Below are positions 1 through 64,000 of a DNA stretch of 64,000 bases, piece after piece. Position 1 is the first letter of the stretch. Each line of letters starts with the position of its first letter. The notes beneath the pieces were generated by a model. That model searched no databases and was not told where the DNA came from. It worked only from the letters and a program-made list of their open reading frames with translations. The position numbers and the translations under genes are program-made. The stretch lies in contig JACJNY010000064.1 in NCBI GenBank assembly GCA_014695295.1, forward strand, positions 1 through 64,000. Reading direction: 5' to 3'. This stretch comes from Microcoleus sp. FACHB-61. Its GTDB lineage: Bacteria; Cyanobacteriota; Cyanobacteriia; Cyanobacteriales; Microcoleaceae.

Positions 1-651
1 AATACGTTAATCACCCCGTCAAAGACCAAGATTAAGGTTCATCTCGCAAAAATAGCTGAAGTAATAGATACCCACAACCATTCTCCTCAATATGCCCTGA
101 TTAAAAGGCTAAATCCAATAATCCGAGGATGGTCAAACTATTATTCAGCAGTAGTAAGTAAGAAAACCTACTCAAAAATAGACTCGCTTACTTACGACAA
201 ATTAAGAGCCTGGGCTAGAAGGCGGGGAAAAGGTAGCATCAATAAACACAAATACTGGCGAACAGTAGGTAACAGGAATTGGTGCTTCAGCACAGAAGAA
301 GGTTTAAAGTTAGCCCAACACACAGAAACGCCTATAGTAAGGCACGTAAAGGTCAAAGGCAATTCAACACCTTATAATGGTGACTGGATTTATTGGAGTA
401 AAAGACGCGGAGAATACCCGGAAACACCAACAAGAGTGGCAACACTTCTTAAGAGACAAAAAGGTAAATGTACCCACTGTGGTTTGTACTTCACACCTAC
501 AGACCTTGTAGAAGTTGATCATATCCAACCCCGCTCTCTAGGTGGCAAGGATGAATACAAAAACCTCCAACTTTTGCATAAACACTGTCACGACACAAAA
601 ACGGAAAAAGATGGCTCCCTCCAAAAGAGCTATGATGATAACCCGTTTTAA
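1..651 (+). CDS. Group II intron reverse transcriptase/maturase with HNH domain, C-terminal part
   Basis: The frame is open from the first base to the stop at 651, so 216 residues are visible and the reverse transcriptase domain lies outside the window. The visible part begins in the maturase (X) domain, with the typical NPIIRGWSNYYS motif near residues 38-49. It ends in an HNH endonuclease domain with CTHCG, VDHIQPRSLGG, an Asn and HKHCHDTK (about residues 158-200). Such proteins splice their intron RNA and nick target DNA during retrohoming. The RNA domains V and VI of the intron follow directly downstream, which supports the call. Completeness of the 5' part cannot be judged. Confidence 0.93.
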   Translation, partial: NTLITPSKTKIKVHLAKIAEVIDTHNHSPQYALIKRLNPIIRGWSNYYSAVVSKKTYSKIDSLTYDKLRAWARRRGKGSINKHKYWRTVGNRNWCFSTEEGLKLAQHTETPIVRHVKVKGNSTPYNGDWIYWSKRRGEYPETPTRVATLLKRQKGKCTHCGLYFTPTDLVEVDHIQPRSLGGKDEYKNLQLLHKHCHDTKTEKDGSLQKSYDDNPF

Positions 652-683
652 ATTGTACCCATACCAAGGGTGAAGATATCAAG

Positions 684-717
684 GAGCGGAATGAAGCGAA
701 AGTTTCACGTTCCGTTC
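684..717 (+). ncRNA. Group II intron domain V
   Basis: This 34-nt hairpin has the canonical form: it opens GAGCGGAA, has an AGC/GAAAGT region around the tetraloop, and closes TTCCGTTC. Length and the paired 8-nt ends match domain V, which forms the catalytic core of the ribozyme. Domain VI follows at about 721-759, with a GAGAGGTAGGGG stem strand, a complementary CCCCTATCGACTC strand and a bulged A expected to be the branch point. Confidence 0.88.
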
Positions 718-774
718 TGAAGGAGAGGTAGGGGTAGAAATGCCCCTATCGACTCTAACAGTTTAAGCTAACCC

Positions 775-1268
775 CACATCCGCCCTATGTTGCGAGAAAA
801 AGCAGGGAAAAAGTAGAGTTTGGAGCAAAACTCTCAGCCAGTTGCTTAATCAGGATAGGTATTTTTAGACCGAATGACCTGAGATACTTTTAACGAATCA
901 GGGGATTTAGAAGCACAAGTAGGAGCTTATCATAGCTTCACCAGATATTATCCAGAGTCAGTTCATGGGGAGCGCATTTATCGCACAAGCGAAAATCGAG
1001 CAGGCGTGTAAAGAAAAAGGAATTAGAATCAGCGGGCTACCTCTAGGAATATCTCCAGCTACAGTCAGTAAAAAAAAAGCAAGGCTTAGAAGATGAAAAA
1101 ATTAGAAATGCAATTGAGGGGAAATTCGGACAAGATAAACGAAGATTTTGTCTGAATCTGGTTTTGGCAAAAATTGACAATACCTCGCCAATAGCCGTTG
1201 CAATTACTTTTTTAGTAATACCATTTTTCCCAAGTTATGCAATAGTACCCAGGGCTGACAAAATATAA
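775..1268 (+). pseudogene. Decayed IS5/IS1182-like DDE transposase
   Basis: Fragments of one transposase can be read in order across different frames: PHIRPMLREKAGKKVEFGAKLS (roughly 775-850, with a frameshift), then EAQVGAYHSFTRYYPESVHG and RIYRTSENRAGV (910-1008), then IRNAIEGKFGQDKRRF and LNLVLAKIDNTSPIAVAITF (1100-1215). The order and motifs (VEFGAK, ENR, EGKFGQ-KRR, LNL-AKL, ITFLV) fit the C-terminal half of this DDE family. Several frameshifts and stops make it nonfunctional. The 5' half is missing, cut off at the group II intron. Confidence 0.75.
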
Positions 1269-1406
1269 TGCCATCCGGCGCTTTTTGGTGAATTTGGGCA
1301 TATAGACTCCAACCACCAAGCGACTTCAAGTAATTTTTTTTTAACTCTATACCTGCAAAATTATATTTATTGATATAAGAACATATTGCGACTTTTAATT
1401 TAGCTT

Positions 1407-1414
1407 TCTTTTGC
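1407..1414. repeat. Left 8-bp target site duplication
   Basis: TCTTTTGC occurs directly before the left terminal inverted repeat and again directly after the right one (2830-2837). Eight bases is the usual duplication size for ISL3-family elements. Confidence 0.9.
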
Positions 1415-2829
1415 GGCTCTACCGAAGCTAGTATGTAAAAAAGTTAATAATTTTTATAATAATTAACTATCAAATATAAAGATTAGGCGCTGGGAAGCAA
1501 TTATATATTGACTTACAGGTATTTTTGTGATTAAGTAAAGTTAGATCTTACAGAAATTAAAATAAAGATTATACTTATGGCTTCCAATCCTCAACTTCAT
1601 CTAATGACCAAACTCCTTAATATTGAGGGAGTGACCGTCAAAGGTTATCAGATTATTGAAAATATAGGAATCACGATTTACTTAGATAATAACAACAAAA
1701 AAGCCATTTGTCCCGACTGTGGGAAGAAAACTGATAAACTCCATCAAAATCATTATTATGTAGTGAGGGATTTGCCCTTTGGAGAGCAAAAAGTATATTT
1801 ACAAGTAAATCGCCGTCAAATGAGGTGTGAAGGTTGTCCAAAAAAATTTAGTGAAGACTTAGAATTTGTTAAAAAAACTAGAACTTATACGGAGAGGTTG
1901 AAAAAAAAGATTTTGTCAGAATTATTAGAAAGTGAACTCAAAAATGTGGCTCAAAGGAATGGAGTCAGCGAACAAGAAATAGAAACCATGTTAAAAGAAT
2001 GGGGAAAGGAATTGAGCGGACAAAAACCATCAGGATTAAAAAGGCTAGGAATTGATGAAATTGCTCTAGTAAAGGGACAGAAAAATTATTGTGTAGTTTT
2101 AGTATATCTCGATAAAAAAATTATAGTAGGAATGGTCAAAAATCGAACTCAAGTAGAAATAAAAAAATACCTAGAAGCCTGGGGAGAAGAAGTTTTAGAG
2201 CAAATAGAAGAAGTCAGTATAGATATGTGGAAGCCTTATAAAAATCTCTCCGAAGCTTTAATGCCACAAGCAGAAGTTGTGGCCGATAGATTTCATGTTA
2301 TGAAGCAAGTAAATGAAGAATTAGATCGAGCGAGAAAAAAAATTAAGAAAGCAGCCGTTGCCTTAAAAAATCAGTCGGAAAAATCGCGAATACTATCGGG
2401 AATAAAAAAAAGTAAATATGTCCTACTAAAAAATGAAGAGAATCTCACAGAAATCGAAAAATCCCAGTTAGAATCTGTCAAAAAAGTTGCTCCTACCTTA
2501 CAAAAGATGCATCAAATGAAAGAAGAGTTTAGACAAATTTTTGAATCCCCAAAAGATTGGGTAGAAGGATTATTTAGTTTAAGTGATTGGTTAAAAGATG
2601 CAATTTCCTTTTTCCCCAAAAGCTGTGGGACAATTATTAGGTGGATTGGAGAAATTATTGCGTATTTTGATCGGAGGACTACTCAAGGAGTTGTGGAAGG
2701 AATTAATAACAAATTAAAGCTAATCAAAAGAAAAAGCTATGGGTTTAGAAATTTTGACAACTTTATTCTTAGGAGCTTCTTACATTGGCATTTTGCTAGT
2801 TAGTTTTACATACTAGGTTCGGTAGAACC
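1415..2829 (+). mobile_element. Complete ISL3-family insertion sequence
   Basis: The element is 1415 bp and contains one transposase gene. The left end (1415-1440) and the reverse complement of the right end (2804-2829) match at 24 of 26 positions, reading GG(C/T)TCTACCGAA(G/C)CTAG onward. It is flanked by an exact 8-bp direct repeat. Intact ends, an intact gene and an intact target duplication indicate a recent insertion that may still be mobile. It landed in AT-rich DNA between older transposase remnants. Confidence 0.93.
1577..2803 (+). CDS. ISL3-family transposase
   Basis: This DDE transposase moves the surrounding element by cutting at the terminal repeats. The N-terminus has a zinc-finger-like CPDCGKKTDKLH segment (about residues 45-56), followed by RQMRCEGC, as usual for ISL3 DNA-binding domains. 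The catalytic core includes GIDEIAL (first Asp), SIDMWKPY and VVADRFHVMKQVN (second Asp region), and the last acidic residue lies in QGVVEGINNKLKLIKR (about 376-391). At 408 residues it has the usual full length. The stop codon abuts the right inverted repeat. Its AT- and Lys-rich coding contrasts with the housekeeping genes nearby. Confidence 0.95.
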   Translation: MASNPQLHLMTKLLNIEGVTVKGYQIIENIGITIYLDNNNKKAICPDCGKKTDKLHQNHYYVVRDLPFGEQKVYLQVNRRQMRCEGCPKKFSEDLEFVKKTRTYTERLKKKILSELLESELKNVAQRNGVSEQEIETMLKEWGKELSGQKPSGLKRLGIDEIALVKGQKNYCVVLVYLDKKIIVGMVKNRTQVEIKKYLEAWGEEVLEQIEEVSIDMWKPYKNLSEALMPQAEVVADRFHVMKQVNEELDRARKKIKKAAVALKNQSEKSRILSGIKKSKYVLLKNEENLTEIEKSQLESVKKVAPTLQKMHQMKEEFRQIFESPKDWVEGLFSLSDWLKDAISFFPKSCGTIIRWIGEIIAYFDRRTTQGVVEGINNKLKLIKRKSYGFRNFDNFILRSFLHWHFAS

Positions 2830-2837
2830 TCTTTTGC
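2830..2837. repeat. Right 8-bp target site duplication
   Basis: TCTTTTGC is an exact copy of 1407-1414 and lies directly outside the right inverted repeat of the ISL3 element. Confidence 0.9.
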
Positions 2838-2939
2838 TAGTGTAATTGTTGGTAGAATGTTTGATATTTGACTGAAAGTTAATAGTTTTTTTAGAGGTGC
2901 TGCCCTTTATTTATAAGCTTTAAATTTACATAATTGCTC

Positions 2940-3248
2940 ACTTAATTTATTTGATACCACCTATTACGTCTCTGGGAATTACTCGTGGTCTACCAGTTGA
3001 TTACCCCATTTTTACCAGTTCGGCCAGACCGCCAACACTATATTGTTTTAACCATCTATCTATGTACACTAATCCTATGTACCCCTCGCAGGTTCAGCTA
3101 GATTTGTAAGGCTTTGATTATACCCAGCTTTTAACCAATCTCGGTGCCTAATTTTTTTTGCGGTTAGTTATAGTTCACGACGTTTAGACAAAATTATTTC
3201 TAACTCAAAAGCTGTAAAATCAATGCTTTCTTGGTAATCTACTTTCAT
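2940..3248 (-). pseudogene. IS630-like transposase N-terminal remnant
   Basis: Reading from 3248 leftward gives MKVDYQESIDFTAFELE, then after stops and frame changes RHRDWLKAGYNQSLTNLAE, then QYSVGGLAELVKMG and STGRPRVIP. This order resembles the helix-turn-helix N-terminus of IS630-type transposases (HTH, then a VGGLAEL linker, then GRP). Several stops and shifts interrupt it and no DDE core follows, so it is a dead fragment. Family assignment rests on motif memory only. Confidence 0.55.
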
Positions 3249-3344
3249 GCAACAATCCTCAAACTCTCAGTGTCAGTGTTAGATATTTTTAGGGAAATGG
3301 TATAACTTTAACCAGAGCGTGTATGGCTCCATGCACACCACACT

Positions 3345-3905
3345 TTACGACTGTTTGTTCAAAAAATCTAATCCTAAAAAAATAGCTGCGATGCTTCCTG
3401 CTACGCAAATTTCTCGGTTTGCTATTTTTAACAAAACTTCGGCAAGTGGGACTAAAACTACTTCAATATCTTCTGTAATATCCAATTGTATTTTGCTGGC
3501 AAGCTTGACATTCTTAGCAAAGTATAGGTAAATACGATTGGTGTCTTTTACGGGGTTATCATATAAGGTTGCTAGTTCCAAAATTTCTTCAGCAGCAACA
3601 TATCCCGTTTCTTCGGCAAGTTCTCGGGCCGCAGCAGATTTGCCGCTTTCTTCAGCAGGATTGAAAGTTCCGGCAGGCAGTTCCAGCAAAATCTCGCCCG
3701 ATCCGTGCCTGTATTGGCGCACAAATACAAGTTCTTCCTGCTCTGTCGTGGCAAATACTAGGGCGATATTGGGTCGGACATTAACAAAAAAGTCGTCGAT
3801 AATTTGTCCGCTTGGCAATTCTATTTCATCTTGTCTAATCTGACACCACTTGTTGTTAAGAACGAAGCGCGATCGCAATAATTTCCATTTAGTTAAATTT
3901 TTCAT
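3345..3905 (-). CDS. Nudix hydrolase, ADP-ribose pyrophosphatase type
   Basis: The protein (186 aa) probably hydrolyses ADP-ribose or a similar nucleoside diphosphate-X compound in the cytosol. The Nudix box reads GTFNPAEESGKSAAARELAEETGY at about residues 78-101, with the REL-x-EE-x-GY core that binds the metal. The spacing between the first Gly and first Glu is one residue longer than the textbook motif. The upstream VRQYRHGSGEILLELPAG is typical of the ADP-ribose subgroup. It is divergent from the AMIN protein gene at 3996, and the 90-bp spacer must hold both promoters. Substrate is inferred. Confidence 0.88.
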   Translation of the reverse strand: MKNLTKWKLLRSRFVLNNKWCQIRQDEIELPSGQIIDDFFVNVRPNIALVFATTEQEELVFVRQYRHGSGEILLELPAGTFNPAEESGKSAAARELAEETGYVAAEEILELATLYDNPVKDTNRIYLYFAKNVKLASKIQLDITEDIEVVLVPLAEVLLKIANREICVAGSIAAIFLGLDFLNKQS

Positions 3906-3995
3906 ATCGCAATAATGCTAAACTTTCAGCGTCGTCCGAAGGCAAAATTTTCCCATCCATAATCTATTTCAGATAAAAAATTTCACCCAGCCGCC

Positions 3996-5324
3996 ATGCC
4001 ATACAAAAAATTACTCACCAGATTTGGGGAAGACTTACAAAAATTGACTGTTAATTCTCTAGCACCCGGCTTGTTTGCGATCGAGTCACTGAGTCTGAGT
4101 CTAGCACTCGTTGTCACAGTTGCAGCAGTGCCTGCAGCACAGCAACCAGCAAATGCTTCAACAGTGACAAGTTGGCAATTCGATCCGGCGACGAATCAGC
4201 TAGAAATTACTCTCCCAGAGGGAACTACTCCCAAATATTCTCTACTCAACCCGAATCAAATTGCTGTGGATTTGCCTAATACTGAGATCGGAGTAGATGC
4301 AACTCAGCTATACCCACAAGGCAGAGTGCGTTCTGTGGGAGTGAGTCAAGTTCAACCGGGAACGGCGAGAATTCTGGTGAATTTGGCTCCTGGAGAAGCT
4401 TTCAACGCAGGGCAAGTTCAATTCCAAAGAATAGGGGTAGAAAATCGCTGGGTGTTGCGTCCTTCGATCGAACCGACTCGGATCGTGGAAACTCCCGAAA
4501 CTCAACCCCAGCCTGGAATACAAGTACCGCAAAACCAGCCGGCGACAGATACCAACTCAACTGCTGCCACAGAGATCGATCGAGCTGAGCCTCCTACTTC
4601 CCTGAATACGGCTACAAATTTTTCGCAGCCGCCAACTCCAAACGGCCAAATCAGGCCGCTAACAGTGCCTTTAGTCAATGTTCCTCTTGACGGGCGCCGT
4701 GGGGTACAAGCTGCTAGTTTACCCCGCCTAGATCCTCAAATAACGGCTGCTGATGCCCCCCAACAGCGCACGCTTACCTTTGGTGAACCACTTCCTCGCG
4801 GACGATCGAAGGCTCCTTTGCAGGCTGCGGCGGGGGCGAATGTCTTGTTGCCGGCGGGCACGGAGCTCAGTTTGCTATACCCCGGTGTTCAGGCTTTGCG
4901 CCTGCAAGCGAAACCCAGCCGGGAGGAGGTGCTGCTGCTGCAAGGGGGAATTTTCGACAGTCGCGGCAATACGATCGTACCTGCTAATACGCCGGTCATC
5001 GGGCGATTTGAAACGACCAACCTCGGCAGTCGATTTGTGGTCGAAGCTATTAGTCTCAACGGCCGCAATATCCCTCTCTTGGCTCGCTCCGAATCCGTCG
5101 GAGGCCGCCGACAAGAGCCGACCGATCGCAGTGTGGTCCGCAATACTGGTATTGGTGGCTTAGCTTTGTTCTTGCTGAGCGGCTTTTCCGGTGTCGGTTT
5201 GTTGGCTGGAGCGGCCGCAGGTCTTGCTACAACTTACGTCGTTGCTCCTCAACCTGCTACGATTCAACCCGGCCAAATTTTGCAAGTTCAGTTAACCGAA
5301 GATTTGCCCCAGTTCGGTTTTTGA
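3996..5324 (+). CDS. AMIN-domain envelope protein
   Basis: This 442-residue protein has a hydrophobic N-terminal segment at about 23-50, consistent with a signal or anchor. An AMIN-like domain follows at about residues 58-155 (WQFDPATNQLEITLPEG, IAVDLPNTEIG, ARILVNLAPGEAF). AMIN domains bind peptidoglycan and place envelope proteins such as AmiC and PilQ. A Pro/Thr-rich linker (about 160-235) leads to a C-terminal beta-rich region (about 285-375). A glycine-rich hydrophobic stretch (IGGLALFLLSGFSGVGLLAGAAAG) lies near the end. No amidase catalytic domain is present. An envelope or secretion role is inferred. Confidence 0.75.
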   Translation: MPYKKLLTRFGEDLQKLTVNSLAPGLFAIESLSLSLALVVTVAAVPAAQQPANASTVTSWQFDPATNQLEITLPEGTTPKYSLLNPNQIAVDLPNTEIGVDATQLYPQGRVRSVGVSQVQPGTARILVNLAPGEAFNAGQVQFQRIGVENRWVLRPSIEPTRIVETPETQPQPGIQVPQNQPATDTNSTAATEIDRAEPPTSLNTATNFSQPPTPNGQIRPLTVPLVNVPLDGRRGVQAASLPRLDPQITAADAPQQRTLTFGEPLPRGRSKAPLQAAAGANVLLPAGTELSLLYPGVQALRLQAKPSREEVLLLQGGIFDSRGNTIVPANTPVIGRFETTNLGSRFVVEAISLNGRNIPLLARSESVGGRRQEPTDRSVVRNTGIGGLALFLLSGFSGVGLLAGAAAGLATTYVVAPQPATIQPGQILQVQLTEDLPQFGF

Positions 5325-5329
5325 AGGAA

Positions 5330-5381
5330 GAAGTCCGAGGTTCCAGGGAAGAAGGAAGTCTTCTCTGGAACCTCGGACTTC
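5330..5381 (+). terminator. Strong hairpin after AMIN gene
   Basis: Perfect 17-bp arms (5330-5346 GAAGTCCGAGGTTCCAG and its complement at 5365-5381) start 6 bases after the stop codon. There is no long T tract, so termination is likely but not certain. It may be one of the many palindromic repeats of this genome. Confidence 0.55.
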
Positions 5382-5391
5382 AACATCTACT

Positions 5392-5489
5392 TATAGCAGT
5401 TTTCCACTCTATGAAATAAAGTAGGGACTTAGGCTTAGCCTAAGTCCCTACCCGAGCATCTGTACTTCACTCAACTGAAAACCGCTATA
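5392..5489. repeat. MITE-like repeat, family A copy 1
   Basis: This 98-bp unit begins TATAGCAGTTTTC and ends GAAAACCGCTATA, terminal inverted repeats of 13 bp with one mismatch. It contains an internal palindrome around TAGGGACTTAGGC. A second 98-bp copy in inverse orientation lies at 39885-39982 and shares GAAATAAAGTAGGGACT and the ends. It has no coding capacity, so if mobile it would need a transposase supplied from elsewhere. Confidence 0.8.
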
Positions 5490-5497
5490 TCGGCGAT

Positions 5498-6094
5498 TTA
5501 GAAATTTTGACCTTCAGTGGTTGGAGCTATCGAACCCGGTTGGTTGAGGAACAGGTTTTTAGCGCCGTCGTTTTGGTAAATACAGTTAATTTGCGGTTGA
5601 GCTTCCAGGGGGCCGGTGAAGCCAAAGGTGTTCATGCGATTTTTGCAATCCCGCACTTGGTCTTGGCTGACGAGTTTTCTTTGTTCCAGAATTGCCCAGT
5701 TATTGGTTCGCAGGACGCATCCGGGGCGCATACTCGGCTGCGAGATGTAGACGTTGAAGGGGTTGAGGGTGACGTAGAGGCGCATATCTGTCACCATAGC
5801 GCTTGCTCCAAACTGCACGCAAAGTTCTGGGTTCGGGGCGCTGCGATCGATAAATTCGCGGGATGCTACGTTCTCTGGGCTAATTGTAGCTGTGGAGCTA
5901 AAGGCAATGCCAATCCCAATTCCCAGAATAAAGACGGCTGTTAAAATCCCTAGGGTGGCGGTATTGAGGAAAGAGGGTTTACCTGACTGAGGTTGGCGCC
6001 GCGACTGTCCGCCAAATAAGCCGGAGTCTTCGTCTCCCCGGGATGCGTCGTCGCTGAATCGATCGTCGTTGTAGGATTTAGGTTTGCGTTTCAT
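5498..6094 (-). CDS. DUF3172 membrane-anchored protein
   Basis: This 198-residue protein belongs to a family known from cyanobacteria and plastid lineages (DUF3172), with no established function. It has a polar Arg/Asp-rich N-terminus (1-42), one transmembrane helix at about residues 46-67 (TATLGILTAVFILGIGIGIAF), and a soluble domain with conserved cysteines (ELCVQFGASAMVTDMRLYV, PGCVLR, RDCKNRMN, NCIYQN). The start is supported by GAGG ten bases upstream. It converges with the AMIN gene, with a repeat between them. Confidence 0.8.
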   Translation of the reverse strand: MKRKPKSYNDDRFSDDASRGDEDSGLFGGQSRRQPQSGKPSFLNTATLGILTAVFILGIGIGIAFSSTATISPENVASREFIDRSAPNPELCVQFGASAMVTDMRLYVTLNPFNVYISQPSMRPGCVLRTNNWAILEQRKLVSQDQVRDCKNRMNTFGFTGPLEAQPQINCIYQNDGAKNLFLNQPGSIAPTTEGQNF

Positions 6095-6381
6095 ATAAGG
6101 TTCCCTCAGTTCTGGAGACTCAACAGGTAGTAGTTTGTTATTTTTAACCGATCTCGCCTTTCTAATATTATGGCGCTAGGAAAGTGGTTGCGGAGGGCCC
6201 AGGACACCGCCTCTGGGTTTGGTGTGGGGTTCACAGCTCGCGATCGACAAAGGGACTGCCTTGTCTGAATTTTCAGATTTCAATAAAATAACTGAAAGTG
6301 ACATACTCTTGCACAGCGGAGGAATCCGGCTCAAGATTGTTGACAAATTTTAACATTTTACAAGTCAGGAGGTATAGATTA

Positions 6382-6663
6382 GTGTCTGTAGAAATTATTC
6401 AACAGCGTTCCACAGTCCGCAAGCTTGCACCGCGCTACCGCGTTCTGCTGCACAATGATGATTTCAATCCTATGGAGTACGTGGTGCAGACTTTGATGGC
6501 GACGGTGCCGAGTCTGACTCAGCCACAGGCTGTGAATGTGATGATGGAAGCCCACACAAATGGGATGGGACTGGTGATTGTTTGCGCTCTGGAACACGCT
6601 GAGTTTTACGCTGAAACGCTCAATAATCATGGATTGAGCAGCACCATCGAACCTGACGATTAG
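6382..6663 (+). CDS. clpS: Clp protease adaptor ClpS
   Basis: ClpS binds proteins with N-degron residues and hands them to the ClpA/ClpC-ClpP protease. The 93-residue protein has the family core YRVLLHNDDFNPMEYVVQTL near residues 19-38, containing the NDD substrate-binding acids, followed by VNVMMEAHTNGMGLV with the second pocket His. The GTG at 6382 is chosen because AGGAGG lies 9 bases upstream at about 6367-6372 and because homologues begin near here; an in-frame start further upstream would add 28 unrelated residues. A strong terminator follows. Confidence 0.93.
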   Translation: MSVEIIQQRSTVRKLAPRYRVLLHNDDFNPMEYVVQTLMATVPSLTQPQAVNVMMEAHTNGMGLVIVCALEHAEFYAETLNNHGLSSTIEPDD

Positions 6664-6727
6664 AACCTGACGGCACTGCAACGGATTCGCCCAGCGCGTT
6701 TGTGACTCATACCGTCAACCCTCATAC

Positions 6728-6768
6728 ATACCAAAAAGCCAAGGGTTAGGCCCTTGGCTTTTTGGTAT
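6728..6768 (+). terminator. Bidirectional terminator after clpS
   Basis: An 18-bp perfect inverted repeat (6728-6745 and 6751-6768) has a 5-base loop. The GC-rich inner stem GCCAAGGG is followed by GGCTTTTTGG. With A and T tracts on both sides it could terminate clpS. Confidence 0.85.
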
Positions 6769-6894
6769 ATTTAATGCGGTAGATATGGAAACTTGAAGAG
6801 CATAGGTTTTTCGGAAAGGCCGGAAGTGGTTCGGAGCTAGGTGAGCTCGATCGCCAATTTCAACTCTTCAATCTCAAATCTTTATCAGAGGAAA

Positions 6895-7227
6895 TTAATA
6901 ACGTCCTCCGCCGCCGCCCCCTCCGCGAGCAAATTTTCCAGGGCCGCCGCCGCCCCGGTTGCCGCCACCCCGGCCGCCTTCATCTTCGCGGGGCTTGGCT
7001 TTGTTAACTTTGAGGTCGCGACCCATCCACTCTGCTCCGTCGAGAGCAGCAATCGCTGCATCTTCTTCTGCATCTGTTGACATTTCTACAAAACCGAAGC
7101 CGCGGGGGCGACTGGTTTCTCTGTCGGTAGGTAGATGTACCCGCTTAACAGTTCCGTATTCGGCGAAGACGGTGGTGATGTCTTCTTGGGTAACTTGGTA
7201 GGATAAGTTACCGACGTATATCGACAT
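6895..7227 (-). CDS. RRM-type RNA-binding protein
   Basis: This 110-residue protein has one RNA recognition motif followed by a glycine-rich tail. RNP2 is IYVGNL at residues 3-8 and RNP1 is RPRGFGFVEM at about 41-50. The tail (about 80-110) is GGG/RGG-rich and ends in GGGGGGGRY. Cyanobacterial Rbp proteins of this type are often cold-induced and bind mRNA. The start at 7227 is chosen because the RRM begins there and GGAG precedes it by about 8 bases. A 286-bp spacer upstream would hold a long leader, as in cold-regulated rbp genes (inference). Confidence 0.92.
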   Translation of the reverse strand: MSIYVGNLSYQVTQEDITTVFAEYGTVKRVHLPTDRETSRPRGFGFVEMSTDAEEDAAIAALDGAEWMGRDLKVNKAKPREDEGGRGGGNRGGGGPGKFARGGGGGGGRY

Positions 7228-7513
7228 GAGGAATAACTCCAAAATTTAGACAGTGCAAAGATTTCAGTTTCGGAGAGTCCCCTGCCGATACAGAAGGGCA
7301 AGTTTTTAGACAATTCTGTAGCAATGAACAAAGCCTGCAACTGAATCTGATTCACACTTGGTACTTTAACATAGAATAGCGTCTTATGAGTAGGTTTCAG
7401 CAGTTAATTAAGTCGTTCTAATTAAATGTAAAACTTTTAGGGTATTCAGCAACCTGGTTTCTCTGTGTGAGGTTTTGTCAAGGTGGAAGCACAGAAAGTT
7501 GTGGCGCGCGCTC

Positions 7514-8794
7514 TCACCGCAGGAAAGATACATCCACCTTGCCAAAGTTGGTACTCAAAGCTAGGTTCACGTTTTCCAGGGCTTTGACTAACCACACCAC
7601 GCCTTCTCGGGTACTGAGTTCGTAGTGACCGAACAAAATTGCCAGCCGCTTTTCTAGGTAGGGCTTGACTTTGCCGCAAATTAGTACGATTTTCAGCAGC
7701 AAACCTGTGGTTTGGGTGGGCCCGAGGTTTGAGATCAGGTCAATGAAGACAAAGTGGTTGGGCCGCACAGGACTCTCTACTACTAAAAAATTCAATAATT
7801 GGCTGCAAGTTCTGATCATTAAAAATTCGTTGAACTTCTGATCGTCGCTTTGAGGAAAGGTATTTTGTAGTTGCTTATACAATTTTTCGTTAAATTGACG
7901 TTTGCCGTAGCGCTCGTCGGTGACAGAAGTAATCAGGTATTCGTACAAGTCGTCTTTAAATGAGCCGTAGGACCCTGTTGTGCTGGCGTTCGCCGTGAAG
8001 CGGCCCGCTAGCTCTCTGTAGGTATCGGCTCCTTCTACTTTTCCGACAAAGTGCTTGAGGGCAAAGAACAGTTCCGGATCGGTCAACAGCGTCGGGTTTT
8101 TTATAGGTTGTATACTTCTTGTGAATGTAATCGAGGTCTCCCGGCGAGCGGTTTGGGCTTTTCTCACTTGGTGAGCCACGTATTGCGAGAGGTTGAGCTC
8201 AAATTGCTGCTGCTTTTGAGCTTGGATTTTTTTAATGATTTTCTGCTGTTCGTAGGTGCTGTCGTCGCTGAGGAGGCAGTGTTTGTAGAGGTAAGGGTAA
8301 CGGGGAATTAAGGTTCCGAGGGGAAGGGTAGCTGGGGTTTTGCTGTTGCTGCTATCTTCATTGTTGTGAGTTATGACTTTGGCTAAACGTTGGAGGGTGA
8401 GGTACTGTTCGCTTTCGGTAAATTGATTGACTAATTTGGGAATGGAGCCTCGCCCGCGCGATAGATTGTATCCAAATAGTATTTTGGGCGCTTCTTCAAA
8501 CAGAGCGATCAATTCAGGGATGGCTGCTTCCTTGCTGGGGTAAGTTTGCCAGCGGTTGATCAGGATGTGGCAGCAGCGGTTGAGGATGTACTTGAATTCT
8601 TGTTCGGCGTGTTCTGAGGCTGCTATTTTTTCGAGTGCCTCGGCGATGGAGCGATCGGGATATCCGGTACCCTGGATAAACAAAGTGCGAAAGCGGCTGA
8701 TGAGTTCAGCCGGCTGCTCTCGTTGTACCAACTCCAGCCAGTGCTTGTAAAGTAGCTGTTCTTCTTCGTAACTCTGTCTATTGTAGTCGTTCAC
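7514..8794 (-). CDS. Conserved cyanobacterial protein, function unknown
   Basis: I do not recognise a function. The protein is soluble and mostly helical, about 426 residues, with no signal or membrane segment and no known catalytic motif. The start is set at the GTG at 8794 because GGAGGG lies 9 bases upstream (8804-8809). A longer reading from 8884 would add 30 residues and pass through that ribosome site. Visible segments include FTRSIQPIKNPTLLTDPE and a compact C-terminus ending VNLALSTNFGKVDVSFLR. The gene stands alone, divergent from murF. Confidence 0.7.
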   Translation of the reverse strand: MNDYNRQSYEEEQLLYKHWLELVQREQPAELISRFRTLFIQGTGYPDRSIAEALEKIAASEHAEQEFKYILNRCCHILINRWQTYPSKEAAIPELIALFEEAPKILFGYNLSRGRGSIPKLVNQFTESEQYLTLQRLAKVITHNNEDSSNSKTPATLPLGTLIPRYPYLYKHCLLSDDSTYEQQKIIKKIQAQKQQQFELNLSQYVAHQVRKAQTARRETSITFTRSIQPIKNPTLLTDPELFFALKHFVGKVEGADTYRELAGRFTANASTTGSYGSFKDDLYEYLITSVTDERYGKRQFNEKLYKQLQNTFPQSDDQKFNEFLMIRTCSQLLNFLVVESPVRPNHFVFIDLISNLGPTQTTGLLLKIVLICGKVKPYLEKRLAILFGHYELSTREGVVWLVKALENVNLALSTNFGKVDVSFLR

Positions 8795-8803
8795 TGTGGT
8801 TAA

Positions 8804-8809
8804 CCCTCC
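8804..8809 (-). promoter_or_regulatory. Ribosome binding site deciding a GTG start
   Basis: GGAGGG on the minus strand is 9 bases upstream of the GTG at 8794. It is inside the longer open frame, which argues that translation starts at 8794 rather than 8884. Confidence 0.7.
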
Positions 8810-9204
8810 GAGGCTGGGGCAGTAGCTTTCAGCGCTATTAGCTTGATAAATTGGCCGATGAAGCGCAACAATTGAGTCAACCAAGCTGCTCGCCGGATGA
8901 GGCTTAGGGGTAGAAGCTGTCAGCAGCTTAAGCCGATCGATATTTTTTGCTTAGTTAAACTATTTACCAACACCAGCATGACATGAATTGTTGGTAATTA
9001 GCAAGGCCTTAAATCACCATAGACTTTGTAAAGTATTGGTAAAGATTGTGGGTGGGTACGGGATAATTTCTTGGCTGGCTGACGATTTAGTATTAGGATT
9101 GTCAAGGTCTATCCTGGTCAGCAGCCCCCTGTCAGTTAAATTTGAGATCGGGCAAGGTAAGATTAGCTGTGAAAATAATTATTTGAAATGTGAGTGCTGG
9201 TAAT
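8810..9204. other. Divergent intergenic region
   Basis: About 400 bp separate two divergent genes. It is AT-rich after 8940 and must contain both promoters. I see no RNA gene, repeat family or clear operator in it. Confidence 0.4.
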
Positions 9205-10587
9205 ATGGTTTGTTGCGTAAGTATCGCCCGACTTGCTGAAATTTTAACTGTACCTTTGCCTGCTGTGCCTGAGGGTGTTTTGACAGCTTTAGGGACAGGT
9301 ATTGCCACAGATACGCGCACTCTTGAGGGGGGCGAAATATTTTTGGCGCTGCGGGGAGACAATTTTGACGGGCATCAATTTGTGGCAAAAGCCAGGGATT
9401 TGGGGGCGATTGCGGCGATAGTCGATCGAGATTGGCAAGAGGAATTGCCGAATTTTCCGCTGTTGCGCGTTGACGATACTTTAAAAGCTTACCAGTCGAT
9501 CGCCCGCTGGTGGCGCGACCAATTCAGTATACCTATAGTTGCTGTTACTGGTTCTGTCGGTAAAACTACTGCTAAAGAACTAATTGCAGCGGTTTTGTCA
9601 ACGAGGGGAAATGTTCTTAAAACTCAATATAACTACAACAATGAAATTGGAGTACCAAAAACTTTGTTGGAGCTTTCATCGGCACACAGTTATGCTGTAA
9701 TTGAAATGGGAATGCGCGGGAGTGGCGAAATTGCGCTGCTGTCGCAAATTGCGCGTCCTACTGTGGCGGTAATTACTAATGTAGGAACGGCGCATATCGG
9801 GCGATTGGGTTCCGAAGAGGCGATCGCCCAAGCTAAGTGCGAGTTGTTAGCCGAAATGCCTGCTGATAGCATTGCTATTCTCAATCACGATTGTGACAGA
9901 TTAATCGCAACGGCGACTGAAGTTTGGCAGGGAAAAACTTTAACTTACGGTTTAGAAGGCGGGGATTTGTGCGGACAATTGCTCAATCATGATACAATAC
10001 TTCTAGATAGTATGGAATTGCCGCTGCCGCTGCCTGGACGGCACAATGCTGTAAATTATTTGGCAGCTTTGGCGGTAGGAAAAGTTTTAGGTATTGATTG
10101 GGAAGCTTTAAAGCAAGGTTTGTCTGTGCAGTTACCGGATGGACGGGCGCGCCGCTACGATTTGCCGCAGGATATTGTGATTCTGGATGAGACTTACAAT
10201 GCTGGTTTGGAGTCGATGTTGGCTGCCCTGAGACTGTTAGCAGATACTCCAGGAAAGCGCCGGATTGCGGTGTTGGGAACGATGAAGGAATTGGGCGACA
10301 GGGCGATCGAATTTCACCGACAAGTGGGAAGGGCGGCGCGAGATTTGCATCTTGATGCTTTGTTTGTTTTTGCTGATTTTGAGGAAGCAGCGGCGATGGC
10401 TGCGGGTGCGGCGGGTTTGCCTTTTGTGGAGATAGGAGATATTACAGCCAAGGATGGGCGGGAAGATTTATCAAAGCGGTTGTTGGGATTTGTCGAAAAG
10501 GGCGATCGGATTTTATTTAAAGCTTCTCATTCAGTTGAGTTGAATCAAGTTGTGGAGAAGTTTAGGGCAGATTTTGCGGGGGAGTAA
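9205..10587 (+). CDS. murF: UDP-MurNAc-tripeptide--D-Ala-D-Ala ligase
   Basis: MurF adds D-Ala-D-Ala to the UDP-MurNAc-tripeptide in the cytosol, the last soluble step of the peptidoglycan monomer. The N-terminal domain has TDTRTLEGGEIFLALRG (uridine binding). The central Mur ligase domain has the ATP loop VTGSVGKTTAKE at about residues 112-123 and NYNNEIGVPKTLLEL. The substrate segment DGRARRYDLP and ILDETYNAG follow in the C-terminal part. The length of about 460 residues is normal. The ATG at 9205 is preferred, but a GTG at 9190 is in frame and neither has a clear ribosome site. Confidence 0.95.
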   Translation: MVCCVSIARLAEILTVPLPAVPEGVLTALGTGIATDTRTLEGGEIFLALRGDNFDGHQFVAKARDLGAIAAIVDRDWQEELPNFPLLRVDDTLKAYQSIARWWRDQFSIPIVAVTGSVGKTTAKELIAAVLSTRGNVLKTQYNYNNEIGVPKTLLELSSAHSYAVIEMGMRGSGEIALLSQIARPTVAVITNVGTAHIGRLGSEEAIAQAKCELLAEMPADSIAILNHDCDRLIATATEVWQGKTLTYGLEGGDLCGQLLNHDTILLDSMELPLPLPGRHNAVNYLAALAVGKVLGIDWEALKQGLSVQLPDGRARRYDLPQDIVILDETYNAGLESMLAALRLLADTPGKRRIAVLGTMKELGDRAIEFHRQVGRAARDLHLDALFVFADFEEAAAMAAGAAGLPFVEIGDITAKDGREDLSKRLLGFVEKGDRILFKASHSVELNQVVEKFRADFAGE

Positions 10588-10710
10588 TAGAAAAGAAATT
10601 TTGGGGATTTGAAATTATGCGATCGCTTCTAGTCGATCGCCGCCTCAAACTCACGTTTCGAGCGTTGATGCGTAGGGTAAGATGCCCATCTACACCTAAG
10701 TCCCGATGGC

Positions 10711-11145
10711 TCAATATTTTGATAGCCCTCTGGCCTCGATTTCGATATCGGGATCGATCTCAATTATTGAAATTTTGGCATTTTCAACTACTGTATTTCC
10801 CATCATTGTATTGTGCATTGCCTCAAACTTAGATTCATCTTTAGCAATTCGTTCGTAGTGCAAAATTACGTGATAACGCTTTTCAATCGGCACTCCCGAA
10901 TCCGAAATTTCCACCGCATCCCAATCTATATTTTGAGAGTCTTCGGCTTGCTGGCGGTAGCGAGATGCTAAATGTTCCAGGGCGATCGCGATCGCGTGTT
11001 CTTTCGTTTGTCCGTAAAAATTCATGGTATCATCAGGGCGATCGCTCAGAGATGACGAAATCTGACAAAGATACTGCCCGTTAGATTGAGCGCAAACGTC
11101 GATCGCAATTGTACCAGCAGTGCGATCGGGATTTATTTGAGTCAT
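10711..11145 (-). CDS. Conserved hypothetical protein
   Basis: This 144-residue soluble protein is unrecognised. It contains a probable beta-sheet N-terminus (GTIAIDVCAQSNGQYLCQIS), a helix with HAIAIALEHLASRYRQQAE and a C-terminal acidic beta segment (ISIIEIDPDIEIEA). No catalytic motif or membrane segment is visible. It lies convergent to murF and is flanked upstream by a hairpin repeat (11173-11236). Sequence composition is like its neighbours, with several HIP1-type sites inside the gene. Confidence 0.65.
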   Translation of the reverse strand: MTQINPDRTAGTIAIDVCAQSNGQYLCQISSSLSDRPDDTMNFYGQTKEHAIAIALEHLASRYRQQAEDSQNIDWDAVEISDSGVPIEKRYHVILHYERIAKDESKFEAMHNTMMGNTVVENAKISIIEIDPDIEIEARGLSKY

Positions 11146-11172
11146 AAGCTGTTCGGCATTTAAAAGACGATA

Positions 11173-11236
11173 GTAGGGTGCGTCAGTCCATAAGCGTTTC
11201 CCTTGTCCAGTAAGTATTCTAACTGACGCACCCTAC
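11173..11236. repeat. Inverted repeat with GTAGGGTGCGTCAGT arms
   Basis: Perfect 15-bp arms at 11173-11187 and 11222-11236 enclose 34 bases. A related palindrome (GTAGGGTGCA arms) occurs at 54891-54919, so this is a dispersed repeat type. Confidence 0.7.
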
Positions 11237-11361
11237 AAGGCTGAAACTCACCACTGCACAAGTTTTAGGAGCCGGGGAAGCATGACCTATTTCAGGATAT
11301 GTCGAAAAAAAGCTAAAATATCAATTAGTTTTCGTTGCACTTGTCATGTCGGAGAGCAAAT

Positions 11362-12486
11362 ATGAATTCAGTTGAGGAAACCGAATTGTCACAAATCGTT
11401 GACTTGCCACTGATAGGGTCTGCTGAACAATATCTCTTCTCAGTCGAAGACAATCGAGAGCGTGCTGATAAGCTAAAAAAATTACTTGTCCCTAAGCTTA
11501 AAACAATCATTAAACAAGCTTGTGACCTAATTCAACAAGTTTATGGCACAGATGTACTCTCAGATTGTCGAATAGTGACTACACCAGCTCATAGATCTGG
11601 AGCCAAGAAAACCAAGCCCGTGGAAATAGCAACCGCTGGCTTGACTATAAATGGAACAAAAACTTGGTATTTCCAACAGAGGTTCGTGTGTACTTCTGAT
11701 AGCTTGTTTGTGAACTTTTTTGGATTAAGAGGGCTAGAAGGTAATCCGATTGTCCAAGTCCTGAAGAACCATGTGGAAGATGTTACTAGGATTTTGAAGC
11801 AGGGTGAATATTATATTTACTCTGATACTATTGCACCGGAAGAAGATGGAAAGTTAGAGTATGATGAGTTCATTAACAAACTGCAATTGGCTCCTGAACG
11901 AGATTGGAAAACTACCTTTATTCGGAGTCCATTTCTAGTTCTTCCTATTAAAGACCTATATGCAGCTCAGCCAGCGATTGATAACTTTGTCGAACTCTTT
12001 GCTATCTTTCGTGCTGCAATAAATGTGTATCTTGGTGAGGAAGACCGTTTTGAGGACTACCTAAAATGTTTGTGGGATTGGCAAAATCCGCTTCAGGTTC
12101 AGGAATCTGTAACTACTACTAGATTCTTTCCTGATGAAGTAGATTCATTACAAACATTTCGTGAGGGGGCAGTACGGCAAGTTTCAGTCAACGCCTATGA
12201 ACGAGAGCCTAAAGCACGGCAAAAATGTATTGATTATTACGGTTCAAGTTGCTATATTTGTGATTTCGATTTTGGCAGAGCTTTTGGGCCACCGGGAAAA
12301 GGTTTCATTCATGTTCATCATCTAAGACCCCTTTCAGAAATTGCAGAAGAGTATGAAATTGATCCTATAAAAGATTTGCGTCCTGTTTGTCCAAATTGTC
12401 ACGCTATGATTCATCGTCGTTCACCACCATTTAGTGTTGAAGAAATCAAGATGTTGTTAAAGTCTGCTCGTGGTTCTACTATCTAA
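11362..12486 (+). CDS. HNH endonuclease family protein
   Basis: This 374-residue protein has an HNH nuclease at its C-terminus (about residues 280-355). Key pieces are CYICDFDF (first zinc pair), FIHVHHLRPLSEI (His-His of the beta-beta-alpha-metal fold), DPIKDLRPVCPNCHAMIHRR (second zinc pair and final His). The first 260 residues are a domain I cannot name; it may recognise DNA. The module FREGAVRQVSVNAYERE before the HNH is common in solo McrA-like restriction nucleases. The start at 11362 is preceded by GGAG 7-10 bases upstream. No methyltransferase is adjacent, so it could restrict modified DNA; this is inference. It is flanked by repeats on both sides. Confidence 0.85.
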   Translation: MNSVEETELSQIVDLPLIGSAEQYLFSVEDNRERADKLKKLLVPKLKTIIKQACDLIQQVYGTDVLSDCRIVTTPAHRSGAKKTKPVEIATAGLTINGTKTWYFQQRFVCTSDSLFVNFFGLRGLEGNPIVQVLKNHVEDVTRILKQGEYYIYSDTIAPEEDGKLEYDEFINKLQLAPERDWKTTFIRSPFLVLPIKDLYAAQPAIDNFVELFAIFRAAINVYLGEEDRFEDYLKCLWDWQNPLQVQESVTTTRFFPDEVDSLQTFREGAVRQVSVNAYEREPKARQKCIDYYGSSCYICDFDFGRAFGPPGKGFIHVHHLRPLSEIAEEYEIDPIKDLRPVCPNCHAMIHRRSPPFSVEEIKMLLKSARGSTI

Positions 12487-12526
12487 TATGTTTTGTTGAC
12501 TTATTCTAACGGATAGTTTACAAAAA

Positions 12527-12562
12527 TTAGATCCCCGATTTCTTCAAAAAGCGGGGATCTAA
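12527..12562 (+). terminator. Hairpin between HNH gene and EF-G gene
   Basis: Arms TTAGATCCCCG (12527-12537) and its complement (12552-12562) are followed by ATTTTTCTG. It sits between convergent genes and could end both transcripts. Confidence 0.65.
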
Positions 12563-12607
12563 TTTTTCTGTTTGACTCCAGATAGCACCTACCAGGAGTC
12601 AAATACA

Positions 12608-14692
12608 TTACTTCGCAGCTTGACGCTCTTTTGCCGCCTTAATCACTTCTTCAGCGATGTTATTCGGACAAGGAGCATAGTGCGAGAAGGACATTGAGAA
12701 CTGTCCGCGCCCAGAGGTCATAGTACGCAAGTCGCTAATGTAACCAAACATTTCGCTCAACGGTACATCTGCCTTGATCCGCGCTCCTGTTTGTCCTGTC
12801 TCCTGAGATTTCATCATCCCCCGGCGGCGGTTGAGGTCGCCGATCACGTCGCCCATGTAATCATCTGGAGTGAATACATCGACATTCATAATCGGTTCGA
12901 GCAACTGAGGCCCTGCTTTAGGCAGAGACTGCCGATAGGCCGCTTTGGCAGCAATTTCAAAAGCCATTGCTGACGAGTCAACGGGGTGGAAACCGCCTTC
13001 TAGAAGCGTGAATTTCAAGTCCAAGCAGGGGAATCCGGCCAAGACGCCTTTGTCGATGCAGCTTTCAAAGCCTTTTTCGACGGCTGGCCAATATTCTCTC
13101 GGTACGCTACCACCGGTCACTTTTGACTCAAACTGGAAGCCGCTTCCAACCTCACCAGGCTCGATCACGTAGCCGATTTTGGCAAATTGACCGGAACCAC
13201 CTGATTGCTTTTTGTGGGTGTATTCGTCTTCGAGGCGCTTGGTAATCGACTCGCGGTAGGCTACCTGTGGTTCGCCGACTTCTACTTCGATGCCGTGGGT
13301 GCGCTTGAGAATGTCTACTTTGATGTCGAGGTGTAACTCGCCCATCCCCTTGAGAATCGTTTCGCCGCTTTCTTGATCCGTCACCATGTGGAAAGATGGG
13401 TCTTCTTGCACCATCTTGGTGAGGGCTGCTCCCATTTTTTCTTCGCCGCCTTTTTGTTTCGGTTTGACCGAAATCGAAATAACGGGATCGGGGAATACCA
13501 TCGGCTCTAGGGTTGCGGGATTTTTGGGGTCGCAGATGGTGTGTCCGGTGCGGACGTTTTTCATGCCGACGATCGCCACAATGTCCCCTGCTTGGGCAGA
13601 TTCAATTTCTTCGCGAGAGTTGGCGTGCATCTCCACCAAACGGCTGACGCGCTCGGTTTTGCCCGTGGCGGTGTTGAGTATGGTGTCGCCCTTGGACAGA
13701 GTACCGGAGTACAGGCGCGTGAAGGTTAGAGCACCGTAGCGATCGTCCATGATCTTAAACGCGAGTGCCCGCAATGGCCTGCTGGGATCGACAAGGGCAA
13801 ACTCGCCGGTTTCCTCGCCATCGAGATCGACTTCTGGCTGCGGTGTGACTTCCATCGGGTTTGGCAGGTAGTCAACTACGGCATCGAGAACCAACTGTAC
13901 GCCTTTGTTTTTAAACGATGAGCCGCAGTAGGTGGGGAAAAATGCCCGATCGCGAGTACCTTTGCGAATGCAGCGCTTGAGGTCGTCGAGGCTCGGCTCG
14001 TTGCCTTCGAGATACTGTTCCATCACAGCGTCGTCTTGCTCGACGGCCAGTTCGATCAACTTTTCGCGCCAACTTTCGACATCATCGACCATATCGGCCG
14101 GGACATCTTTAATTTGATAGTTCATCGGATCGCCGGAATCATCCCAGATCCAGGCTTTGCGGGTCAGCAAATCGACTACGCCGCAAAACTTTTCTTCTAT
14201 GCCGATCGGCAATACCATCACCATCGGTTTAGCTCCGAGGATTTTATCAACTTGCTTGACAACGCGGTAAAAATCTGCACCCGTGCGATCGAGCTTATTG
14301 ATGTAGATGACGCGAGCGACTTTGGAATCGTTAGCGTAGCGCCAGTTGGTTTCAGATTGCGGTTCAACTCCACCCGAACCGCAGAACACACCAATGCCAC
14401 CATCGAGAACCTTCAAAGAACGGTAAACCTCGATCGTAAAATCGACGTGTCCGGGAGTATCGATGATGTTGAGCTGATGCTCGTTCCAGAAGCAGGTGGT
14501 AGCAGCGGATTGAATCGTAATACCGCGCTCTTGCTCCTGTTCCATGAAGTCAGTAGTCGCCGCGCCTTCGTGAACTTCACCTATTTTGTGGATTTTACCT
14601 GTGAGTTTCAGGATTCTTTCAGTTGTGGTGGTCTTGCCAGCATCTACGTGGGCGAAGATGCCGATATTTCGATAACGAGTGAGATCTTTCAT
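12608..14692 (-). CDS. fusA: Elongation factor G, second cyanobacterial type
   Basis: EF-G is the GTPase that drives translocation on the ribosome. The GTP motifs are [12 protein letters not shown] near residues 15-26, the switch II DTPGHVD and NKLD. Domains II-V follow at normal length, 694 residues from the start used here. Transcription begins alone, not in an rpsL-rpsG-fusA-tuf operon, and the N-terminus [15 protein letters not shown] resembles the second EF-G paralogue of cyanobacteria rather than the operon copy, which begins with an MAR-type N-terminus (from memory). The ATG at 14692 is chosen to match the family; the upstream extension to 14761 is unlike any EF-G. Confidence 0.93.
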
Positions 14693-15236
14693 AATTACTG
14701 TTGAGATTAAATGCGACGAACCGTCGGCGACCACCTGCAAGCGTGACAAGCGAGGAATCAATGTTGCCTGGTAAGGCCAGTACAGGCCGGATTTCCTTTT
14801 CCCTGTTTCTGGCAGGACTATCTTAATTTTGACACTTTCTCGTCATTCCTGCGAAGGATTCTGGGTTTAATAACTGCCCCAAGCCTGACAACTCATAAAA
14901 ATACCCTAGACCAAGGGAAAAATCGTCTCCGAAAGTAGGTTGGGTTGAGGCACTCCTACCCAACAAATTCGTGTTTTTGACGCTTCGCTCAACCTGATAT
15001 TTTGCACCATTCTCAGCAAAACCCTATAAACTGGGTTCCTTGACAAAAAAACTATGATTTTACGTGACTTTGTGGCAAGAAACCCGGTTTCTGACATTAA
15101 ATAGACAAAGGCAAATAAACCGCCCTACGGGGAGAGGGCTGGTTGGGCAGCAATAAACAGCCGACTTTGATAGATATTCGCTTAACCGACCACTACAAAA
15201 TATTATTAAACACCCCGTTGCTGCGTCCCAAACTCT
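14693..15236. other. Gene-free spacer with AAACCGGGTTT-type repeats
   Basis: It holds the EF-G promoter and leader. A copy of the AGAAACCCGGTTTCT repeat lies at about 15078-15092. I see no convincing gene or RNA. Confidence 0.45.
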
Positions 15237-17744
15237 CTAAGTCAAAATCGACCCACTCATCATCCGCTGATATCTCCGCTCCAATTCATCCCGCACCACC
15301 GGCCACTGATTCAAACTTTCATCATTCTCAATTACCATTTGAGCCGCCGCCCTCGCCAACTCCAAAACCTCCTGATCCTCCACCAAACTCGCCAAAGCAA
15401 AATCTGGCAAACCCGACTGCCGAGTTCCCAAAACCTGACCTGGGCCGCGCAATCTCATGTCCATTTCCGCAATAAAAAAGCCATCTTGAGATTGTTCTAA
15501 AACCTTCATTCTCTGCATGGCTTCCGCAGTTTTGGAACCCGGCATTAACAAACAATAAGAACGGTTGCTGCCCCGACCGACTCTACCCCGCAACTGGTGG
15601 AGTTGCGACAGTCCAAAACGCTCAGAATTTTCAATCAGCATTACCGTTGCATTCGGCACGTCTACTCCCACTTCAACCACAGTAGTAGATACTAAAATAT
15701 CCGTTTCTTTGTCTCGAAACTTAGTAATTGCCTCATCTTTGTCAGCACTGCTCATCCTGCCGTGGAGCAAACCAACCTTAAACTCAGGAAATACGCTTTT
15801 TTCAAGTTTTTCTTTTTCTTCAATTGCCGATCGCACGTCCAACTTTTCCGACTCCTCCACCAGCGGTAGCACCACATAAACTTGACGCCCGCTCGCCACT
15901 TCCCGCCGAATCAAATCGTAAGCTTGGATTCGTTCTTTGGCAGACAGTACAGTGGTTTGAATCGCCTGCCTGCCGGGGGGAAGTTCATCAATTTGACTCA
16001 CATCTAAATCCCCGTGCAGCGTCAGCGCCAGCGTCCGGGGAATGGGAGTTGCCGTCATCGTCAAAACGTGGGGAGCTTCGCCTTTTTGCTGCAATTTAGC
16101 GCGCTGGTGCACACCGAATCTGTGCTGTTCGTCAATTACCGCCAAACCCAATTTATGGAAATTCACCGTATCTTGAATCAGGGCGTGAGTTCCCACTAAA
16201 ACTGGTAATTCTCCGGTTTCTAGCTGGTTGTGAATTTCCCGGCGCTTTGCTACTTTTGTCGAACCAGTTAACAGTTCGACCGACAAGTGCATCAAGTTAA
16301 ACCAACCTACCAATTTGCGATAGTGCTGTTCTGCTAAAACTTCTGTCGGCGCCATTAAAGCGGCTTGATAGCCGGATTGAATTGCTGCTAGCATTGCCAC
16401 GACAGCTACTACGGTTTTGCCAGCGCCGACATCGCCTTGCACTAATCTGTTCATCGGTTGCGACGAAGCTAAATCGTTGAGGATGTCATTGATGACTCTT
16501 TCCTGAGCATTCGTCAACGCAAAAGGCAAGATTTCATAAAAATGTTCGATCAATTTGCCACTAGGAATTATGACTGCACTAGCTTGAGCTTTCCTTTGGG
16601 TTTGGCGGCGCTTTAAAAGTCCTAATTGCAGGTAGAAAAATTCGTCAAAGACTAAGCGGCGGCGGGCGGCGGCCAAACAATCTCGATCGAGCGGAAAGTG
16701 AATATTAGTCACGGCATCGGCTAAACCCATTAAACCGTAACGCTCGCGCAAATCCTCTGGTAGCGATTCTGGCAACATTTTCGCCGCCGGCATTGCAGCC
16801 AAAATCGATCGCCTCACCGAACCAGCATCCACCCCCTCCGTCAGCGGATAAACTGGTATCAGGCGGCCGACTTTCATTGATTCGATGGCACCGCCGGAGT
16901 CGTCTAATACTTCTAACTCAGGATTTTCTAAAGTAATTCCATATTTACCCTGCTTCACCAACCCGGAAGCTGCCAGCACCGCACCCGTACAATACTCGCG
17001 CTTTTTGAATTCTTGCCAACCGCGATTACTGTAGCGAGGGCCTGCAAAAAAACGACTGATTTTTATTTCTCCGGTGCGGTCTTTTAAAATTACTTCTAAT
17101 ATGGTTAACTTCTTATTTTTCGGACTAGAAAAGCAATTGCAGCGCTTTACTTCTGCGATCAAAGTGACAGTTTCTCCAGCTACTAGCTCGCGAATTTGTA
17201 CTTGCTTTGCATAGTCGATGTGGTTGCGCGGATAGTAGTAAAGCAAGTCGTATACAGTGTATAAACCCAGTTTTGCCAAGCGGTTGCCGTTGGCGGGGCC
17301 GATGCCGGTGACGCGGGTTAACTGTTGGTCGAGAGTCAGGCTGGGCGGTGGGGCTGCTGTACTCAGGGGTGCAGTTCGGGGAAGGGAAACTGCTGGGGCG
17401 GTTGGTTCGGAAGCGTTGGCGGGCCTGACTTGTGCTACTTGTTCTTGCTGGTGGCGAGTTTCTTGTTCCCAAACTTGCTCCATTTGCCTGAGAAAACTGA
17501 CCGTAATGGCGATCGAATGCTGGCGCTGTTCAAGATCCTTCTGAGGGTAGATGTCAAATTCAGCCGCTAGTTGTCTGGCTCGATCGCGCGAAGAAGCCGC
17601 CACCGCAACTGCCAACTGTCTCAAACTCATGCCCAGAAACTCGCTGAAGCGGTATTGACTGCCTTGGATGTCGTTAAATCCGCGATCGGCTTCTACTGAA
17701 AGAGCTTTTTGCAATCGCTGCCATTCTGGTCGATCGATAGTCAT
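15237..17744 (-). CDS. recG: ATP-dependent DNA helicase RecG
   Basis: RecG remodels stalled replication forks and Holliday junctions. The 835-residue protein has a cyanobacterial N-terminal extension of about 140 residues, then GIGPANGNRLAKLG (HhH-like) and the OB-fold wedge domain (about 160-330). The helicase core has VQGDVGAGKT at about 435-444, the DEQH box at 538-541, TMTATPIPRTLAL and the C-terminal LRGRVGRG. The gene is the last of the rpsB-tsf-unknown-recG block, although a 217-bp repeat-rich spacer separates it from the acidic gene. Confidence 0.97.
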   Translation of the reverse strand: MTIDRPEWQRLQKALSVEADRGFNDIQGSQYRFSEFLGMSLRQLAVAVAASSRDRARQLAAEFDIYPQKDLEQRQHSIAITVSFLRQMEQVWEQETRHQQEQVAQVRPANASEPTAPAVSLPRTAPLSTAAPPPSLTLDQQLTRVTGIGPANGNRLAKLGLYTVYDLLYYYPRNHIDYAKQVQIRELVAGETVTLIAEVKRCNCFSSPKNKKLTILEVILKDRTGEIKISRFFAGPRYSNRGWQEFKKREYCTGAVLAASGLVKQGKYGITLENPELEVLDDSGGAIESMKVGRLIPVYPLTEGVDAGSVRRSILAAMPAAKMLPESLPEDLRERYGLMGLADAVTNIHFPLDRDCLAAARRRLVFDEFFYLQLGLLKRRQTQRKAQASAVIIPSGKLIEHFYEILPFALTNAQERVINDILNDLASSQPMNRLVQGDVGAGKTVVAVVAMLAAIQSGYQAALMAPTEVLAEQHYRKLVGWFNLMHLSVELLTGSTKVAKRREIHNQLETGELPVLVGTHALIQDTVNFHKLGLAVIDEQHRFGVHQRAKLQQKGEAPHVLTMTATPIPRTLALTLHGDLDVSQIDELPPGRQAIQTTVLSAKERIQAYDLIRREVASGRQVYVVLPLVEESEKLDVRSAIEEKEKLEKSVFPEFKVGLLHGRMSSADKDEAITKFRDKETDILVSTTVVEVGVDVPNATVMLIENSERFGLSQLHQLRGRVGRGSNRSYCLLMPGSKTAEAMQRMKVLEQSQDGFFIAEMDMRLRGPGQVLGTRQSGLPDFALASLVEDQEVLELARAAAQMVIENDESLNQWPVVRDELERRYQRMMSGSILT

Positions 17745-17749
17745 GTCAA

Positions 17750-17786
17750 TTTTAGATTTTAGATTTTAGATTTTAGATTTTAAATT
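17750..17786. repeat. Heptamer tandem repeat ATTTTAG
   Basis: About five copies of ATTTTAG lie just upstream of recG. Runs of the same heptamer recur at 37354-37391, 43722-43751 and (complement) 54938-54970. Confidence 0.85.
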
Positions 17787-17826
17787 TTAACTTTTTCTTT
17801 TAAGAAGCTTCCACCAAAAAAAGTAT

Positions 17827-17864
17827 AACACCGAGAAACCGGGTTTCTTAAAGAAACCCGGTTT
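17827..17864. repeat. Palindromic GAAACCGGGTTTC repeat
   Basis: GAAACCGGGTTTC is followed after a few bases by its partner GAAACCCGGTTTC, giving a strong hairpin. It is a member of the dispersed AAACCGGGTTT family found in at least eight spacers. Confidence 0.8.
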
Positions 17865-17885
17865 CCAATAGCTTAAAAGTTGTAC

Positions 17886-17953
17886 GTTTTTCCTTCTTCC
17901 TTCTTCCTTCTTCCTTCTTCCCTCTTCCTTCTTCCTTCTTCCTTCTTCCTTCA
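17886..17953. repeat. Heptamer tandem repeat TTCTTCC
   Basis: About nine near-perfect copies of a TTCTTCC unit, with one variant unit, end 9 bases before the stop of the acidic gene at 17962. It forms a pure polypyrimidine tract on the plus strand. Confidence 0.9.
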
Positions 17954-17961
17954 ACATCCGA

Positions 17962-18915
17962 TCAATCTTCAAACCAACTCGATCGCCAAGCCGACTCAGC
18001 ATCCACCACAGCGAGTTCCCGCTGCTTTTTCTGGTAATCGCGGCCCAGCGAGTTCAACCTTACAGAGAGATTGCGAATTTGCTGGCGCCAAGCCGAGGTT
18101 CCCGCATCGGCAAACTCTATTTCCGACAGCCGCAGTTTAATCGCTGTAATGTGCAGCGCCCTACTAGCCAATGTTTCTGCCAAGTTTCGCGATGCTGATG
18201 AGGCATCGGTTTCAATGATTAAGTTTAATAAGTTAGGCGGCCCCGCAACGCTGTCGCCGGAAGATTCAGCTTGAGAAGCAGCTTCTAGAACAGGTTCTGG
18301 CAATTGACTGGGCAAAATTCCCGACTGTTGCAGCAAGCGGTTGGTGTCGCGAGAAAGCAGCTTGATAATATGGACGATCGACTTTTCAATACTATTTTGC
18401 CAGCGCGCCAAACTTTCCGGGGAATTGGGAGTTGGCAACTGGTAACTTGCCACTGAAAATAGATAGTTAATGGCGGAAACTTCGTTTTTTTCCTCTCTTT
18501 CTTGTTCTTCTTCCTCTTCGTCTTCCTCTTCGTCTTCTTCGTCTTCTTCTTCGTCTTCCTCTTCTTCCTCTTCGTCTTTGTCGAAGTCCTCTTCCTCTTC
18601 CTCTTCCTCTTCCTCTATTTCTTCCTCTGCTTCTGATTCAGTCACCAGCGATCGCAATTTTTCCTCTGACGCTGCAGCCAAACGCCTTACAGACTGCTGC
18701 ATTTTTTGCCGCCCGTCAAAGGACAACTTGAGAAACGACTCGGGTACTGCTTGAGTGCAAAGGTGATAGCAAGCCAAAATTAACTGCTGCCGCACCGCTT
18801 GTCCCAACGCAGTTAAATAACCCTCGTAGGTACTGCGAAACTCCAAAGTCAAGGCTGCTAAAGCCTCTTCGAGTCCTGCCAAATCTTGCTCTATTCGCTC
18901 TCTTGCTCGCACCAT
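17962..18915 (-). CDS. Acidic low-complexity protein between tsf and recG
   Basis: This 317-residue protein has no recognised function. The N-terminal part (1-92) is helical. Residues 94-145 are almost only Glu and Asp, with runs of up to nine Glu, and the C-terminal part (about 150-317) is again helical with many Leu and Ser. The acidic core resembles the acidic loops of nucleic-acid mimics or chaperones, but that is not evidence of function. On the plus strand the core appears as a polypyrimidine tract (18490-18620), and a (TTCTTCC)n tract follows the stop. The tract is a slippage hotspot, so length should vary among strains. The two helical flanks suggest a real protein. Confidence 0.75.
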   Translation of the reverse strand: MVRARERIEQDLAGLEEALAALTLEFRSTYEGYLTALGQAVRQQLILACYHLCTQAVPESFLKLSFDGRQKMQQSVRRLAAASEEKLRSLVTESEAEEEIEEEEEEEEEDFDKDEEEEEEDEEEDEEDEEEDEEEEEQEREEKNEVSAINYLFSVASYQLPTPNSPESLARWQNSIEKSIVHIIKLLSRDTNRLLQQSGILPSQLPEPVLEAASQAESSGDSVAGPPNLLNLIIETDASSASRNLAETLASRALHITAIKLRLSEIEFADAGTSAWRQQIRNLSVRLNSLGRDYQKKQRELAVVDAESAWRSSWFED

Positions 18916-19116
18916 ATCTCTCGTATATAAAATTAAAATAGGACGCGGGCTAAAAAATTAGGTTTCTGCCACAAATTGTCTGAGTCTCCATTTAATACTG
19001 GTTAGAAACCGGGTGTTTGGTACGCAGTGCAGGAGTCCTGTAAAAATTAAAAATTAAAAATGCAAAAAATCAAGTTTTCACATTTTTAATTTTTAATTCT
19101 CAATCTTAATTTGGGA

Positions 19117-19776
19117 TTATTTAGCACCCATTTGGGCTGCCACTTCATCGGCAAAGTTAGCTTCTACCTTTTCAATGCCTTCGCCCAAGACAAAACGCAC
19201 GAAGCGGCGCACTTGGACATTTTCTCCAATTTGAGCGATCGTTTGTTTCACCAACTCTTCCACCGAGATATTCTGATCTCTAATAAAAGGCTGATCCATC
19301 AAAGATAATTCTTTCATGCGCTTCTCAATCCGCCCTTGAACAATCTTTTCTTTGATGTTTTCCGGTTTGTTGCCCAAGTCATCCTTGCCCATTTCAATTG
19401 CCTTTTCTCTTTCGACAATTTCGGCGGGGATATCTTCAACTTTCACGTATTCCACATTCGGACAAGCTGCAATTTGCATCGCAATATTGCGCACCAAAGC
19501 TTGGAAATCTTCGCGGCGGGCGACAAAATCTGTTTCGCAGTTAACTTCCACCAACACCCCGACGCGACCGCCGGTGTGAATGTAGCTGCCTACGATACCT
19601 TCTGAGGCGACTCGTCCACCTTTTTTACCTGCCGAAGCCAGACCTTTTTTCCGCAGCCACTCAATGGATGTTTCGATATCGGCATCGTTTTCAACCAGGG
19701 CTTTTTTGCAGTCCATCATGCCCGCGCCGGTTTTGTCGCGCAGTTCTTTAACAAGTTTTGCAGATATTTCCGCCAT
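19117..19776 (-). CDS. tsf: Elongation factor Ts
   Basis: EF-Ts recycles EF-Tu by exchanging GDP for GTP. The protein starts [27 protein letters not shown], the signature first helices, and contains [10 protein letters not shown] at about residues 75-84 and the conserved C-terminal MDQPFIRD region. It is 219 residues, the compact cyanobacterial and chloroplast form. The start at 19776 is chosen because the family begins MAE here and GAAG precedes it. It follows rpsB after a 322-bp spacer. Confidence 0.97.
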
Positions 19777-19802
19777 CTTCTTTAAGTTCCCAATCAAAAT
19801 TA

Positions 19803-19856
19803 GTTATTAGTCATTAGTCATCAGTCATTAGTCATTAGTCATTAGTCACTAATCTT
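19803..19856. repeat. Heptamer tandem repeat TTAGTCA
   Basis: Seven copies of TTAGTCA or close variants lie just upstream of tsf on its 5' side. Confidence 0.85.
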
Positions 19857-19921
19857 AATGTTAATGATTAGACAAGAGTGAAAAAATACCCAGTCTACAT
19901 TAGGGCGCACTTTGTACCTGT

Positions 19922-19945
19922 AGCGCCAGAATTAATTCTGGCGCT
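19922..19945. repeat. 24-bp perfect palindrome
   Basis: AGCGCCAGAATT and its complement are joined without a loop. In RNA it would give an AT-tipped hairpin between rpsB and tsf. Confidence 0.7.
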
Positions 19946-20098
19946 GGCACAATGAATGCTTTTGCCAGAAGTCTACTAATGACTTAGACTCGTGCCATGT
20001 ACAATTAAAAATTAAAAATATCCAACTAAAAATAATGATTATTTTTAGTTTTCAATCTTTAATTTTTAATTTCCTGGTGTCAGATTCCGAGGGCAATA

Positions 20099-20926
20099 CT
20101 AGCTCTCGGCTTCTGCGCCTTCAGCGTCGGCGTCGTCGGGATCTACATAATTGGGGTCATCCAATTCTTCGATTTCGACATCATAATCAGCGCCTTCATA
20201 GCCACCTTCGTAGTCGTAGTCTTCATCAGAGTCGCCGCCCTGCTGACCGTGACGACCTTCGTAGATGGCATCAGCCAACTTGCCGACAATCAGCTTGATC
20301 GATCGAATAGCATCGTCGTTCGCCGGAATCGCAATGTCCACCAAATCCGGGTCGCAGTTAGTGTCCAACAGAGAGACGATCGGAATTCCCAACTTTTGGC
20401 ATTCCAACACCGCATTATACTCGCGGCGTTGGTCTACCAGCACCACTCCGTCGGGAATCTTGCGCATGGATTTAATCCCGCCCAGATACTTCTGGAGTTT
20501 GACCATTTCTCGGCGCAGCACCGAAGCTTCTTTTTTCGGCAGCAAATCGAGAGCGCCGATTTCCTCGCGGCGCTCCAAATCCTTGAGGCGCTCCACGCGG
20601 GACTTAATAGTCGTCCAGTTGGTGAGCATTCCCCCCAGCCAGCGCTGGTTGACGTAATAAGCACCGCAGCGTTGAGCTTCTTGGGCTACAATCCCGGCAG
20701 CTTGGCGCTTCGTACCCACGAACAAAAACTTTTTGCCTTTTTCTGAGGCCACTCTCATGTACTCGTAGGCGTCTTCCATAAGCTGAGCGGTTTGCACGAG
20801 GTCGATGATGTGAACCCCGTTGCGCTCTGTGAAAATGTAGGGAGACATTTTAGGGTTCCACCGGCGGGTTTGGTGTCCGAAGTGAACCCCTGACTCTAAC
20901 ATTTGAGCCAAACTGACTACTGGCAT
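20099..20926 (-). CDS. rpsB: 30S ribosomal protein S2
   Basis: S2 binds the head of the small ribosomal subunit. The sequence begins [27 protein letters not shown], the S2 signature, and includes [23 protein letters not shown] and [13 protein letters not shown]. The 275-residue length includes a tail of about 45 residues rich in Asp, Glu and Tyr ([19 protein letters not shown] onward), a known but variable feature of cyanobacterial S2. AGGAG lies 11 bases upstream of the start. It is the first gene of the block with tsf downstream. Confidence 0.98.
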
Positions 20927-21355
20927 TGTATTTTTAACTCCTGATTCGGGTTAATCCTCCACCCGGTCGTATTTCTGAAGGTTTGCGCCCTCGAAACACC
21001 CGAAAACCCGGATGTGCGAATTTAAACAACTTTTCTAGTTTATCACAGCGCGCGCTACTTTTTCTGACAATCTTATATCACTAGGTTTAGATGGGCGGTG
21101 GGCACCCGGAGGTGAGATATAGTGCGGGGTGCGCCGGCTGCGGTTAGAGTTGCTCGCAAGCGGTTCTTAAAAACGAAAAATCCAGGTGGAAGGTTGCCAA
21201 AGCCTTTGTTCGCTTGTGAGAGAATGGCCTTGTTGCTGCGCCTCTTGTGCCTTCTACCTTCGATCGAGTTTATATCCATTTTGTTCGATCGGCAATTCTG
21301 TCGGCTTTACTGCCGTGCCCTCTCGATCCGCAAAAATCCCAAAGCTAAAAACGCT
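20927..21355. other. Divergent spacer upstream of rpsB
   Basis: The 429-bp region holds the leader of rpsB and the promoter of the antiporter gene. I see no RNA gene or repeat family. Confidence 0.4.
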
Positions 21356-23560
21356 ATGCCCATCCCCATTCTCGTCCTGCTTGAAGTTCTAATTGTCATC
21401 GCACTTTCCCGACTTGTCGGTTTAGCATTTCGATCTATCAAACAACCTCAAGTCATTGGAGAAATTGTAGCAGGAATTATGCTCGGGCCTTCTCTGTTTG
21501 GCTTAGTTGCACCAGATTTAGCAACAGCACTTTTTCCAGCCGAAGCCGTCCCCTTCCTCAACGTGCTGTCTGAGGTGGGGCTGATATTTTTCATGTTCTT
21601 GATTGGTTTGGAACTGAATCCCAAGTATCTCAAAAGCAATTTAGATATCGCGATTTTAACTTCCCACGTCAGCATTCTAGTGCCGTTTTCTCTGGGAAGC
21701 TTGCTAGCGCTGCTGCTTTATCCCATCGTTTCAAATAATAGCGTTTCGTTTACAGCATTTGCCCTGTTTTTGGGCGCTGCGATGTCAATTACTGCCTTTC
21801 CGGTGCTGGCAAGAATTATTACAGAACACAACTTACAGAATACAAAATTGGGGACGCTGGCTCTGACTTGCGCTGCGGTAGACGACGTGACGGCGTGGTG
21901 TTTGTTGGCAGTGGCGATCGCAGTTACTCGTACTAACTCCATGCTGGGCGCTTTGCCGACCATTTTTGCATCTTTAATTTACATCGCTTTCATGATGACT
22001 GTCGTCCGCTGGTTGTTGCAGCGCATTTCCCAGCACTACAACCGCACCGGCAGATTAACTCAGTTAGTGCTGTCGGGAATTTACATGGGAGTTGTAGCTT
22101 CTGCCTTAATTACTGAATTGATCGGCATTCATTTAATTTTCGGTGCATTTTTGCTGGGGGCCGCCATGCCGAAAAATGCGGGATTAACCAGAGAATTAGC
22201 TGAGAAAACCGAAGATTTTGTCCTGATATTTCTGCTGCCAGTATTTTTTGCCTACAGCGGTTTGCGCACTCAAATCGGCCTGCTCAACAGTCCAGAATTG
22301 TGGCTGCTGTGCGCCGCAGTTTTGGGAGTGGCAATTGTCGGCAAATACGTCGGCACTTACGTTGCGGCAAGAGTTTGTGGCATCAGCAACCGCGAAGCTT
22401 CAGCGCTGGGATGGCTGATGAATACTCGCGGTTTGACTGAACTAATTGTGCTGAATATTGGTCTTTCCTTGGGCGTAGTTTCGCCGCTACTATTTACGAT
22501 GTTAGTCATCATGGCTTTAGTGACAACTTTTATGACTTCGCCGCTGTTGGAGTGGACTTATCCAAAACGGTTAATTAGGTTAGATATTTCAGAAGTTAGC
22601 CCTGAAGATTCAGAATTAGAATATTTACCAATTGCTGGCAGCAGCGAAGAACTTGCTAAAAAATTGCTGCCCACTTATCGAATTTTAGTACCGGTTGCTA
22701 ATCCCAGCACGCAGAAAGGTTTACTGCAACTAGCGGTAGCGCTGGCGCAGCCGGCTGCTGGTATGGGTGGTGACGATTTACAGTCGGCGGCGGTTCATCC
22801 TCTGAGTTTGATAGAATTAAATGAGGATTATGCCTTTGAAAGTACGCCTGCAGAAGCCGATCGCATTATTGAAGAACGCCGCTCAAAATTCTCAGAATTG
22901 ATTGATAGTTTGGAACTGCCTGATGCGCGGAAATTTGTACATCCCATCATTCGAGTTACTAATGATGTAGCCCGGGAAACCGCACAAATTGCGGAACTCG
23001 ATCGCGCAGATTTGATTTTATTAGGATGGCACAGACCTACTTTTAGCAGTAACCGTTTGGGAGGGCGTGTCGGCCAAATTCTCAGCAACGCTAAGGTGGA
23101 TGTAGCAATTTTTGTTGACAGAGGCCAGGAAAAATTGAATAACTTGTTAGTACCTTACGCTGCAAACATTCACGATGATTTTGGGTTAGAATTGGCGCTG
23201 AGACTGTTAGTTAATAGCGACGAACGCCGTTTGACGGTGCTGCGGGTGGCGGTTGACGGGGAATCTGGAAACGAGCTGAGTTACGATTTTCAGCGAGTGA
23301 TGGATCAGTTGCCGGTTGACGTGCGATCGCGCATTGAAACTCCGATTGTGGAGGCTGCTGAGCCAATTCAAGCAGTGGTGGCGGCTTCTGCTAATGCTGA
23401 TTTGACTATTGCGGGTACGAGTCGGGAGTGGGGAATTGAGCGCCAAACTTTGGGACAGTATACTGATGAATTGGCTGTGCAGTGTCATTCTTCGCTGCTG
23501 ATTGCGCGGTGCTACGTTAGAGTGCGATCGCACTTGGCGTCGGTACTTCCTCAAAGGTAG
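21356..23560 (+). CDS. Cation:proton antiporter with C-terminal Usp-like domains
   Basis: This CPA2-family membrane protein likely exchanges Na+ or K+ for H+. Residues 1-400 hold 11-13 membrane helices with conserved QPQVIGEIVAGIMLGPSLFG, the AAVDDVTAW unwound-helix motif with tandem Asp, and GALIFGAFLLGAA-like segments (here GIHLIFGAFLLGAAMP). The last 300 residues (about 430-734) contain two soluble regions resembling universal-stress-type domains (YRILVPVANPSTQKG, RVAVDGE), common in cyanobacterial antiporters. The ATG at 21356 is used since the family begins MPIPILVLLEVLIVIAL; upstream in-frame codons read as non-conserved sequence. Ion specificity is unknown. Confidence 0.88.
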   Translation: MPIPILVLLEVLIVIALSRLVGLAFRSIKQPQVIGEIVAGIMLGPSLFGLVAPDLATALFPAEAVPFLNVLSEVGLIFFMFLIGLELNPKYLKSNLDIAILTSHVSILVPFSLGSLLALLLYPIVSNNSVSFTAFALFLGAAMSITAFPVLARIITEHNLQNTKLGTLALTCAAVDDVTAWCLLAVAIAVTRTNSMLGALPTIFASLIYIAFMMTVVRWLLQRISQHYNRTGRLTQLVLSGIYMGVVASALITELIGIHLIFGAFLLGAAMPKNAGLTRELAEKTEDFVLIFLLPVFFAYSGLRTQIGLLNSPELWLLCAAVLGVAIVGKYVGTYVAARVCGISNREASALGWLMNTRGLTELIVLNIGLSLGVVSPLLFTMLVIMALVTTFMTSPLLEWTYPKRLIRLDISEVSPEDSELEYLPIAGSSEELAKKLLPTYRILVPVANPSTQKGLLQLAVALAQPAAGMGGDDLQSAAVHPLSLIELNEDYAFESTPAEADRIIEERRSKFSELIDSLELPDARKFVHPIIRVTNDVARETAQIAELDRADLILLGWHRPTFSSNRLGGRVGQILSNAKVDVAIFVDRGQEKLNNLLVPYAANIHDDFGLELALRLLVNSDERRLTVLRVAVDGESGNELSYDFQRVMDQLPVDVRSRIETPIVEAAEPIQAVVAASANADLTIAGTSREWGIERQTLGQYTDELAVQCHSSLLIARCYVRVRSHLASVLPQR

Positions 23561-23595
23561 TCAGTTGACTGTTGACTGTTGACTGTTGACTGTTG
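23561..23595. repeat. Heptamer tandem repeat TTGACTG
   Basis: Five copies of TTGACTG or TGACTGT lie immediately after the antiporter stop. A related run is at 26345-26408. Confidence 0.85.
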
Positions 23596-23633
23596 TTATT
23601 AGTTATTGGCTATTGGTTATTTGTGAGTTAGTA

Positions 23634-23694
23634 CCAATGCCCAATGCCCAATGCCCAATGCCCAATGCCCAATGCCCAATGCCCAATGCCCAAT
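23634..23694. repeat. Heptamer tandem repeat CCAATGC
   Basis: About eight perfect CCAATGC units lie 18 bases before the start of the next gene. The repeat can be read as protein in the same frame, which is why an upstream start would look tempting; it is not coding. Confidence 0.92.
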
Positions 23695-23711
23695 TATTAA
23701 TTACCAAGATT

Positions 23712-24218
23712 ATGAATCATTTAAGTCTCAAATCCCTGGCATTTTACGGGGTTGCGATCGGCTCAGTTTCGCTGCTGTTTAAAGTAGTGAGTGCTTACGG
23801 CGAAACAAATTTAAAGGCGGCCCCGGCAATTGCGGGAAATTATCGATTCGATCCTAAAAATTTGCCAGAATGTCTGCAATCTGATTCCTTGGTCTTGACA
23901 ATCGAGCAATCCGGTGTTTATTTGAGCGGTAATTTGCGATCGGACAGCAGCGAAGCCGATCGCGAAAAAATAGCCGAGGAGGCACCTTCTCTACAAGGCA
24001 AGTGGGAAACTCAAGGATTGAATTTGTCGGGTGTGGTTCCTAATTTAGCCGGTTGCCGCGATTCCACAGCAACGGGTCAAAACAGTTCTGTTAAAATGCG
24101 AGGAATTGTGGAGAGAGAAAGCCTCAAGGGAAAAATTAGTCTAACTGATAAGGCGGGGGCTACTGATTTTACGGCTCAAAAAGAAGCGGCGCCGAAACCC
24201 CAGAAGAATGAACATTGA
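23712..24218 (+). CDS. Small exported protein, function unknown
   Basis: This 168-residue protein starts at the ATG at 23712, right after a heptamer repeat. An earlier in-frame start at 23586 would translate the repeat as CPMPNAQ units and is rejected. Residues 5-30 form a hydrophobic segment, probably a signal peptide or anchor. The remainder has two Cys (PECLQS and AGCRDS), suggesting a disulfide outside the cytosol, and beta-type repeats ([29 protein letters not shown]). It is co-oriented with the antiporter gene 150 bases upstream and may act with it, but that is inference. Confidence 0.65.
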
Positions 24219-24536
24219 GCGATCCCCATAGGGAATGGGTAATTGCCAAATTCTTTGTCGGTTTCAGACTCTGTGATATTAAATCGGGTTACGTCGGAAG
24301 GATGTCGAGGGTGCGATCGTCCCGCTCGCTTTCGGAAACTACAGCGCGACCCGAGAAAAATTATAATTCCAATGGGGGCGATCGAACTCTCGCCGGAGCT
24401 AGCCCGCGACGGTCGGTTGCTGCTAGATTGAAAGATATACATAAAAGTCAACGATCGAAATAAAGTATCGCTGAGGAGTCGTCGGTTCTGAATTTGTCAT
24501 GCCCGAGACCCCACATACCCGTATAGTTTGTTTGGA
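24219..24536. other. Gene-free spacer
   Basis: About 318 bp with no supported gene. Open frames here have no ribosome site or family resemblance. Confidence 0.4.
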
Positions 24537-25166
24537 ATGGATGTTGCCGTGATATTAATGCCGTCAGAAACTTCGCTTACCCAGTCAAATCCGTTGATTT
24601 TAGACAGTTTGCCAGACTTGTCGCCGCCGAACGGTGGTGGGTGTCCCCGCCGGGCCAGATTGCAAATTGACTTGATGTTGCTGGCGATCGAAGCCTTGTA
24701 TCTCGGAGGCGCTGAAGAAATGCTGGCAGTGTCAAAGGACCTGGAATTGGAATCAATTATCAAAAATCGGGTTGCCCTTTGGCTGATGCGCAATACTAAC
24801 CCGCTGAGACGCTACACCCAGCGCCGCTCCCTCACCATTGTGGAGGCAAAAGCGCTGGTGGCGATCGCCTGTAATATGGCGCGCAAGTTAACCGCGACAA
24901 TTCGGCAGTTGCTGCTAGACTCGCAGCAGTTGCGATCGAGAAATATCCCCCTCAACCAGAATTTGCCGCTGGCCGAGTATTTAGAACGCTTTCGAGCTCA
25001 CTTTCGATCGCGCATGAACCCCAAGCGATCGCTAGTTGCAGCTTACGATTCCGACGACAAGCTCAACGAACTAGCTTTGAACTTGTTGAGCAACCTGCTA
25101 TTTTGTACAGGCACAGCCGGAATGCAGCGCTTCTGGGTTAGCCTGTTTGATGGAGAAGTTGAATAA
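24537..25166 (+). CDS. DUF3038 protein
   Basis: This 209-residue cyanobacterial protein belongs to a family of unknown function. It is soluble and helical with a conserved middle: LMLLAIEALYLGGAEEMLAVSKDLEL (about residues 46-71), RVALWLMRNTNPLRR and a C-terminus rich in Leu. The ATG at 24537 is preferred over a TTG three codons earlier. The gene is followed after 3 bases by the DUF4335 gene, and these two families are often neighbours in cyanobacteria (from memory), so they are likely one operon and one function. Confidence 0.75.
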   Translation: MDVAVILMPSETSLTQSNPLILDSLPDLSPPNGGGCPRRARLQIDLMLLAIEALYLGGAEEMLAVSKDLELESIIKNRVALWLMRNTNPLRRYTQRRSLTIVEAKALVAIACNMARKLTATIRQLLLDSQQLRSRNIPLNQNLPLAEYLERFRAHFRSRMNPKRSLVAAYDSDDKLNELALNLLSNLLFCTGTAGMQRFWVSLFDGEVE

Positions 25167-25169
25167 AAA

Positions 25170-26342
25170 ATGACTATTAGGCGTCAGTACAGTCTGCCAA
25201 ATTGCACCCTGGTTCTAGAAGGGTTGAGCGATGGATCGGCAGCCAGCCACTTAGATATACGGCCGGTGCTTTCCATATTAATGAGCGCTGAATGCTATGT
25301 GACCGGTCTGGGCGAGCCCCTAAGCGGGGGACGAGAGTTTTTTGAAAGCTTGGTGAGGGCCGTCAGCAGCTACGCTCAAGAATTTATGAGCGGAGTGCAT
25401 TATCCCGATCGCTACGGCCCGAATGTGGGTATGGTGCAGTTGCACAGAATTGACGGGAATTTGCATCGGTTGACCGTTCTACCCGCCGAAACCGGCAGCC
25501 CAAGCCAAATCGATCAAAAAACAGAACTGTCGGCAAAAGTAGATTTGACGACAGTACAGCTATTTGACTTAGTGGAAGCGATCGATCAGTTTTTTGCCGA
25601 CACGCAGACGCTGCCGGAATTGTCACTGCAATTAACCCCAATTTCCAAGCGTTACGTCAAGTCTGCCGAACCTTTGGCGAAGCGGAGTTTGCCTGCTGTC
25701 GTGGGGGTGTCGAGTTTGGCTTTGGCTGCGATGGCGTTTTTCTTGGTGCCAGTGCCGGAAGTCCAGCGCCCGAGAGATCCGGTGCCGCAGCCGAATGCTG
25801 GGGGCCAGAATCTCGGAACGCCGAATCCGGGCGGATCGGGTTCGCCCGATCCCAATCCTACGCCTGCGGCTGACGGTTTGCTGCCTGGGGATCAAACTCC
25901 GAACGCTGAATCGATTTCGCCGACTCCGAGCCCCGCGCCGCAGCCGGACGATTCACCTAGCGCCACACCGCAGTCGAGCACTTCGCCGGAAAGCACGCCG
26001 AGTCCTGTTTCTGAAGGTTTGGCAAGCCCAGAAGTGGCAGCCGTGCCAATTACCGATCCAGGGGAAATTGAGCAGTTGAGGGGCAAACTTTCCCAGCAAA
26101 TTGACGGAGTTGTGAAGGATAAGCCTCCGGTTGATGCAGAGTTGGTTTATCGGGTGAGTGTGGCCCAAGACGGGGCGCTTGTCGGTTACAAGTCGGAGAA
26201 TTCGGCAGCAGTCGATCGATCCGAAACGCCGTTGTCGGAGTTGCTTTACAAGCCGGTTGGCAGCAGGCCACCTGCGGAACCGCTGGCTGATTTCCGAGTA
26301 GTTTTTGCACCAGACGGCACTGTTCAAGTCACTCCTTGGTAA
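25170..26342 (+). CDS. DUF4335 membrane-anchored protein
   Basis: This 390-residue protein starts MTIRRQYSLPNCTLVLEGLSDG, the usual opening of DUF4335. The N-terminal domain (1-165) is soluble. One membrane helix lies at about residues 172-193 (PAVVGVSSLALAAMAFFLVPV). A long Pro/Ser/Thr linker (about 195-290) of low complexity then reaches a small C-terminal domain (about 295-390) of ISKR-like beta type (LVYRVSVAQDGALVGYK, FRVVFAPDGTVQVTPW). It overlaps no gene but starts 3 bases after DUF3038, so the two are probably translationally coupled. Function unknown. Confidence 0.75.
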   Translation: MTIRRQYSLPNCTLVLEGLSDGSAASHLDIRPVLSILMSAECYVTGLGEPLSGGREFFESLVRAVSSYAQEFMSGVHYPDRYGPNVGMVQLHRIDGNLHRLTVLPAETGSPSQIDQKTELSAKVDLTTVQLFDLVEAIDQFFADTQTLPELSLQLTPISKRYVKSAEPLAKRSLPAVVGVSSLALAAMAFFLVPVPEVQRPRDPVPQPNAGGQNLGTPNPGGSGSPDPNPTPAADGLLPGDQTPNAESISPTPSPAPQPDDSPSATPQSSTSPESTPSPVSEGLASPEVAAVPITDPGEIEQLRGKLSQQIDGVVKDKPPVDAELVYRVSVAQDGALVGYKSENSAAVDRSETPLSELLYKPVGSRPPAEPLADFRVVFAPDGTVQVTPW

Positions 26343-26344
26343 TG

Positions 26345-26408
26345 GTTGATTGTTGACTGTTAACGGTTAACTGTTGACTGTTAACGGTTGACTGTTGACT
26401 GTTGACTG
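26345..26408. repeat. Heptamer tandem repeat TTGACTG/TTAACGG
   Basis: Nine mixed units of TGTTGACTG and TGTTAACGG directly follow the DUF4335 stop codon. Confidence 0.85.
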
Positions 26409-26517
26409 ATACCAAATCCCGCTTAAATGCTCCCTCAATCTCTTAGTCTGCGGAGGCAGATTGGGTTTTTCTAGTAGCGATTTCAATCGCCGAATCATCT
26501 ACAAACCGATTGCTGAT

Positions 26518-28596
26518 TTAAAGGCCTGTTGGTGCGATCGGCTCAATGTCTGGGTCAAATCCTCCGACTTGATTTGTGCGAATTATCCACAAAAAATTTC
26601 CCTGTTTTAAGAGAATTTTGGCGATTTCATCTTGGGTGCGCCTGGGCAGCATTGTTCGGTAACTAATAGCAGCTTTTATCAGGTCCGCTATACCGGCAAA
26701 AAAGCTTTTTTTCACTTCAGAATCAATCCCCGCCAATCTCAAATTTTTGCGCCAATCTGGACGGACAATTCCGAGGGGCATTAATACTTTTTCTAAACTC
26801 TCTCCTAAAGCTACTAACTGGTGAAATCTTTGGGTTTGTGCGTCGGTGGGATGTGCTTTCAACCAGTCTTGAATCTGAGGATTTGACTCTATTTCGGAAG
26901 TGATTTTTTTAATTGTTGCGTAAATTGCCTGACTTGAATCTTGGACGCAAGAAGTTGCTGGCGTGACTAAACTTGCACCGGTGCCGTCTCCGCTGCGGTA
27001 GCGGGCCATCATGATATCTAGCTGCTGGTTTAATTCGGTTAAAGGCGACAAGGTGATCCCGCCAAAATCGTAGTCGCAACACACGCAATCTAATTTACAG
27101 ATGATATCGCAAACCGGGCGATCGCCCAACCAGCCGCGCTGCCAGTCTCCCATGTAGCTTTGCCATTTGCTGGAACCGGCAACAATTCCGTCGGGATTGT
27201 GCGCGTAAACTTGTTTGTATTCTATGTCAAAACGCAGTTCGCTGGTAAAGCGATCGCGCACCACTTTTGCTACTCCGAAAGCAAAATGTCCGGTGACAAT
27301 TCCCAGCGGTGCCCGTTCGCCTTTTTTGCCGCCGATACCGCCAAAACTGTGAATCACTATGCCGATATCTCCTTCTTGCCAAGGGGAGATAGAAGCGTTT
27401 TCTGTAGCATCATTTGGGGTTAACAATACTATTTTTGCGTTCCCTTTTTGTGCTGGTGTGTTTTGCCAATTCTTGCTGCTTAAATAAGCGAGAGATTTTT
27501 TCAGACCGAAATAGGTTTCATCTGGAATTAATTGGGCAATTTTGCGGGGTTCGATTGCCTGCACTACAAACATACTGTCTTCGTCTCTTTCGCCGTAAAT
27601 GTACCAGCCGTCAGGATTTAATGGCGATTTTTCTATCAGGTGATTGGTAGACCTCGCTACGCCATTTTTGTCTGGTTGTACTTGCGGAATCCGAATAATT
27701 TCGGCTGCGCCGTCAAATTGTCGAGATGTTTTGTTGAAATGCCGGACAATAAATTTGTCGCTGTCGGGTTCTTTTAGTTGCAAAATTGAGACGAAGGCGC
27801 ACAAACGTCCGATAATTTGTACTGGTTCGCGATCGATCGTGAGTTCATGGCGATCGCCGCTGCTATAATTAATCGCAATCACTGGCCTGCGCAGCATCAC
27901 AGTCACGCTGTCTTCGAGTCTGGTGCCTGCTAGAGTTTCTAAAGGGCCTACATTTCGCCAGCCGTTCAATCTATCTGGATGAATGTTGCCAGATTTTTTA
28001 CTATTTTTAGCCTGTTTTGTGAAGTTGATATCTTGCGTTACTGCGTGCGCAAAAAACTGTACTTCGCGATTTGTACTCCATTTCAAAAATGCTGTTTTGC
28101 CAATAAAGTTTTTATATTTTTTGGGTGCATTTATTACTTCAAAAAACACTGTACCGTAGGGCTGGCGCTGTTCGTGCGAGGGCAAAATTAAGCGCCCGTG
28201 CCAAAGAGCGATCGGCTTGTATAGATAGGCAACTGCTGCAGAATCTTCGCAGATTATCTCCGGCTCAATCGCTTCTGAAATACCGCTTCCTTCTCCAAAA
28301 ATAGCAGCCGTTAAATTGCCGTCACTTTCTACGAATTTGGGTTCTAAAAAAACCTTGTCAGGTTCTGAAATATTAGCGGGTGAATTGCCAGCCTTTCTTT
28401 TGAACGACAGTCTAAAAAAATGGCGGTTTGCCTCCAATTTCGCCTGCAACCAATTAAGGAAAATCCGAATAAAAATAAAAGCTGTTAGGCCGGAAATAAC
28501 AGCCAAAAGTATCAGCCCCAGAGTCAAAACCAATTGGTCTAAAGACTGACCGGAAAGTAAAATAATTGTGGGCCATATCAAAGAAAGTGCCGCCAT
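26518..28596 (-). CDS. Large membrane-anchored protein, possibly CAAX/Abi-annotated family
   Basis: This 692-residue protein has two N-terminal membrane helices (about 5-25 and 25-50) followed by a large domain with GWYIYGERDEDSMFVVQAIEPR, FGGIGGKKGERAPLGIVTGH, WQSYMGDWQRGWLGDRP and LVTPATSCVQDSSQAIYA. These segments recall a cyanobacterial family sometimes labelled a predicted Abi (CAAX) protease, but I see no EExxxR/FxxxH protease motifs, so that label is doubtful. It follows the gene at 28602 by 5 bases and is very likely in the same operon. The upstream protein may be its partner. Function unknown. Confidence 0.6.
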   Translation of the reverse strand: MAALSLIWPTIILLSGQSLDQLVLTLGLILLAVISGLTAFIFIRIFLNWLQAKLEANRHFFRLSFKRKAGNSPANISEPDKVFLEPKFVESDGNLTAAIFGEGSGISEAIEPEIICEDSAAVAYLYKPIALWHGRLILPSHEQRQPYGTVFFEVINAPKKYKNFIGKTAFLKWSTNREVQFFAHAVTQDINFTKQAKNSKKSGNIHPDRLNGWRNVGPLETLAGTRLEDSVTVMLRRPVIAINYSSGDRHELTIDREPVQIIGRLCAFVSILQLKEPDSDKFIVRHFNKTSRQFDGAAEIIRIPQVQPDKNGVARSTNHLIEKSPLNPDGWYIYGERDEDSMFVVQAIEPRKIAQLIPDETYFGLKKSLAYLSSKNWQNTPAQKGNAKIVLLTPNDATENASISPWQEGDIGIVIHSFGGIGGKKGERAPLGIVTGHFAFGVAKVVRDRFTSELRFDIEYKQVYAHNPDGIVAGSSKWQSYMGDWQRGWLGDRPVCDIICKLDCVCCDYDFGGITLSPLTELNQQLDIMMARYRSGDGTGASLVTPATSCVQDSSQAIYATIKKITSEIESNPQIQDWLKAHPTDAQTQRFHQLVALGESLEKVLMPLGIVRPDWRKNLRLAGIDSEVKKSFFAGIADLIKAAISYRTMLPRRTQDEIAKILLKQGNFLWIIRTNQVGGFDPDIEPIAPTGL

Positions 28597-28601
28597 AATA
28601 T

Positions 28602-29273
28602 CTAAAAACGAGTTTTAGGTTCGATCCAGTCTGTGCTGGCTTGACTGCCGAAAACTAGGGGTTTGTCCTCGGTGACAGCTACGGTTTGGCCGGTCATATC
28701 AACTGCACAAAGAGGCCAAGATCGATCGCCCAAATTGCCAGCGCGGAACAGAACTTGTCCGGGACAAACTTGACTCCAACCCAACAATACAGCATGAGTG
28801 TAAAGACTGCGAGCGGGAGCAACGGTATAAGTGTAATTATCATTTTTGTCCCAAATGACGCCGTAGTCGGACATATCGGAAGAGTTGAAAAGTGCTTCAA
28901 ATTCGCGGGCGAGAACCCGGGAACCGTCTTGATTCCAAGAAACAGGCACTAAAATGGCGATCGTCCCGGACATATCTGTGTCATCGCTACCATACATTCC
29001 GCTTTCCGCCAGCGGCGAAGCAGCCGCCACTGTTTGCAGTTCCCCGGTTTTGAGATTTTCCACAAACATGACGCTGCTAACCCGACACCGGGCGAATTCC
29101 GGCTGCACTTGCAACTCAATTCGACTGTAAGCCGCGTATTGGCCGTTAGTTGAAACGAGGGAAGGACTGCGATAGTAGCGGAGGCCTGTGCCGGCAGTTG
29201 AGCTCACTTTAGCATGAGTGGCACTAATCCATTCCCAAGGAACGGGATAAGGGCTATTTAAAGGGTCAGTCAT
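28602..29273 (-). CDS. Conserved protein of unknown function, operon partner
   Basis: This 223-residue protein is soluble, with no signal sequence. Its first 60 residues include the aromatic segment YPVPWEWISATHAKVSS and RYYRSPSLVSTNGQYAAYSRIEL, followed by VMFVENLKTGEL and DMSGTIAILVPVSWNQDGSRVLAREFEA. The beta-rich pattern with DGSRVLARE resembles one or two propeller-type blades, but no known domain is clear. The start is placed at 29273, where MTDPLN begins; 19 further upstream codons are unlike the rest. Its stop is 5 bases from the next start. Confidence 0.65.
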   Translation of the reverse strand: MTDPLNSPYPVPWEWISATHAKVSSTAGTGLRYYRSPSLVSTNGQYAAYSRIELQVQPEFARCRVSSVMFVENLKTGELQTVAAASPLAESGMYGSDDTDMSGTIAILVPVSWNQDGSRVLAREFEALFNSSDMSDYGVIWDKNDNYTYTVAPARSLYTHAVLLGWSQVCPGQVLFRAGNLGDRSWPLCAVDMTGQTVAVTEDKPLVFGSQASTDWIEPKTRF

Positions 29274-29590
29274 CGGTTTTTTTTCCAAAAGTTTTAGTGA
29301 ATTATCCAACAGATTCAGGCTTGCACGCAACGAAGTAGAAACCCGGTTTCAGCCTCAATGCTTCGCCACCAAACCCCAAATTTGTAGAAACCGGGTTTCT
29401 TTTTCAGCTTTTAGATTTGTCCTCCAATCTAAAATCTAAAATCGATCGGCAAAGGCGGCAAGGTCTGCTAACTTAATTTAGTTCGTTATACAACTTAACT
29501 CAAGTTTTATTAAAATCTCACAGGTAAGATAGTACCGAAATTAATATGGTATTTGACAATCCTCGGTCTGAAGACGCGAGGATTCTTGGA
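29274..29590. other. Spacer with CCGGGTTT repeats and TnpB element end
   Basis: It contains two GAAACCGGGTTTC-type copies (about 29338-29402) and, further right, the terminal hairpin of the TnpB element at 29558-29584. No gene is visible. Confidence 0.5.
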
Positions 29591-30890
29591 TCAATCAGTT
29601 GATTTGCTCGTTGATGCTGCCACCAACGAGTAGAGCTCGGTCTGTCCCCAAGCGTTAATTTCGGCGTGCCCCGCCGTATTTAAAGTGATTCCTGCTTGCT
29701 TCAACCCTTTAGCCAAAATATTGCGACCAGCATTGTGATCCCGATCCAATGTCGTACCGCAACCGCAAATATGGGTGCGAGTTGAAAGTGTTTTCAAGAC
29801 AGTATTGCCACAGCTTGAACAGTCTTGAGAAGTGTACTGAGGTGCAACAGCAATTACTGTTCTGTCGTACACTTTTCCAAAGTATTCTAACCATTGTGCA
29901 AATTGTGACCACGCTGCATCACTAATTGATTTGGCAAGCTTATGGTTTTTCACCATATTCCGCACCTGAAGATCTTCGTAGGCTACAAAATCGCTAGATT
30001 TTACCACGCACAACGCCGTCTTAATGGCGAAGTCTTTGCGCTGCCTGCTGACTTTCAGATGCTTTCTTCCTAACTTGTTGATCGCTTTTCTTCGATTGCT
30101 AGAACCTTTCTTCTTTCGAGAAATCCGCTTCTGCAATCTTTTCAAAGCTTTTTCACTTTTACGAAGATAGTGAGGGTTGGCAACCGTCTTACCATCGCTA
30201 TCAGTATAAAAGTGGTTCAATCCCACATCTATCCCAATAGATTTACCAGTGAGAATAGGCTCCTCTTTTTGCTCCACGTTAATACAGAATTGGGCATAGT
30301 AGCCGTCGGCACGACGCACAACTCTGATTCGTTTGATCTCGTCAGGCGCATAGAAATGCAAATCCCGATTACCGATCAACTTAAACTTCCCAGCAGCAAA
30401 ACCGTCTTTAAATGTCAAACATCTTTTGTCGGTAGAAAGTAGCCATCCTGACGTTTTGTATTCGACCGAACGAGTGTGTTTCTTGAACTGCGGGTATCCC
30501 TTTTTTCCTGGTTTCTTGGCTTTGCAATTAGCAAAAAAACGTTGGATAGCAAAAATGGCACGTTCGGCAGAAGCCTGACGTGCCATCGAATTAAGCTTAC
30601 CTGCCCATTCAAACTCTTTTGCCATAATGGCGCATTGTTTGTACAGGTCAACTAACTTAACCCCTTGATTCTCTGTCCAATACCTAAGAGTTTTATTTCG
30701 GACAAATTGAGCCGTCCTAATCATCTCGTCAATGACTCGGTATTGCTTCGCTTTGCCTTTCAACTTAAACTCTAATGTTATCATTCAAATATCTTACCGT
30801 ATTACGAAACACTATGTTTACAAAATGCGTATGTTTAATCATTCTTTACACTTTATAGAAACTAAAGCCGTCCTATAAGGACGGGGCTTT
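29555..30890 (-). mobile_element. TnpB-only IS200/IS605-type element
   Basis: The element carries only tnpB. At the 3' side of the gene a hairpin (29558-29565 AATCCTCG with 29577-29584 CGAGGATT) fits the right end of cyanobacterial IS605-type elements. At the 5' side another hairpin lies at 30864-30890 (AAAGCC...GTCCTATAAGGACGGGGCTTT). No tnpA lies within the element, so movement would need a TnpA from elsewhere. The exact ends are not proven. Confidence 0.6.
29591..30784 (-). CDS. tnpB: RNA-guided nuclease TnpB
   Basis: TnpB is the RuvC-type nuclease of IS200/IS605 elements, guided by an omega RNA made from the 3' end of its own transcript, and ancestral to Cas12. The three RuvC acids are visible: D186 in GIDVGL, E270 in YEDLQV and D349 in LDRDHNAGRNIL. 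A zinc finger has C322, C325, C340 and C342. At 397 residues with all catalytic residues it looks functional. The N-terminal part carries the DNA-binding wedge and helical region. The gene stands alone without tnpA. The guide RNA is expected to overlap its last about 100 bases and run to the right end. Confidence 0.94.
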   Translation of the reverse strand: MITLEFKLKGKAKQYRVIDEMIRTAQFVRNKTLRYWTENQGVKLVDLYKQCAIMAKEFEWAGKLNSMARQASAERAIFAIQRFFANCKAKKPGKKGYPQFKKHTRSVEYKTSGWLLSTDKRCLTFKDGFAAGKFKLIGNRDLHFYAPDEIKRIRVVRRADGYYAQFCINVEQKEEPILTGKSIGIDVGLNHFYTDSDGKTVANPHYLRKSEKALKRLQKRISRKKKGSSNRRKAINKLGRKHLKVSRQRKDFAIKTALCVVKSSDFVAYEDLQVRNMVKNHKLAKSISDAAWSQFAQWLEYFGKVYDRTVIAVAPQYTSQDCSSCGNTVLKTLSTRTHICGCGTTLDRDHNAGRNILAKGLKQAGITLNTAGHAEINAWGQTELYSLVAASTSKSTD

Positions 30891-31355
30891 AAACCCAATT
30901 TTTCTGGTAAACCGAGAGGGAGTTTGGCCTAATCACCTCATACTCTACTAAACTTTTCCTCAAGCGAATTATGGCGATTATATTGACAGACGCTCCGTTT
31001 TGTGCTATAAGGTCTAGATAAACCCAAAAACCAAAGCAATTTTTTTCGGGTTGGCAATTTTTTTCGGGTTTGTAAACCACGGTCGATTTAAAACTGACCA
31101 GCCTATAAAAAGGTCGAACGGGGTACCACGATTCGTTAAATTGGTTGAAAATAATCGTTAAACAATGGCTAAAAGCTTTAAAAAAAAGTTGTACTGACAA
31201 AAAATAGCGTGTTGCTCCACCTGAATTAACGGCAGTGGAAAAGTAGGAGGCGACTCATGCAGGTAGAAGCAGGAGTCAGACCAAGCAACGAAAATACTTA
31301 TAGTTGAACGGTGAAGCAAAGATAAAATTGAGCCAAGTTTTGTATAGCAGGAAAT
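30891..31355. other. Gene-free spacer upstream of the OmpA-like gene
   Basis: About 465 bp that include the promoter for the next gene. Reading frames here have no ribosome site or family resemblance. Nothing else is seen. Confidence 0.4.
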
Positions 31356-32288
31356 ATGACGCGATCTTTTAACCAAAAACCTTCAATCCCCCCGACTCGC
31401 GTTTCCAAGTCGCGGGGAAAAGGTTTGCTTGTGCTGTCGCTGATTTTTCGGCTGCTGCTGCTGGGAGTAGGCAGCGGTTTTGCCTGGGTTCTGGGGATGG
31501 CGATCGCTCAAATTTATCCCTCAGGCGCGACCGAGATGCCGCTGGCCGAAAGATTGCTGCGTCTAACTCAAAATGTGACCCCCAGCCCGAAACTCGCACC
31601 AGCAAAACAAATTCCGGCGATCCCGACACCAACCGCTACACCCACTCCCCAGTCCAAAGTCAGTCCTGCCCAGAGAGAGAAATTGCAGTCGGATTTGAGA
31701 CAGTTGCAGGGCGAGCTCAACGCGCTGATCGGCCGCACGGCGGCTTTGGAAAGTCAGTTGGGCAGCAGCCGCCCGACGGAAAGTTTGGAAAAGCGGTTGC
31801 AGTTGATGTCGGGGCAATTGGCGGGGCCGGAAACGGCGGCAAGTCCTGTTCCTGCTTTGCCCGCGATCGGCAGCAGCCCGAGTCTGAGCCCTGAAACTGT
31901 GAATGCGCAGCCACAGGCAGATAATCGGGTGTTGGCCGGCGATGGGCTGATGGTAACTCTGCCCAGCGATGTTTTGTTTGATACTGGCAGCATTTCTTTG
32001 CGCGCGGGAACAAGTGCGATTTTGGACAATTTGGTGGCGGAGTTGGGAAATTACGAGGGGGCAACTGTGCGGGTTGCGGGCCACACTGACGACGCGGGGG
32101 AAGCGGCGGACAATCGCAATGTGTCGTTGGCGCGGGCTCAGGCTGTGGTGCAGTATTTGTCGGGTGTGGTGGGCCAGAAGTATCATTGGGTGGCGATCGG
32201 CTATGGGGAAAGCCGCCCTTCGGTAGACAATAGTTCCGATACTAATCGGCAGCGCAACCGCCGCATTGAAGTGGCAATTAGTCCTTAG
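31356..32288 (+). CDS. OmpA-family peptidoglycan-binding protein
   Basis: This 310-residue protein has an N-terminal membrane helix (about 24-50) that probably anchors it. A Pro/Thr-rich linker (about 72-105) and a predicted coiled coil (about 105-160) follow. The OmpA-like domain at about residues 195-310 carries VLFDTGSISLRAGTSAIL, GHTDDAGEAADNRNVSLARAQAV and the final NRQRNRRIEVAI, the peptidoglycan-binding residues. It likely tethers the envelope or powers a motor complex; which one is not shown. AGGA precedes the start by 4 bases. Confidence 0.85.
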   Translation: MTRSFNQKPSIPPTRVSKSRGKGLLVLSLIFRLLLLGVGSGFAWVLGMAIAQIYPSGATEMPLAERLLRLTQNVTPSPKLAPAKQIPAIPTPTATPTPQSKVSPAQREKLQSDLRQLQGELNALIGRTAALESQLGSSRPTESLEKRLQLMSGQLAGPETAASPVPALPAIGSSPSLSPETVNAQPQADNRVLAGDGLMVTLPSDVLFDTGSISLRAGTSAILDNLVAELGNYEGATVRVAGHTDDAGEAADNRNVSLARAQAVVQYLSGVVGQKYHWVAIGYGESRPSVDNSSDTNRQRNRRIEVAISP

Positions 32289-32405
32289 TTTTTAGTCATC
32301 AGTAATCAGTAATCAGTCATTAGATTTATTGCATCAATCAAAGATTCATAGGGGAACCGCAGATGCCGCGCAGAGGGATTTCAAGATAGGATAGCGAAGG
32401 CCTAC

Positions 32406-32507
32406 TATAGCAATCCTAAATCATTTGTGAATTTCTTACTCCCTCCCCTTAGTAAGGGGAGGGTTGGGGTGGGGTAAAAAAATTACGACTCATGTAGGAT
32501 TGCTATA
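32406..32507. repeat. MITE-like repeat with GGGG-rich core
   Basis: Ends TATAGCAATCCTA and TAGGATTGCTATA are terminal inverted repeats. The core CCCTCCCCTTAGTAAGGGGAGGG is a palindrome-like element also found, in related form, inside cysS at 36361-36486. Length is 102 bp. Confidence 0.75.
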
Positions 32508-32675
32508 TTCAAGTCTAGGCTTTAGTTAAAAGTGGGAGATTAAGAACTCGCGAATGTTCATTTCGCTAGTTGTTAACCTCCCACTGCACTTTCAAGCATA
32601 TTATGCTGATGCCAATAGAAAGGATATAAATTAAATATTTGAATTCCCCTCCCTATTTCCCCATCTCCCCCGCTG

Positions 32676-33785
32676 TCAAGCCGAAGGTGTAAGAGGTGGC
32701 AAGCCTGAATTATTTTTAGCCTCATCTATTGCCTCTCGATGTTCGCTCCTAAGCTTTGGTTTTAAATACAAGTTCTCAATCAAAGCTGCCACTCCCGCAA
32801 ACCAAGGCGGCACAATCACAGCTCCGATAATTCCCAATACTTGAACGCCTCCCAAGACAGACAGCAATTGATATAAAGGATGCACCCCAACCGATGAACC
32901 AACCAGCAAAGGATCGAGCACGTAAGTCTCCAAATTCTGGATAATTACAAATAACAGCAATACCCACAAAAGTACCCAGCCACCTTTAGCTAATGCTACG
33001 ATTAATGCTGGTACTGCTCCCAACACTGGCCCGATGAAGGGAATCAAGTTGGTAACACCTGCGATCGCACCCAAGCCTAAAGCAAATTCCGGCATTCCCA
33101 AAATACTCAAACCTGTGGTAATAAATATGCCTAAAATGCCCGAAACTAACACTCGCCCGCGAATATAACTCCCCATTCTTTCACCGATTGGCGCTGCTTG
33201 TGCGGCTAATCTTGCATCCCAAGGTTTCGGGAAAAACTGCACCAAACTTTTAATTAATGTGTCGCTGTCCGCAACCATGTAACCTGAAATAAATAATGCT
33301 AAAACTAGGCTGAATACACCGCCTAGAATGCCTCTCGTTAAACTGTACGATCGCAAAACCAGTTGTTGGCTCGATCGAATCAGCCAATTAGTCAGCGATT
33401 GAGTGTCCACCAGACCCACCAAGGTTGGGGCATCGTCGGTCAACCGACTCAATACATTAGTTGCCAGAGTTCGCAAACTTTCGACATAAACTGGTAACTG
33501 CCGCAGTAGTAACTCTATTTGTTCGATGACCGTGGGGCCGATTAACACTACCGTCCCGCTAAATCCGCCGATGAGAGTTAAATAAACCATAATCACCGCC
33601 AGCCAGCGCGGAACCCGCATCGTTTGGGCCCAATTAACGATCGGGACGATCGAAGCAGCAAGCACGACTGATATCATCAGAATTACTAGCAGGCTGCGCA
33701 ATTGCCACAGCAGCACTAGCAGCAAGGACGATGCTACAATTAGCAGCAAGTTAGGTAAAGAAATGGTAATCCGCTGTTCTGACAT
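32676..33785 (-). CDS. AI-2E family transporter
   Basis: This 369-residue membrane protein belongs to the AI-2E/TqsA family (PF01594), whose members export or exchange small molecules; autoinducer export in other bacteria is known, the substrate here is not. Seven or eight helices are visible: about 10-35, 36-55 and 65-85 at the N-terminus, and four in the C-terminal half with NLIPFIGPVLGAVPALIVAL and GVHPLYQLLSVLGGVQVLG, the usual family signatures. It is divergent from the alpha/beta hydrolase gene with a 140-bp spacer. Confidence 0.88.
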   Translation of the reverse strand: MSEQRITISLPNLLLIVASSLLLVLLWQLRSLLVILMISVVLAASIVPIVNWAQTMRVPRWLAVIMVYLTLIGGFSGTVVLIGPTVIEQIELLLRQLPVYVESLRTLATNVLSRLTDDAPTLVGLVDTQSLTNWLIRSSQQLVLRSYSLTRGILGGVFSLVLALFISGYMVADSDTLIKSLVQFFPKPWDARLAAQAAPIGERMGSYIRGRVLVSGILGIFITTGLSILGMPEFALGLGAIAGVTNLIPFIGPVLGAVPALIVALAKGGWVLLWVLLLFVIIQNLETYVLDPLLVGSSVGVHPLYQLLSVLGGVQVLGIIGAVIVPPWFAGVAALIENLYLKPKLRSEHREAIDEAKNNSGLPPLTPSA

Positions 33786-33927
33786 AATTAATTAAAAAAA
33801 GTTTGTATTTGCGCTTATGCCCTCCCGCAGGGCGGGTTTATTTATCTTCTCAGTTACCAAATATATTTCGGGTCAAACCCGCTCCTACTCATATTATAAT
33901 AAAAAGTAACATAGGAAAAAAAATAAT

Positions 33928-34896
33928 ATGCAACCGCCATATTCAACCCAAGATTGCTCAACTATTTCGTCTATAAAATCACCAACGCTGTTTTACGAAT
34001 GGCAAAATTATCGCTGTGCTTATGAAGTTTATAACCCAACTACTGCGACAGAAGATAGCATCCCTTTGTTATTAATTCATCCGATAGGAGTTGGTTTGTC
34101 AAGAATCTTTTGGCAGAGATTTTGTGAGAGTTGGTACAAAGCAGGGAACAGTAATCCGATTTACAATCCCGACCTTTTGGGCTGCGGCGATTGCGAAATG
34201 CCGGCTGTGGCCTGCTATCCTGACGATTGGGCTGCACAGTTGCAGTATTTCTTGGAAACTGTAGTCAAAAAACCTGCGATCGTCCTCGTACAAGGTGCTT
34301 TACTATGTGTAGCCTTGGCTTTAGCAAAAATGCAGCAGGAAAGCGGCTCAAATTTAATTCGCGGCTTAGTTCTCGCGGGGCCTCCCGCTTGGGCGGTGAT
34401 GAACAAACATTCGACAGACAGACAGCAAAGAATAGTCTGGAATTTGTTAGGTTCTCCCTTGGGAAACGCTTTTTATCGCTACGCCAGACGCGCTGAATTT
34501 TTGCGCTCTTTTTCTGCGAAACAACTGTTTGGCGATGCTGCTAAAGTTGACAGCGAATGGTTGGATGCTTTGCAGGCTGGGGCGGCGAATCCTGACAGCC
34601 GTCACGCGGTTTTCTCGTTTTTAGCCGGGTTTTGGCGGCAGGATTATAGCGGTACGATTCAAAAGTTCGATCGGCCTGCACTCATTGTGATGGGAGAAAC
34701 AGCCTCAAGCATCAGTCAAGCGGGTAAGGAAGAGAAACCCGATGAAAGATTAGCACAATATTTGGCTAACTTTCCCAATGCGGAAGGTTTATTAATCCCG
34801 GGGCGCAACGTTTTACCCTACGAATCAACCGCAGAGTTTGTGGCGGCTGTTGCCGAATTTGTGGACAAGTTAAATAAAAATTCAATCTATTTCTGA
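33928..34896 (+). CDS. Alpha/beta-hydrolase fold protein lacking the nucleophile
   Basis: The 322-residue protein has the fold signature PLLLIHPIGVGLSRIFW (oxyanion His-Pro strand, about residues 45-61) and a YNPDLLGCGDC segment. Where the nucleophile elbow GxSxG should be, it reads VQGALLC (about 121-127), so the Ser is Ala and both flanking glycines differ. It therefore probably does not act as a Ser hydrolase and may be a binding or pseudo-enzyme. The upstream AGGA is at suitable distance. Cyanobacterial relatives with the same variant exist from memory, so this may be a family trait. Confidence 0.8.
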   Translation: MQPPYSTQDCSTISSIKSPTLFYEWQNYRCAYEVYNPTTATEDSIPLLLIHPIGVGLSRIFWQRFCESWYKAGNSNPIYNPDLLGCGDCEMPAVACYPDDWAAQLQYFLETVVKKPAIVLVQGALLCVALALAKMQQESGSNLIRGLVLAGPPAWAVMNKHSTDRQQRIVWNLLGSPLGNAFYRYARRAEFLRSFSAKQLFGDAAKVDSEWLDALQAGAANPDSRHAVFSFLAGFWRQDYSGTIQKFDRPALIVMGETASSISQAGKEEKPDERLAQYLANFPNAEGLLIPGRNVLPYESTAEFVAAVAEFVDKLNKNSIYF

Positions 34897-34924
34897 AGTT
34901 GTCGTCTAATAATAACTGACCCAG

Positions 34925-35209
34925 TTAATAGACCTCATCATGTGTCCCGATGTCGAGTAAAACAATGACTTCATTATTTGTTTCCGTATCCTCTTCAATC
35001 GAGAACACGATACGACAATCATAGCCGCAAGAGCAGGACTGAAGACCGTCGAGTTTGCCGCCTAGTTTGTGGGTACTTAGGCTTGGAAAAAATACATCTG
35101 CTTCCATTTGTTGAAGAGATTCTTCAATACGTTGCTGGATCTCAGGATTTCGTTTGACAAACTTGCGAAATGCTCGTTTGAATTTGGGAGTCAGAACCAG
35201 TTGTCTCAT
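34925..35209 (-). CDS. Type II toxin, RelE/YafQ family
   Basis: This 94-residue protein is a ribosome-dependent mRNA interferase candidate. It has the RelE-type LTPKFKRAFRKFVKRNPEIQQ start, THKLGGKLDGLQSCSCGYDCRIVF with the catalytic-region Arg, and ends in GTHDEVY, where the His matches the YafQ active-site His. The gene start overlaps the stop of the upstream antitoxin gene by 4 bases (35206-35209), the usual toxin-antitoxin coupling. The double Cys pair (SCSCGYDC) is unusual. Confidence 0.88.
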   Translation of the reverse strand: MRQLVLTPKFKRAFRKFVKRNPEIQQRIEESLQQMEADVFFPSLSTHKLGGKLDGLQSCSCGYDCRIVFSIEEDTETNNEVIVLLDIGTHDEVY

Positions 35210-35433
35210 GCTTCCGGCTCGTCCAAAGACTGGCGTAATGTTGCAATAACATCCTCGGCTGACTGGTGTCGAAATTTGCCTGTACGGAAATCAGCTAAGG
35301 TTTGTTGGGCATCAGCAGCTATTTCCGCGCGGACACTCTCGCGGTGACGGTTTTGCAGGATTTTGATCAGCATTTCCTGCTGTTCGTAGGACAGTTGTAA
35401 AGCATTTTCTAGCACTTGGTCGAGGGTATTCAT
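35206..35433 (-). CDS. Antitoxin of the RelE/YafQ pair
   Basis: This 75-residue protein precedes the toxin and overlaps it by 4 bases. It has a helical N-terminus (MNTLDQVLENALQLSYEQQEMLIKIL) and an acidic C-terminus (SAEDVIATLRQSLDEPEA) that would bind the toxin. The family is like small cyanobacterial antitoxins without a strong named DNA-binding domain. Autoregulation of the operon is inferred. Confidence 0.82.
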   Translation of the reverse strand: MNTLDQVLENALQLSYEQQEMLIKILQNRHRESVRAEIAADAQQTLADFRTGKFRHQSAEDVIATLRQSLDEPEA

Positions 35434-35541
35434 AGAGTTAGGCTATTAGCTCTAAGGTTGAACAAATTGCGAATTTGAGTAAATTGTATCGCTTATTCTA
35501 AGACTAGGCTAACAAAAAAATGTACTAAACTCGGTTTTGTC

Positions 35542-35730
35542 ATGAGCGACAACATCATTACAATTGAACCAGGTAAACGCGGTGGAAAGCCTTGCATCAG
35601 GCGAATGCGAATTACCGTGTAGGATGTGTTGGGTTGGCTGGCTGCGGGAAAGTCTCATGCAGAGATTCTGGACGACTTCCCAGAGTTGACGGAGGAAGAC
35701 ATTAGAGCGTGTTTAAAATTCCGCGATTGA
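35542..35730 (+). pseudogene. DUF433 gene with in-frame amber codon
   Basis: Reading from 35542 gives MSDNIITIEPGKRGGKPCI then RRMRITV, a stop (TAG at 35620-35622), then DVLGWLAAGKSHAEILDDF and PELTEEDIRACLKFRD. Family members usually have Tyr at the stop position (RITVYDVLGWL), so one base change created TAG. The C-terminus is also shorter than usual. DUF433 proteins are often VapB-like antitoxins with a DUF5615 PIN-type partner, which is absent here. It is likely a dead orphan antitoxin. Confidence 0.75.
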
Positions 35731-35781
35731 AATCGCTTAAGAGTCAAGCGAAGTCTGCCTCCGCCGACTATGAATTTGGTT

Positions 35782-37353
35782 TTAACCGCGATGCCAGATA
35801 GTTGTACCATCCTTTTGATCTATTAAAGTAATTCCCTTGTCTTTAAGTTCGTTGCGAATTCTATCGCCCTCAGCAAAATCCCTAGCTTTCCGAGCATCTT
35901 TCCGCTGCTGAATCATCACCTCAATCTCCCCATCACTCAAACCACCAACAGCATCATTGCTGTCACCTTCCGGCTGAACCTCTAAACCCAAAACCCTCGC
36001 CAAAGTCACCAAAGTCACCCATTTTTTCTGCAACAATTCCGGCGAAATTTCTGTTTTGCCTTGATGCACTAAAACATTGCCTTCCTTAGCCAATTCCTTA
36101 GCCAATTCAAACAAAACAGTCACGGCGCCGGGAGTATTGAAATCATTGTCCATTGCTGATTGAAATTGCTGCACAGCTTTGCTATCCTGTCCAGTTTCCT
36201 CAACGTCCCAATTCAGTTGAGAACCGTATCTGAGGCCAAACAGCAAACCTTCGTTGATGGTATTCCAGCCATTTCGAGCGCTAGCGATCGCCTCTTCGGT
36301 AAAATCAATTTGGCTGCGGTACTGCGCCATGAATACAAACAGCCTCACCGCCATCGGTTCCACCGCCTTTGACTTCTCGCTTCCTTCATTCTTACTCCCC
36401 CCCTTACCAAGGGAGTCTTCATTCTTACTCCCCCCTTGACCAAGGGGGGGCTGGGGAGGGTTAGATTCCAAATCGCTCGACCAATTCCCATCCAACAAAT
36501 CGCGAATTGTAATAAAATTGTGCAAAGATTTCGACATCTTTTTGCCGTTGACAGTCACAAAAGCATTGTGCATCCAATAATTAGCAAGTGGCTTGCCAGT
36601 CGCGGCTTCAGATTGAGCAATTTCGTTTTCGTGGTGCGGAAAAGTTAAATCGGAACCGCCGCAGTGAATGTCAATTGTTTCGCCCAAGCAATCGCGCACC
36701 ATCGCCGAACATTCGATGTGCCATCCGGGGCGACCTTTTCCCCAAGATGACTCCCAAGCAGGTTCTCCCGGTTTAGCCATTTTCCACAGGGCAAAATCAG
36801 AGGGATCTTGCTTTTTTTGAGCTCCTATTTCTGCGGTTTCCAATCTACCGCTAGCCCCGGCTTGCATTTCTTCCAACTTGCGGCCCGAAAGTTTTCCGTA
36901 ATCGGCAAACTGCCTCACCTTGTAGTAAACGTCGCCGCCGGAAGCATAGGTATAACCTTTATTTTCTAATTCGTGAATCAGCCGTTTAATGCCATCGATT
37001 GTATGGGTGGCGCGGGGATATTCATCGGCCCTGAGAATATTCAACTTGCCCATATCTGCAAAATATTCATCGATGAAGCGTTCCGCCACGGCTTCCATTG
37101 TGGAATTGGTTTCGCGGGCGCGATCGAGAATTTTGTCGTCAATATCTGTAAAATTCTGCACGTAGCGCACATCGTATCCCCGCCACATCAGATAACGCCG
37201 CACCATGTCCCACACAATGTAAGCGCGGGCGTGGCCCACGTGGCAGTAATCGTATACCGTAACGCCGCAGCAATACATCCGCACCTTTCGTGGTTCGAGG
37301 GGTTCAAAAGGTGATTCGCGACGGGTCAAGCTGTTGTAAAGCGTTAGAGTCAT
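35782..37353 (-). CDS. cysS: Cysteinyl-tRNA synthetase with a repeat-derived insertion
   Basis: The enzyme charges tRNA(Cys) with cysteine. Signature motifs are [15 protein letters not shown] (HVGH at residues 38-41) and KMSKS at 272-276. The zinc ligands C29, C215, H240 and E244 are present. At 523 residues it is longer than normal because residues about 290-331 between IRDLLDGNW and VEPMAVRLF are a low-complexity segment containing [15 protein letters not shown] and a second GKGGSKNEG. This segment is coded by the genome's palindromic GGGG-rich repeat (36361-36486), in frame. The enzyme should still fold if the insert is a surface loop. Confidence 0.95.
36361..36486 (-). repeat. Palindromic repeat captured inside cysS
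   Basis: Two copies of a TTCTTACTCCCCCCTTG-type sequence with opposing CAAGGGGGG stretches are read as [14 protein letters not shown] and [10 protein letters not shown] related core occurs in the MITE-like element at 32406-32507. The length keeps the reading frame. Confidence 0.8.
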
Positions 37354-38143
37354 TCGATTTTAGATTTTAGATTTTAGATTTTAGATTTTACAAGATTTAC
37401 GCAGAACCTCTAGGTGTAGGGTGCTCCGTGCGCACCTTATCTGTATAGGTAGTGCGTCAAACCCTTTTTGCGTCCAGGACTTTTGGTTTGTAGCTGCGAT
37501 CGCCCGTTAGCGAAGCTTGTACAAGAGGATCGCCCAACTGCCAGCCTAGGAAATTTTGTACGAAATCTCCTCTATCCATAGTACCGCCCCGGCCGACTCC
37601 ATCTCACATCTAATTCATGTCATGGAATCTTGACAATAGTTGCAGCGACGATCCCCACAAGCGCTTAATTGTCAAGATTCCCTGACATATTGATCCCCAA
37701 AATCACGAAAATGCGTATAAGTACCCAGGATTGAGGCAAAAGACCCCTTGACCCGATCGCAACTTGTCTGCAACATTAAGTCATGACAAAGCGATCCCAA
37801 AGAAATGCTTTGATTAAGCAGCCCTGGGAGTCGAATAGCGCGTGTGCTGCCAGCACAGCGTTGCTAGCAGCACCGATCGCACTCACAAAATCGATCTTGT
37901 CAATCAAGAATCGACAGAAAAGTTTTATTTAGATCGGACGGTGCGCGCCGAAGCCAAGAAGTCACAACCCCCGATCGCATTGGGGACAAGACAAGCTAAA
38001 AAAAATCAAGGCTTCAAAGGTTGGAGAGATGTGGAAGCTCGATCGTATTTGCATTTAAAAGAGTTTCTAACTCAAAAAGTCAACACATTTGTGTTGAAAC
38101 GAAAAATCTAACCCGCCATCCCAAATTAGTGGAGAACAAACTC
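37354..38143. other. Long gene-free region with inverted repeats
   Basis: The 790-bp region has an ATTTTAG heptamer run at its left edge (37356-37391) and a 20-bp inverted repeat (37618-37637 with 37668-37687). A frame at 37842-38111 has no ribosome site or family match. The right part must be the leader and promoter of the DUF4912 gene. Confidence 0.5.
37618..37687. repeat. 20-bp inverted repeat TGTCATGGAATCTTGACAAT
   Basis: The right arm (37668-37687) matches the left (37618-37637) with one mismatch and a 30-base spacer. It could be an operator for a dimeric regulator or an RNA hairpin. No partner copy was seen elsewhere in the window. Confidence 0.65.
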
Positions 38144-39496
38144 ATGGCAAAAGAACGCCCACCATTAGAAGAGATGACTTTGCGACAACTCCGCAGAGTT
38201 GCTAGCGAATGTGGAGTCTCTCGCTACAGCCGGATGCGGAAATCGCAACTTCTGGCATCAATTCAAGAAATTCAGCGCACCAAATTTTCATACAGTCCAT
38301 CTCGCAAACTAGAGGCACAAGAAGCAGTGGAAGCAGCAAAGTTTGAACTCGGTCAAGAAGATAGAACCGGCGGTTCTTTGTCATCTGTAGATGAAGGTTT
38401 AGCAGATTTGCCCAACGGCTACGGCGAAAGCCGCGTTGTTTTAATGCCCCGCGACCCAGAATGGGCCTACACTTACTGGGATATTCCCAACGATCGCAAA
38501 GAAGAATTGCGCCGCCAAGGAGGACAGCAACTCGCCCTGCGGATCTACGACGTTACAGATGTTAACCTCGACAACCAAAGCCCGCACAGCATTCAAGAAT
38601 ATCCCTGCGACGAACTGGCGCGGGAATGGTACGTGCCAATCCCCGTGAGCGATCGCGACTACGCCATCGACATCGGCTACCGCTGTGCAGACGGCCGCTG
38701 GCTGGTATTAGCTCGATCGGCCCAAGTTCGCGTTCCTCCCGTCTATCCCAGCGACTGGATTGAAGATCAATTCATCACCCTCGACTGGGAAGAAGAATTG
38801 CAGGGCAAAACCTTCGCCGAACTGGTTCCTCCAGCCAAGAAAATCGCACAACAAGCATCCAATGGCAATGGTTACAGCACCAGCAACGCCATCTACGAAC
38901 AAATCTTCGGCATGGCAGAATCTGCAGAATCCCTGCGCGTAGCGGGTTCTGTCTTCGGTTCCATGCAGCACGTCGCCGGTTCCGTCCAGCAAGTCGGCAT
39001 CCACGAACAAGCTCTCAGCTCCTACGTGTTCCCCTCCGGCGTCGGAATGTGGGCAGCCCCCGCCATGTCCGGCCTCACAATGTCGGGTGTCGGTATGTCG
39101 GGTGTCGGTATGTCCGGCCTCACAATGTCGGGTGTCGGTATGTCCGGCCTCACCATGTCGGGTTTTGGTATGTCGGGTGTCGGTATGTCGGGAGTTGGCT
39201 TCGCCGCCCCGATGCGCCCCCGCCAGTTCTGGTTAGTTGCTGACGCCGAACTGATCGTCTACGGCGCCACCGAGCCCGACGCCACCGTCTACGTAGGCGG
39301 ACAGCCGATCAAACTCAATGCTGACGGCACTTTCCGCTTCCAAATGTCTTTCCAAGACGGCTTAATCGACTATCCGATTTTTGCAGTAGCAGCCGACGGC
39401 GAACAAAACCGCGCCATCCACATGAAATTCGAGCGCGAAACTCCAGAACGCCACACCAATACCAAGGAAGATGCTGTTGTGGAATGGTTGGGCTAA
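38144..39496 (+). CDS. DUF4912 protein with Rho-N-like start and MSG repeats
   Basis: This 450-residue protein begins with a Rho-N/SAP-like segment (EEMTLRQLRRVASECGVSRYSRMRKSQLL, about residues 8-36), which can bind nucleic acid. A DUF4912 domain follows at about 88-205, with RDPEWAYTYWDIPNDRKEEL and YAIDIGYRCADGRW. A repeat of nine 5-residue units MSGVG or MSGLT occupies residues 308-352. A Gly/Val-type beta domain ends the protein (EPDATVYVGGQPIKLNADGTF). GGAG 8 bases upstream fixes the start at 38144. Function unknown; DUF4912 is widespread in cyanobacteria and Firmicutes. Confidence 0.85.
   Translation: MAKERPPLEEMTLRQLRRVASECGVSRYSRMRKSQLLASIQEIQRTKFSYSPSRKLEAQEAVEAAKFELGQEDRTGGSLSSVDEGLADLPNGYGESRVVLMPRDPEWAYTYWDIPNDRKEELRRQGGQQLALRIYDVTDVNLDNQSPHSIQEYPCDELAREWYVPIPVSDRDYAIDIGYRCADGRWLVLARSAQVRVPPVYPSDWIEDQFITLDWEEELQGKTFAELVPPAKKIAQQASNGNGYSTSNAIYEQIFGMAESAESLRVAGSVFGSMQHVAGSVQQVGIHEQALSSYVFPSGVGMWAAPAMSGLTMSGVGMSGVGMSGLTMSGVGMSGLTMSGFGMSGVGMSGVGFAAPMRPRQFWLVADAELIVYGATEPDATVYVGGQPIKLNADGTFRFQMSFQDGLIDYPIFAVAADGEQNRAIHMKFERETPERHTNTKEDAVVEWLG
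39065..39199 (+). repeat. 15-bp coding minisatellite, nine units
   Basis: Nine units of ATGTCGGGTGTCGGT or close variants encode MSGVG/MSGLT/MSGFG in the DUF4912 gene. Near identity of units at the DNA level implies recent expansion by slippage or recombination, without changing the frame. Confidence 0.9.
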
Positions 39497-39628
39497 TCGC
39501 TCGCGGTCGATCGCTCAGCGGGCGATCGTGCAGGTTTGTGCCAATTTTTTAACCATCACAAGGCATAGCCTGAGCAGATCCTGATTTGTTAAGGTTAATT
39601 CCAGACAACAACCCATAACACCCCCTAT

Positions 39629-39664
39629 ACACCGTCCTCCTATTTTGAGGAGCGGTGTTTTTTG
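39629..39664 (+). terminator. Intrinsic terminator after DUF4912 gene
   Basis: ACACCGTCCTC and GAGGAGCGGTGT form a stem with a TATTTT-type loop, followed by TTTTTTG. It lies 130 bases after the stop. Confidence 0.8.
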
Positions 39665-39734
39665 TATTTAGGACTTACTTAAAAACCGGGTTTTTATAGT
39701 AGAATAGCTCGTCGATCTGGCGATCGACAAAAGT

Positions 39735-39888
39735 TATACCAATTCTTAAAAGTATGGATAAATATAGATTTTATGCGAGCATCTGTAGGGACTTAGGCTA
39801 AGCCTCAGTCCGGCGCGGGACTCTGCGAGTTTTTTTAATAATTGCGATAAAATTGATGATTGTAGCAAGACTTTTTTAAATTGGTATA
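39735..39888. repeat. MITE-like repeat with TATACCAATT ends
   Basis: The unit begins TATACCAATTCTTAAAAG and ends with the near-complementary CTTTTTTAAATTGGTATA. It is 154 bp and its middle shares GCATCTGTAGGGACTTAGGC with family A. It abuts the next unit and shares TATA with it. Confidence 0.75.
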
Positions 39889-39982
39889 GCCGTGTTCACT
39901 TGAGTGAATTACAGATATCCGGCACAGGGCTTAGGCTTGACCGAAGTCCCTACTTTATTTCATCCCATTGACAACTGCTATA
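39885..39982. repeat. MITE-like repeat, family A copy 2
   Basis: This 98-bp unit has terminal inverted repeats TATAGC(C/A)GT. Its reverse complement aligns over its whole length with 5392-5489, including GATGAAATAAAGTAGGGACT. Equal lengths and matching ends show common origin. Confidence 0.8.
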
Positions 39983-40198
39983 TTAGACAATTCTCTCAAT
40001 ATCTCTCTAGATAGATGTTCACTTAACTCGCTATCGGGATGGTTAAATCAAAATTTGCACTTTTCACTCAAGCATTATTAAGTAAGCTAAAGTTTACTTG
40101 AACTTTTATTGCACAAACTGGCTAAATTCAGCGAAACAAAAGAAAGCAGATGATTATGAGCGAAATAAGGCGATCGCACCGCCATTTCTCAAAAGCAA

Positions 40199-41515
40199 AT
40201 GCAAGAAATAAATTCCCCGCAGCAACCAAGCCAGAAGCGTCCCCGTCTTTTAGCCTTATTCGCTGTCACATTAGTCGCCATTTTACTTTTATTGATTCTG
40301 CCGGCACTGACTAAACAGCCAGTCGTGCTCACCATGTTAATGCAAGCCCAAGACATTACAAACTGGAAACCCTTTGTCAAAGAATTTGAACAGAAAAACC
40401 CCGACATTCGCATCAACCTCATAGAAGGGCCTTTTGACACAAACCTCATAGAAAATCTTTACACATCTGCCTTTCTTTTAGGCGAATCGCCCTACGACAT
40501 CATCAACATGGATATTGTCTGGGTTCCCAAATTTGCAGCCGCAGGTTGGGTAAGGGATTTGACAGACAGAATTCCCCCCAAACAACTATCAAAATTCATC
40601 CCAGGTAACGTCGAAGGCGGGCGGTATCGGGGCAAACTTTATCGAATTCCCCACGCTTCCGATGCCGGAATGCTGTATTACCGCAAAGACATTTTAGAAC
40701 AAGCGGGAATTCCAGTGCCGAAAACCTTTGAAGAAATGGTAAAAATCTCTCAAAACTTGCAGAAACAGGGGAAAGCAACTTGGGGTTATCTGTGGCAAGG
40801 CAAACAATACGAGGGAGTATCTGCGATGTTTGTCGAGGTACTCTCGGGTTTCGGCGGCTTTTGGGCAAACCCTCAAACTTTTGAAGTTGGGTTAGATAAA
40901 CCGGAGGCAATTAAAGCAGTTGAATTTCTCAAAAATACGATCGCCTCCGGCATTTCTCCTCCGGGTGTCACCACCTACGGCGAAGAAGAAACCCGGCTTT
41001 TGTTTCAAAACGGCAAAGCGCTGTTTTTGCGAAACTGGCCGTATGTTTGGAAGCTAGCAACTGCCGAAGGATCGAATGTTAGAGGCAAAATTGCGATCGA
41101 GCCAATGCTCAGCAGTACCGGTCAAACAGGCGGTTCCTGCTTGGGCGGCTGGGGCTGGGGAATTGCCAAAACCTCAAAACATCCAGAACAAGCGTGGAAA
41201 GCAATTAAATACCTTACCAGCGAGGAAACCCAGCGCAAATTTATTTTAGAAACCGGTTTGGTTCCCAGTTACAAATCCCTATTTACCAACAAAGAAGTAG
41301 TCGCCAAATATCCCCACTACCCGCAACTGCTAAAAGTAGTGGAACGGCCAGCTTTGCGCCCGCCCCTGGCACAATACGCTCAAGCTTCTGATATTTTGCA
41401 GCGCTATTTGAGTTCAGCTTTTACCGGGAGAATGAGTGCAGAAGAAGCAATGAAAGCAGCAGCTAGCGAAACTCGCAATTTATTAGGCAGTTTTAAACAA
41501 CCCAAAGCTTCGTAA
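40199..41515 (+). CDS. Sugar ABC transporter substrate-binding protein
   Basis: This 438-residue family 1 extracellular solute-binding protein is the capture component of the following permeases. An N-terminal helix at about 17-38 is a signal anchor or uncleaved signal. The mature fold has the ligand-type segments WKPFVKEFEQKNPDIRINL, LYRIPHASDAGMLYYRKDILEQAGI and the C-terminal GLVPSYKSLFTNKEV typical of ABC maltose/trehalose-type receptors. The ligand is probably a disaccharide or glucosylglycerol, but nothing in the sequence settles it. It starts the four-gene cluster and is followed by a 181-bp repeat-bearing spacer. Confidence 0.9.
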   Translation: MQEINSPQQPSQKRPRLLALFAVTLVAILLLLILPALTKQPVVLTMLMQAQDITNWKPFVKEFEQKNPDIRINLIEGPFDTNLIENLYTSAFLLGESPYDIINMDIVWVPKFAAAGWVRDLTDRIPPKQLSKFIPGNVEGGRYRGKLYRIPHASDAGMLYYRKDILEQAGIPVPKTFEEMVKISQNLQKQGKATWGYLWQGKQYEGVSAMFVEVLSGFGGFWANPQTFEVGLDKPEAIKAVEFLKNTIASGISPPGVTTYGEEETRLLFQNGKALFLRNWPYVWKLATAEGSNVRGKIAIEPMLSSTGQTGGSCLGGWGWGIAKTSKHPEQAWKAIKYLTSEETQRKFILETGLVPSYKSLFTNKEVVAKYPHYPQLLKVVERPALRPPLAQYAQASDILQRYLSSAFTGRMSAEEAMKAAASETRNLLGSFKQPKAS

Positions 41516-41529
41516 ATTTGACATCTTGC

Positions 41530-41635
41530 CTCTGTCAGAAACAGGCAAGATGCCTGTTCCACAAAGTGTGATTTTTTTTATTGTGGGGTGGGGATCTTGC
41601 CCGCCCGAACAGGCAAGATGCCTGTTCCACAAAAA
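41530..41635. repeat. Two GGCAAGATGCCTGTTCCACA palindromes
   Basis: Both copies (about 41542-41563 and 41610-41631) read GGCAAGATGCCTGTTCCACA and lie between the binding-protein and first permease genes. Related GAACAGGC elements occur at 46068, 56325, 57230 and 59779. Confidence 0.8.
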
Positions 41636-41696
41636 GTTAATTCAATTGTGGGCCGTTGTTCCTAGCCCGCCCAAAAATAAATTAAAGGTGAGAAAT

Positions 41697-42605
41697 ATGC
41701 AATTAGACAAGATGCGACAGCGCGAACAAAAAACCGGATGGATATTAGTAGCACCAGCTTTAATAATTCTGCTGCTAGTATTTGCTTACCCAATATTGCG
41801 CGCTTTTTGGCTGAGTTTATTCACCCAAAACCTCGGTACAGAATTAAAACTGGTTTTTTCGGGTTTTGCTAACTACAGTCGAATGTTAGGCGACGGGCGT
41901 TTCTGGCAAACTTTAGCCAACACCACAGTATTTACTGTCGCCTCTGTTTTGCTGGAATTAATTCTCGGTATGGGCATTGCCTTAGTCTTAAATCAATCCT
42001 TCGCAGGGCGCGGCATCGTGCGGACAATTTCCCTGCTACCTTGGGCGCTGCCCACTGCATTGATGGGAGTAGCTTGGGCGTGGATTTTTAACGACCAATA
42101 CGGCGTAATTAACGACATTTTGATGCGATTGGGATTGATTCAAAATAGCATTAGCTGGCTGGGAGATCCGACTTTGGCAATGATGGCAGTGATTACAGCG
42201 GATGTGTGGAAAACTACGCCCTTTGTCAGCTTGCTTTTGCTAGCGGGATTGCAATCAATTCCCGGTGATTTGTACGAAGCACACGCGATTGACGGCGCCA
42301 GTAGCTGGCAGAGTTTCCGTCAAGTTACCCTGCCCCTGCTGATGCCGCAAATTGTGATTGCTTTGCTGTTTCGATTTGCTCAATCTTTCGGCATTTTTGA
42401 CTTGATTCAGGTGATGACGGGAGGGGGGCCGGCGGGGGCAACGGAGACGGTTTCTATCTACATTTACAGCACCGTAATGAGGTATTTAGACTTTGGGTAC
42501 GGGGCGGCTTTGGTGGTGTGTACTTTTTTGCTGTTAGTGGCAGCAGTTGCGATCGCCGCTTACCTGTTATCGAGAGTCCGCGTCAATGCAGCCGGAGGAA
42601 AGTAA
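41697..42605 (+). CDS. Sugar ABC transporter permease 1
   Basis: This 302-residue protein is a binding-protein-dependent permease with about six helices (starting GWILVAPALIILLLVFAYPILRAF at residues 13-36). The EAA loop reads EAHAIDGASSWQSFRQVTLPLL (about 212-233), the site that contacts the ATPase. The start at 41697 is chosen because the upstream frame reads through repeat DNA and AGGTGAG lies at the right distance. It forms the membrane pore with the next gene. Confidence 0.94.
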   Translation: MQLDKMRQREQKTGWILVAPALIILLLVFAYPILRAFWLSLFTQNLGTELKLVFSGFANYSRMLGDGRFWQTLANTTVFTVASVLLELILGMGIALVLNQSFAGRGIVRTISLLPWALPTALMGVAWAWIFNDQYGVINDILMRLGLIQNSISWLGDPTLAMMAVITADVWKTTPFVSLLLLAGLQSIPGDLYEAHAIDGASSWQSFRQVTLPLLMPQIVIALLFRFAQSFGIFDLIQVMTGGGPAGATETVSIYIYSTVMRYLDFGYGAALVVCTFLLLVAAVAIAAYLLSRVRVNAAGGK

Positions 42606-42852
42606 GACGATTTTAGATTTGGGATTTTGGATGTTAGATTGCTACACAAGTTAGTTCGCGATCGCACGCCAACCCCAGAAACCCGGTTCCTTCCTATATT
42701 TCTCGTGACAGTCCGCAAAACTGGTAGAAACCGGGTTTCTCGCCCCACAAACCTATTTCTTGAAACTCTTGTGGGGTGTGCAGGAAAGCCCGCCCAAAAA
42801 GTTAAATCTCAATGCAGAACAACTTAGCACGTTCCTTTCATTGGTATAAATT
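42606..42852. other. Spacer with CCCGGTTCC repeats
   Basis: The spacer between the permeases holds two AGAAACCCGGTT-type repeat copies (about 42678 and 42729). No gene is seen. Confidence 0.5.
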
Positions 42853-43716
42853 ATGTCGATCGCCCGCGAACAACCTACCAACAAAACCTTTGACATCCGG
42901 CAATTAATCTTGCCAATATCGGCGATATTAACCGTCGCATATTTCCTCGCACCTATTATCTGGCAGGTGCTAACTTCTTTCAAAGTAAATGCAGATATTT
43001 CGGCGATTCCCAACGTCTACATTCCCACACGAATTACTTTGGATCATTACCTGTCGCTGTTCCAGCGTCGCCCCTTTGGACTTTACATTTTAAATAGCGC
43101 TTTTGTTTCCATTACTTCAACATTGCTGTGTTTAGCAGTAGGCGCTCCCGCAGCTTACGCTTTAGCCAGGTTGCGGCTGTGGGGCGAGAGAATCATCCTG
43201 GCAAGTGTGACGATTGTGACGCTATTTCCGGCGGTGCTGCTATTTTTGGGACTGCTGGAAATTGTCAAAGCTTTGGGTTTAGGGAATAATTATTTAGCAT
43301 TAATTATTCCTTACACCGCGATCAATCTGCCGCTGACAATTTTGGTGATGCGGAGTTTCTTTCAACAGTTGCCAAAAGATTTGGAAGATGCTGCTAAAGT
43401 AGACGGATACAACACTTTTCAAATGCTGTGGCAAATCGTGCTACCGATGACATTTCCCGCGTTAGTCACAACCGGAATTTTGACATTTATTTCAGCTTGG
43501 AACGAGTTTATATTTGCACTAACATTTATGACTCGCGAATCTCTAAAAACAATCCCCGTCGCCACGGCTCAACTCAGCGGCACGTCAGTCTTTGAGATTC
43601 CTTACGGGCCGATCGCCGCAGCTACCGTTTTGGGAACTTTGCCCTTGGTTTTTCTGGTTTTGGTGTTCCAGCGGCGCATTGTTCAGGGTTTAACTGCGGG
43701 GGCGGTAAAAGGATAA
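42853..43716 (+). CDS. Sugar ABC transporter permease 2
   Basis: The 287-residue partner permease has six helices, beginning ILPISAILTVAYFLAPIIWQVL (about 19-40). The EAA motif is EDAAKVDGYNTFQMLWQIVLPM (about 176-197). It pairs with permease 1. Ending GLTAGAVKG is typical of MalG-like proteins. It follows a repeat-filled spacer rather than overlapping, unusual for a transport operon, though co-transcription remains possible. Confidence 0.94.
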   Translation: MSIAREQPTNKTFDIRQLILPISAILTVAYFLAPIIWQVLTSFKVNADISAIPNVYIPTRITLDHYLSLFQRRPFGLYILNSAFVSITSTLLCLAVGAPAAYALARLRLWGERIILASVTIVTLFPAVLLFLGLLEIVKALGLGNNYLALIIPYTAINLPLTILVMRSFFQQLPKDLEDAAKVDGYNTFQMLWQIVLPMTFPALVTTGILTFISAWNEFIFALTFMTRESLKTIPVATAQLSGTSVFEIPYGPIAAATVLGTLPLVFLVLVFQRRIVQGLTAGAVKG

Positions 43717-43930
43717 ATCGATTTTAGATTTTAGATTTTAGATTTTAGATTGAACTGGTTCCTAGGCTCGGCCTGGGAACCGATATCTAGAGGCTCTGCC
43801 TCGCTTGCTTGCGGAGGAAAATTGGAGGCGCAGCCTCCGAATCTGCGTTATCAGCTAGATCCTGGGAACGAGTCAAACAACACAGTCAACAGTCAACAGT
43901 CAACAGTCAACAGTCAACAGTTTAAAAATC
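43717..43930. other. Spacer with heptamer repeats and palindromes
   Basis: It contains the ATTTTAG run (43722-43751), a palindrome GAGGCTCTGCCTC and the CAACAGT heptamer run (43878-43921), all upstream of the ATPase gene. Confidence 0.6.
43878..43921. repeat. Heptamer tandem repeat CAACAGT
   Basis: Six copies of AGTCAAC or CAACAGT end 9 bases before the ATPase ATG at 43931. Confidence 0.88.
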
Positions 43931-45013
43931 ATGGCAAAATTGCAACTAAAAAACCTCAATAAAACCTACAGCCCTAAAGTAGTTCCCGTAAAAGACATTA
44001 GTTTGGATGTCAGCGAAGGGGAATTTCTGACTTTGTTGGGGCCCTCGGGGTGCGGCAAATCTACGACGCTCAGGTTAATTGCAGGGTTGGAACAGCCGAC
44101 TAGAGGCGAGATTAGAATTGGCGATCGCAATGTCACTTATCTCAGACCGGGCGATCGCGATATTGCAATGGTTTTTCAAAGTTACGCGCTTTATCCGCAC
44201 ATGACAGTATACGAGAATATGGCGTCGAGCCTCAAACTTCGCAAAATCTCCTCCAGCGAAATCAACCGGTTAGTCACGGAAGTTGCAACATCCCTCGGAT
44301 TGACGGAATTAATCGATCGCAAACCCGGAAAACTATCAGGCGGGCAGCGGCAGCGAGTAGCCCTCGGCCGCGCATTAGTGCGCCAACCGGAAGTATTTTT
44401 GCTCGACGAACCTTTGAGCAATCTCGACGCCTTATTACGGGAAAAAGTTAGGGCCGAACTCAAACAATTGTTTTCCTCCCAAAAAGCTCCTGTAGTTTAC
44501 GTCACTCACGACCAAACCGAAGCAATGACGCTTTCTACAAAAGTCGCAGTTCTCAACAGCGGCAACGTGCAGCAGCTAGATCCGCCACACTTAATTTATA
44601 CCCGTCCTGCAAATCAGTTTGTAGCCGGGTTCGTGGGCAGCCCGCAAATGAATTTGCTCGTGCTTAAATGCCAGGGCAATTTTGCTCAGTTGGGCGATTT
44701 TCGAGTTCGACTACCAGATATGCCGACTGTGCCGCCAGAAATTGTGTTGGGAATTCGCCCGGAACACGTCGGCTTTGCAGATGCAGAGGCCGGCAAGATG
44801 CCGGCCCCAGAGGCAATTAAAGGTGAAGTTTTTTTAGTGGAAAACTTGGGAATGCAAAATTTAGTTAGCGTCCGAGTTAAAGGTTTGGAGCCAGTAACGG
44901 TGCGGGCTTTGCTGCCAAATGACCGCCACTGGAATTCTGAAATTGTAGAGCTGGTTTTTCCGCCTCAGTTGCTGCACTGGTTTGACGTGAAAACGGGCGA
45001 TCGCTTGCAATAA
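43931..45013 (+). CDS. Sugar ABC transporter ATPase, UgpC/MalK type
   Basis: This 360-residue protein powers the importer. Walker A is GPSGCGKST at about residues 36-44, the ABC signature is LSGGQRQRVALGRAL at about 134-148, and Walker B is VFLLDEPLSNLDA at about 155-167, followed by the H-loop VTHDQTEAMTLS. The C-terminal 120 residues are the TOBE regulatory domain with VLGIRPEHVGFADAEAG. It is the last gene of the cluster and completes it. Confidence 0.95.
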   Translation: MAKLQLKNLNKTYSPKVVPVKDISLDVSEGEFLTLLGPSGCGKSTTLRLIAGLEQPTRGEIRIGDRNVTYLRPGDRDIAMVFQSYALYPHMTVYENMASSLKLRKISSSEINRLVTEVATSLGLTELIDRKPGKLSGGQRQRVALGRALVRQPEVFLLDEPLSNLDALLREKVRAELKQLFSSQKAPVVYVTHDQTEAMTLSTKVAVLNSGNVQQLDPPHLIYTRPANQFVAGFVGSPQMNLLVLKCQGNFAQLGDFRVRLPDMPTVPPEIVLGIRPEHVGFADAEAGKMPAPEAIKGEVFLVENLGMQNLVSVRVKGLEPVTVRALLPNDRHWNSEIVELVFPPQLLHWFDVKTGDRLQ

Positions 45014-45346
45014 GAATTTGCCCTCTATAGCATGATTGATGGAAAATGGTCTAACCCTGTGCTGAAAAAAACCTTTTCTGCTCCTAACTAAGTTATGACT
45101 TTAGTTAGAGGTAGAAGTATTTTCCTGCTGTTAAAGTGATATAGGTGTTTAAAAAAGCTAATTGGCTGACATATAGGTGGCGTGTTTACCAGATTTTATC
45201 GCTAACCTATAACTCTATTTATGTAGTTAATGGCAAGTTGAAGCTAAGTTGGCTTTCCCTCGCGTTAGCTGCTGATTTTGGAGCGAGTCAATTAGATGAA
45301 AAAATGTTGAAAATTATCACCAATCAACTTAGGGAGTATGACCGAG
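45014..45346. other. Spacer after sugar importer
   Basis: About 333 bp with no supported gene. A frame from 45145 to 45381 overlaps the next gene out of frame and is rejected. Confidence 0.4.
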
Positions 45347-45697
45347 ATGAATTTGATTTCCACAGCCATTGCTCGCATTAGTTCCCTGCTTAAGGGCTTT
45401 CAAATCAAGAGTTTTTTGAGTGTTGTCCTAGTCGGTTTTCTGCTGCTAACAACAAATGTTGATTCTGGAAGCAGTAACCAAGGTTTTGGCGGGCAAGCCA
45501 GCTCAAAGGCCGATCTAAACAATTCTGAAAGACCCCAAACAACGCGGGAATGGAGGCAAGAAGCTCGCGAAACGTCAGACTCTCCGGGCGAACGAGTTCA
45601 GAAGATTGGGCAAGAGGCAGGAGCAGCCGTGAAAGAAATGGGGGAGATGTACCAAGACACTGCTAAGAGAAGTGTCCGCGAATTAAAGGATAACTAG
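45347..45697 (+). CDS. Small exported or membrane-anchored protein
   Basis: This 116-residue protein has a hydrophobic N-terminal segment (about residues 20-36, SFLSVVLVGFLLLTTN) followed by a charged Gly/Ala/Glu-rich part (TREWRQEARETSDSPGERVQKIGQEAGAAVKEMG). It resembles a lipid-free signal-anchored helical protein like some stress-related small cyanobacterial proteins, but no named family is clear. The start at 45347 is used because GGGAG is 10 bases upstream; an ATG 9 bases earlier would sit 1 base from it. Confidence 0.6.
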   Translation: MNLISTAIARISSLLKGFQIKSFLSVVLVGFLLLTTNVDSGSSNQGFGGQASSKADLNNSERPQTTREWRQEARETSDSPGERVQKIGQEAGAAVKEMGEMYQDTAKRSVRELKDN

Positions 45698-46271
45698 CTC
45701 CACCTAAAAAAGTATAAGACTGAGAAACCTGATTGCTGTAGGGGCAGCGCCAAGAGTGTTCGCCCTTGCGGGTTTCTCAACACCTGAACAGTTTGACGTT
45801 TAGATAGGTTGAGCTACTTAATACGGCAGAGACAATCAAGTAGGCGAGCATAAATAAACTAAGACTGACGTTCATAAACCCGGTTTCTCATGTGAAACTG
45901 GGTTTTTGAGTTGGAAGCCTTTTATGTTAAATTAAATCAAATCCGCGTTAAAACCCCCTTGATAAGGCTCGGCGGTTGAAACTGAGATATTGCAGCATTC
46001 TCCATAAGCATTTCAAGGGTGGACTAGGAGCAACGACCCAGAATAAAATTGAACTATGAGTGGAACAAACCGGAAAGCCTGTTCATGAAAATGGTGCAAG
46101 ATGTCAGTTAAAACCGCTTTTAACCTCAAGCTCGTATGTGGCTTCGATCGCCCCTAGAATGCGATATCGAGGTCAAACTACACAAACTTTCGTCTCTCTC
46201 TAAGAGACTAAGAAATAAGCGGTAAGTCGCTTAGGTTGCACCCTAAATATAGAAGTTCCGTGTAATTGCTG
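45698..46271. other. Gene-free region with MITE-like repeat
   Basis: It contains CCGGGTTT repeat copies (about 45887-45912) and the repeat at 45980-46109. The rest shows no gene. Confidence 0.5.
45980..46109. repeat. MITE-like repeat, family B copy 1
   Basis: Ends AACTGAGATATTGCA and TGCAAGATGTCAGTT are imperfect inverted repeats. The unit of 130 bp aligns over its length with 57150-57277, sharing TTTCAAGGG, GTGGAACA and CGGAAAGCCT. Confidence 0.78.
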
Positions 46272-46709
46272 ATGAATAAACATCTTAACAGTCTTTGCTT
46301 GACCGGCCTGCTGTTCATCCTGCCTGTTTGTCCGGCGACAATTGCCCGCGCTCAACTTGCCGAAACTTCGGATACTAACGCCAAGCAAACAAATCTCCTC
46401 AAAGATGAACTGTATTTTGGGTTAACTAAACCGGGAGGCGAGCCAGTTTCTGAAGCAGAATGGCAGGAGTTTGTCAGCGCAGTTATTACCCCTCACTTTC
46501 GGGAAGGGCTAACGGTATTAGACGGCTCGGGGCAATTTCTCAACAGCTCGGGAATTCTGATTCGAGAAAACTCTAAAATAGTTATTTTGATTTATGAAAG
46601 TAGCCCGGAAAAAAATCAAGCTATTAATGAAATTATCGAAACTTACAAGCGCATTTTCCAGCAGGAGTCAGTGTTGCGGGCGACCAGCGAAGTTAAGGTT
46701 TCCTTCTGA
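46272..46709 (+). CDS. DUF3574 exported protein
   Basis: This 145-residue protein has a signal peptide (about residues 1-28, with CLTGLLFILPVCPATIARA) and a DUF3574 domain containing DELYFGLTKPGGEPVSEAEWQEFV and FREGLTVLDGSGQFL. Function of this family is not established; it is found in periplasmic or exported proteins. The ATG at 46272 is chosen over a TTG two codons upstream. It stands alone, flanked by repeats. Confidence 0.78.
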   Translation: MNKHLNSLCLTGLLFILPVCPATIARAQLAETSDTNAKQTNLLKDELYFGLTKPGGEPVSEAEWQEFVSAVITPHFREGLTVLDGSGQFLNSSGILIRENSKIVILIYESSPEKNQAINEIIETYKRIFQQESVLRATSEVKVSF

Positions 46710-46871
46710 TGCGGTCATCGAATCAGTGTATTTATGATATTATTTGTTGTAATCAAGGTCATACCCTCAAAGATAAGTAGGGTGCGGGTGCAAGCAAAAT
46801 CATAATTTTTGGGTATCGATCGCACACTGCAAAAACTCGCTAGAAAAACCTGCCCGGGAGAAAACAAAAAC

Positions 46872-47075
46872 ATGACAAACGACGGCAACCAAAAAGCTGA
46901 AGCGCCCCAAAGCGAGGATTCACGAAATTTGTCCGGCATGGCGAAAGCTTTTCTTGTGAGCGTGGCTTGGTCTTACGCAGAGGCATTGGAGCGAATGAAA
47001 CGATCGCGAAATCCACAGGAACCCGCGCCGGAATCTCCGACAGAACAAGTCGATCGCAATCCTGAAAACAATTAA
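46872..47075 (+). CDS. Small hypothetical protein
   Basis: This 67-residue protein is unrecognised. GGGAG 10 bases upstream supports the start at 46872. The sequence has a hydrophobic helix-like middle (GMAKAFLVSVAWSYAEALERM) and Pro/Glu-rich flanks. It may be a short membrane-associated peptide. Evidence is limited to the ribosome site and frame. Confidence 0.5.
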   Translation: MTNDGNQKAEAPQSEDSRNLSGMAKAFLVSVAWSYAEALERMKRSRNPQEPAPESPTEQVDRNPENN

Positions 47076-47401
47076 TGAAAGACCATTAAGGCGATCGATT
47101 TACCAAACTATCTGTGCGATCGAACGCAGCAGTCAGTTAGCTGTTTTGAGTTGGGAACACTCAACTCAAAACAGCTAACTCTACAATTACCTCAGAAAGT
47201 GTATTGGATTTTACAATAAAAAAAAGTGAAATCCCCGTGACCCTTCAACGAGCTCAGGACAAGCTTTAGTCAGGGGATGAGAACTGCGTTGGGGGTTTGA
47301 AGCTCAACCTATGTCTATCCCTAAAACAAATTTAAACTAAACAAAGTACGGTTTTACCGCTACAGTGTACAAAACAAATAACCAATTTTTAGATCGGTCT
47401 C
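47076..47401. other. Spacer with long hairpin
   Basis: It contains a 19-bp perfect inverted repeat (47135-47153 and 47162-47180, AGTTAGCTGTTTTGAGTTG arms) and otherwise AT-rich sequence leading to the next promoter. Confidence 0.6.
47135..47180 (+). terminator. Long perfect hairpin
   Basis: Two 19-bp arms enclose an 8-base loop. No T run follows, so the role as a terminator is only likely. Confidence 0.5.
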
Positions 47402-47914
47402 ATGTCTAATTCAAAAATGATTGGCAAAGCGATCGCAGGTGGCCTTTGCTTCGGCATCCTCGCCAGCTTCACCGCTTCACACGGCCCCGCATCCGCAGCA
47501 GCACCAATAATTGCCCAAGAAACAGCAGCCCCGGCGGCTAGCAGCATCGACAAGCAACTCCTAGGCCAATGGCAAGGTACAGTCCCCTCCGGTCAGTCTT
47601 TCACCTTCATCTTTGCCCCTGAAGGCAAATTGTTCCTCATGGCTAAAGGCCCGGACGGAGCCGCCCGCGCCAAAGAAATGAGGTACAAAGTTAATCTCGG
47701 TGAAAAACCGATGCACATTGATGTCGGTCTCAGCAGCACAGAAACCGTTCAGACTGTTTTTGAGTTGACTCCCGAAGGTCAAATGCGCCTTCAGTTGCAA
47801 GGCACCAATCCCGGAGAGGCGAGACCTAATTCCTTAAACGAGCAGGCAACCGTGTTTAAAAAGGTCTCCGAGGCCACTGCACTGCCTGCTGACACTCAGG
47901 TCATCGGTTTTTGA
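47402..47914 (+). CDS. Exported beta-type protein, function unknown
   Basis: This 170-residue protein has a signal peptide (about 1-33, GKAIAGGLCFGILASFTAS and AAA before the expected cut) and a mature domain of antiparallel-strand type (LLGQWQGTVPSGQSFTFIFAPEGKLFLMAKGP, MHIDVGLSSTETVQTVFELTPEGQMRLQLQGTNPGE). The pattern of short strands suggests a lipocalin-like or beta-barrel fold, not a named family. It is probably periplasmic. It stands upstream of the ABC ATPase gene on the same strand without coupling. Confidence 0.65.
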   Translation: MSNSKMIGKAIAGGLCFGILASFTASHGPASAAAPIIAQETAAPAASSIDKQLLGQWQGTVPSGQSFTFIFAPEGKLFLMAKGPDGAARAKEMRYKVNLGEKPMHIDVGLSSTETVQTVFELTPEGQMRLQLQGTNPGEARPNSLNEQATVFKKVSEATALPADTQVIGF

Positions 47915-48098
47915 GGAAAATCACTCGCAGGCAGAAGGCATTCCAGTAGTTCTGAGTTTTGAGTTTTGAATTTTAAGTTAAAGAATTTAAACTTTAAAAT
48001 TCAAAACTTACAACTTAAAATTTTCCTACTGCCTTCTGCCTTCAGCAGGCCCTGCTACAATCCACTTAATCTCCATTTAACTTTTGCCATAGACCTCC

Positions 48099-50150
48099 AT
48101 GAGTGAAACCGTCCTAGAAGTTCGCAACCTGCGGGTTGAATTTCAATCTGCGGACGCAGGCGATGCGTCTGCAACAGTCAAAGCTGTTGACGGCATTTCG
48201 TTTGAGGTCAAGCGAGGGCAGACTCTGGGAATTGTGGGAGAGTCGGGGTCGGGAAAATCGGTAACATCCCTGGCTGTGATGGGTTTGCTTTCGAGTTCGT
48301 CAACGAAAATAGATGGCGAAATTTGGTTTTATTCGACAAAAGACGGCGCTAGCAATGGGCCTGTGAATCTGCTGGAAATCCCGGACAGGGAAAAACAAAC
48401 ATACCGGGGCAGCCAGATTGCGACAATTTTTCAAGAGCCGATGAGTTCGCTCAATCCCGTTTATACGATCGGATTTCAACTCACAGAAGCCATTTGTTTG
48501 CACCAAAAGGTGTCGCAGACAGAAGCGCGGCGCAAAGCTGCTTCTCTGCTGCAAGAGGTGAAGCTGCTACCGGGCGACGATGAGCTCAGGCAGCGGTGTT
48601 TGGCTTTGCGGCAAGAGCACTCCCGGGCTGCTGCGGGGAATCAAGCAGTTATGGAGGACGATCGCGATTTGATGCAGCTCGTCAACGGCCAAAAACAAGC
48701 TATGCTCGATCGCTACCCCCACGAACTCTCAGGCGGTCAAATCCAGCGCGTGATGATTGCAATGGCCATTTCTTGCAATCCAACTTTATTAATTGCTGAT
48801 GAACCGACCACGGCTTTGGACGTAACCGTGCAGGCAACTATCTTAGGTTTGCTGCGGGAGTTGCGGGACTCTAGAGGCATGGCAATGATTTTTATTACCC
48901 ACGATTTGGGCGTCATTGCTGAAATTGGCGATACGGTGGCGGTGATGTACCGAGGCAAGATTGTTGAGTGCGGTGCGATCGAACAAATTTTCAGCAATCC
49001 CCAACATCCTTACACAAAAGGTCTGTTAGCTTGCCGCCCAACTCTCGATCGGCAAATGCGCCACTTGCCCACAGTTTCCGATTTTATGGATGTCACCACA
49101 AATGCTAGCGGCGAATTGGTAATTGTCGAGAAAAATGCCGATTTAGACGGCGACAGCAGCGGGGGAAATCCCGCTTTTGCAACTGGAAAACCGCCTCGGC
49201 TGCCGCATATTTCCGGCCCTTTGCTGGCTGTTAATAACTTGCGAGTCGGTTTTCCGGTGCAGGGAATGTTTGGCGAAACTAAACGCTTGTTTATGGCGGT
49301 AAACGATATTTCTTTTGAGGTTTACCCGGGCGAGACTTTGGGTTTGGTGGGCGAGTCAGGCTGCGGCAAATCAACTTTGGCGAGAGCTTTGCTGCAATTA
49401 ATTCCGGCGGCCAGCGGCAAAGTGTTTTTTGAAGGTCAAGAAATTACGCCTCCTGCGAAAAGTAGTTCGGCATCCCAGTGGATGGCTAATTATCGGATGC
49501 AAAAAGAGTACGATCGCAAATTGCGGTGGCTGCGGCGCGATATGCAAATTATTTTTCAAGACCCTTTTAGTTCTCTCGATCCGCGCCTGAATATTGGGGA
49601 TGCGGTGATGGAACCGATGGTGATTCACCGCTTTGGTAAGAACCAGAAAGAACAGCGCGATCGCGCGGCTTATTTGTTGGATAGAGTGGGCTTAAATCCC
49701 GAGCTTATGCGGCGCTACCCTCACGAGTTTTCGGGCGGACAGCGGCAGCGAATTTCTATTGCGAGAGCTTTGGCTTTGAATCCTAAGTTTATTATTTGCG
49801 ATGAGTCGGTTTCGGCATTAGATGTGTCGGTGCAGGCGCAAGTTTTAAATTTGCTGAAGGAGTTGCAAACAGAGTTTGGACTGACTTATATTTTTATTTC
49901 TCACGATTTAAGCGTGGTCAAGTTTATGAGCGATCGCGCGATCGTCATGAACAAAGGTAAAATCGAGGAAATTGGCACTGCAGAGCGCATTTACCGCCAA
50001 CCGCAGCAAGCTTACACGCGACAACTTATAGCTTCTATTCCAGCAGGGAATTTGGAGCGAATTCGGCAACAACAATTAGGTCGCCAAGGTGCTTTGGCTG
50101 CTGTGCCGCCTTTGCCTTCATCGCCTGCCGATGAATCGGAACAAGTTTGA
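48099..50150 (+). CDS. Fused dipeptide-type ABC ATPase (DppD-DppF type)
   Basis: This 683-residue protein has two ABC domains. ABC1 has Walker A GESGSGKS, signature LSGGQIQRVMIAMAI and Walker B LLIADEPTTALDVT with ITHDLGV. ABC2 has GESGCGKST, FSGGQRQRISIARAL and FIICDESVSALDVS with ISHDLSV. This layout matches YejF/GsiA-like fused oligopeptide importers, in which one polypeptide supplies both ATPases. About 45 extra residues between the Walker A and signature of ABC1 (around RQRCLALRQEHSRAAAG) are unusual. No permease or binding protein lies next to it, so partners are elsewhere. Confidence 0.9.
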   Translation: MSETVLEVRNLRVEFQSADAGDASATVKAVDGISFEVKRGQTLGIVGESGSGKSVTSLAVMGLLSSSSTKIDGEIWFYSTKDGASNGPVNLLEIPDREKQTYRGSQIATIFQEPMSSLNPVYTIGFQLTEAICLHQKVSQTEARRKAASLLQEVKLLPGDDELRQRCLALRQEHSRAAAGNQAVMEDDRDLMQLVNGQKQAMLDRYPHELSGGQIQRVMIAMAISCNPTLLIADEPTTALDVTVQATILGLLRELRDSRGMAMIFITHDLGVIAEIGDTVAVMYRGKIVECGAIEQIFSNPQHPYTKGLLACRPTLDRQMRHLPTVSDFMDVTTNASGELVIVEKNADLDGDSSGGNPAFATGKPPRLPHISGPLLAVNNLRVGFPVQGMFGETKRLFMAVNDISFEVYPGETLGLVGESGCGKSTLARALLQLIPAASGKVFFEGQEITPPAKSSSASQWMANYRMQKEYDRKLRWLRRDMQIIFQDPFSSLDPRLNIGDAVMEPMVIHRFGKNQKEQRDRAAYLLDRVGLNPELMRRYPHEFSGGQRQRISIARALALNPKFIICDESVSALDVSVQAQVLNLLKELQTEFGLTYIFISHDLSVVKFMSDRAIVMNKGKIEEIGTAERIYRQPQQAYTRQLIASIPAGNLERIRQQQLGRQGALAAVPPLPSSPADESEQV

Positions 50151-50815
50151 TATCTAGTGTTTTAAACTAATATCAATTACCAATTGCCCGTTACCAATTA
50201 CTAATTATTAATTAACCATTACGCGCGAACATCTCGTGCAAAGAAAAACTGCTACTAAGATTTTTTTCATTTTATCTTCACAAATCAGCAGTTGAGCTTT
50301 ATTTTAACTTCATAATTTATGGTCAAATTCCACCTGCTGGAACTTGACTCATATTCCCGGTTGTTTAACCCATAGCCAGGGCGCTCCACGCAGCATTTTC
50401 GTACATCAAACCCCGTCATTCCTGGGTGCAAAAAGTGGGGTATAACACGCTACTAAGAGCGCGGTAAGCTGCTTCAGGTGCAGCCTACATAATTAGGTTG
50501 TGCGTCCAGGACGGCCAGTCTCTGCGTCCAGGACTAGCTAGATTAGGCCAAATGTCCAATGCCTAACAGCAATATCTAGGCCATGATTATAGATAAACTC
50601 TCTATATGAGTCGGAAAAGTTATAAAATGCGCACCCCAGCTAAAAAGAGATTGCTCGCTAATTCCGTAAATACACTTAATTCTCTGCCCGGGTTGCGTAG
50701 ATTTACGCAAATTTTAAAATGCTAGATTTCGCAAGCTAGGAAAGTTTTACAATATTTAAACATCTTTATTGTAATTTTGGGTCACCACGAGTAAAACGGG
50801 ATCAAGAGTAAAAAA
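50151..50815. other. Long spacer upstream of the histidine kinase
   Basis: A 665-bp region with two copies of TGCGTCCAGGAC (about 50513-50545, another at 37467) and otherwise AT-rich DNA. It likely includes the kinase promoter. No gene seen. Confidence 0.45.
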
Positions 50816-53800
50816 ATGAAATCTTCTGTTCGTATCGAAGAATCAAAAAGCACTAAATTCTCGAACTTACTGCAACTGTTGTTGATAAAAATCACGGCAG
50901 CAGTAACCAGAATAGAAAAGGCAGAAGGCAGCAAGCATTATGAAAAAAAAATCAGCCTAGGGACGATCGCCCCTGGCAGTTTATTCTCTATTTTGATAAT
51001 TGTACTGCTGGTGTTAAACGGGTGGCTCGTAGCTGGCAGCGGTGATAATTTCTACCATCGCCAACTCGCCCTGGGATTTTTGGGAATAGCAAATATTGTC
51101 TTTTTGGCGGGATCGGCGCGCTCAAAAGCCTCTTGGGCCCTAGCGAGAGACGATCGCCCATCCAGCGAACCCAACGGAGGCGATCGCTTTTTTAGCCTCT
51201 CGCTAGATCTGCTGTGCGTCCTTAGTTTTGACGGTTATGTAACACTCATCAACCCAGCAGCACAAAAAATACTCGGCTATTCCCCAGGAGAAATGATTGG
51301 CCAACTCTTCATTGAATTCGTGCATCCAGACGATCGCGAAACTACTTTAAAAGAAGCTGAAAGTATTGCTGCGGGGAATAATACCGTTGGGTTTGAAAAC
51401 CGCTGGCGCTGTCGAAACGGGTCTTACAAATGGATAGCCTGGACTGCTACCCGTTTCTGCGAGGAAGAATTGATCTATGGTGTCGGCCGCGACATTACCG
51501 CTCACAAACAAGCAGAAGCAGCGCTGCAAGAGAGCCAGCGTTTTGTTGAGCGAATTGCCAATACCAGTCCGAATCTTCTCTTTGTTTACGACGAAAGCGA
51601 GCAGCGAAATGTCTACAGCAACCGCGAAATCACTGACATCCTCGGCTATACGAGCGCAGAAGTTGAAAACATGGGCAGCAATCTGCTGCCCACCATCATC
51701 CACCCTGACGACTTAGCTAAATTTCCCGGGTATTTTCAGCAATTAGAAAATGCTCCCGACGGCGAAGTTGTTGAGTACGAATATCGGTTACGCGATCGAC
51801 AGAATTGTTGGCACTGGTTAGTCAGCCGGAATATTGTATTTAGCAGAACAGAGGAGGGAAAAATTCAGCAGCGTCTCGGTGCTGCTACGGACATTACAGA
51901 GCGCAAAATAGCAGAACAAGCTTTAGCAGAACAATTGAAACTTTCTCTATTCACAGCAGATGTGGGAATTGGTCTAACTCAAAACCAGACTTTGCTTGCA
52001 ACTTTGCAATATTGCACCGATGCAGTTGTGCGCCATTTGGATGCTGCCTTTGCTCGGATTTGGACGCTGAATGAAGAGCGAAATGTATTGGAACTGCAAG
52101 CAAGCGCGGGGATATTATATACTGGCATTGACGGCGCTTACACCCGCATTGCTGTCGGCGAGTTCAAGATTGGTTTAATCGCCCTGGAGCGAAAACCTTA
52201 CATCACTAATTCTGTGCAAGAAGATCCCCGACTCCACGACAAAGAATGGGCGTCACGAGAAGGAATGGTGGCTTTTGCTGGATATCCGCTAATTGTTGAC
52301 AATCAGTTGCTGGGAGTAATCGCGATGTTTGCTCGCCAGGAGTTGAACGAATCAACGCTGATTGCTTTGGCGTCAAGTGCCGATGCGATCGCCCTGGGAA
52401 TTAAGCGCAAACAAACAGAAGAAGCTCTCGCCAGACAAAAGCAAACTTTGAGGGCAATTATTGACAACGCTCCCATTTGGGTGTGGCTGACTGACACTAA
52501 AGGCAAAATGCTGTTGGTTAACAAAACTTTTTGCGAATCTGTGAACGTTCCTGAAGAAAAATTTTTGGCAGCATCTCACTCTTCAGAAATTTTGGGAGCG
52601 GAAGCATTTGCTAACTGCATGGCGTCTGACGTGCAAGTCTGGAGTCAAGATACTCCTTTTTATGCTGATGAAATTATCCAGTTTGCTGACGGTAAAAATC
52701 ACCATTTAGAGGTAATTAAAGCTAAGGTAAAAGAGGCTAACGGCAGCGCTATCGGCTTAATCGGTTTGGGTTTGGACGTTACAGAACAAAAAGAAGCTCA
52801 AAGACAGTTGCAAAAGTCGGAAGCGAGATACCGCAAATTAGCGGAGCAGGAAACACTGCTGAACCAGCTAGCTAGCAATATCCGCGAATCTCTGGATTTA
52901 GATACTATTTTAGCAACAACCGTGCAGCAAATTCGAGACTTGCTGCAACTCGATCGCTGTCTGTTTCTTTGGTATTTGCCAGACGCCCCGTCACCAGTTT
53001 GGAATGTGATCTCCGAGGCAAAAAATACAGATTTACCTTCGATTTTGGGTTTATATCCTGTCGCTCCAACGGCTTCTATCGCTGAGCGGATTGGCAATTT
53101 AGAAATAATTCAGATCGACGATGTTGAGGCATTAACCGATCCAGTAGAACGGGAATTTTTAAGGTATGTAGGGCTCAATTCTCTGCTGGACATTCCCCTT
53201 CAAACACAGTCGGGTCAAATTGGCGCGATCCTCTGCGGTGCTTGCAACGGGGTGCGGCTGTGGAGAGACGAAGAAGTGGAACTGTTAATGGCAGTAGGAA
53301 CTCAGTTGGCGATCGCCATTAATCAAGCCGAACTTTACGAAAAATCTCGCCTCGCCGCCGCCGAATCAAAAGCAGCAGCAATGCAGCAAAAATTGCTCAA
53401 CCAGCTAGGCAGTCAAATCCGCGCTTCTCTCGATTTAGATACTATCTTGGCAACAACTGTGCGGCAAATTCGCGACTTGCTGCAACTAGATCGCTGTCTG
53501 TTTATGTGGTATACGCCCGAGGCCGAGACGCCCGCTTGGGATGTCGTCCACGAAGCTAAAAATGATGACTTGCCCTCGCTTTTGGGTTATTACCCTGCTG
53601 AGGTAACGGGGACGCTGGCGCAAAAGATAGCTAATTTGGAAATCTATCAAATAGATGATGTTGCAACTTTCAGCGATCCAGTAGAAAGGGAATTCTTTTT
53701 GCAGGTGGGTTACAAGTCTGTCTTGGATTTGCCGGTTAAGAGTGCAGGGGGTTTAACTGGAGTTGTGGGCTGCACTTCTTGCCGCGAGGTGCACAGGTGG

Positions 53801-54769
53801 ACAAAAGACGAAGTGGAGTTGCTATCGGCAATTTGCGATCAATTGTCGATCGCCATCAGTCAAGCGGAACTCTACACTCAAAGCGTCGATTCAGCTCGGG
53901 TAGCGCAAGAACAAGCTGCCAAACTCGAAGTAACTCTGTGCGAACTCCAGCAAGCTCAAACTCAACTCGTGCAGGCAGAAAAAATGTCGAGTCTCGGTCA
54001 GATGGTAGCAGGAATTGCCCACGAAATCAATAACCCGGTCAGCTTTATTTTCGGCAATCTTACCTACACAGAAGAATACGCCGGAAGCCTGATGAAACTG
54101 CTGCAAATGTATCGAAATGAATACCCCGAACCTTCTCTAGCTCTTCAGGAGGAAATAGAAGTGTTAGAGCTGGATTTCTTGCTAGACGACTTGCCGAAAA
54201 TGCTGTCTTCTATGCAGATGGGAGCTACTCGCATCCGGGATATCGTGCGGAGTTTGCGGAATTTCTCTCGCCTTGATGAATCTGACATGAAAAAGGTTAA
54301 CATTCACGAAGGCATCGACAGCACATTGATGATTTTAGAACACCGTCTGAAAGTTCAGCCCGAGCGCCCAGCAATTCAACTCGTTAAAGAATACGGACAA
54401 TTGCCACTGGTGGAGTGCTACGCCGGACTGTTGAATCAGGTGTTTATGAATATTATTGCTAACGCTATTGACGTTTTACAAGAACCGCTCGAAAATCCGG
54501 GAATTATCCGCATTCGTACAGAGGTAGAAGGTAGTGTCGCTGTCATTAGAATTTCTGATAACGGTGCAGGTATGACGGATCAAGTCAAGCAGCGGATATT
54601 TGACCCTTTCTATACTACAAAACCGATCGGTTCGGGTACTGGGATGGGTTTAGCGATTTCTCACTCAATTATAGTCGAAAAACATAAAGGTGAAATCTAT
54701 TGTATTTCCTCTGTAGGGAAAGGAACTGAATTTACGATTAAAATTCGGATTAAAAGCACAGAAAATTAA
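50816..54769 (+). CDS. PAS/GAF sensor histidine kinase
   Basis: The 1317-residue sensor has two N-terminal helices (about 52-73 and 84-101), then PAS domains at about 123-235 and 240-362, a GAF at about 370-530, a PAS at about 540-660, two near-identical GAFs at about 680-842 and 859-1022, and a kinase core. The phosphoacceptor is His1069 in GIAHEINNP; the ATPase has an N box MNIIANAID, DNGAGM and GSGTGMGLAIS. It should sense light, redox or small molecules and phosphorylate an unidentified regulator. No receiver domain is fused and no response regulator is adjacent. Confidence 0.93.
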   Translation: MKSSVRIEESKSTKFSNLLQLLLIKITAAVTRIEKAEGSKHYEKKISLGTIAPGSLFSILIIVLLVLNGWLVAGSGDNFYHRQLALGFLGIANIVFLAGSARSKASWALARDDRPSSEPNGGDRFFSLSLDLLCVLSFDGYVTLINPAAQKILGYSPGEMIGQLFIEFVHPDDRETTLKEAESIAAGNNTVGFENRWRCRNGSYKWIAWTATRFCEEELIYGVGRDITAHKQAEAALQESQRFVERIANTSPNLLFVYDESEQRNVYSNREITDILGYTSAEVENMGSNLLPTIIHPDDLAKFPGYFQQLENAPDGEVVEYEYRLRDRQNCWHWLVSRNIVFSRTEEGKIQQRLGAATDITERKIAEQALAEQLKLSLFTADVGIGLTQNQTLLATLQYCTDAVVRHLDAAFARIWTLNEERNVLELQASAGILYTGIDGAYTRIAVGEFKIGLIALERKPYITNSVQEDPRLHDKEWASREGMVAFAGYPLIVDNQLLGVIAMFARQELNESTLIALASSADAIALGIKRKQTEEALARQKQTLRAIIDNAPIWVWLTDTKGKMLLVNKTFCESVNVPEEKFLAASHSSEILGAEAFANCMASDVQVWSQDTPFYADEIIQFADGKNHHLEVIKAKVKEANGSAIGLIGLGLDVTEQKEAQRQLQKSEARYRKLAEQETLLNQLASNIRESLDLDTILATTVQQIRDLLQLDRCLFLWYLPDAPSPVWNVISEAKNTDLPSILGLYPVAPTASIAERIGNLEIIQIDDVEALTDPVEREFLRYVGLNSLLDIPLQTQSGQIGAILCGACNGVRLWRDEEVELLMAVGTQLAIAINQAELYEKSRLAAAESKAAAMQQKLLNQLGSQIRASLDLDTILATTVRQIRDLLQLDRCLFMWYTPEAETPAWDVVHEAKNDDLPSLLGYYPAEVTGTLAQKIANLEIYQIDDVATFSDPVEREFFLQVGYKSVLDLPVKSAGGLTGVVGCTSCREVHRWTKDEVELLSAICDQLSIAISQAELYTQSVDSARVAQEQAAKLEVTLCELQQAQTQLVQAEKMSSLGQMVAGIAHEINNPVSFIFGNLTYTEEYAGSLMKLLQMYRNEYPEPSLALQEEIEVLELDFLLDDLPKMLSSMQMGATRIRDIVRSLRNFSRLDESDMKKVNIHEGIDSTLMILEHRLKVQPERPAIQLVKEYGQLPLVECYAGLLNQVFMNIIANAIDVLQEPLENPGIIRIRTEVEGSVAVIRISDNGAGMTDQVKQRIFDPFYTTKPIGSGTGMGLAISHSIIVEKHKGEIYCISSVGKGTEFTIKIRIKSTEN

Positions 54770-54890
54770 ATTTGTTTGTCGGTCAAATTACTACGGTGAG
54801 TCAGTTGGAAAAAATATAATTTTTTGTACTAACCTTAAGACTGACGCATCCTACAGACTACACACAGATAAAAGTTATTTTACCAAAAAT

Positions 54891-54919
54891 TTGTAGGGTG
54901 CATATTGTGCACCCTACAA
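54891..54919. repeat. Palindrome TTGTAGGGTGCA
   Basis: Arms of 12 bp (54891-54902 and 54908-54919) surround five bases. It belongs to the GTAGGGTGC repeats also at 11173-11236. Confidence 0.65.
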
Positions 54920-54937
54920 CTAAAATTGATATGATAT

Positions 54938-54970
54938 TAAAAATCTAAAATCTAAAATCTAAAATCTAAA
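54938..54970. repeat. Heptamer tandem repeat CTAAAAT
   Basis: Four to five copies of CTAAAAT lead straight into the ATG of the P450 gene at 54971, leaving no ordinary ribosome site. Confidence 0.85.
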
Positions 54971-56275
54971 ATGGCATTACCTCCCGGCAGTTTCGGTTTA
55001 CCCCTAATTGGCGATACCATCAACTTTTTGCAAGATTCCCAATTTGCCAAAAAACGCCAGCAGCAGTACGGAAATATTTTCAAAACCAGCATTTTCGGAC
55101 AGCCTACAGTTTTCATGTGCGGTCAAGAGGCGAATTTGTTTGTTTTAAGCAATGAAAACCAATATTTTGCTGTGACTTGGCCTCCCAGCACGAAAGCGCT
55201 TTTAGGGCCGCTTTCCTTAGCGTTGCAAACGGGTGCTAACCACCAAAATCGGCGCAAGTTGCTGTACCAAGCGTTTCAGCCGCGAGCTTTGGCCGGCTAC
55301 ATCGGCGGGATGGAAGATATCACTCAGCGCTATTTGGAAAAATGGGCCATAATGGAAACCATGACTTGGTATCCAGAACTGAAAAATTATACTTTTGATG
55401 TTGCGGGTAAGTTATTAGTAGGGATTGATAATGGTTCGGAAACGGCGCTGGGACATTATTTTGAAACCTTCTCTGATGGTTTATTTTCTATTCCTTTAGA
55501 TGTGCCTTGGACTCGGTTTGGTCAAGCTAAAAATGGCAGAAAGTTACTGTTAGCCGAACTGGAAAAGATTATTCGCGATCGCCAGCAAGGAACCCCTAGT
55601 GGCAAGGATGCTTTGAGTTTGCTGATTTCGGCTCGCGATGACGAGGGAAATAGTTTGAGTTTGGATGAGTTAAAAGATCAAGTGCTGTTGCTGCTGTTTG
55701 CGGGACACGAAACTTTAACTTCGGCGATCGCCTCTTTTTGTCTTCTGCTAGCTCAAAATCCCCATGTGATGGCAAAAGTCCGCGCCGAACAGCAGCAGTT
55801 CCCCGCAACTGAACCGCTAACCTTGGAACAACTCAAACAAATGACTTATTTAGAGCAGGTTATGCGAGAAGTGCTGCGGTTGGTTCCGCCAGTGGGAGGC
55901 GGCTTTCGGCAGGTAATTAATGCTTGCGAGTTCGGCGGCTACGAAATTCCCAAGGGTTGGATGGTACTTTATCAAATCAATCAGACGCATCAGGATAGCG
56001 CAGTTTATCCCGAACCCGATCGATTCGACCCCGATCGATTTAGCTCCGATCGATCGCCTAAACCTTTCAGCTACGTGCCCTTTGGCGGAGGTTTGCGAGA
56101 ATGTTTGGGCAAAGAATTTGCCCGGTTAGAGATGAAGTTGTTTGCGGCAAAGATTGTTCGGGAGTTTGAATGGGAGCTTTTACCGGATCAAGATTTGAAT
56201 TTAATCCGAGTACCGACTCCTCATCCCCGCGACGGTTTGCGAGTGAAATTTCGTCGGACAACTATGAATAGGTAG
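54971..56275 (+). CDS. cyp120: Cytochrome P450, CYP120 type
   Basis: This 434-residue P450 closely resembles cyanobacterial CYP120, known from Synechocystis as a retinoic-acid hydroxylase. The start MALPPGSFGLPLIGDTINFLQD, the I-helix oxygen motif AGHETLTS (244-251), ExxR at E300 and the heme motif FGGGLRECLG with Cys378 are all present. Substrate is probably a retinoid or carotenoid-derived compound, by similarity. It is preceded by a heptamer repeat rather than a clear ribosome site. No redox partner is adjacent. It follows the sensor kinase by 200 bases. Confidence 0.93.
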   Translation: MALPPGSFGLPLIGDTINFLQDSQFAKKRQQQYGNIFKTSIFGQPTVFMCGQEANLFVLSNENQYFAVTWPPSTKALLGPLSLALQTGANHQNRRKLLYQAFQPRALAGYIGGMEDITQRYLEKWAIMETMTWYPELKNYTFDVAGKLLVGIDNGSETALGHYFETFSDGLFSIPLDVPWTRFGQAKNGRKLLLAELEKIIRDRQQGTPSGKDALSLLISARDDEGNSLSLDELKDQVLLLLFAGHETLTSAIASFCLLLAQNPHVMAKVRAEQQQFPATEPLTLEQLKQMTYLEQVMREVLRLVPPVGGGFRQVINACEFGGYEIPKGWMVLYQINQTHQDSAVYPEPDRFDPDRFSSDRSPKPFSYVPFGGGLRECLGKEFARLEMKLFAAKIVREFEWELLPDQDLNLIRVPTPHPRDGLRVKFRRTTMNR

Positions 56276-56319
56276 AAAATCCAGAACTTCGACTTTTTGA
56301 AGAATTCGGGAACTATTCT

Positions 56320-56400
56320 TAAGAACAGGCTTTCCGGCCTGTTCCACAATAGGTAAATGTTCTTGTGGGGCGGGTTAGAAGCCCGCCCTGAAAGCCTTAT
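56320..56400. repeat. GAACAGGC/GCCTGTTC and GGCGGG palindromes
   Basis: GAACAGGCTTTCCGGCCTGTTC (two halves) and then GGCGGGTTAGAAGCCCGCC lie in the convergent spacer after the P450 gene. Both are GC-rich hairpins of the dispersed class and could stop both transcripts. Confidence 0.6.
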
Positions 56401-56427
56401 TAATGATAAGGGTGCAATATCTGAGTC

Positions 56428-57033
56428 TCAATCAATATCCAATTGCATCGGCCCCAAATACTTAGTTAAATAAGGAGAAAAAACCTCATAAATCAGAGTC
56501 AAGGGCTTACCATGATGCCAAAACAAATAGTGTCGCCCCCAAAAAGGCCCCGACTGTTCAAAAGCTGACTCCAAAGCCACCGAATCACCGCAATAAATGC
56601 CCTGCACATCGCGATACAATTCTGTGCGCAGCCGCGCTAAACTGGCCCAAATTGGCAAAGATTTATTTTGTAAATATTCATCTACGTGGCTCGCTTCCCA
56701 CCAAGAAGTCGCATAGGCTAAGCGCTGTCCCGAAGCAGTCCGCAGCCACACTTGTCGGCGCAGGCGCGGCCCCGGAACCGCGACAATTTGCTCTGGTGCG
56801 CCGTCTGCGTCTTCACCCACTAAAGACATATCGATGACATCAACTTCTGTGGGTTCCCCTGTCAGCAGTTGCAGGTGACGGGTGGGGGAACCGTCGCCCA
56901 GGAGCAGTATTTGCCACGCCGGTGCTAGCTTGGTGTGGGGTAAACCCTTCTGTACTGCGTCTTCGGCTCCTTGCCACAGGGGGTTGAGAGCGTGCCAGGT
57001 TCGGCTGTTTTTGGGTGTGAATGTTGCAGTCAA
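56428..57033 (-). CDS. Chorismate lyase, cyanobacterial 4-hydroxybenzoate synthase
   Basis: The enzyme splits chorismate into 4-hydroxybenzoate and pyruvate, the entry to plastoquinone ring synthesis. The 201-residue sequence has the family features WHALNPLWQGAEDAV, SPTRHLQLLTGEPTEVDVID, GPRLRRQVWLRTASGQRLAYATSWW and the C-terminal GPFWGRHYLFWHHGKPLTLIYEVFSPYL. It is the cyanobacterial form, not E. coli UbiC, though the same fold. It is convergent to the P450 gene. Confidence 0.88.
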   Translation of the reverse strand: MTATFTPKNSRTWHALNPLWQGAEDAVQKGLPHTKLAPAWQILLLGDGSPTRHLQLLTGEPTEVDVIDMSLVGEDADGAPEQIVAVPGPRLRRQVWLRTASGQRLAYATSWWEASHVDEYLQNKSLPIWASLARLRTELYRDVQGIYCGDSVALESAFEQSGPFWGRHYLFWHHGKPLTLIYEVFSPYLTKYLGPMQLDID

Positions 57034-57434
57034 GGGTCTTTACAAAACTTAATTTTTTGTTAATTATAACGCTTCTTCAATTATCCGCTCAAAAATCAAA
57101 AATCAAAAATCGATCGTCATGGGTCGATCGCCCATAGGATGTCCGATGAAACTGACATCTTGCATCATTGTCAATAAGCCTTTCAAGGGCGCGCAGGATG
57201 CCCAGCCTACAAGAAAATTCATCTTTTGTGGAACAGGCCGGAAAGCCTCTTTTTGAGATTGGTGCAAGATGTGAAGTGAAATCGTTATAATATTTGGGTT
57301 CAACTAATTTTATGAGATTTTTTTCTTCATTCTTCCCGCTCTCCTAGATAACTAAAACCTGATTCCTGATTACTTCAATTCGTTACCTCCATAAAATCCG
57401 TTACATCATCCGTTGCTGAACTTCCTTGTGCTAT
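57034..57434. other. Spacer with MITE-like repeat
   Basis: A 401-bp divergent region holding family B repeat copy 2 (57150-57277) and both promoters. Confidence 0.55.
57150..57277. repeat. MITE-like repeat, family B copy 2
   Basis: This 128-bp unit begins AACTGACATCTTGCATCA and ends TGGTGCAAGATGTGAAGT, imperfect inverted repeats. It aligns with 45980-46109. The core carries GTGGAACAGGCCGGAAAGCCT. Confidence 0.78.
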
Positions 57435-59054
57435 ATGTTACGAATAACCGAAATAAAACTCCCCCTAGATCATCCTCAAGATGCGATCGCCAGTGCCATT
57501 CTCAAAAAGCTGCAAATTCCTCCCGAAGAATTGCTCGGCTATTCCATCTTCAAGCGCAGCTACGATGCTCGTAAAAAAGCAGAAATCCTCCTTGTCTATA
57601 TTGTGGATGTAGAGACGACACAGGAAAAACAACTTCTCCCACGCTTCAAAAAAGATCCTCATGTGATGGTGACACCAGACACGAGTTATCGCTTTGTAGC
57701 CAAAGCCCCCAGCAATTTGACCATTCGCCCCATTGTGATTGGTACAGGGCCGTGCGGTATGTTTGCGGGTCTAATGCTGGCACAAATGGGGTTTCGCCCC
57801 ATCCTTTTAGAACGCGGAAAAGCAGTGCGCGATCGCACAGTTGACACCTTTGGATTTTGGAAGAAAAAAGCAGAATTCAACCCAGAATCTAACGCTCAGT
57901 TTGGCGAAGGTGGCGCGGGTACTTTTTCCGATGGCAAACTCTACAGCCAAGTTAAAGATCCTCAGCATTATGGACGGAAGGTGCTGACGGAACTTGTGAA
58001 TGCGGGAGCTTCACCAGAAATTTTATATATTAATAAACCGCATATTGGCACGTTCAAACTGGTGGGCATTGTCCAAAGTATTCGCGCCCAAATAGAATCA
58101 TTAGGCGGAGAAATTCGGTTTCAAACTCGTGTAGAAGATATCCACATTGAAAATGGAAAAGTGCAGGGGCTTACCCTAGCCAGTGGAGAATATATTGCTA
58201 GTAATTATATAGTTCTGGCGGTGGGGCACAGCGCCCGCGATACTTTTGAAATGTTGTTTTCGCGCGGGGTTTACATCGAGCCTAAACCTTTTTCTATTGG
58301 TTTTCGGGTGGAACATCCGCAGACTACGATCGATCGCTGTCGTTTTGGCGATCGGGCGGGCCATAAGCTTTTGGGCGCCGCCGATTACAAACTGGTTCAC
58401 CATTGCCAAAACAATCGTTCTGTATATAGTTTCTGTATGTGTCCCGGTGGTTTGGTAGTGGCGGCTGCGTCAGAACCGGGGCGAGTTGTTACTAATGGGA
58501 TGAGTCAATATTCTCGGAATGAACGCAATGCTAACAGCGGAATTGTGGTAGGTATCACGCCGGAGGATTATCCGGGTCATCCCTTAGCAGGAATGGAGTT
58601 TCAGCGTCGCCTGGAAGAACGGGCATTTGAGTTAGGAGGTGGCACTTACAACGCCCCTGGGCAGCTTGTGGGTGATTTTTTGGCGAATCGCCCTTCCACA
58701 GCGCTAGGCAGTGTGCAGCCGTCTTATACGCCGGGAGTTGTGATGACTGATTTGAGCGAAAGTTTGCCAGATTATGCGATCGCAGCTATCCGCGAAGCAC
58801 TTCCGGCTTTTGACAAACAGATTAAAGGATTTGCGATGGATGATGCGGTTTTAACTGGCGTGGAAACGCGCACTTCTTCACCAATTCGGATTAAACGCAA
58901 GGAAGATTATCAAAGTTTGAATACAGAAGGTCTTTATCCTGCTGGGGAAGGTGCAGGATATGCGGGTGGAATCCTGTCGGCGGGGATTGATGGGATTAAG
59001 GTGGCGGAGGCGGTTGCTTTGAGCATATTGCAATCTTCAAACCACAAAATTTGA
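57435..59054 (+). CDS. FAD-dependent oxidoreductase, COG2509 type
   Basis: This protein of about 539 residues carries an N-terminal domain (1-85, LRITEIKLPLDHPQDAIASAILKKLQI) before the Rossmann FAD motif VIGTGPCGMFAGLMLAQMGF at about residues 98-117. Further family motifs are NAQFGEGGAGTFSDGKLYS, FCMCPGGLVVAAASE and GEGAGYAGGILSAGIDG near the C-terminus. The reaction is unknown; related flavoproteins are found in many bacteria. The ATG at 57435 matches the family start; an upstream TTG would add three codons. Confidence 0.88.
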   Translation: MLRITEIKLPLDHPQDAIASAILKKLQIPPEELLGYSIFKRSYDARKKAEILLVYIVDVETTQEKQLLPRFKKDPHVMVTPDTSYRFVAKAPSNLTIRPIVIGTGPCGMFAGLMLAQMGFRPILLERGKAVRDRTVDTFGFWKKKAEFNPESNAQFGEGGAGTFSDGKLYSQVKDPQHYGRKVLTELVNAGASPEILYINKPHIGTFKLVGIVQSIRAQIESLGGEIRFQTRVEDIHIENGKVQGLTLASGEYIASNYIVLAVGHSARDTFEMLFSRGVYIEPKPFSIGFRVEHPQTTIDRCRFGDRAGHKLLGAADYKLVHHCQNNRSVYSFCMCPGGLVVAAASEPGRVVTNGMSQYSRNERNANSGIVVGITPEDYPGHPLAGMEFQRRLEERAFELGGGTYNAPGQLVGDFLANRPSTALGSVQPSYTPGVVMTDLSESLPDYAIAAIREALPAFDKQIKGFAMDDAVLTGVETRTSSPIRIKRKEDYQSLNTEGLYPAGEGAGYAGGILSAGIDGIKVAEAVALSILQSSNHKI

Positions 59055-59093
59055 GGCTGGATTTGAGGATTTTTAGATGGTTTGAAGATTGCC

Positions 59094-59121
59094 GTCAACC
59101 GTCAACTGTCAACTGTCAACT
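59094..59121. repeat. Heptamer tandem repeat GTCAACT
   Basis: Four copies of GTCAACT or GTCAACC lie between convergent genes. Confidence 0.85.
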
Positions 59122-59125
59122 CTGT

Positions 59126-59677
59126 TCAAACAGCAGCTAAACGCGATCGAATTTCCGTATCGGTATACTCCGGCGTCCAGCCTTCTTTGGTGGTAAAATA
59201 GCGCACCGCTTTAATTTTCCGGGCTGCTGTCAAATAAAACCAGTGTTCTGTATTCGCCGGCACGTTGATAAATTCTTCCGGCTGCACTGTGAGTTCGACT
59301 TGGCTGCCGTCGGGCCGCACGAAGCCGAAAACGCCCTCGCCTGCTACGATATAGCGGACTTCATCATCGGCGTGGATGTGGCACTTGTTGAATTTGGACA
59401 GCATGGTGTCGATGTTGGGAATGTCTGGGTGCAGTACAATTAAGTCGCGCTCCTGATAGCCTGCACTTTCAGACAACTGTTGAAAGTAGCCGTCGAGAGC
59501 TTGCAGCACTTGCTCTTTTTGATTGTCGTCAAGAGCATCTTTAGCTAACAAATTTTGAATTTCAGCGCTGTCACCGACGGGCCAGCGGTTGAGTTGAATG
59601 TTTAAGGGAGCGAGTTCTCGGGTAATGTCGCTCTGTTGAGTGTAGGTTGTACCGTTTTCGAGTCGCAGGATAGCCAT
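59126..59677 (-). CDS. mtnD: Acireductone dioxygenase
   Basis: The cupin enzyme of the methionine salvage pathway converts acireductone to the ketomethylthiobutyrate precursor and formate. The 183-residue sequence has the metal-binding motif HIHADDEVRYIVAGEGVFGF (His, His, Glu) at about residues 97-116 and the final His in PANTEHWFYL. The start at 59677 (MAILRLENG) is chosen to match the family; the reading from 59719 adds 14 unrelated residues. Other salvage genes are not in view. Confidence 0.92.
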   Translation of the reverse strand: MAILRLENGTTYTQQSDITRELAPLNIQLNRWPVGDSAEIQNLLAKDALDDNQKEQVLQALDGYFQQLSESAGYQERDLIVLHPDIPNIDTMLSKFNKCHIHADDEVRYIVAGEGVFGFVRPDGSQVELTVQPEEFINVPANTEHWFYLTAARKIKAVRYFTTKEGWTPEYTDTEIRSRLAAV

Positions 59678-59902
59678 TTTTGCACGTTCCAATTTTTGGG
59701 TGAGGCGATACACAGGCACTGTGAAAGATGTTTGTCGATCGCGCCTGTACCAGAATCACAATTTTAACGCTAATTTGAACAGGCTTTTCGGTCTGTTCCA
59801 CAACAGTTGAATATTTGTCGCGATAATATTATAAGTTAGGCGCCAGCTAGCACCAGCAGCGATGGCAATACTGATTTCTTAAATGTAACTTTTGCAACAA
59901 CT

Positions 59903-60868
59903 ATGCCTACTTATACTGGAATTTCTAGCGAAGCATTTCAGCATCCCCTCGATCGCCAAGCTGAGGAAGCGCTGCGCAGCGTACCTGGATTTGACTTAAT
60001 TGCCAGCAAATTTGTAGAATTTGTCTACGAACGACCGCAATTCGTTTACCTAATGGGAAATAGCATTCAAGTCGGGCCGCGCCAATATGCCAGCATTTAT
60101 CATATATTTCGGGAGTGCTTGCAGGATTTAGATGTTTTTCCAGAACCGGGTTTGTTTGTTTCTCAGAATCCCTCGGTTAACAGCTATGCCCTGGGAAAAA
60201 ACCAGCCTTATGTAGTATTAAACACTGGTCTTTTAGACTTGTTGGAAGAGGCAGAAATTCGGGTAGTATTGGCTCACGAGTTGGGACACATTAAATGCGG
60301 TCATCCAACTTTAAATCAAATGGCGACCTGGGCAATGAGCGTGGCATCGACAATTGGCGAGATGACTTTCGGGCTGGGAAATATGGTAGGCAGCGGTTTA
60401 ATTTACGCTTTTTACGAGTGGCGCCGCAAGGCTGAATTATCGGCAGACCGGGCGGCTTTGTTGGTAACGGATGACTTGAACAGCGTGATGAAGACGATGA
60501 TGAAACTTGCGGGAGTGAGCAGTAAATATGCTGACCAATGCAGTTTGCAAGAATTTATCCGCCAGTCTGACAACTATCAAGAGCTCGATCGAGACAATCT
60601 CAACCAAGTGTATAAGTTTTTACTTTACAACGGCGGGCAAGGCGTGATGCTGAGTCACCCTTTCCCGGTGGAACGCCTGCGGTATTTGCGAGACTGGGCC
60701 AGTTCGGAGGAATACCGCCAAATTAAGCTGGGGAACTACAAGCGGGCTGTAGCTGAGGGTGCGGTTGATGTGAAGTCCCAAACGCCTAACAGCGAGACGG
60801 AGGCTTTGCGCCGTCAAATTGAAGAGTTGCAGCGGGAGATCGATCGGCAAAAATCAAAGCGAAACTAA
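59903..60868 (+). CDS. M48-family zinc metalloprotease
   Basis: This 321-residue peptidase has the zinc motif HELGH in LAHELGHIKCGH at about residues 125-136, and the third ligand Glu in ELSADRAALLV at about 177-187. A hydrophobic stretch (MATWAMSVASTIGEM) follows the active site and may associate with membrane. The C-terminus (about 290-318) is a heptad-like coiled coil with EALRRQIEELQREIDRQ. No N-terminal membrane segment is visible, unlike HtpX. It is a single gene divergent from mtnD. Confidence 0.9.
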   Translation: MPTYTGISSEAFQHPLDRQAEEALRSVPGFDLIASKFVEFVYERPQFVYLMGNSIQVGPRQYASIYHIFRECLQDLDVFPEPGLFVSQNPSVNSYALGKNQPYVVLNTGLLDLLEEAEIRVVLAHELGHIKCGHPTLNQMATWAMSVASTIGEMTFGLGNMVGSGLIYAFYEWRRKAELSADRAALLVTDDLNSVMKTMMKLAGVSSKYADQCSLQEFIRQSDNYQELDRDNLNQVYKFLLYNGGQGVMLSHPFPVERLRYLRDWASSEEYRQIKLGNYKRAVAEGAVDVKSQTPNSETEALRRQIEELQREIDRQKSKRN

Positions 60869-60886
60869 GTTTAAATTCCTCTCCCC

Positions 60887-60922
60887 AGGCTCTGCCTGGG
60901 GATGCAGATCCAGGCAGAGCCT
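60887..60922 (+). terminator. Hairpin after M48 gene
   Basis: Perfect 13-bp arms AGGCTCTGCCTGG and CCAGGCAGAGCCT are separated by 10 bases, 18 bases after the stop. A dispersed CCTAGGCTCTGCC-type repeat, also near 43760-43800. Confidence 0.6.
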
Positions 60923-61126
60923 AGGAACCAGCTAAACCAGCTAAATGTTTTGTTGAAGATTTACCGGATTTGAGGGAGGGAGAAACGTAAAAGGAAGGTA
61001 AACCAGTCAGAGACTTACTCGCAACTTGCCTCCAATCTAAAAACTGTCCCCTCCTTTCGGAAATCTGTTTCTGAGGAGGTGTAGTTTAAATCAAGAGAAG
61101 CTTATAAATCAACGGGGCTAAAAAAA

Positions 61127-61552
61127 ATGATTATTGATAAAGCAATGAATACTAACAAGTCAACTTCTAATTTTTTCGGCAATGTCGGAAAAGTGGCGAT
61201 CGCTCTGACTCTTGTGGCCGCCGGCATGGCATTTACAAATCCTGCGAGAGACCAATACCTAACTTATGCTTCCGGCGTACTCGAAAACGAATTGGAAAGC
61301 ACTGTGTGCAAAGATTCTCGCGTGCCGAAAGCTTTGAGCGGCATTACAGATACTTTGATCGGCAGTTGCAAGAATTTGCTGACTTCGCAGCGGGGCACGA
61401 TCGAAAGCTTGCTCGACAATACAACGCAGCGTCAAAATTTAGGTGTTGCCAGTATTTACACAACTGAACTGGGCAAAAAAAGCTATCAAACGATTGGAGC
61501 TTTTGGGAATTTCGTGACGCTGCCACCGAGTTCTGAAAATGCTCAAAACTAG
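61127..61552 (+). CDS. DUF4359 exported protein
   Basis: This 141-residue protein belongs to DUF4359, with no established function. A hydrophobic N-terminal segment at about residues 20-37 (VGKVAIALTLVAAGMAF) is a signal or anchor. The mature part contains two Cys (TVCKDSR, GSCKNLL), which may form a disulfide, and ends FGNFVTLPPSSENAQN. The last 18 codons and the downstream DNA form the left edge of a tandem duplication, whose second copy preserves FGKFVTLLPSSENAQK at 62467-62523. Confidence 0.8.
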   Translation: MIIDKAMNTNKSTSNFFGNVGKVAIALTLVAAGMAFTNPARDQYLTYASGVLENELESTVCKDSRVPKALSGITDTLIGSCKNLLTSQRGTIESLLDNTTQRQNLGVASIYTTELGKKSYQTIGAFGNFVTLPPSSENAQN

Positions 61553-61575
61553 AGTCAAATTAAGTTCCATTGTAG

Positions 61576-61605
61576 AAACCGGGTTTTGTAGAAAGCCCGG
61601 TTTTT
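61576..61605 (+). terminator. Hairpin with T tract after DUF4359 gene
   Basis: AAACCGGG and CCCGGTTT form a stem followed by TTTTT. It is decayed in the second unit (about 62547-62576). Confidence 0.7.
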
Positions 61606-61777
61606 ACTTAGCTAATTATCTCTAAATAAATCTCAATAAATTCGGATACAGGCAGCAGATATTTTTAATCAAATCGGCTATTAAAAACAAGTTATTAAGT
61701 TTTATTTTTAATAAAACTTAATTGTGCCACTTAATATTAACATGAACACTAAAGTTTGATGTTTAACAAATAAGCAG

Positions 61778-62344
61778 ATGGCAATGCAATTAAGTAAGGG
61801 TGAGAGATTTAATATCTCTAAAGAAGCGCCTGGTTTAAAAAAAATGGCGATCGCCCTCGGTTGGCAGGTGACAGAGGCAGGACAAAGCTACGAGATAGAT
61901 GTCTCTGCGTTTATGCTAGGTGCTGACGGCAAAATACCTAACGATAAATATTTTATCTTTTACAATAATCTGCAATCCTGTGACAGTTCGGTACTGCAAA
62001 CGATTCCTGACAAAAATAACCGAAGTCAAGAGAATAAGACTATTTACGGCGTTATCTTAGAAAGAGTTAATCCTGAAATTGAGGAAATAACTTTTGTTGT
62101 GACTATTCACGAAGCAGATAAATTTAATGCAAATTTTAGCAATATCAAAAATGCTTTTATCAAAATTACAAATTTGGATACAAAAAGCGAGCTTGTTCGG
62201 TATGAATTAAAAGAAAATTTTTCGCGAGAGACTGCTGTAGAATTTGGTCGTTTGTATAGAAAGAATGGAGAGTGGAGATTTCAGGCGGTAGGAGCAGGAT
62301 ATCAGGCAGGATTGCAAACTTTTGTTGACAAGTATTGCAGCTAA
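61778..62344 (+). CDS. TerD-domain protein, truncated copy
   Basis: This 188-residue copy contains one TerD-type domain (about residues 1-188): LSKGERFNISKEAPGLKKMAIALGWQVTE, IDVSAFMLGADGKIPNDKYFIFYNN and GEWRFQAVGAGYQAG. TerD domains bind Ca2+ in tellurite-resistance and stress systems; here the usual DLDAS(A) motif reads EIDVSAF, so binding is uncertain. Compared with the downstream copy it stops at the TAA at 62342-62344 where the other reads GGA, so it lacks the linker, membrane helix and helical tail. It may be a soluble product or a decaying copy. Confidence 0.9.
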   Translation: MAMQLSKGERFNISKEAPGLKKMAIALGWQVTEAGQSYEIDVSAFMLGADGKIPNDKYFIFYNNLQSCDSSVLQTIPDKNNRSQENKTIYGVILERVNPEIEEITFVVTIHEADKFNANFSNIKNAFIKITNLDTKSELVRYELKENFSRETAVEFGRLYRKNGEWRFQAVGAGYQAGLQTFVDKYCS

Positions 62345-62466
62345 AATAGTAATAATATTTCTCCAATTACTAACGATTTGGCAGCGGTCACAACAGCAGA
62401 TGACTTGCAGTTGCCGGCTTGGGAGTTGGAGGTGGATTCAGAACCGGAAGCAGAACAGTCTCGTCT

Positions 62467-62523
62467 GGAGCTTTTGGTAAATTTGTTACCTTGTTACCTA
62501 GTTCTGAAAATGCTCAAAAGTAG
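62467..62523 (+). pseudogene. DUF4359 C-terminal fragment from duplication
   Basis: Eighteen codons read GAFGKFVTLLPSSENAQK then stop, matching the end of the DUF4359 protein (GAFGNFVTLPPSSENAQN). The fragment has no start codon. It marks the novel junction where the TerD linker of unit 1 meets the DUF4359 tail of unit 2. Confidence 0.9.
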
Positions 62524-63436
62524 GATTAAATTAAGTTCAATTGTAGAAACCGGTTTGGGAGAAAGCCAGGTTTTTAATTACGTAATTGTACTTAAGTAAA
62601 TCTCAATAAATTCAGATACAGGCAGCACATATTTTTAATCAAGCCCGCTATTAAAAGCAAAATATTAAGTTTTATTGAATATCGAAAATTATCCGGGGAC
62701 TTAATATTAGCATGAACACTATAAAGTTTGATGTTTAACAAATAAGCAGATGGCAATGCAATTAAGTAAGGGTGAGAGATTTAATCTTTCTAAAGAAGCG
62801 CCCGGTTTGAAAAAAATCGCGATCGCCCTCGGTTGGCAGGTGACAGAGGCAGGACAAAGCTACGAGATAGATGTCTCTGCCTTTATGCTAGGTGCTGACG
62901 GCAAACTACCTAACGATAAATATTTTATTTTTTACAATAATCTGCAATCCTTTGACGGTTCGGTACTGCAATCGATTCCTGAAAAAAACAACCGAGGTCA
63001 AGAGAATAAGACTATTTACGGCATTATTTTAGAGAAAATTAATCCGGAAATTGAGGAAATAACTTTTGCGGTCACTATTCACGAATCCGATAAAATTAAT
63101 GCAAATTTTAGGAATATCAGAAAGAGTTTTATCAAAATTCGCAATTTGGATACGGGAAGCGAACTTGTTCGGTATGAATTAAAAGAGAATTTTTCGCGAG
63201 AGACTGGTGTAGAATTTGGTCGTTTGTATAAAAAGAATGGAGAGTGGAGATTTCAGGCGGTAGGAGAAGGATATGAGGCAGGATTGCAGAGTTTTGTTGA
63301 CAAGTATTACAGCGGAAATAGCAATAAGATTTCTCCAATTACTAACGAGTTGGCAGCGGTCACAACAGCAGATGACTTGCAGTTGCCGGCTTGGGAGTTG
63401 GAGGTGGATTCAGAACCGGAAGCGGAACAGTCTCGT
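62467..63436 (+). repeat. Tandem duplication, unit 2
   Basis: Second unit, aligned with unit 1 at an offset of 971-972. Homology ends at the CAGTCTCGT shared by both, after which the sequences differ. Confidence 0.92.
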
Positions 63437-64000
63437 CAGACTCCAAGGGTACAGCCATCACGAATTAACAATCAAGTTAATAATTCGCGAAGCCGCAAAA
63501 TACCGCTAGCTATAGCGGCAAGTTTAGGGGTTTTGGTGTTGGGGACAGGTATAGGGATGAGCGCCTTTATGCGATCGGGAAATGAAACGCTGAAGCAAGC
63601 GAAAATACTGGCAGTTGAAACGCAGAATGCAGCGAAAGCAACCGATGTCAATCAGCTCAGAAGTTTCGAGCAACGACTTAAAGAAACGATCGCGAATTTA
63701 GAGAAAATTCCTAACTTCCCCGGCTTTGGCTATCAACAAGCTAGAGCTGATTTACTTAAGCTGCGCCCGAGTTTGGTTCCTGTACAGCAAAACTTACAGG
63801 CGGCAGAAAGTCTAGCAACGGCTCAACAATTGGCGATGGAAGCTGCTGTGGTTGTGCAAAAGCCACCTCATCCGATAGAAGTTTGGCATCAGTCGCAAAG
63901 TAAATGGCAACAGGCGATCGCCGTTTTAGAAGCGCTCGATTCACGTACACCCGTTTATAATCTAGCTCAAAATAAGTTATCTAAATACCGAGCCAATCAC
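62750..64000 (+). CDS. TerD-domain protein with membrane helix, partial
   Basis: The frame runs 417 codons from 62750 to the window end with no stop, so the C-terminus is missing. Residues 1-188 are a TerD domain nearly identical to the upstream copy. An acidic linker (AWELEVDSEPEAEQ, about 214-227) and a basic patch lead to a membrane helix at about residues 249-271 (IPLAIAASLGVLVLGTGIGM). The rest is helical, with Gln/Ala/Leu-rich repeats (QARADLLKLRPSLVPVQQNLQAA) likely outside the membrane or in the periplasm. It seems to be the intact ancestor-like copy. Function unknown; a TerD-linked stress or membrane role is inferred. Confidence 0.88.
   Translation, partial: MAMQLSKGERFNLSKEAPGLKKIAIALGWQVTEAGQSYEIDVSAFMLGADGKLPNDKYFIFYNNLQSFDGSVLQSIPEKNNRGQENKTIYGIILEKINPEIEEITFAVTIHESDKINANFRNIRKSFIKIRNLDTGSELVRYELKENFSRETGVEFGRLYKKNGEWRFQAVGEGYEAGLQSFVDKYYSGNSNKISPITNELAAVTTADDLQLPAWELEVDSEPEAEQSRQTPRVQPSRINNQVNNSRSRKIPLAIAASLGVLVLGTGIGMSAFMRSGNETLKQAKILAVETQNAAKATDVNQLRSFEQRLKETIANLEKIPNFPGFGYQQARADLLKLRPSLVPVQQNLQAAESLATAQQLAMEAAVVVQKPPHPIEVWHQSQSKWQQAIAVLEALDSRTPVYNLAQNKLSKYRANH

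Follow-up and report, generated by a model that had tools for sequence, protein, structure and literature searches.

A tandem pair of TerD genes, one short and one with a predicted membrane anchor, in the genus of Microcoleus sp. FACHB-61

TerD proteins are widespread, and their function is poorly understood. Canonical members carry an acidic GDDE loop, which we take to be calcium-binding. Two publications report that Klebsiella TerD binds calcium (PMC8123226) and that predicted metal sites are conserved (PMC8779313). Among the papers listed on TerD, Ter systems and DUF4359, no title or abstract opening gives an account of the gene pair described here, which lies near the end of a 64,000-nucleotide stretch of Microcoleus sp. 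FACHB-61 DNA (positions 1 to 64,000 of contig JACJNY010000064.1, forward strand; hereafter the window).

The pair consists of a short gene, S, and a long gene, L. Both match the TerD domain (PF02342; structures 2KXT/2KXV and 3IBZ) over its full length, and S aligns to residues 1-184 of 2KXT (E 1.2e-46) and 1-182 of 3IBZ. Where 2KXT has the loop NRTGEGDGDDE, however, S and L have sequences such as NNRSQENKT, and the acidic GDDE loop was absent from 34 of 34 S and L genes and present in this genome's four other TerD genes. Because they lack the acidic loop, S and L probably act without canonical calcium binding at this site. The four GDDE-bearing genes lie on contig C68 (L010:5127-6863 and L011:7410-10242), and two of them are fusions, one of TerD with pentapeptide repeats and one of TerD with vWA (TerF-like).

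The tandem repeat and its two TerD genes

Three collinear direct-repeat blocks with a spacing of 970-972 relate 61495-62049 to 62466-63021 (84%, 79% and 95% identical, from the first block to the last), and the match extends to 62465/63437 when the sequence is read beyond the blocks. A first, sequence-only reading of the window had proposed a tandem repeat of about 972 bp, and this held: with ends read from the direct repeats, the units are 971 bp (61495..62465, + strand) and 972 bp (62466..63437, + strand). That reading had also recognized a duplication junction, which it placed at 62466/62467; the junction stands, but we read it one base to the left, at 62465/62466. The unit takes in the final 58 bp of DUF4359, stop codon included, and reaches into the acidic linker of the TerD gene. 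Copy 1 thus consists of these 58 bp, a spacer, the S gene and a linker relic, and at the junction a direct-repeat block marks a relic, 58 bp long, of the DUF4359 3′ end (62466..62523, + strand). The translated junction, SRLELLVNLLP, is common to the window and relatives G018, G020 and G002, and is found with one change in G015. Because the joined ends have no run of bases in common in the present sequences, the duplication event looks non-homologous.

S (61778..62344, + strand; 188 aa) matches PF02342 with 207.9 bits over 1-187/187 (cut-off 25.3), and its TAA stop (62342-62344) lies opposite a GGA in copy 2, as first read. Over the TerD codons S and L are 91.8% identical in the window, with 95.6% in the first 113 bases and 87.6% in the middle; the unit-against-unit comparison that the sequence-only reading had proposed found the two copies to differ, with dN 0.067 and dS 0.166. 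Behind the S stop lies an untranslated relic of the L linker (62345..62465, + strand; 96.6% identical to it). In none of the 21 genomes that carry S did we find a segment of S above 1.35 on the Kyte-Doolittle scale, and for this reason S is taken as soluble. A PADLOC run on S gave no match.

L (62750..64000, + strand, continuing to contig position 64729; L008:4751-6730) encodes 659 aa and scores 199-203 bits against PF02342 (cut-off 25.3). It comprises TerD (residues 1-186), an acidic linker, a membrane helix, a helical region with no Pfam match, TPR repeats (about 436-540) that fall beyond the window end at 64000, and a basic tail. The predicted membrane helix (residues 251-269; 63500..63556, + strand) is the sole L segment above 1.6 on the Kyte-Doolittle scale, with a maximum of 1.99. 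Over the 12 residues before it, the net charge is +3 in nine of the 13 L proteins; one other has +2, and the three from genomes that have L only have +1. Behind the helix the charge is 0 to +2. By the positive-inside rule these charges favour a topology with TerD inside and TPR outside, weakly so for the three L-only proteins. A structure model of L, built with 13 near sequences, was confident in the TPR part and poor in the TerD part (mean pLDDT 56.9). The expectation of the sequence-only reading that a soluble and a membrane-anchored TerD stand side by side downstream of DUF4359, produced by tandem duplication, is thus borne out.

A search for relatives of the L tail, which required exact peptides and which distant relatives without them escape, returned 131 stretches matching either of two peptide patterns, 11 of which encode a relative, nine of these in the genus. 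The two outside it, from Oscillatoriales SM2_1_8 (34% alike) and Calothrix brevissima (45% over 88 aa), had no TerD match in the stretch examined. Elsewhere in the window's genome, on contig C58, a 544-aa protein (L009:8044-9678) has a hydrophobic segment followed by helical-looking repeats resembling those of L and, by reading, no TerD.

Distribution and surroundings of S and L

We surveyed 59 genomes, namely that of the window, 28 more from its genus and 30 from other genera, using the first 417 residues of L as query, and compared 24 loci, the window's own and 23 from relatives. The 29 genus genomes fell into four states: S and L in 10 (G000, G001, G004, G005, G015, G016, G018, G020, G021, G027), S only in 11 (G002, G006, G007, G008, G010, G012, G013, G014, G019, G023, G028), L only in three (G011, G017, G026) and neither in five (G003, G009, G022, G024, G025). 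These include incomplete drafts (G003 at 74%, G009 at 84%, G014 at 86% and G015 at 87%), and the L gene of G017 starts 298 bases from a contig end, leaving the region upstream unseen.

S has 187-188 aa in the same frame in all 21 carriers, ending in TGA in eight (G001, G005, G007, G008, G013, G014, G016, G019) and in TAA in 13. At the position of this stop, L reads GGA in nine of 13 genes, AAA in G005 and ACA in the three L-only genomes; with GGA in these nine, GGA→TGA→TAA is the shortest path to the stop and the likely one. Calculated by the Nei-Gojobori method as a ratio of means over pairs that are not independent, dN/dS of S was 0.27 over 171 pairs (G007 and G014 left out) and 0.22 over all 210. 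For comparison, the S genes of nine S-only genomes gave 0.29, the TerD domain of L gave 0.28 (45 pairs), and S against L within each of ten genomes gave 0.33. Judged by these sequence comparisons, S is a gene under purifying selection and not debris. The first reading had regarded copy 1 as truncated and had offered dosage as one outcome of the duplication. The genus survey rejects a recent truncation as well as dosage: an S of fixed length, under purifying selection, is present in 21 of 29 genomes, and 11 of these have no L; the two proteins are unlike in sequence and in architecture, and 16 of the 29 genomes lack L.

Behind S, 10 of the 11 S-only genomes show a join to the end of L or to its downstream flank. 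About 80 nt from the 3′ end of the L coding sequence (L nt ~1890-1971) persist in four (G008, G012, G013 and G019), and in G012 they can still be translated in frame into the L C-terminus. Because these relics remain, the sequences indicate that L was deleted in these genomes. The join falls after the L stop in six others (G006, G007, G010, G014, G023, G028), and in G002 the locus breaks off within the DUF4359 relic, beyond which the sequence has no match to the locus. G008, G013 and G019 have a common deletion junction (L nt about 585-589 to 1891). Because G008 and G019 have this one junction and yet are not sisters, alleles may have moved from species to species, which suggests locus exchange between species, or an older polymorphism, behind the common junction. 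A transketolase tree was built for 25 of the 29 genomes, leaving out G007 (split in two) and G013, G023 and G024 (no near-complete match). S+L and S-only genomes interleave on it, and four sister pairs are of unlike state (G016/G008, G027/G010, G005/G019 and G021/G028).

The L-only genomes (loci L051, L052 and L053, from G017, G011 and G026) have TerD domains 68-70% identical to the window's S, with less divergence in the L tail (76-78%) and in DUF4359 (82-83%, two genomes), as though this domain had been swapped or had escaped conversion.

The DUF4359 gene (61127..61552, + strand; 141 aa) scores 82.3 bits against PF14271 (cut-off 27), is the single PF14271 match in the genome, and has a moderately hydrophobic N-terminal segment (Kyte-Doolittle maximum 1.58 at residue 16). 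In 21 of the 29 genus genomes the gene next downstream of it is S or L. G003, G009 and G025 have DUF4359 without S or L, two of these being drafts less than 85% complete; S and DUF4359 lie on different contigs in G007 and G014; and G017, G022 and G024 gave no DUF4359 match. This separable adjacency lends no support to the proposed DUF4359-TerD unit. A search of relatives, also suggested at the outset, found the pairing only within the genus among the matches listed: 14 of the 30 genomes from other genera had listed matches to both families and none had them as neighbours, and the nearest two on one contig (in G035) were ~76 kb apart. Much of the genus preserves the gene order M48 peptidase, DUF4359, TerD, glycosyltransferase, and such conservation alone is weak evidence of joint function. 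The glycosyltransferase gene follows S or L except in G015 and G027, where the contig ends, and G002, which is rearranged behind S. In the window's genome, an AbiL-type pair (L008:8070-10074; C61:66069-68073), consisting of an AAA_21 ATPase that matches AbiLi and an RloB protein that matches AbiLii, directly abuts the glycosyltransferase gene that follows L, at the 5′ end of that gene. Beyond the pair, 85 codons of the 5′ part of that gene recur (L008:10215-10469, 90.6% protein identity), as if the cassette had inserted into the 5′ end.

Between DUF4359 and S lies a hairpin with a 16-pair stem (61572..61607, + strand; -23.7 kcal/mol, z -7.1), which the terminator scan did not score because that scan looks for a run of T after the stem, and this hairpin has its T-run within it. 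A consensus scan of 60800-63000 found three promoter-like sites as compared to 5.0 expected and no terminator-like sites as compared to 2.0. The hairpin is one copy of a dispersed short inverted repeat, GAAACCGGGTTT, with 18 matches (at most one mismatch, both strands) where 0.46 are expected, at about 12 places in the window (e.g. 15079, 17835, 29387, 42727 and 61575). In most genomes S and L are preceded by similar sequence, with a different far part for the S genes of G027, G004 and G010, and because each gene has its own upstream region, the two could be expressed separately.

Age of the pair and exchange between its members

In the ten S+L genomes, mean dS was 0.25 between S and L of the same genome, 0.29 between the S genes of different genomes and 0.28 between their L genes. 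Because divergence within genomes is about that between genomes, the S-L split appears to be about as old as these species, or to have been homogenised. A tree of the TerD domains does not separate S from L (11 of 31 branches are open, and the L gene of G001 falls among S genes); since this tree mixes the two, we infer a single duplication from the stop position, synteny and relics.

If there were no exchange, the L of its own genome should resemble S no more than the L genes of other genomes do. We found within-genome S-L identity to exceed between-genome identity in three overlapping segments from -30 to 180 (e.g. 93.3% versus 90.7%; permutation p=0.0062, 0.0014 and 0.0006). Five of six segments further in gave p values of 0.09-0.70 and the last gave p=0.03. 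Of 339 private S states, 72 were common to the genome's own L, compared to a mean of 35 with another genome's L, the excess lying mainly in G001, G005 and G021. These sequence patterns indicate gene conversion between S and L in part of the genus. The coding sequences of the window pair showed no excess of private common states (2 versus 1.6), and conversion appears clear in this pair only in the untranslated linker relic, which matches seven other rows at 88.9% or less and is without the three-base gap found in four other S relics. Because this relic matches its own L best, the near-identity that suggests youth would be a later copy, at least in the linker relic.

These results bear on how the pair arose. 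A recent duplication in the window's lineage, with copy 1 a truncated by-product headed for dosage or decay, would agree with the high identity of the first 113 gene bases and of the linker relic, with the clean junction, and with the 84 open codons that follow the S stop in the window. We nevertheless consider it highly improbable, as the junction is common to G018, G015, G020 and G002, S is of fixed length in 21 of 29 genomes with dN/dS of about 0.27, and S and L within a genome are on average almost as far apart at synonymous sites as S genes of different genomes. Readthrough of the S stop into a longer protein in the window's clade draws on the same open frame, which runs 62-119 codons in five genomes whose relics have three bases as their sole gap. 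In the other 16 genomes a stop closes the frame after 0-27 codons. The extension runs out in sequence that is non-coding and derived from the junction, and the window's relic is itself a recent copy of L's linker. As 16 of the 21 genomes close the frame so early, we rejected readthrough, to which we give next to no chance.

It is also conceivable, if unlikely, that L genes were truncated repeatedly by nonsense mutations and lost their dead 3′ part, the S+L pairs having arisen separately. S and L do not form two clades and two stop codons are in use, and the S genes of G008, G013 and G019 resemble an L with a stop and an internal deletion, all of which would suit such a history. However, the stop falls at the same codon in nearly all genomes (G007 and G014 are shifted by about one residue in the tails), and a linker relic (NSNN and alike) follows it in many. 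Starred clades moreover join S genes from S-only and S+L genomes, grouping the S of G008 with that of G016, and those of G010 and G023 with those of G027 and G004. On balance we favour an old paralog pair, made up of a conserved soluble TerD (S) and a dispensable membrane-anchored partner (L), as the probable explanation.

A proposed pair of a soluble and a membrane-anchored TerD

Under the old-pair explanation, a tandem duplication of about 971 bp would have taken place, probably no later than in the common ancestor of most members of the Microcoleus-type genus. One copy would have stayed full, as L with TerD, linker, membrane helix and TPR, and the other would have gained a stop right after the TerD fold (GGA→TGA→TAA), becoming the stable 187-188-aa soluble S. 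L would later have been lost in many genomes, leaving relics in four. S may then serve as a constant cytosolic TerD, and L may show a like TerD surface at the membrane, on the cytosolic side, coupled to a TPR scaffold on the opposite side; the two proteins could co-assemble, or they could compete for the same ligand or partner. More speculatively, and in our estimate rather doubtfully, this genus-specific, loop-less TerD subfamily may be a two-state soluble/membrane pair whose surfaces are matched by gene conversion, in which case it would partition a TerD ligand or partner between cytosol and membrane.

S+L, S-only and L-only genomes within one genus constitute a natural comparative set, which separates the role of the bare TerD fold from what membrane anchoring adds. 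The locus also illustrates that an old tandem duplicate under gene conversion can look young in a single genome.

The evolutionary process proposed here is ordinary, and it is the TerD-membrane-TPR architecture that appears unusual. With Ter systems (TerB, TerC, TerD and others) the locus has the TerD component in common; contig C61 has no TerB or TerC match, TerB being found on C2, C7, C67 and C74 and TerC on C15. The TerD fusions of this genome (vWA and pentapeptide) combine, as L does, an N-terminal TerD with a different C-terminal extension. L differs from these fusions in that its extension consists of a membrane helix, a helical region outside Pfam and TPR repeats, joined to a TerD domain without GDDE.
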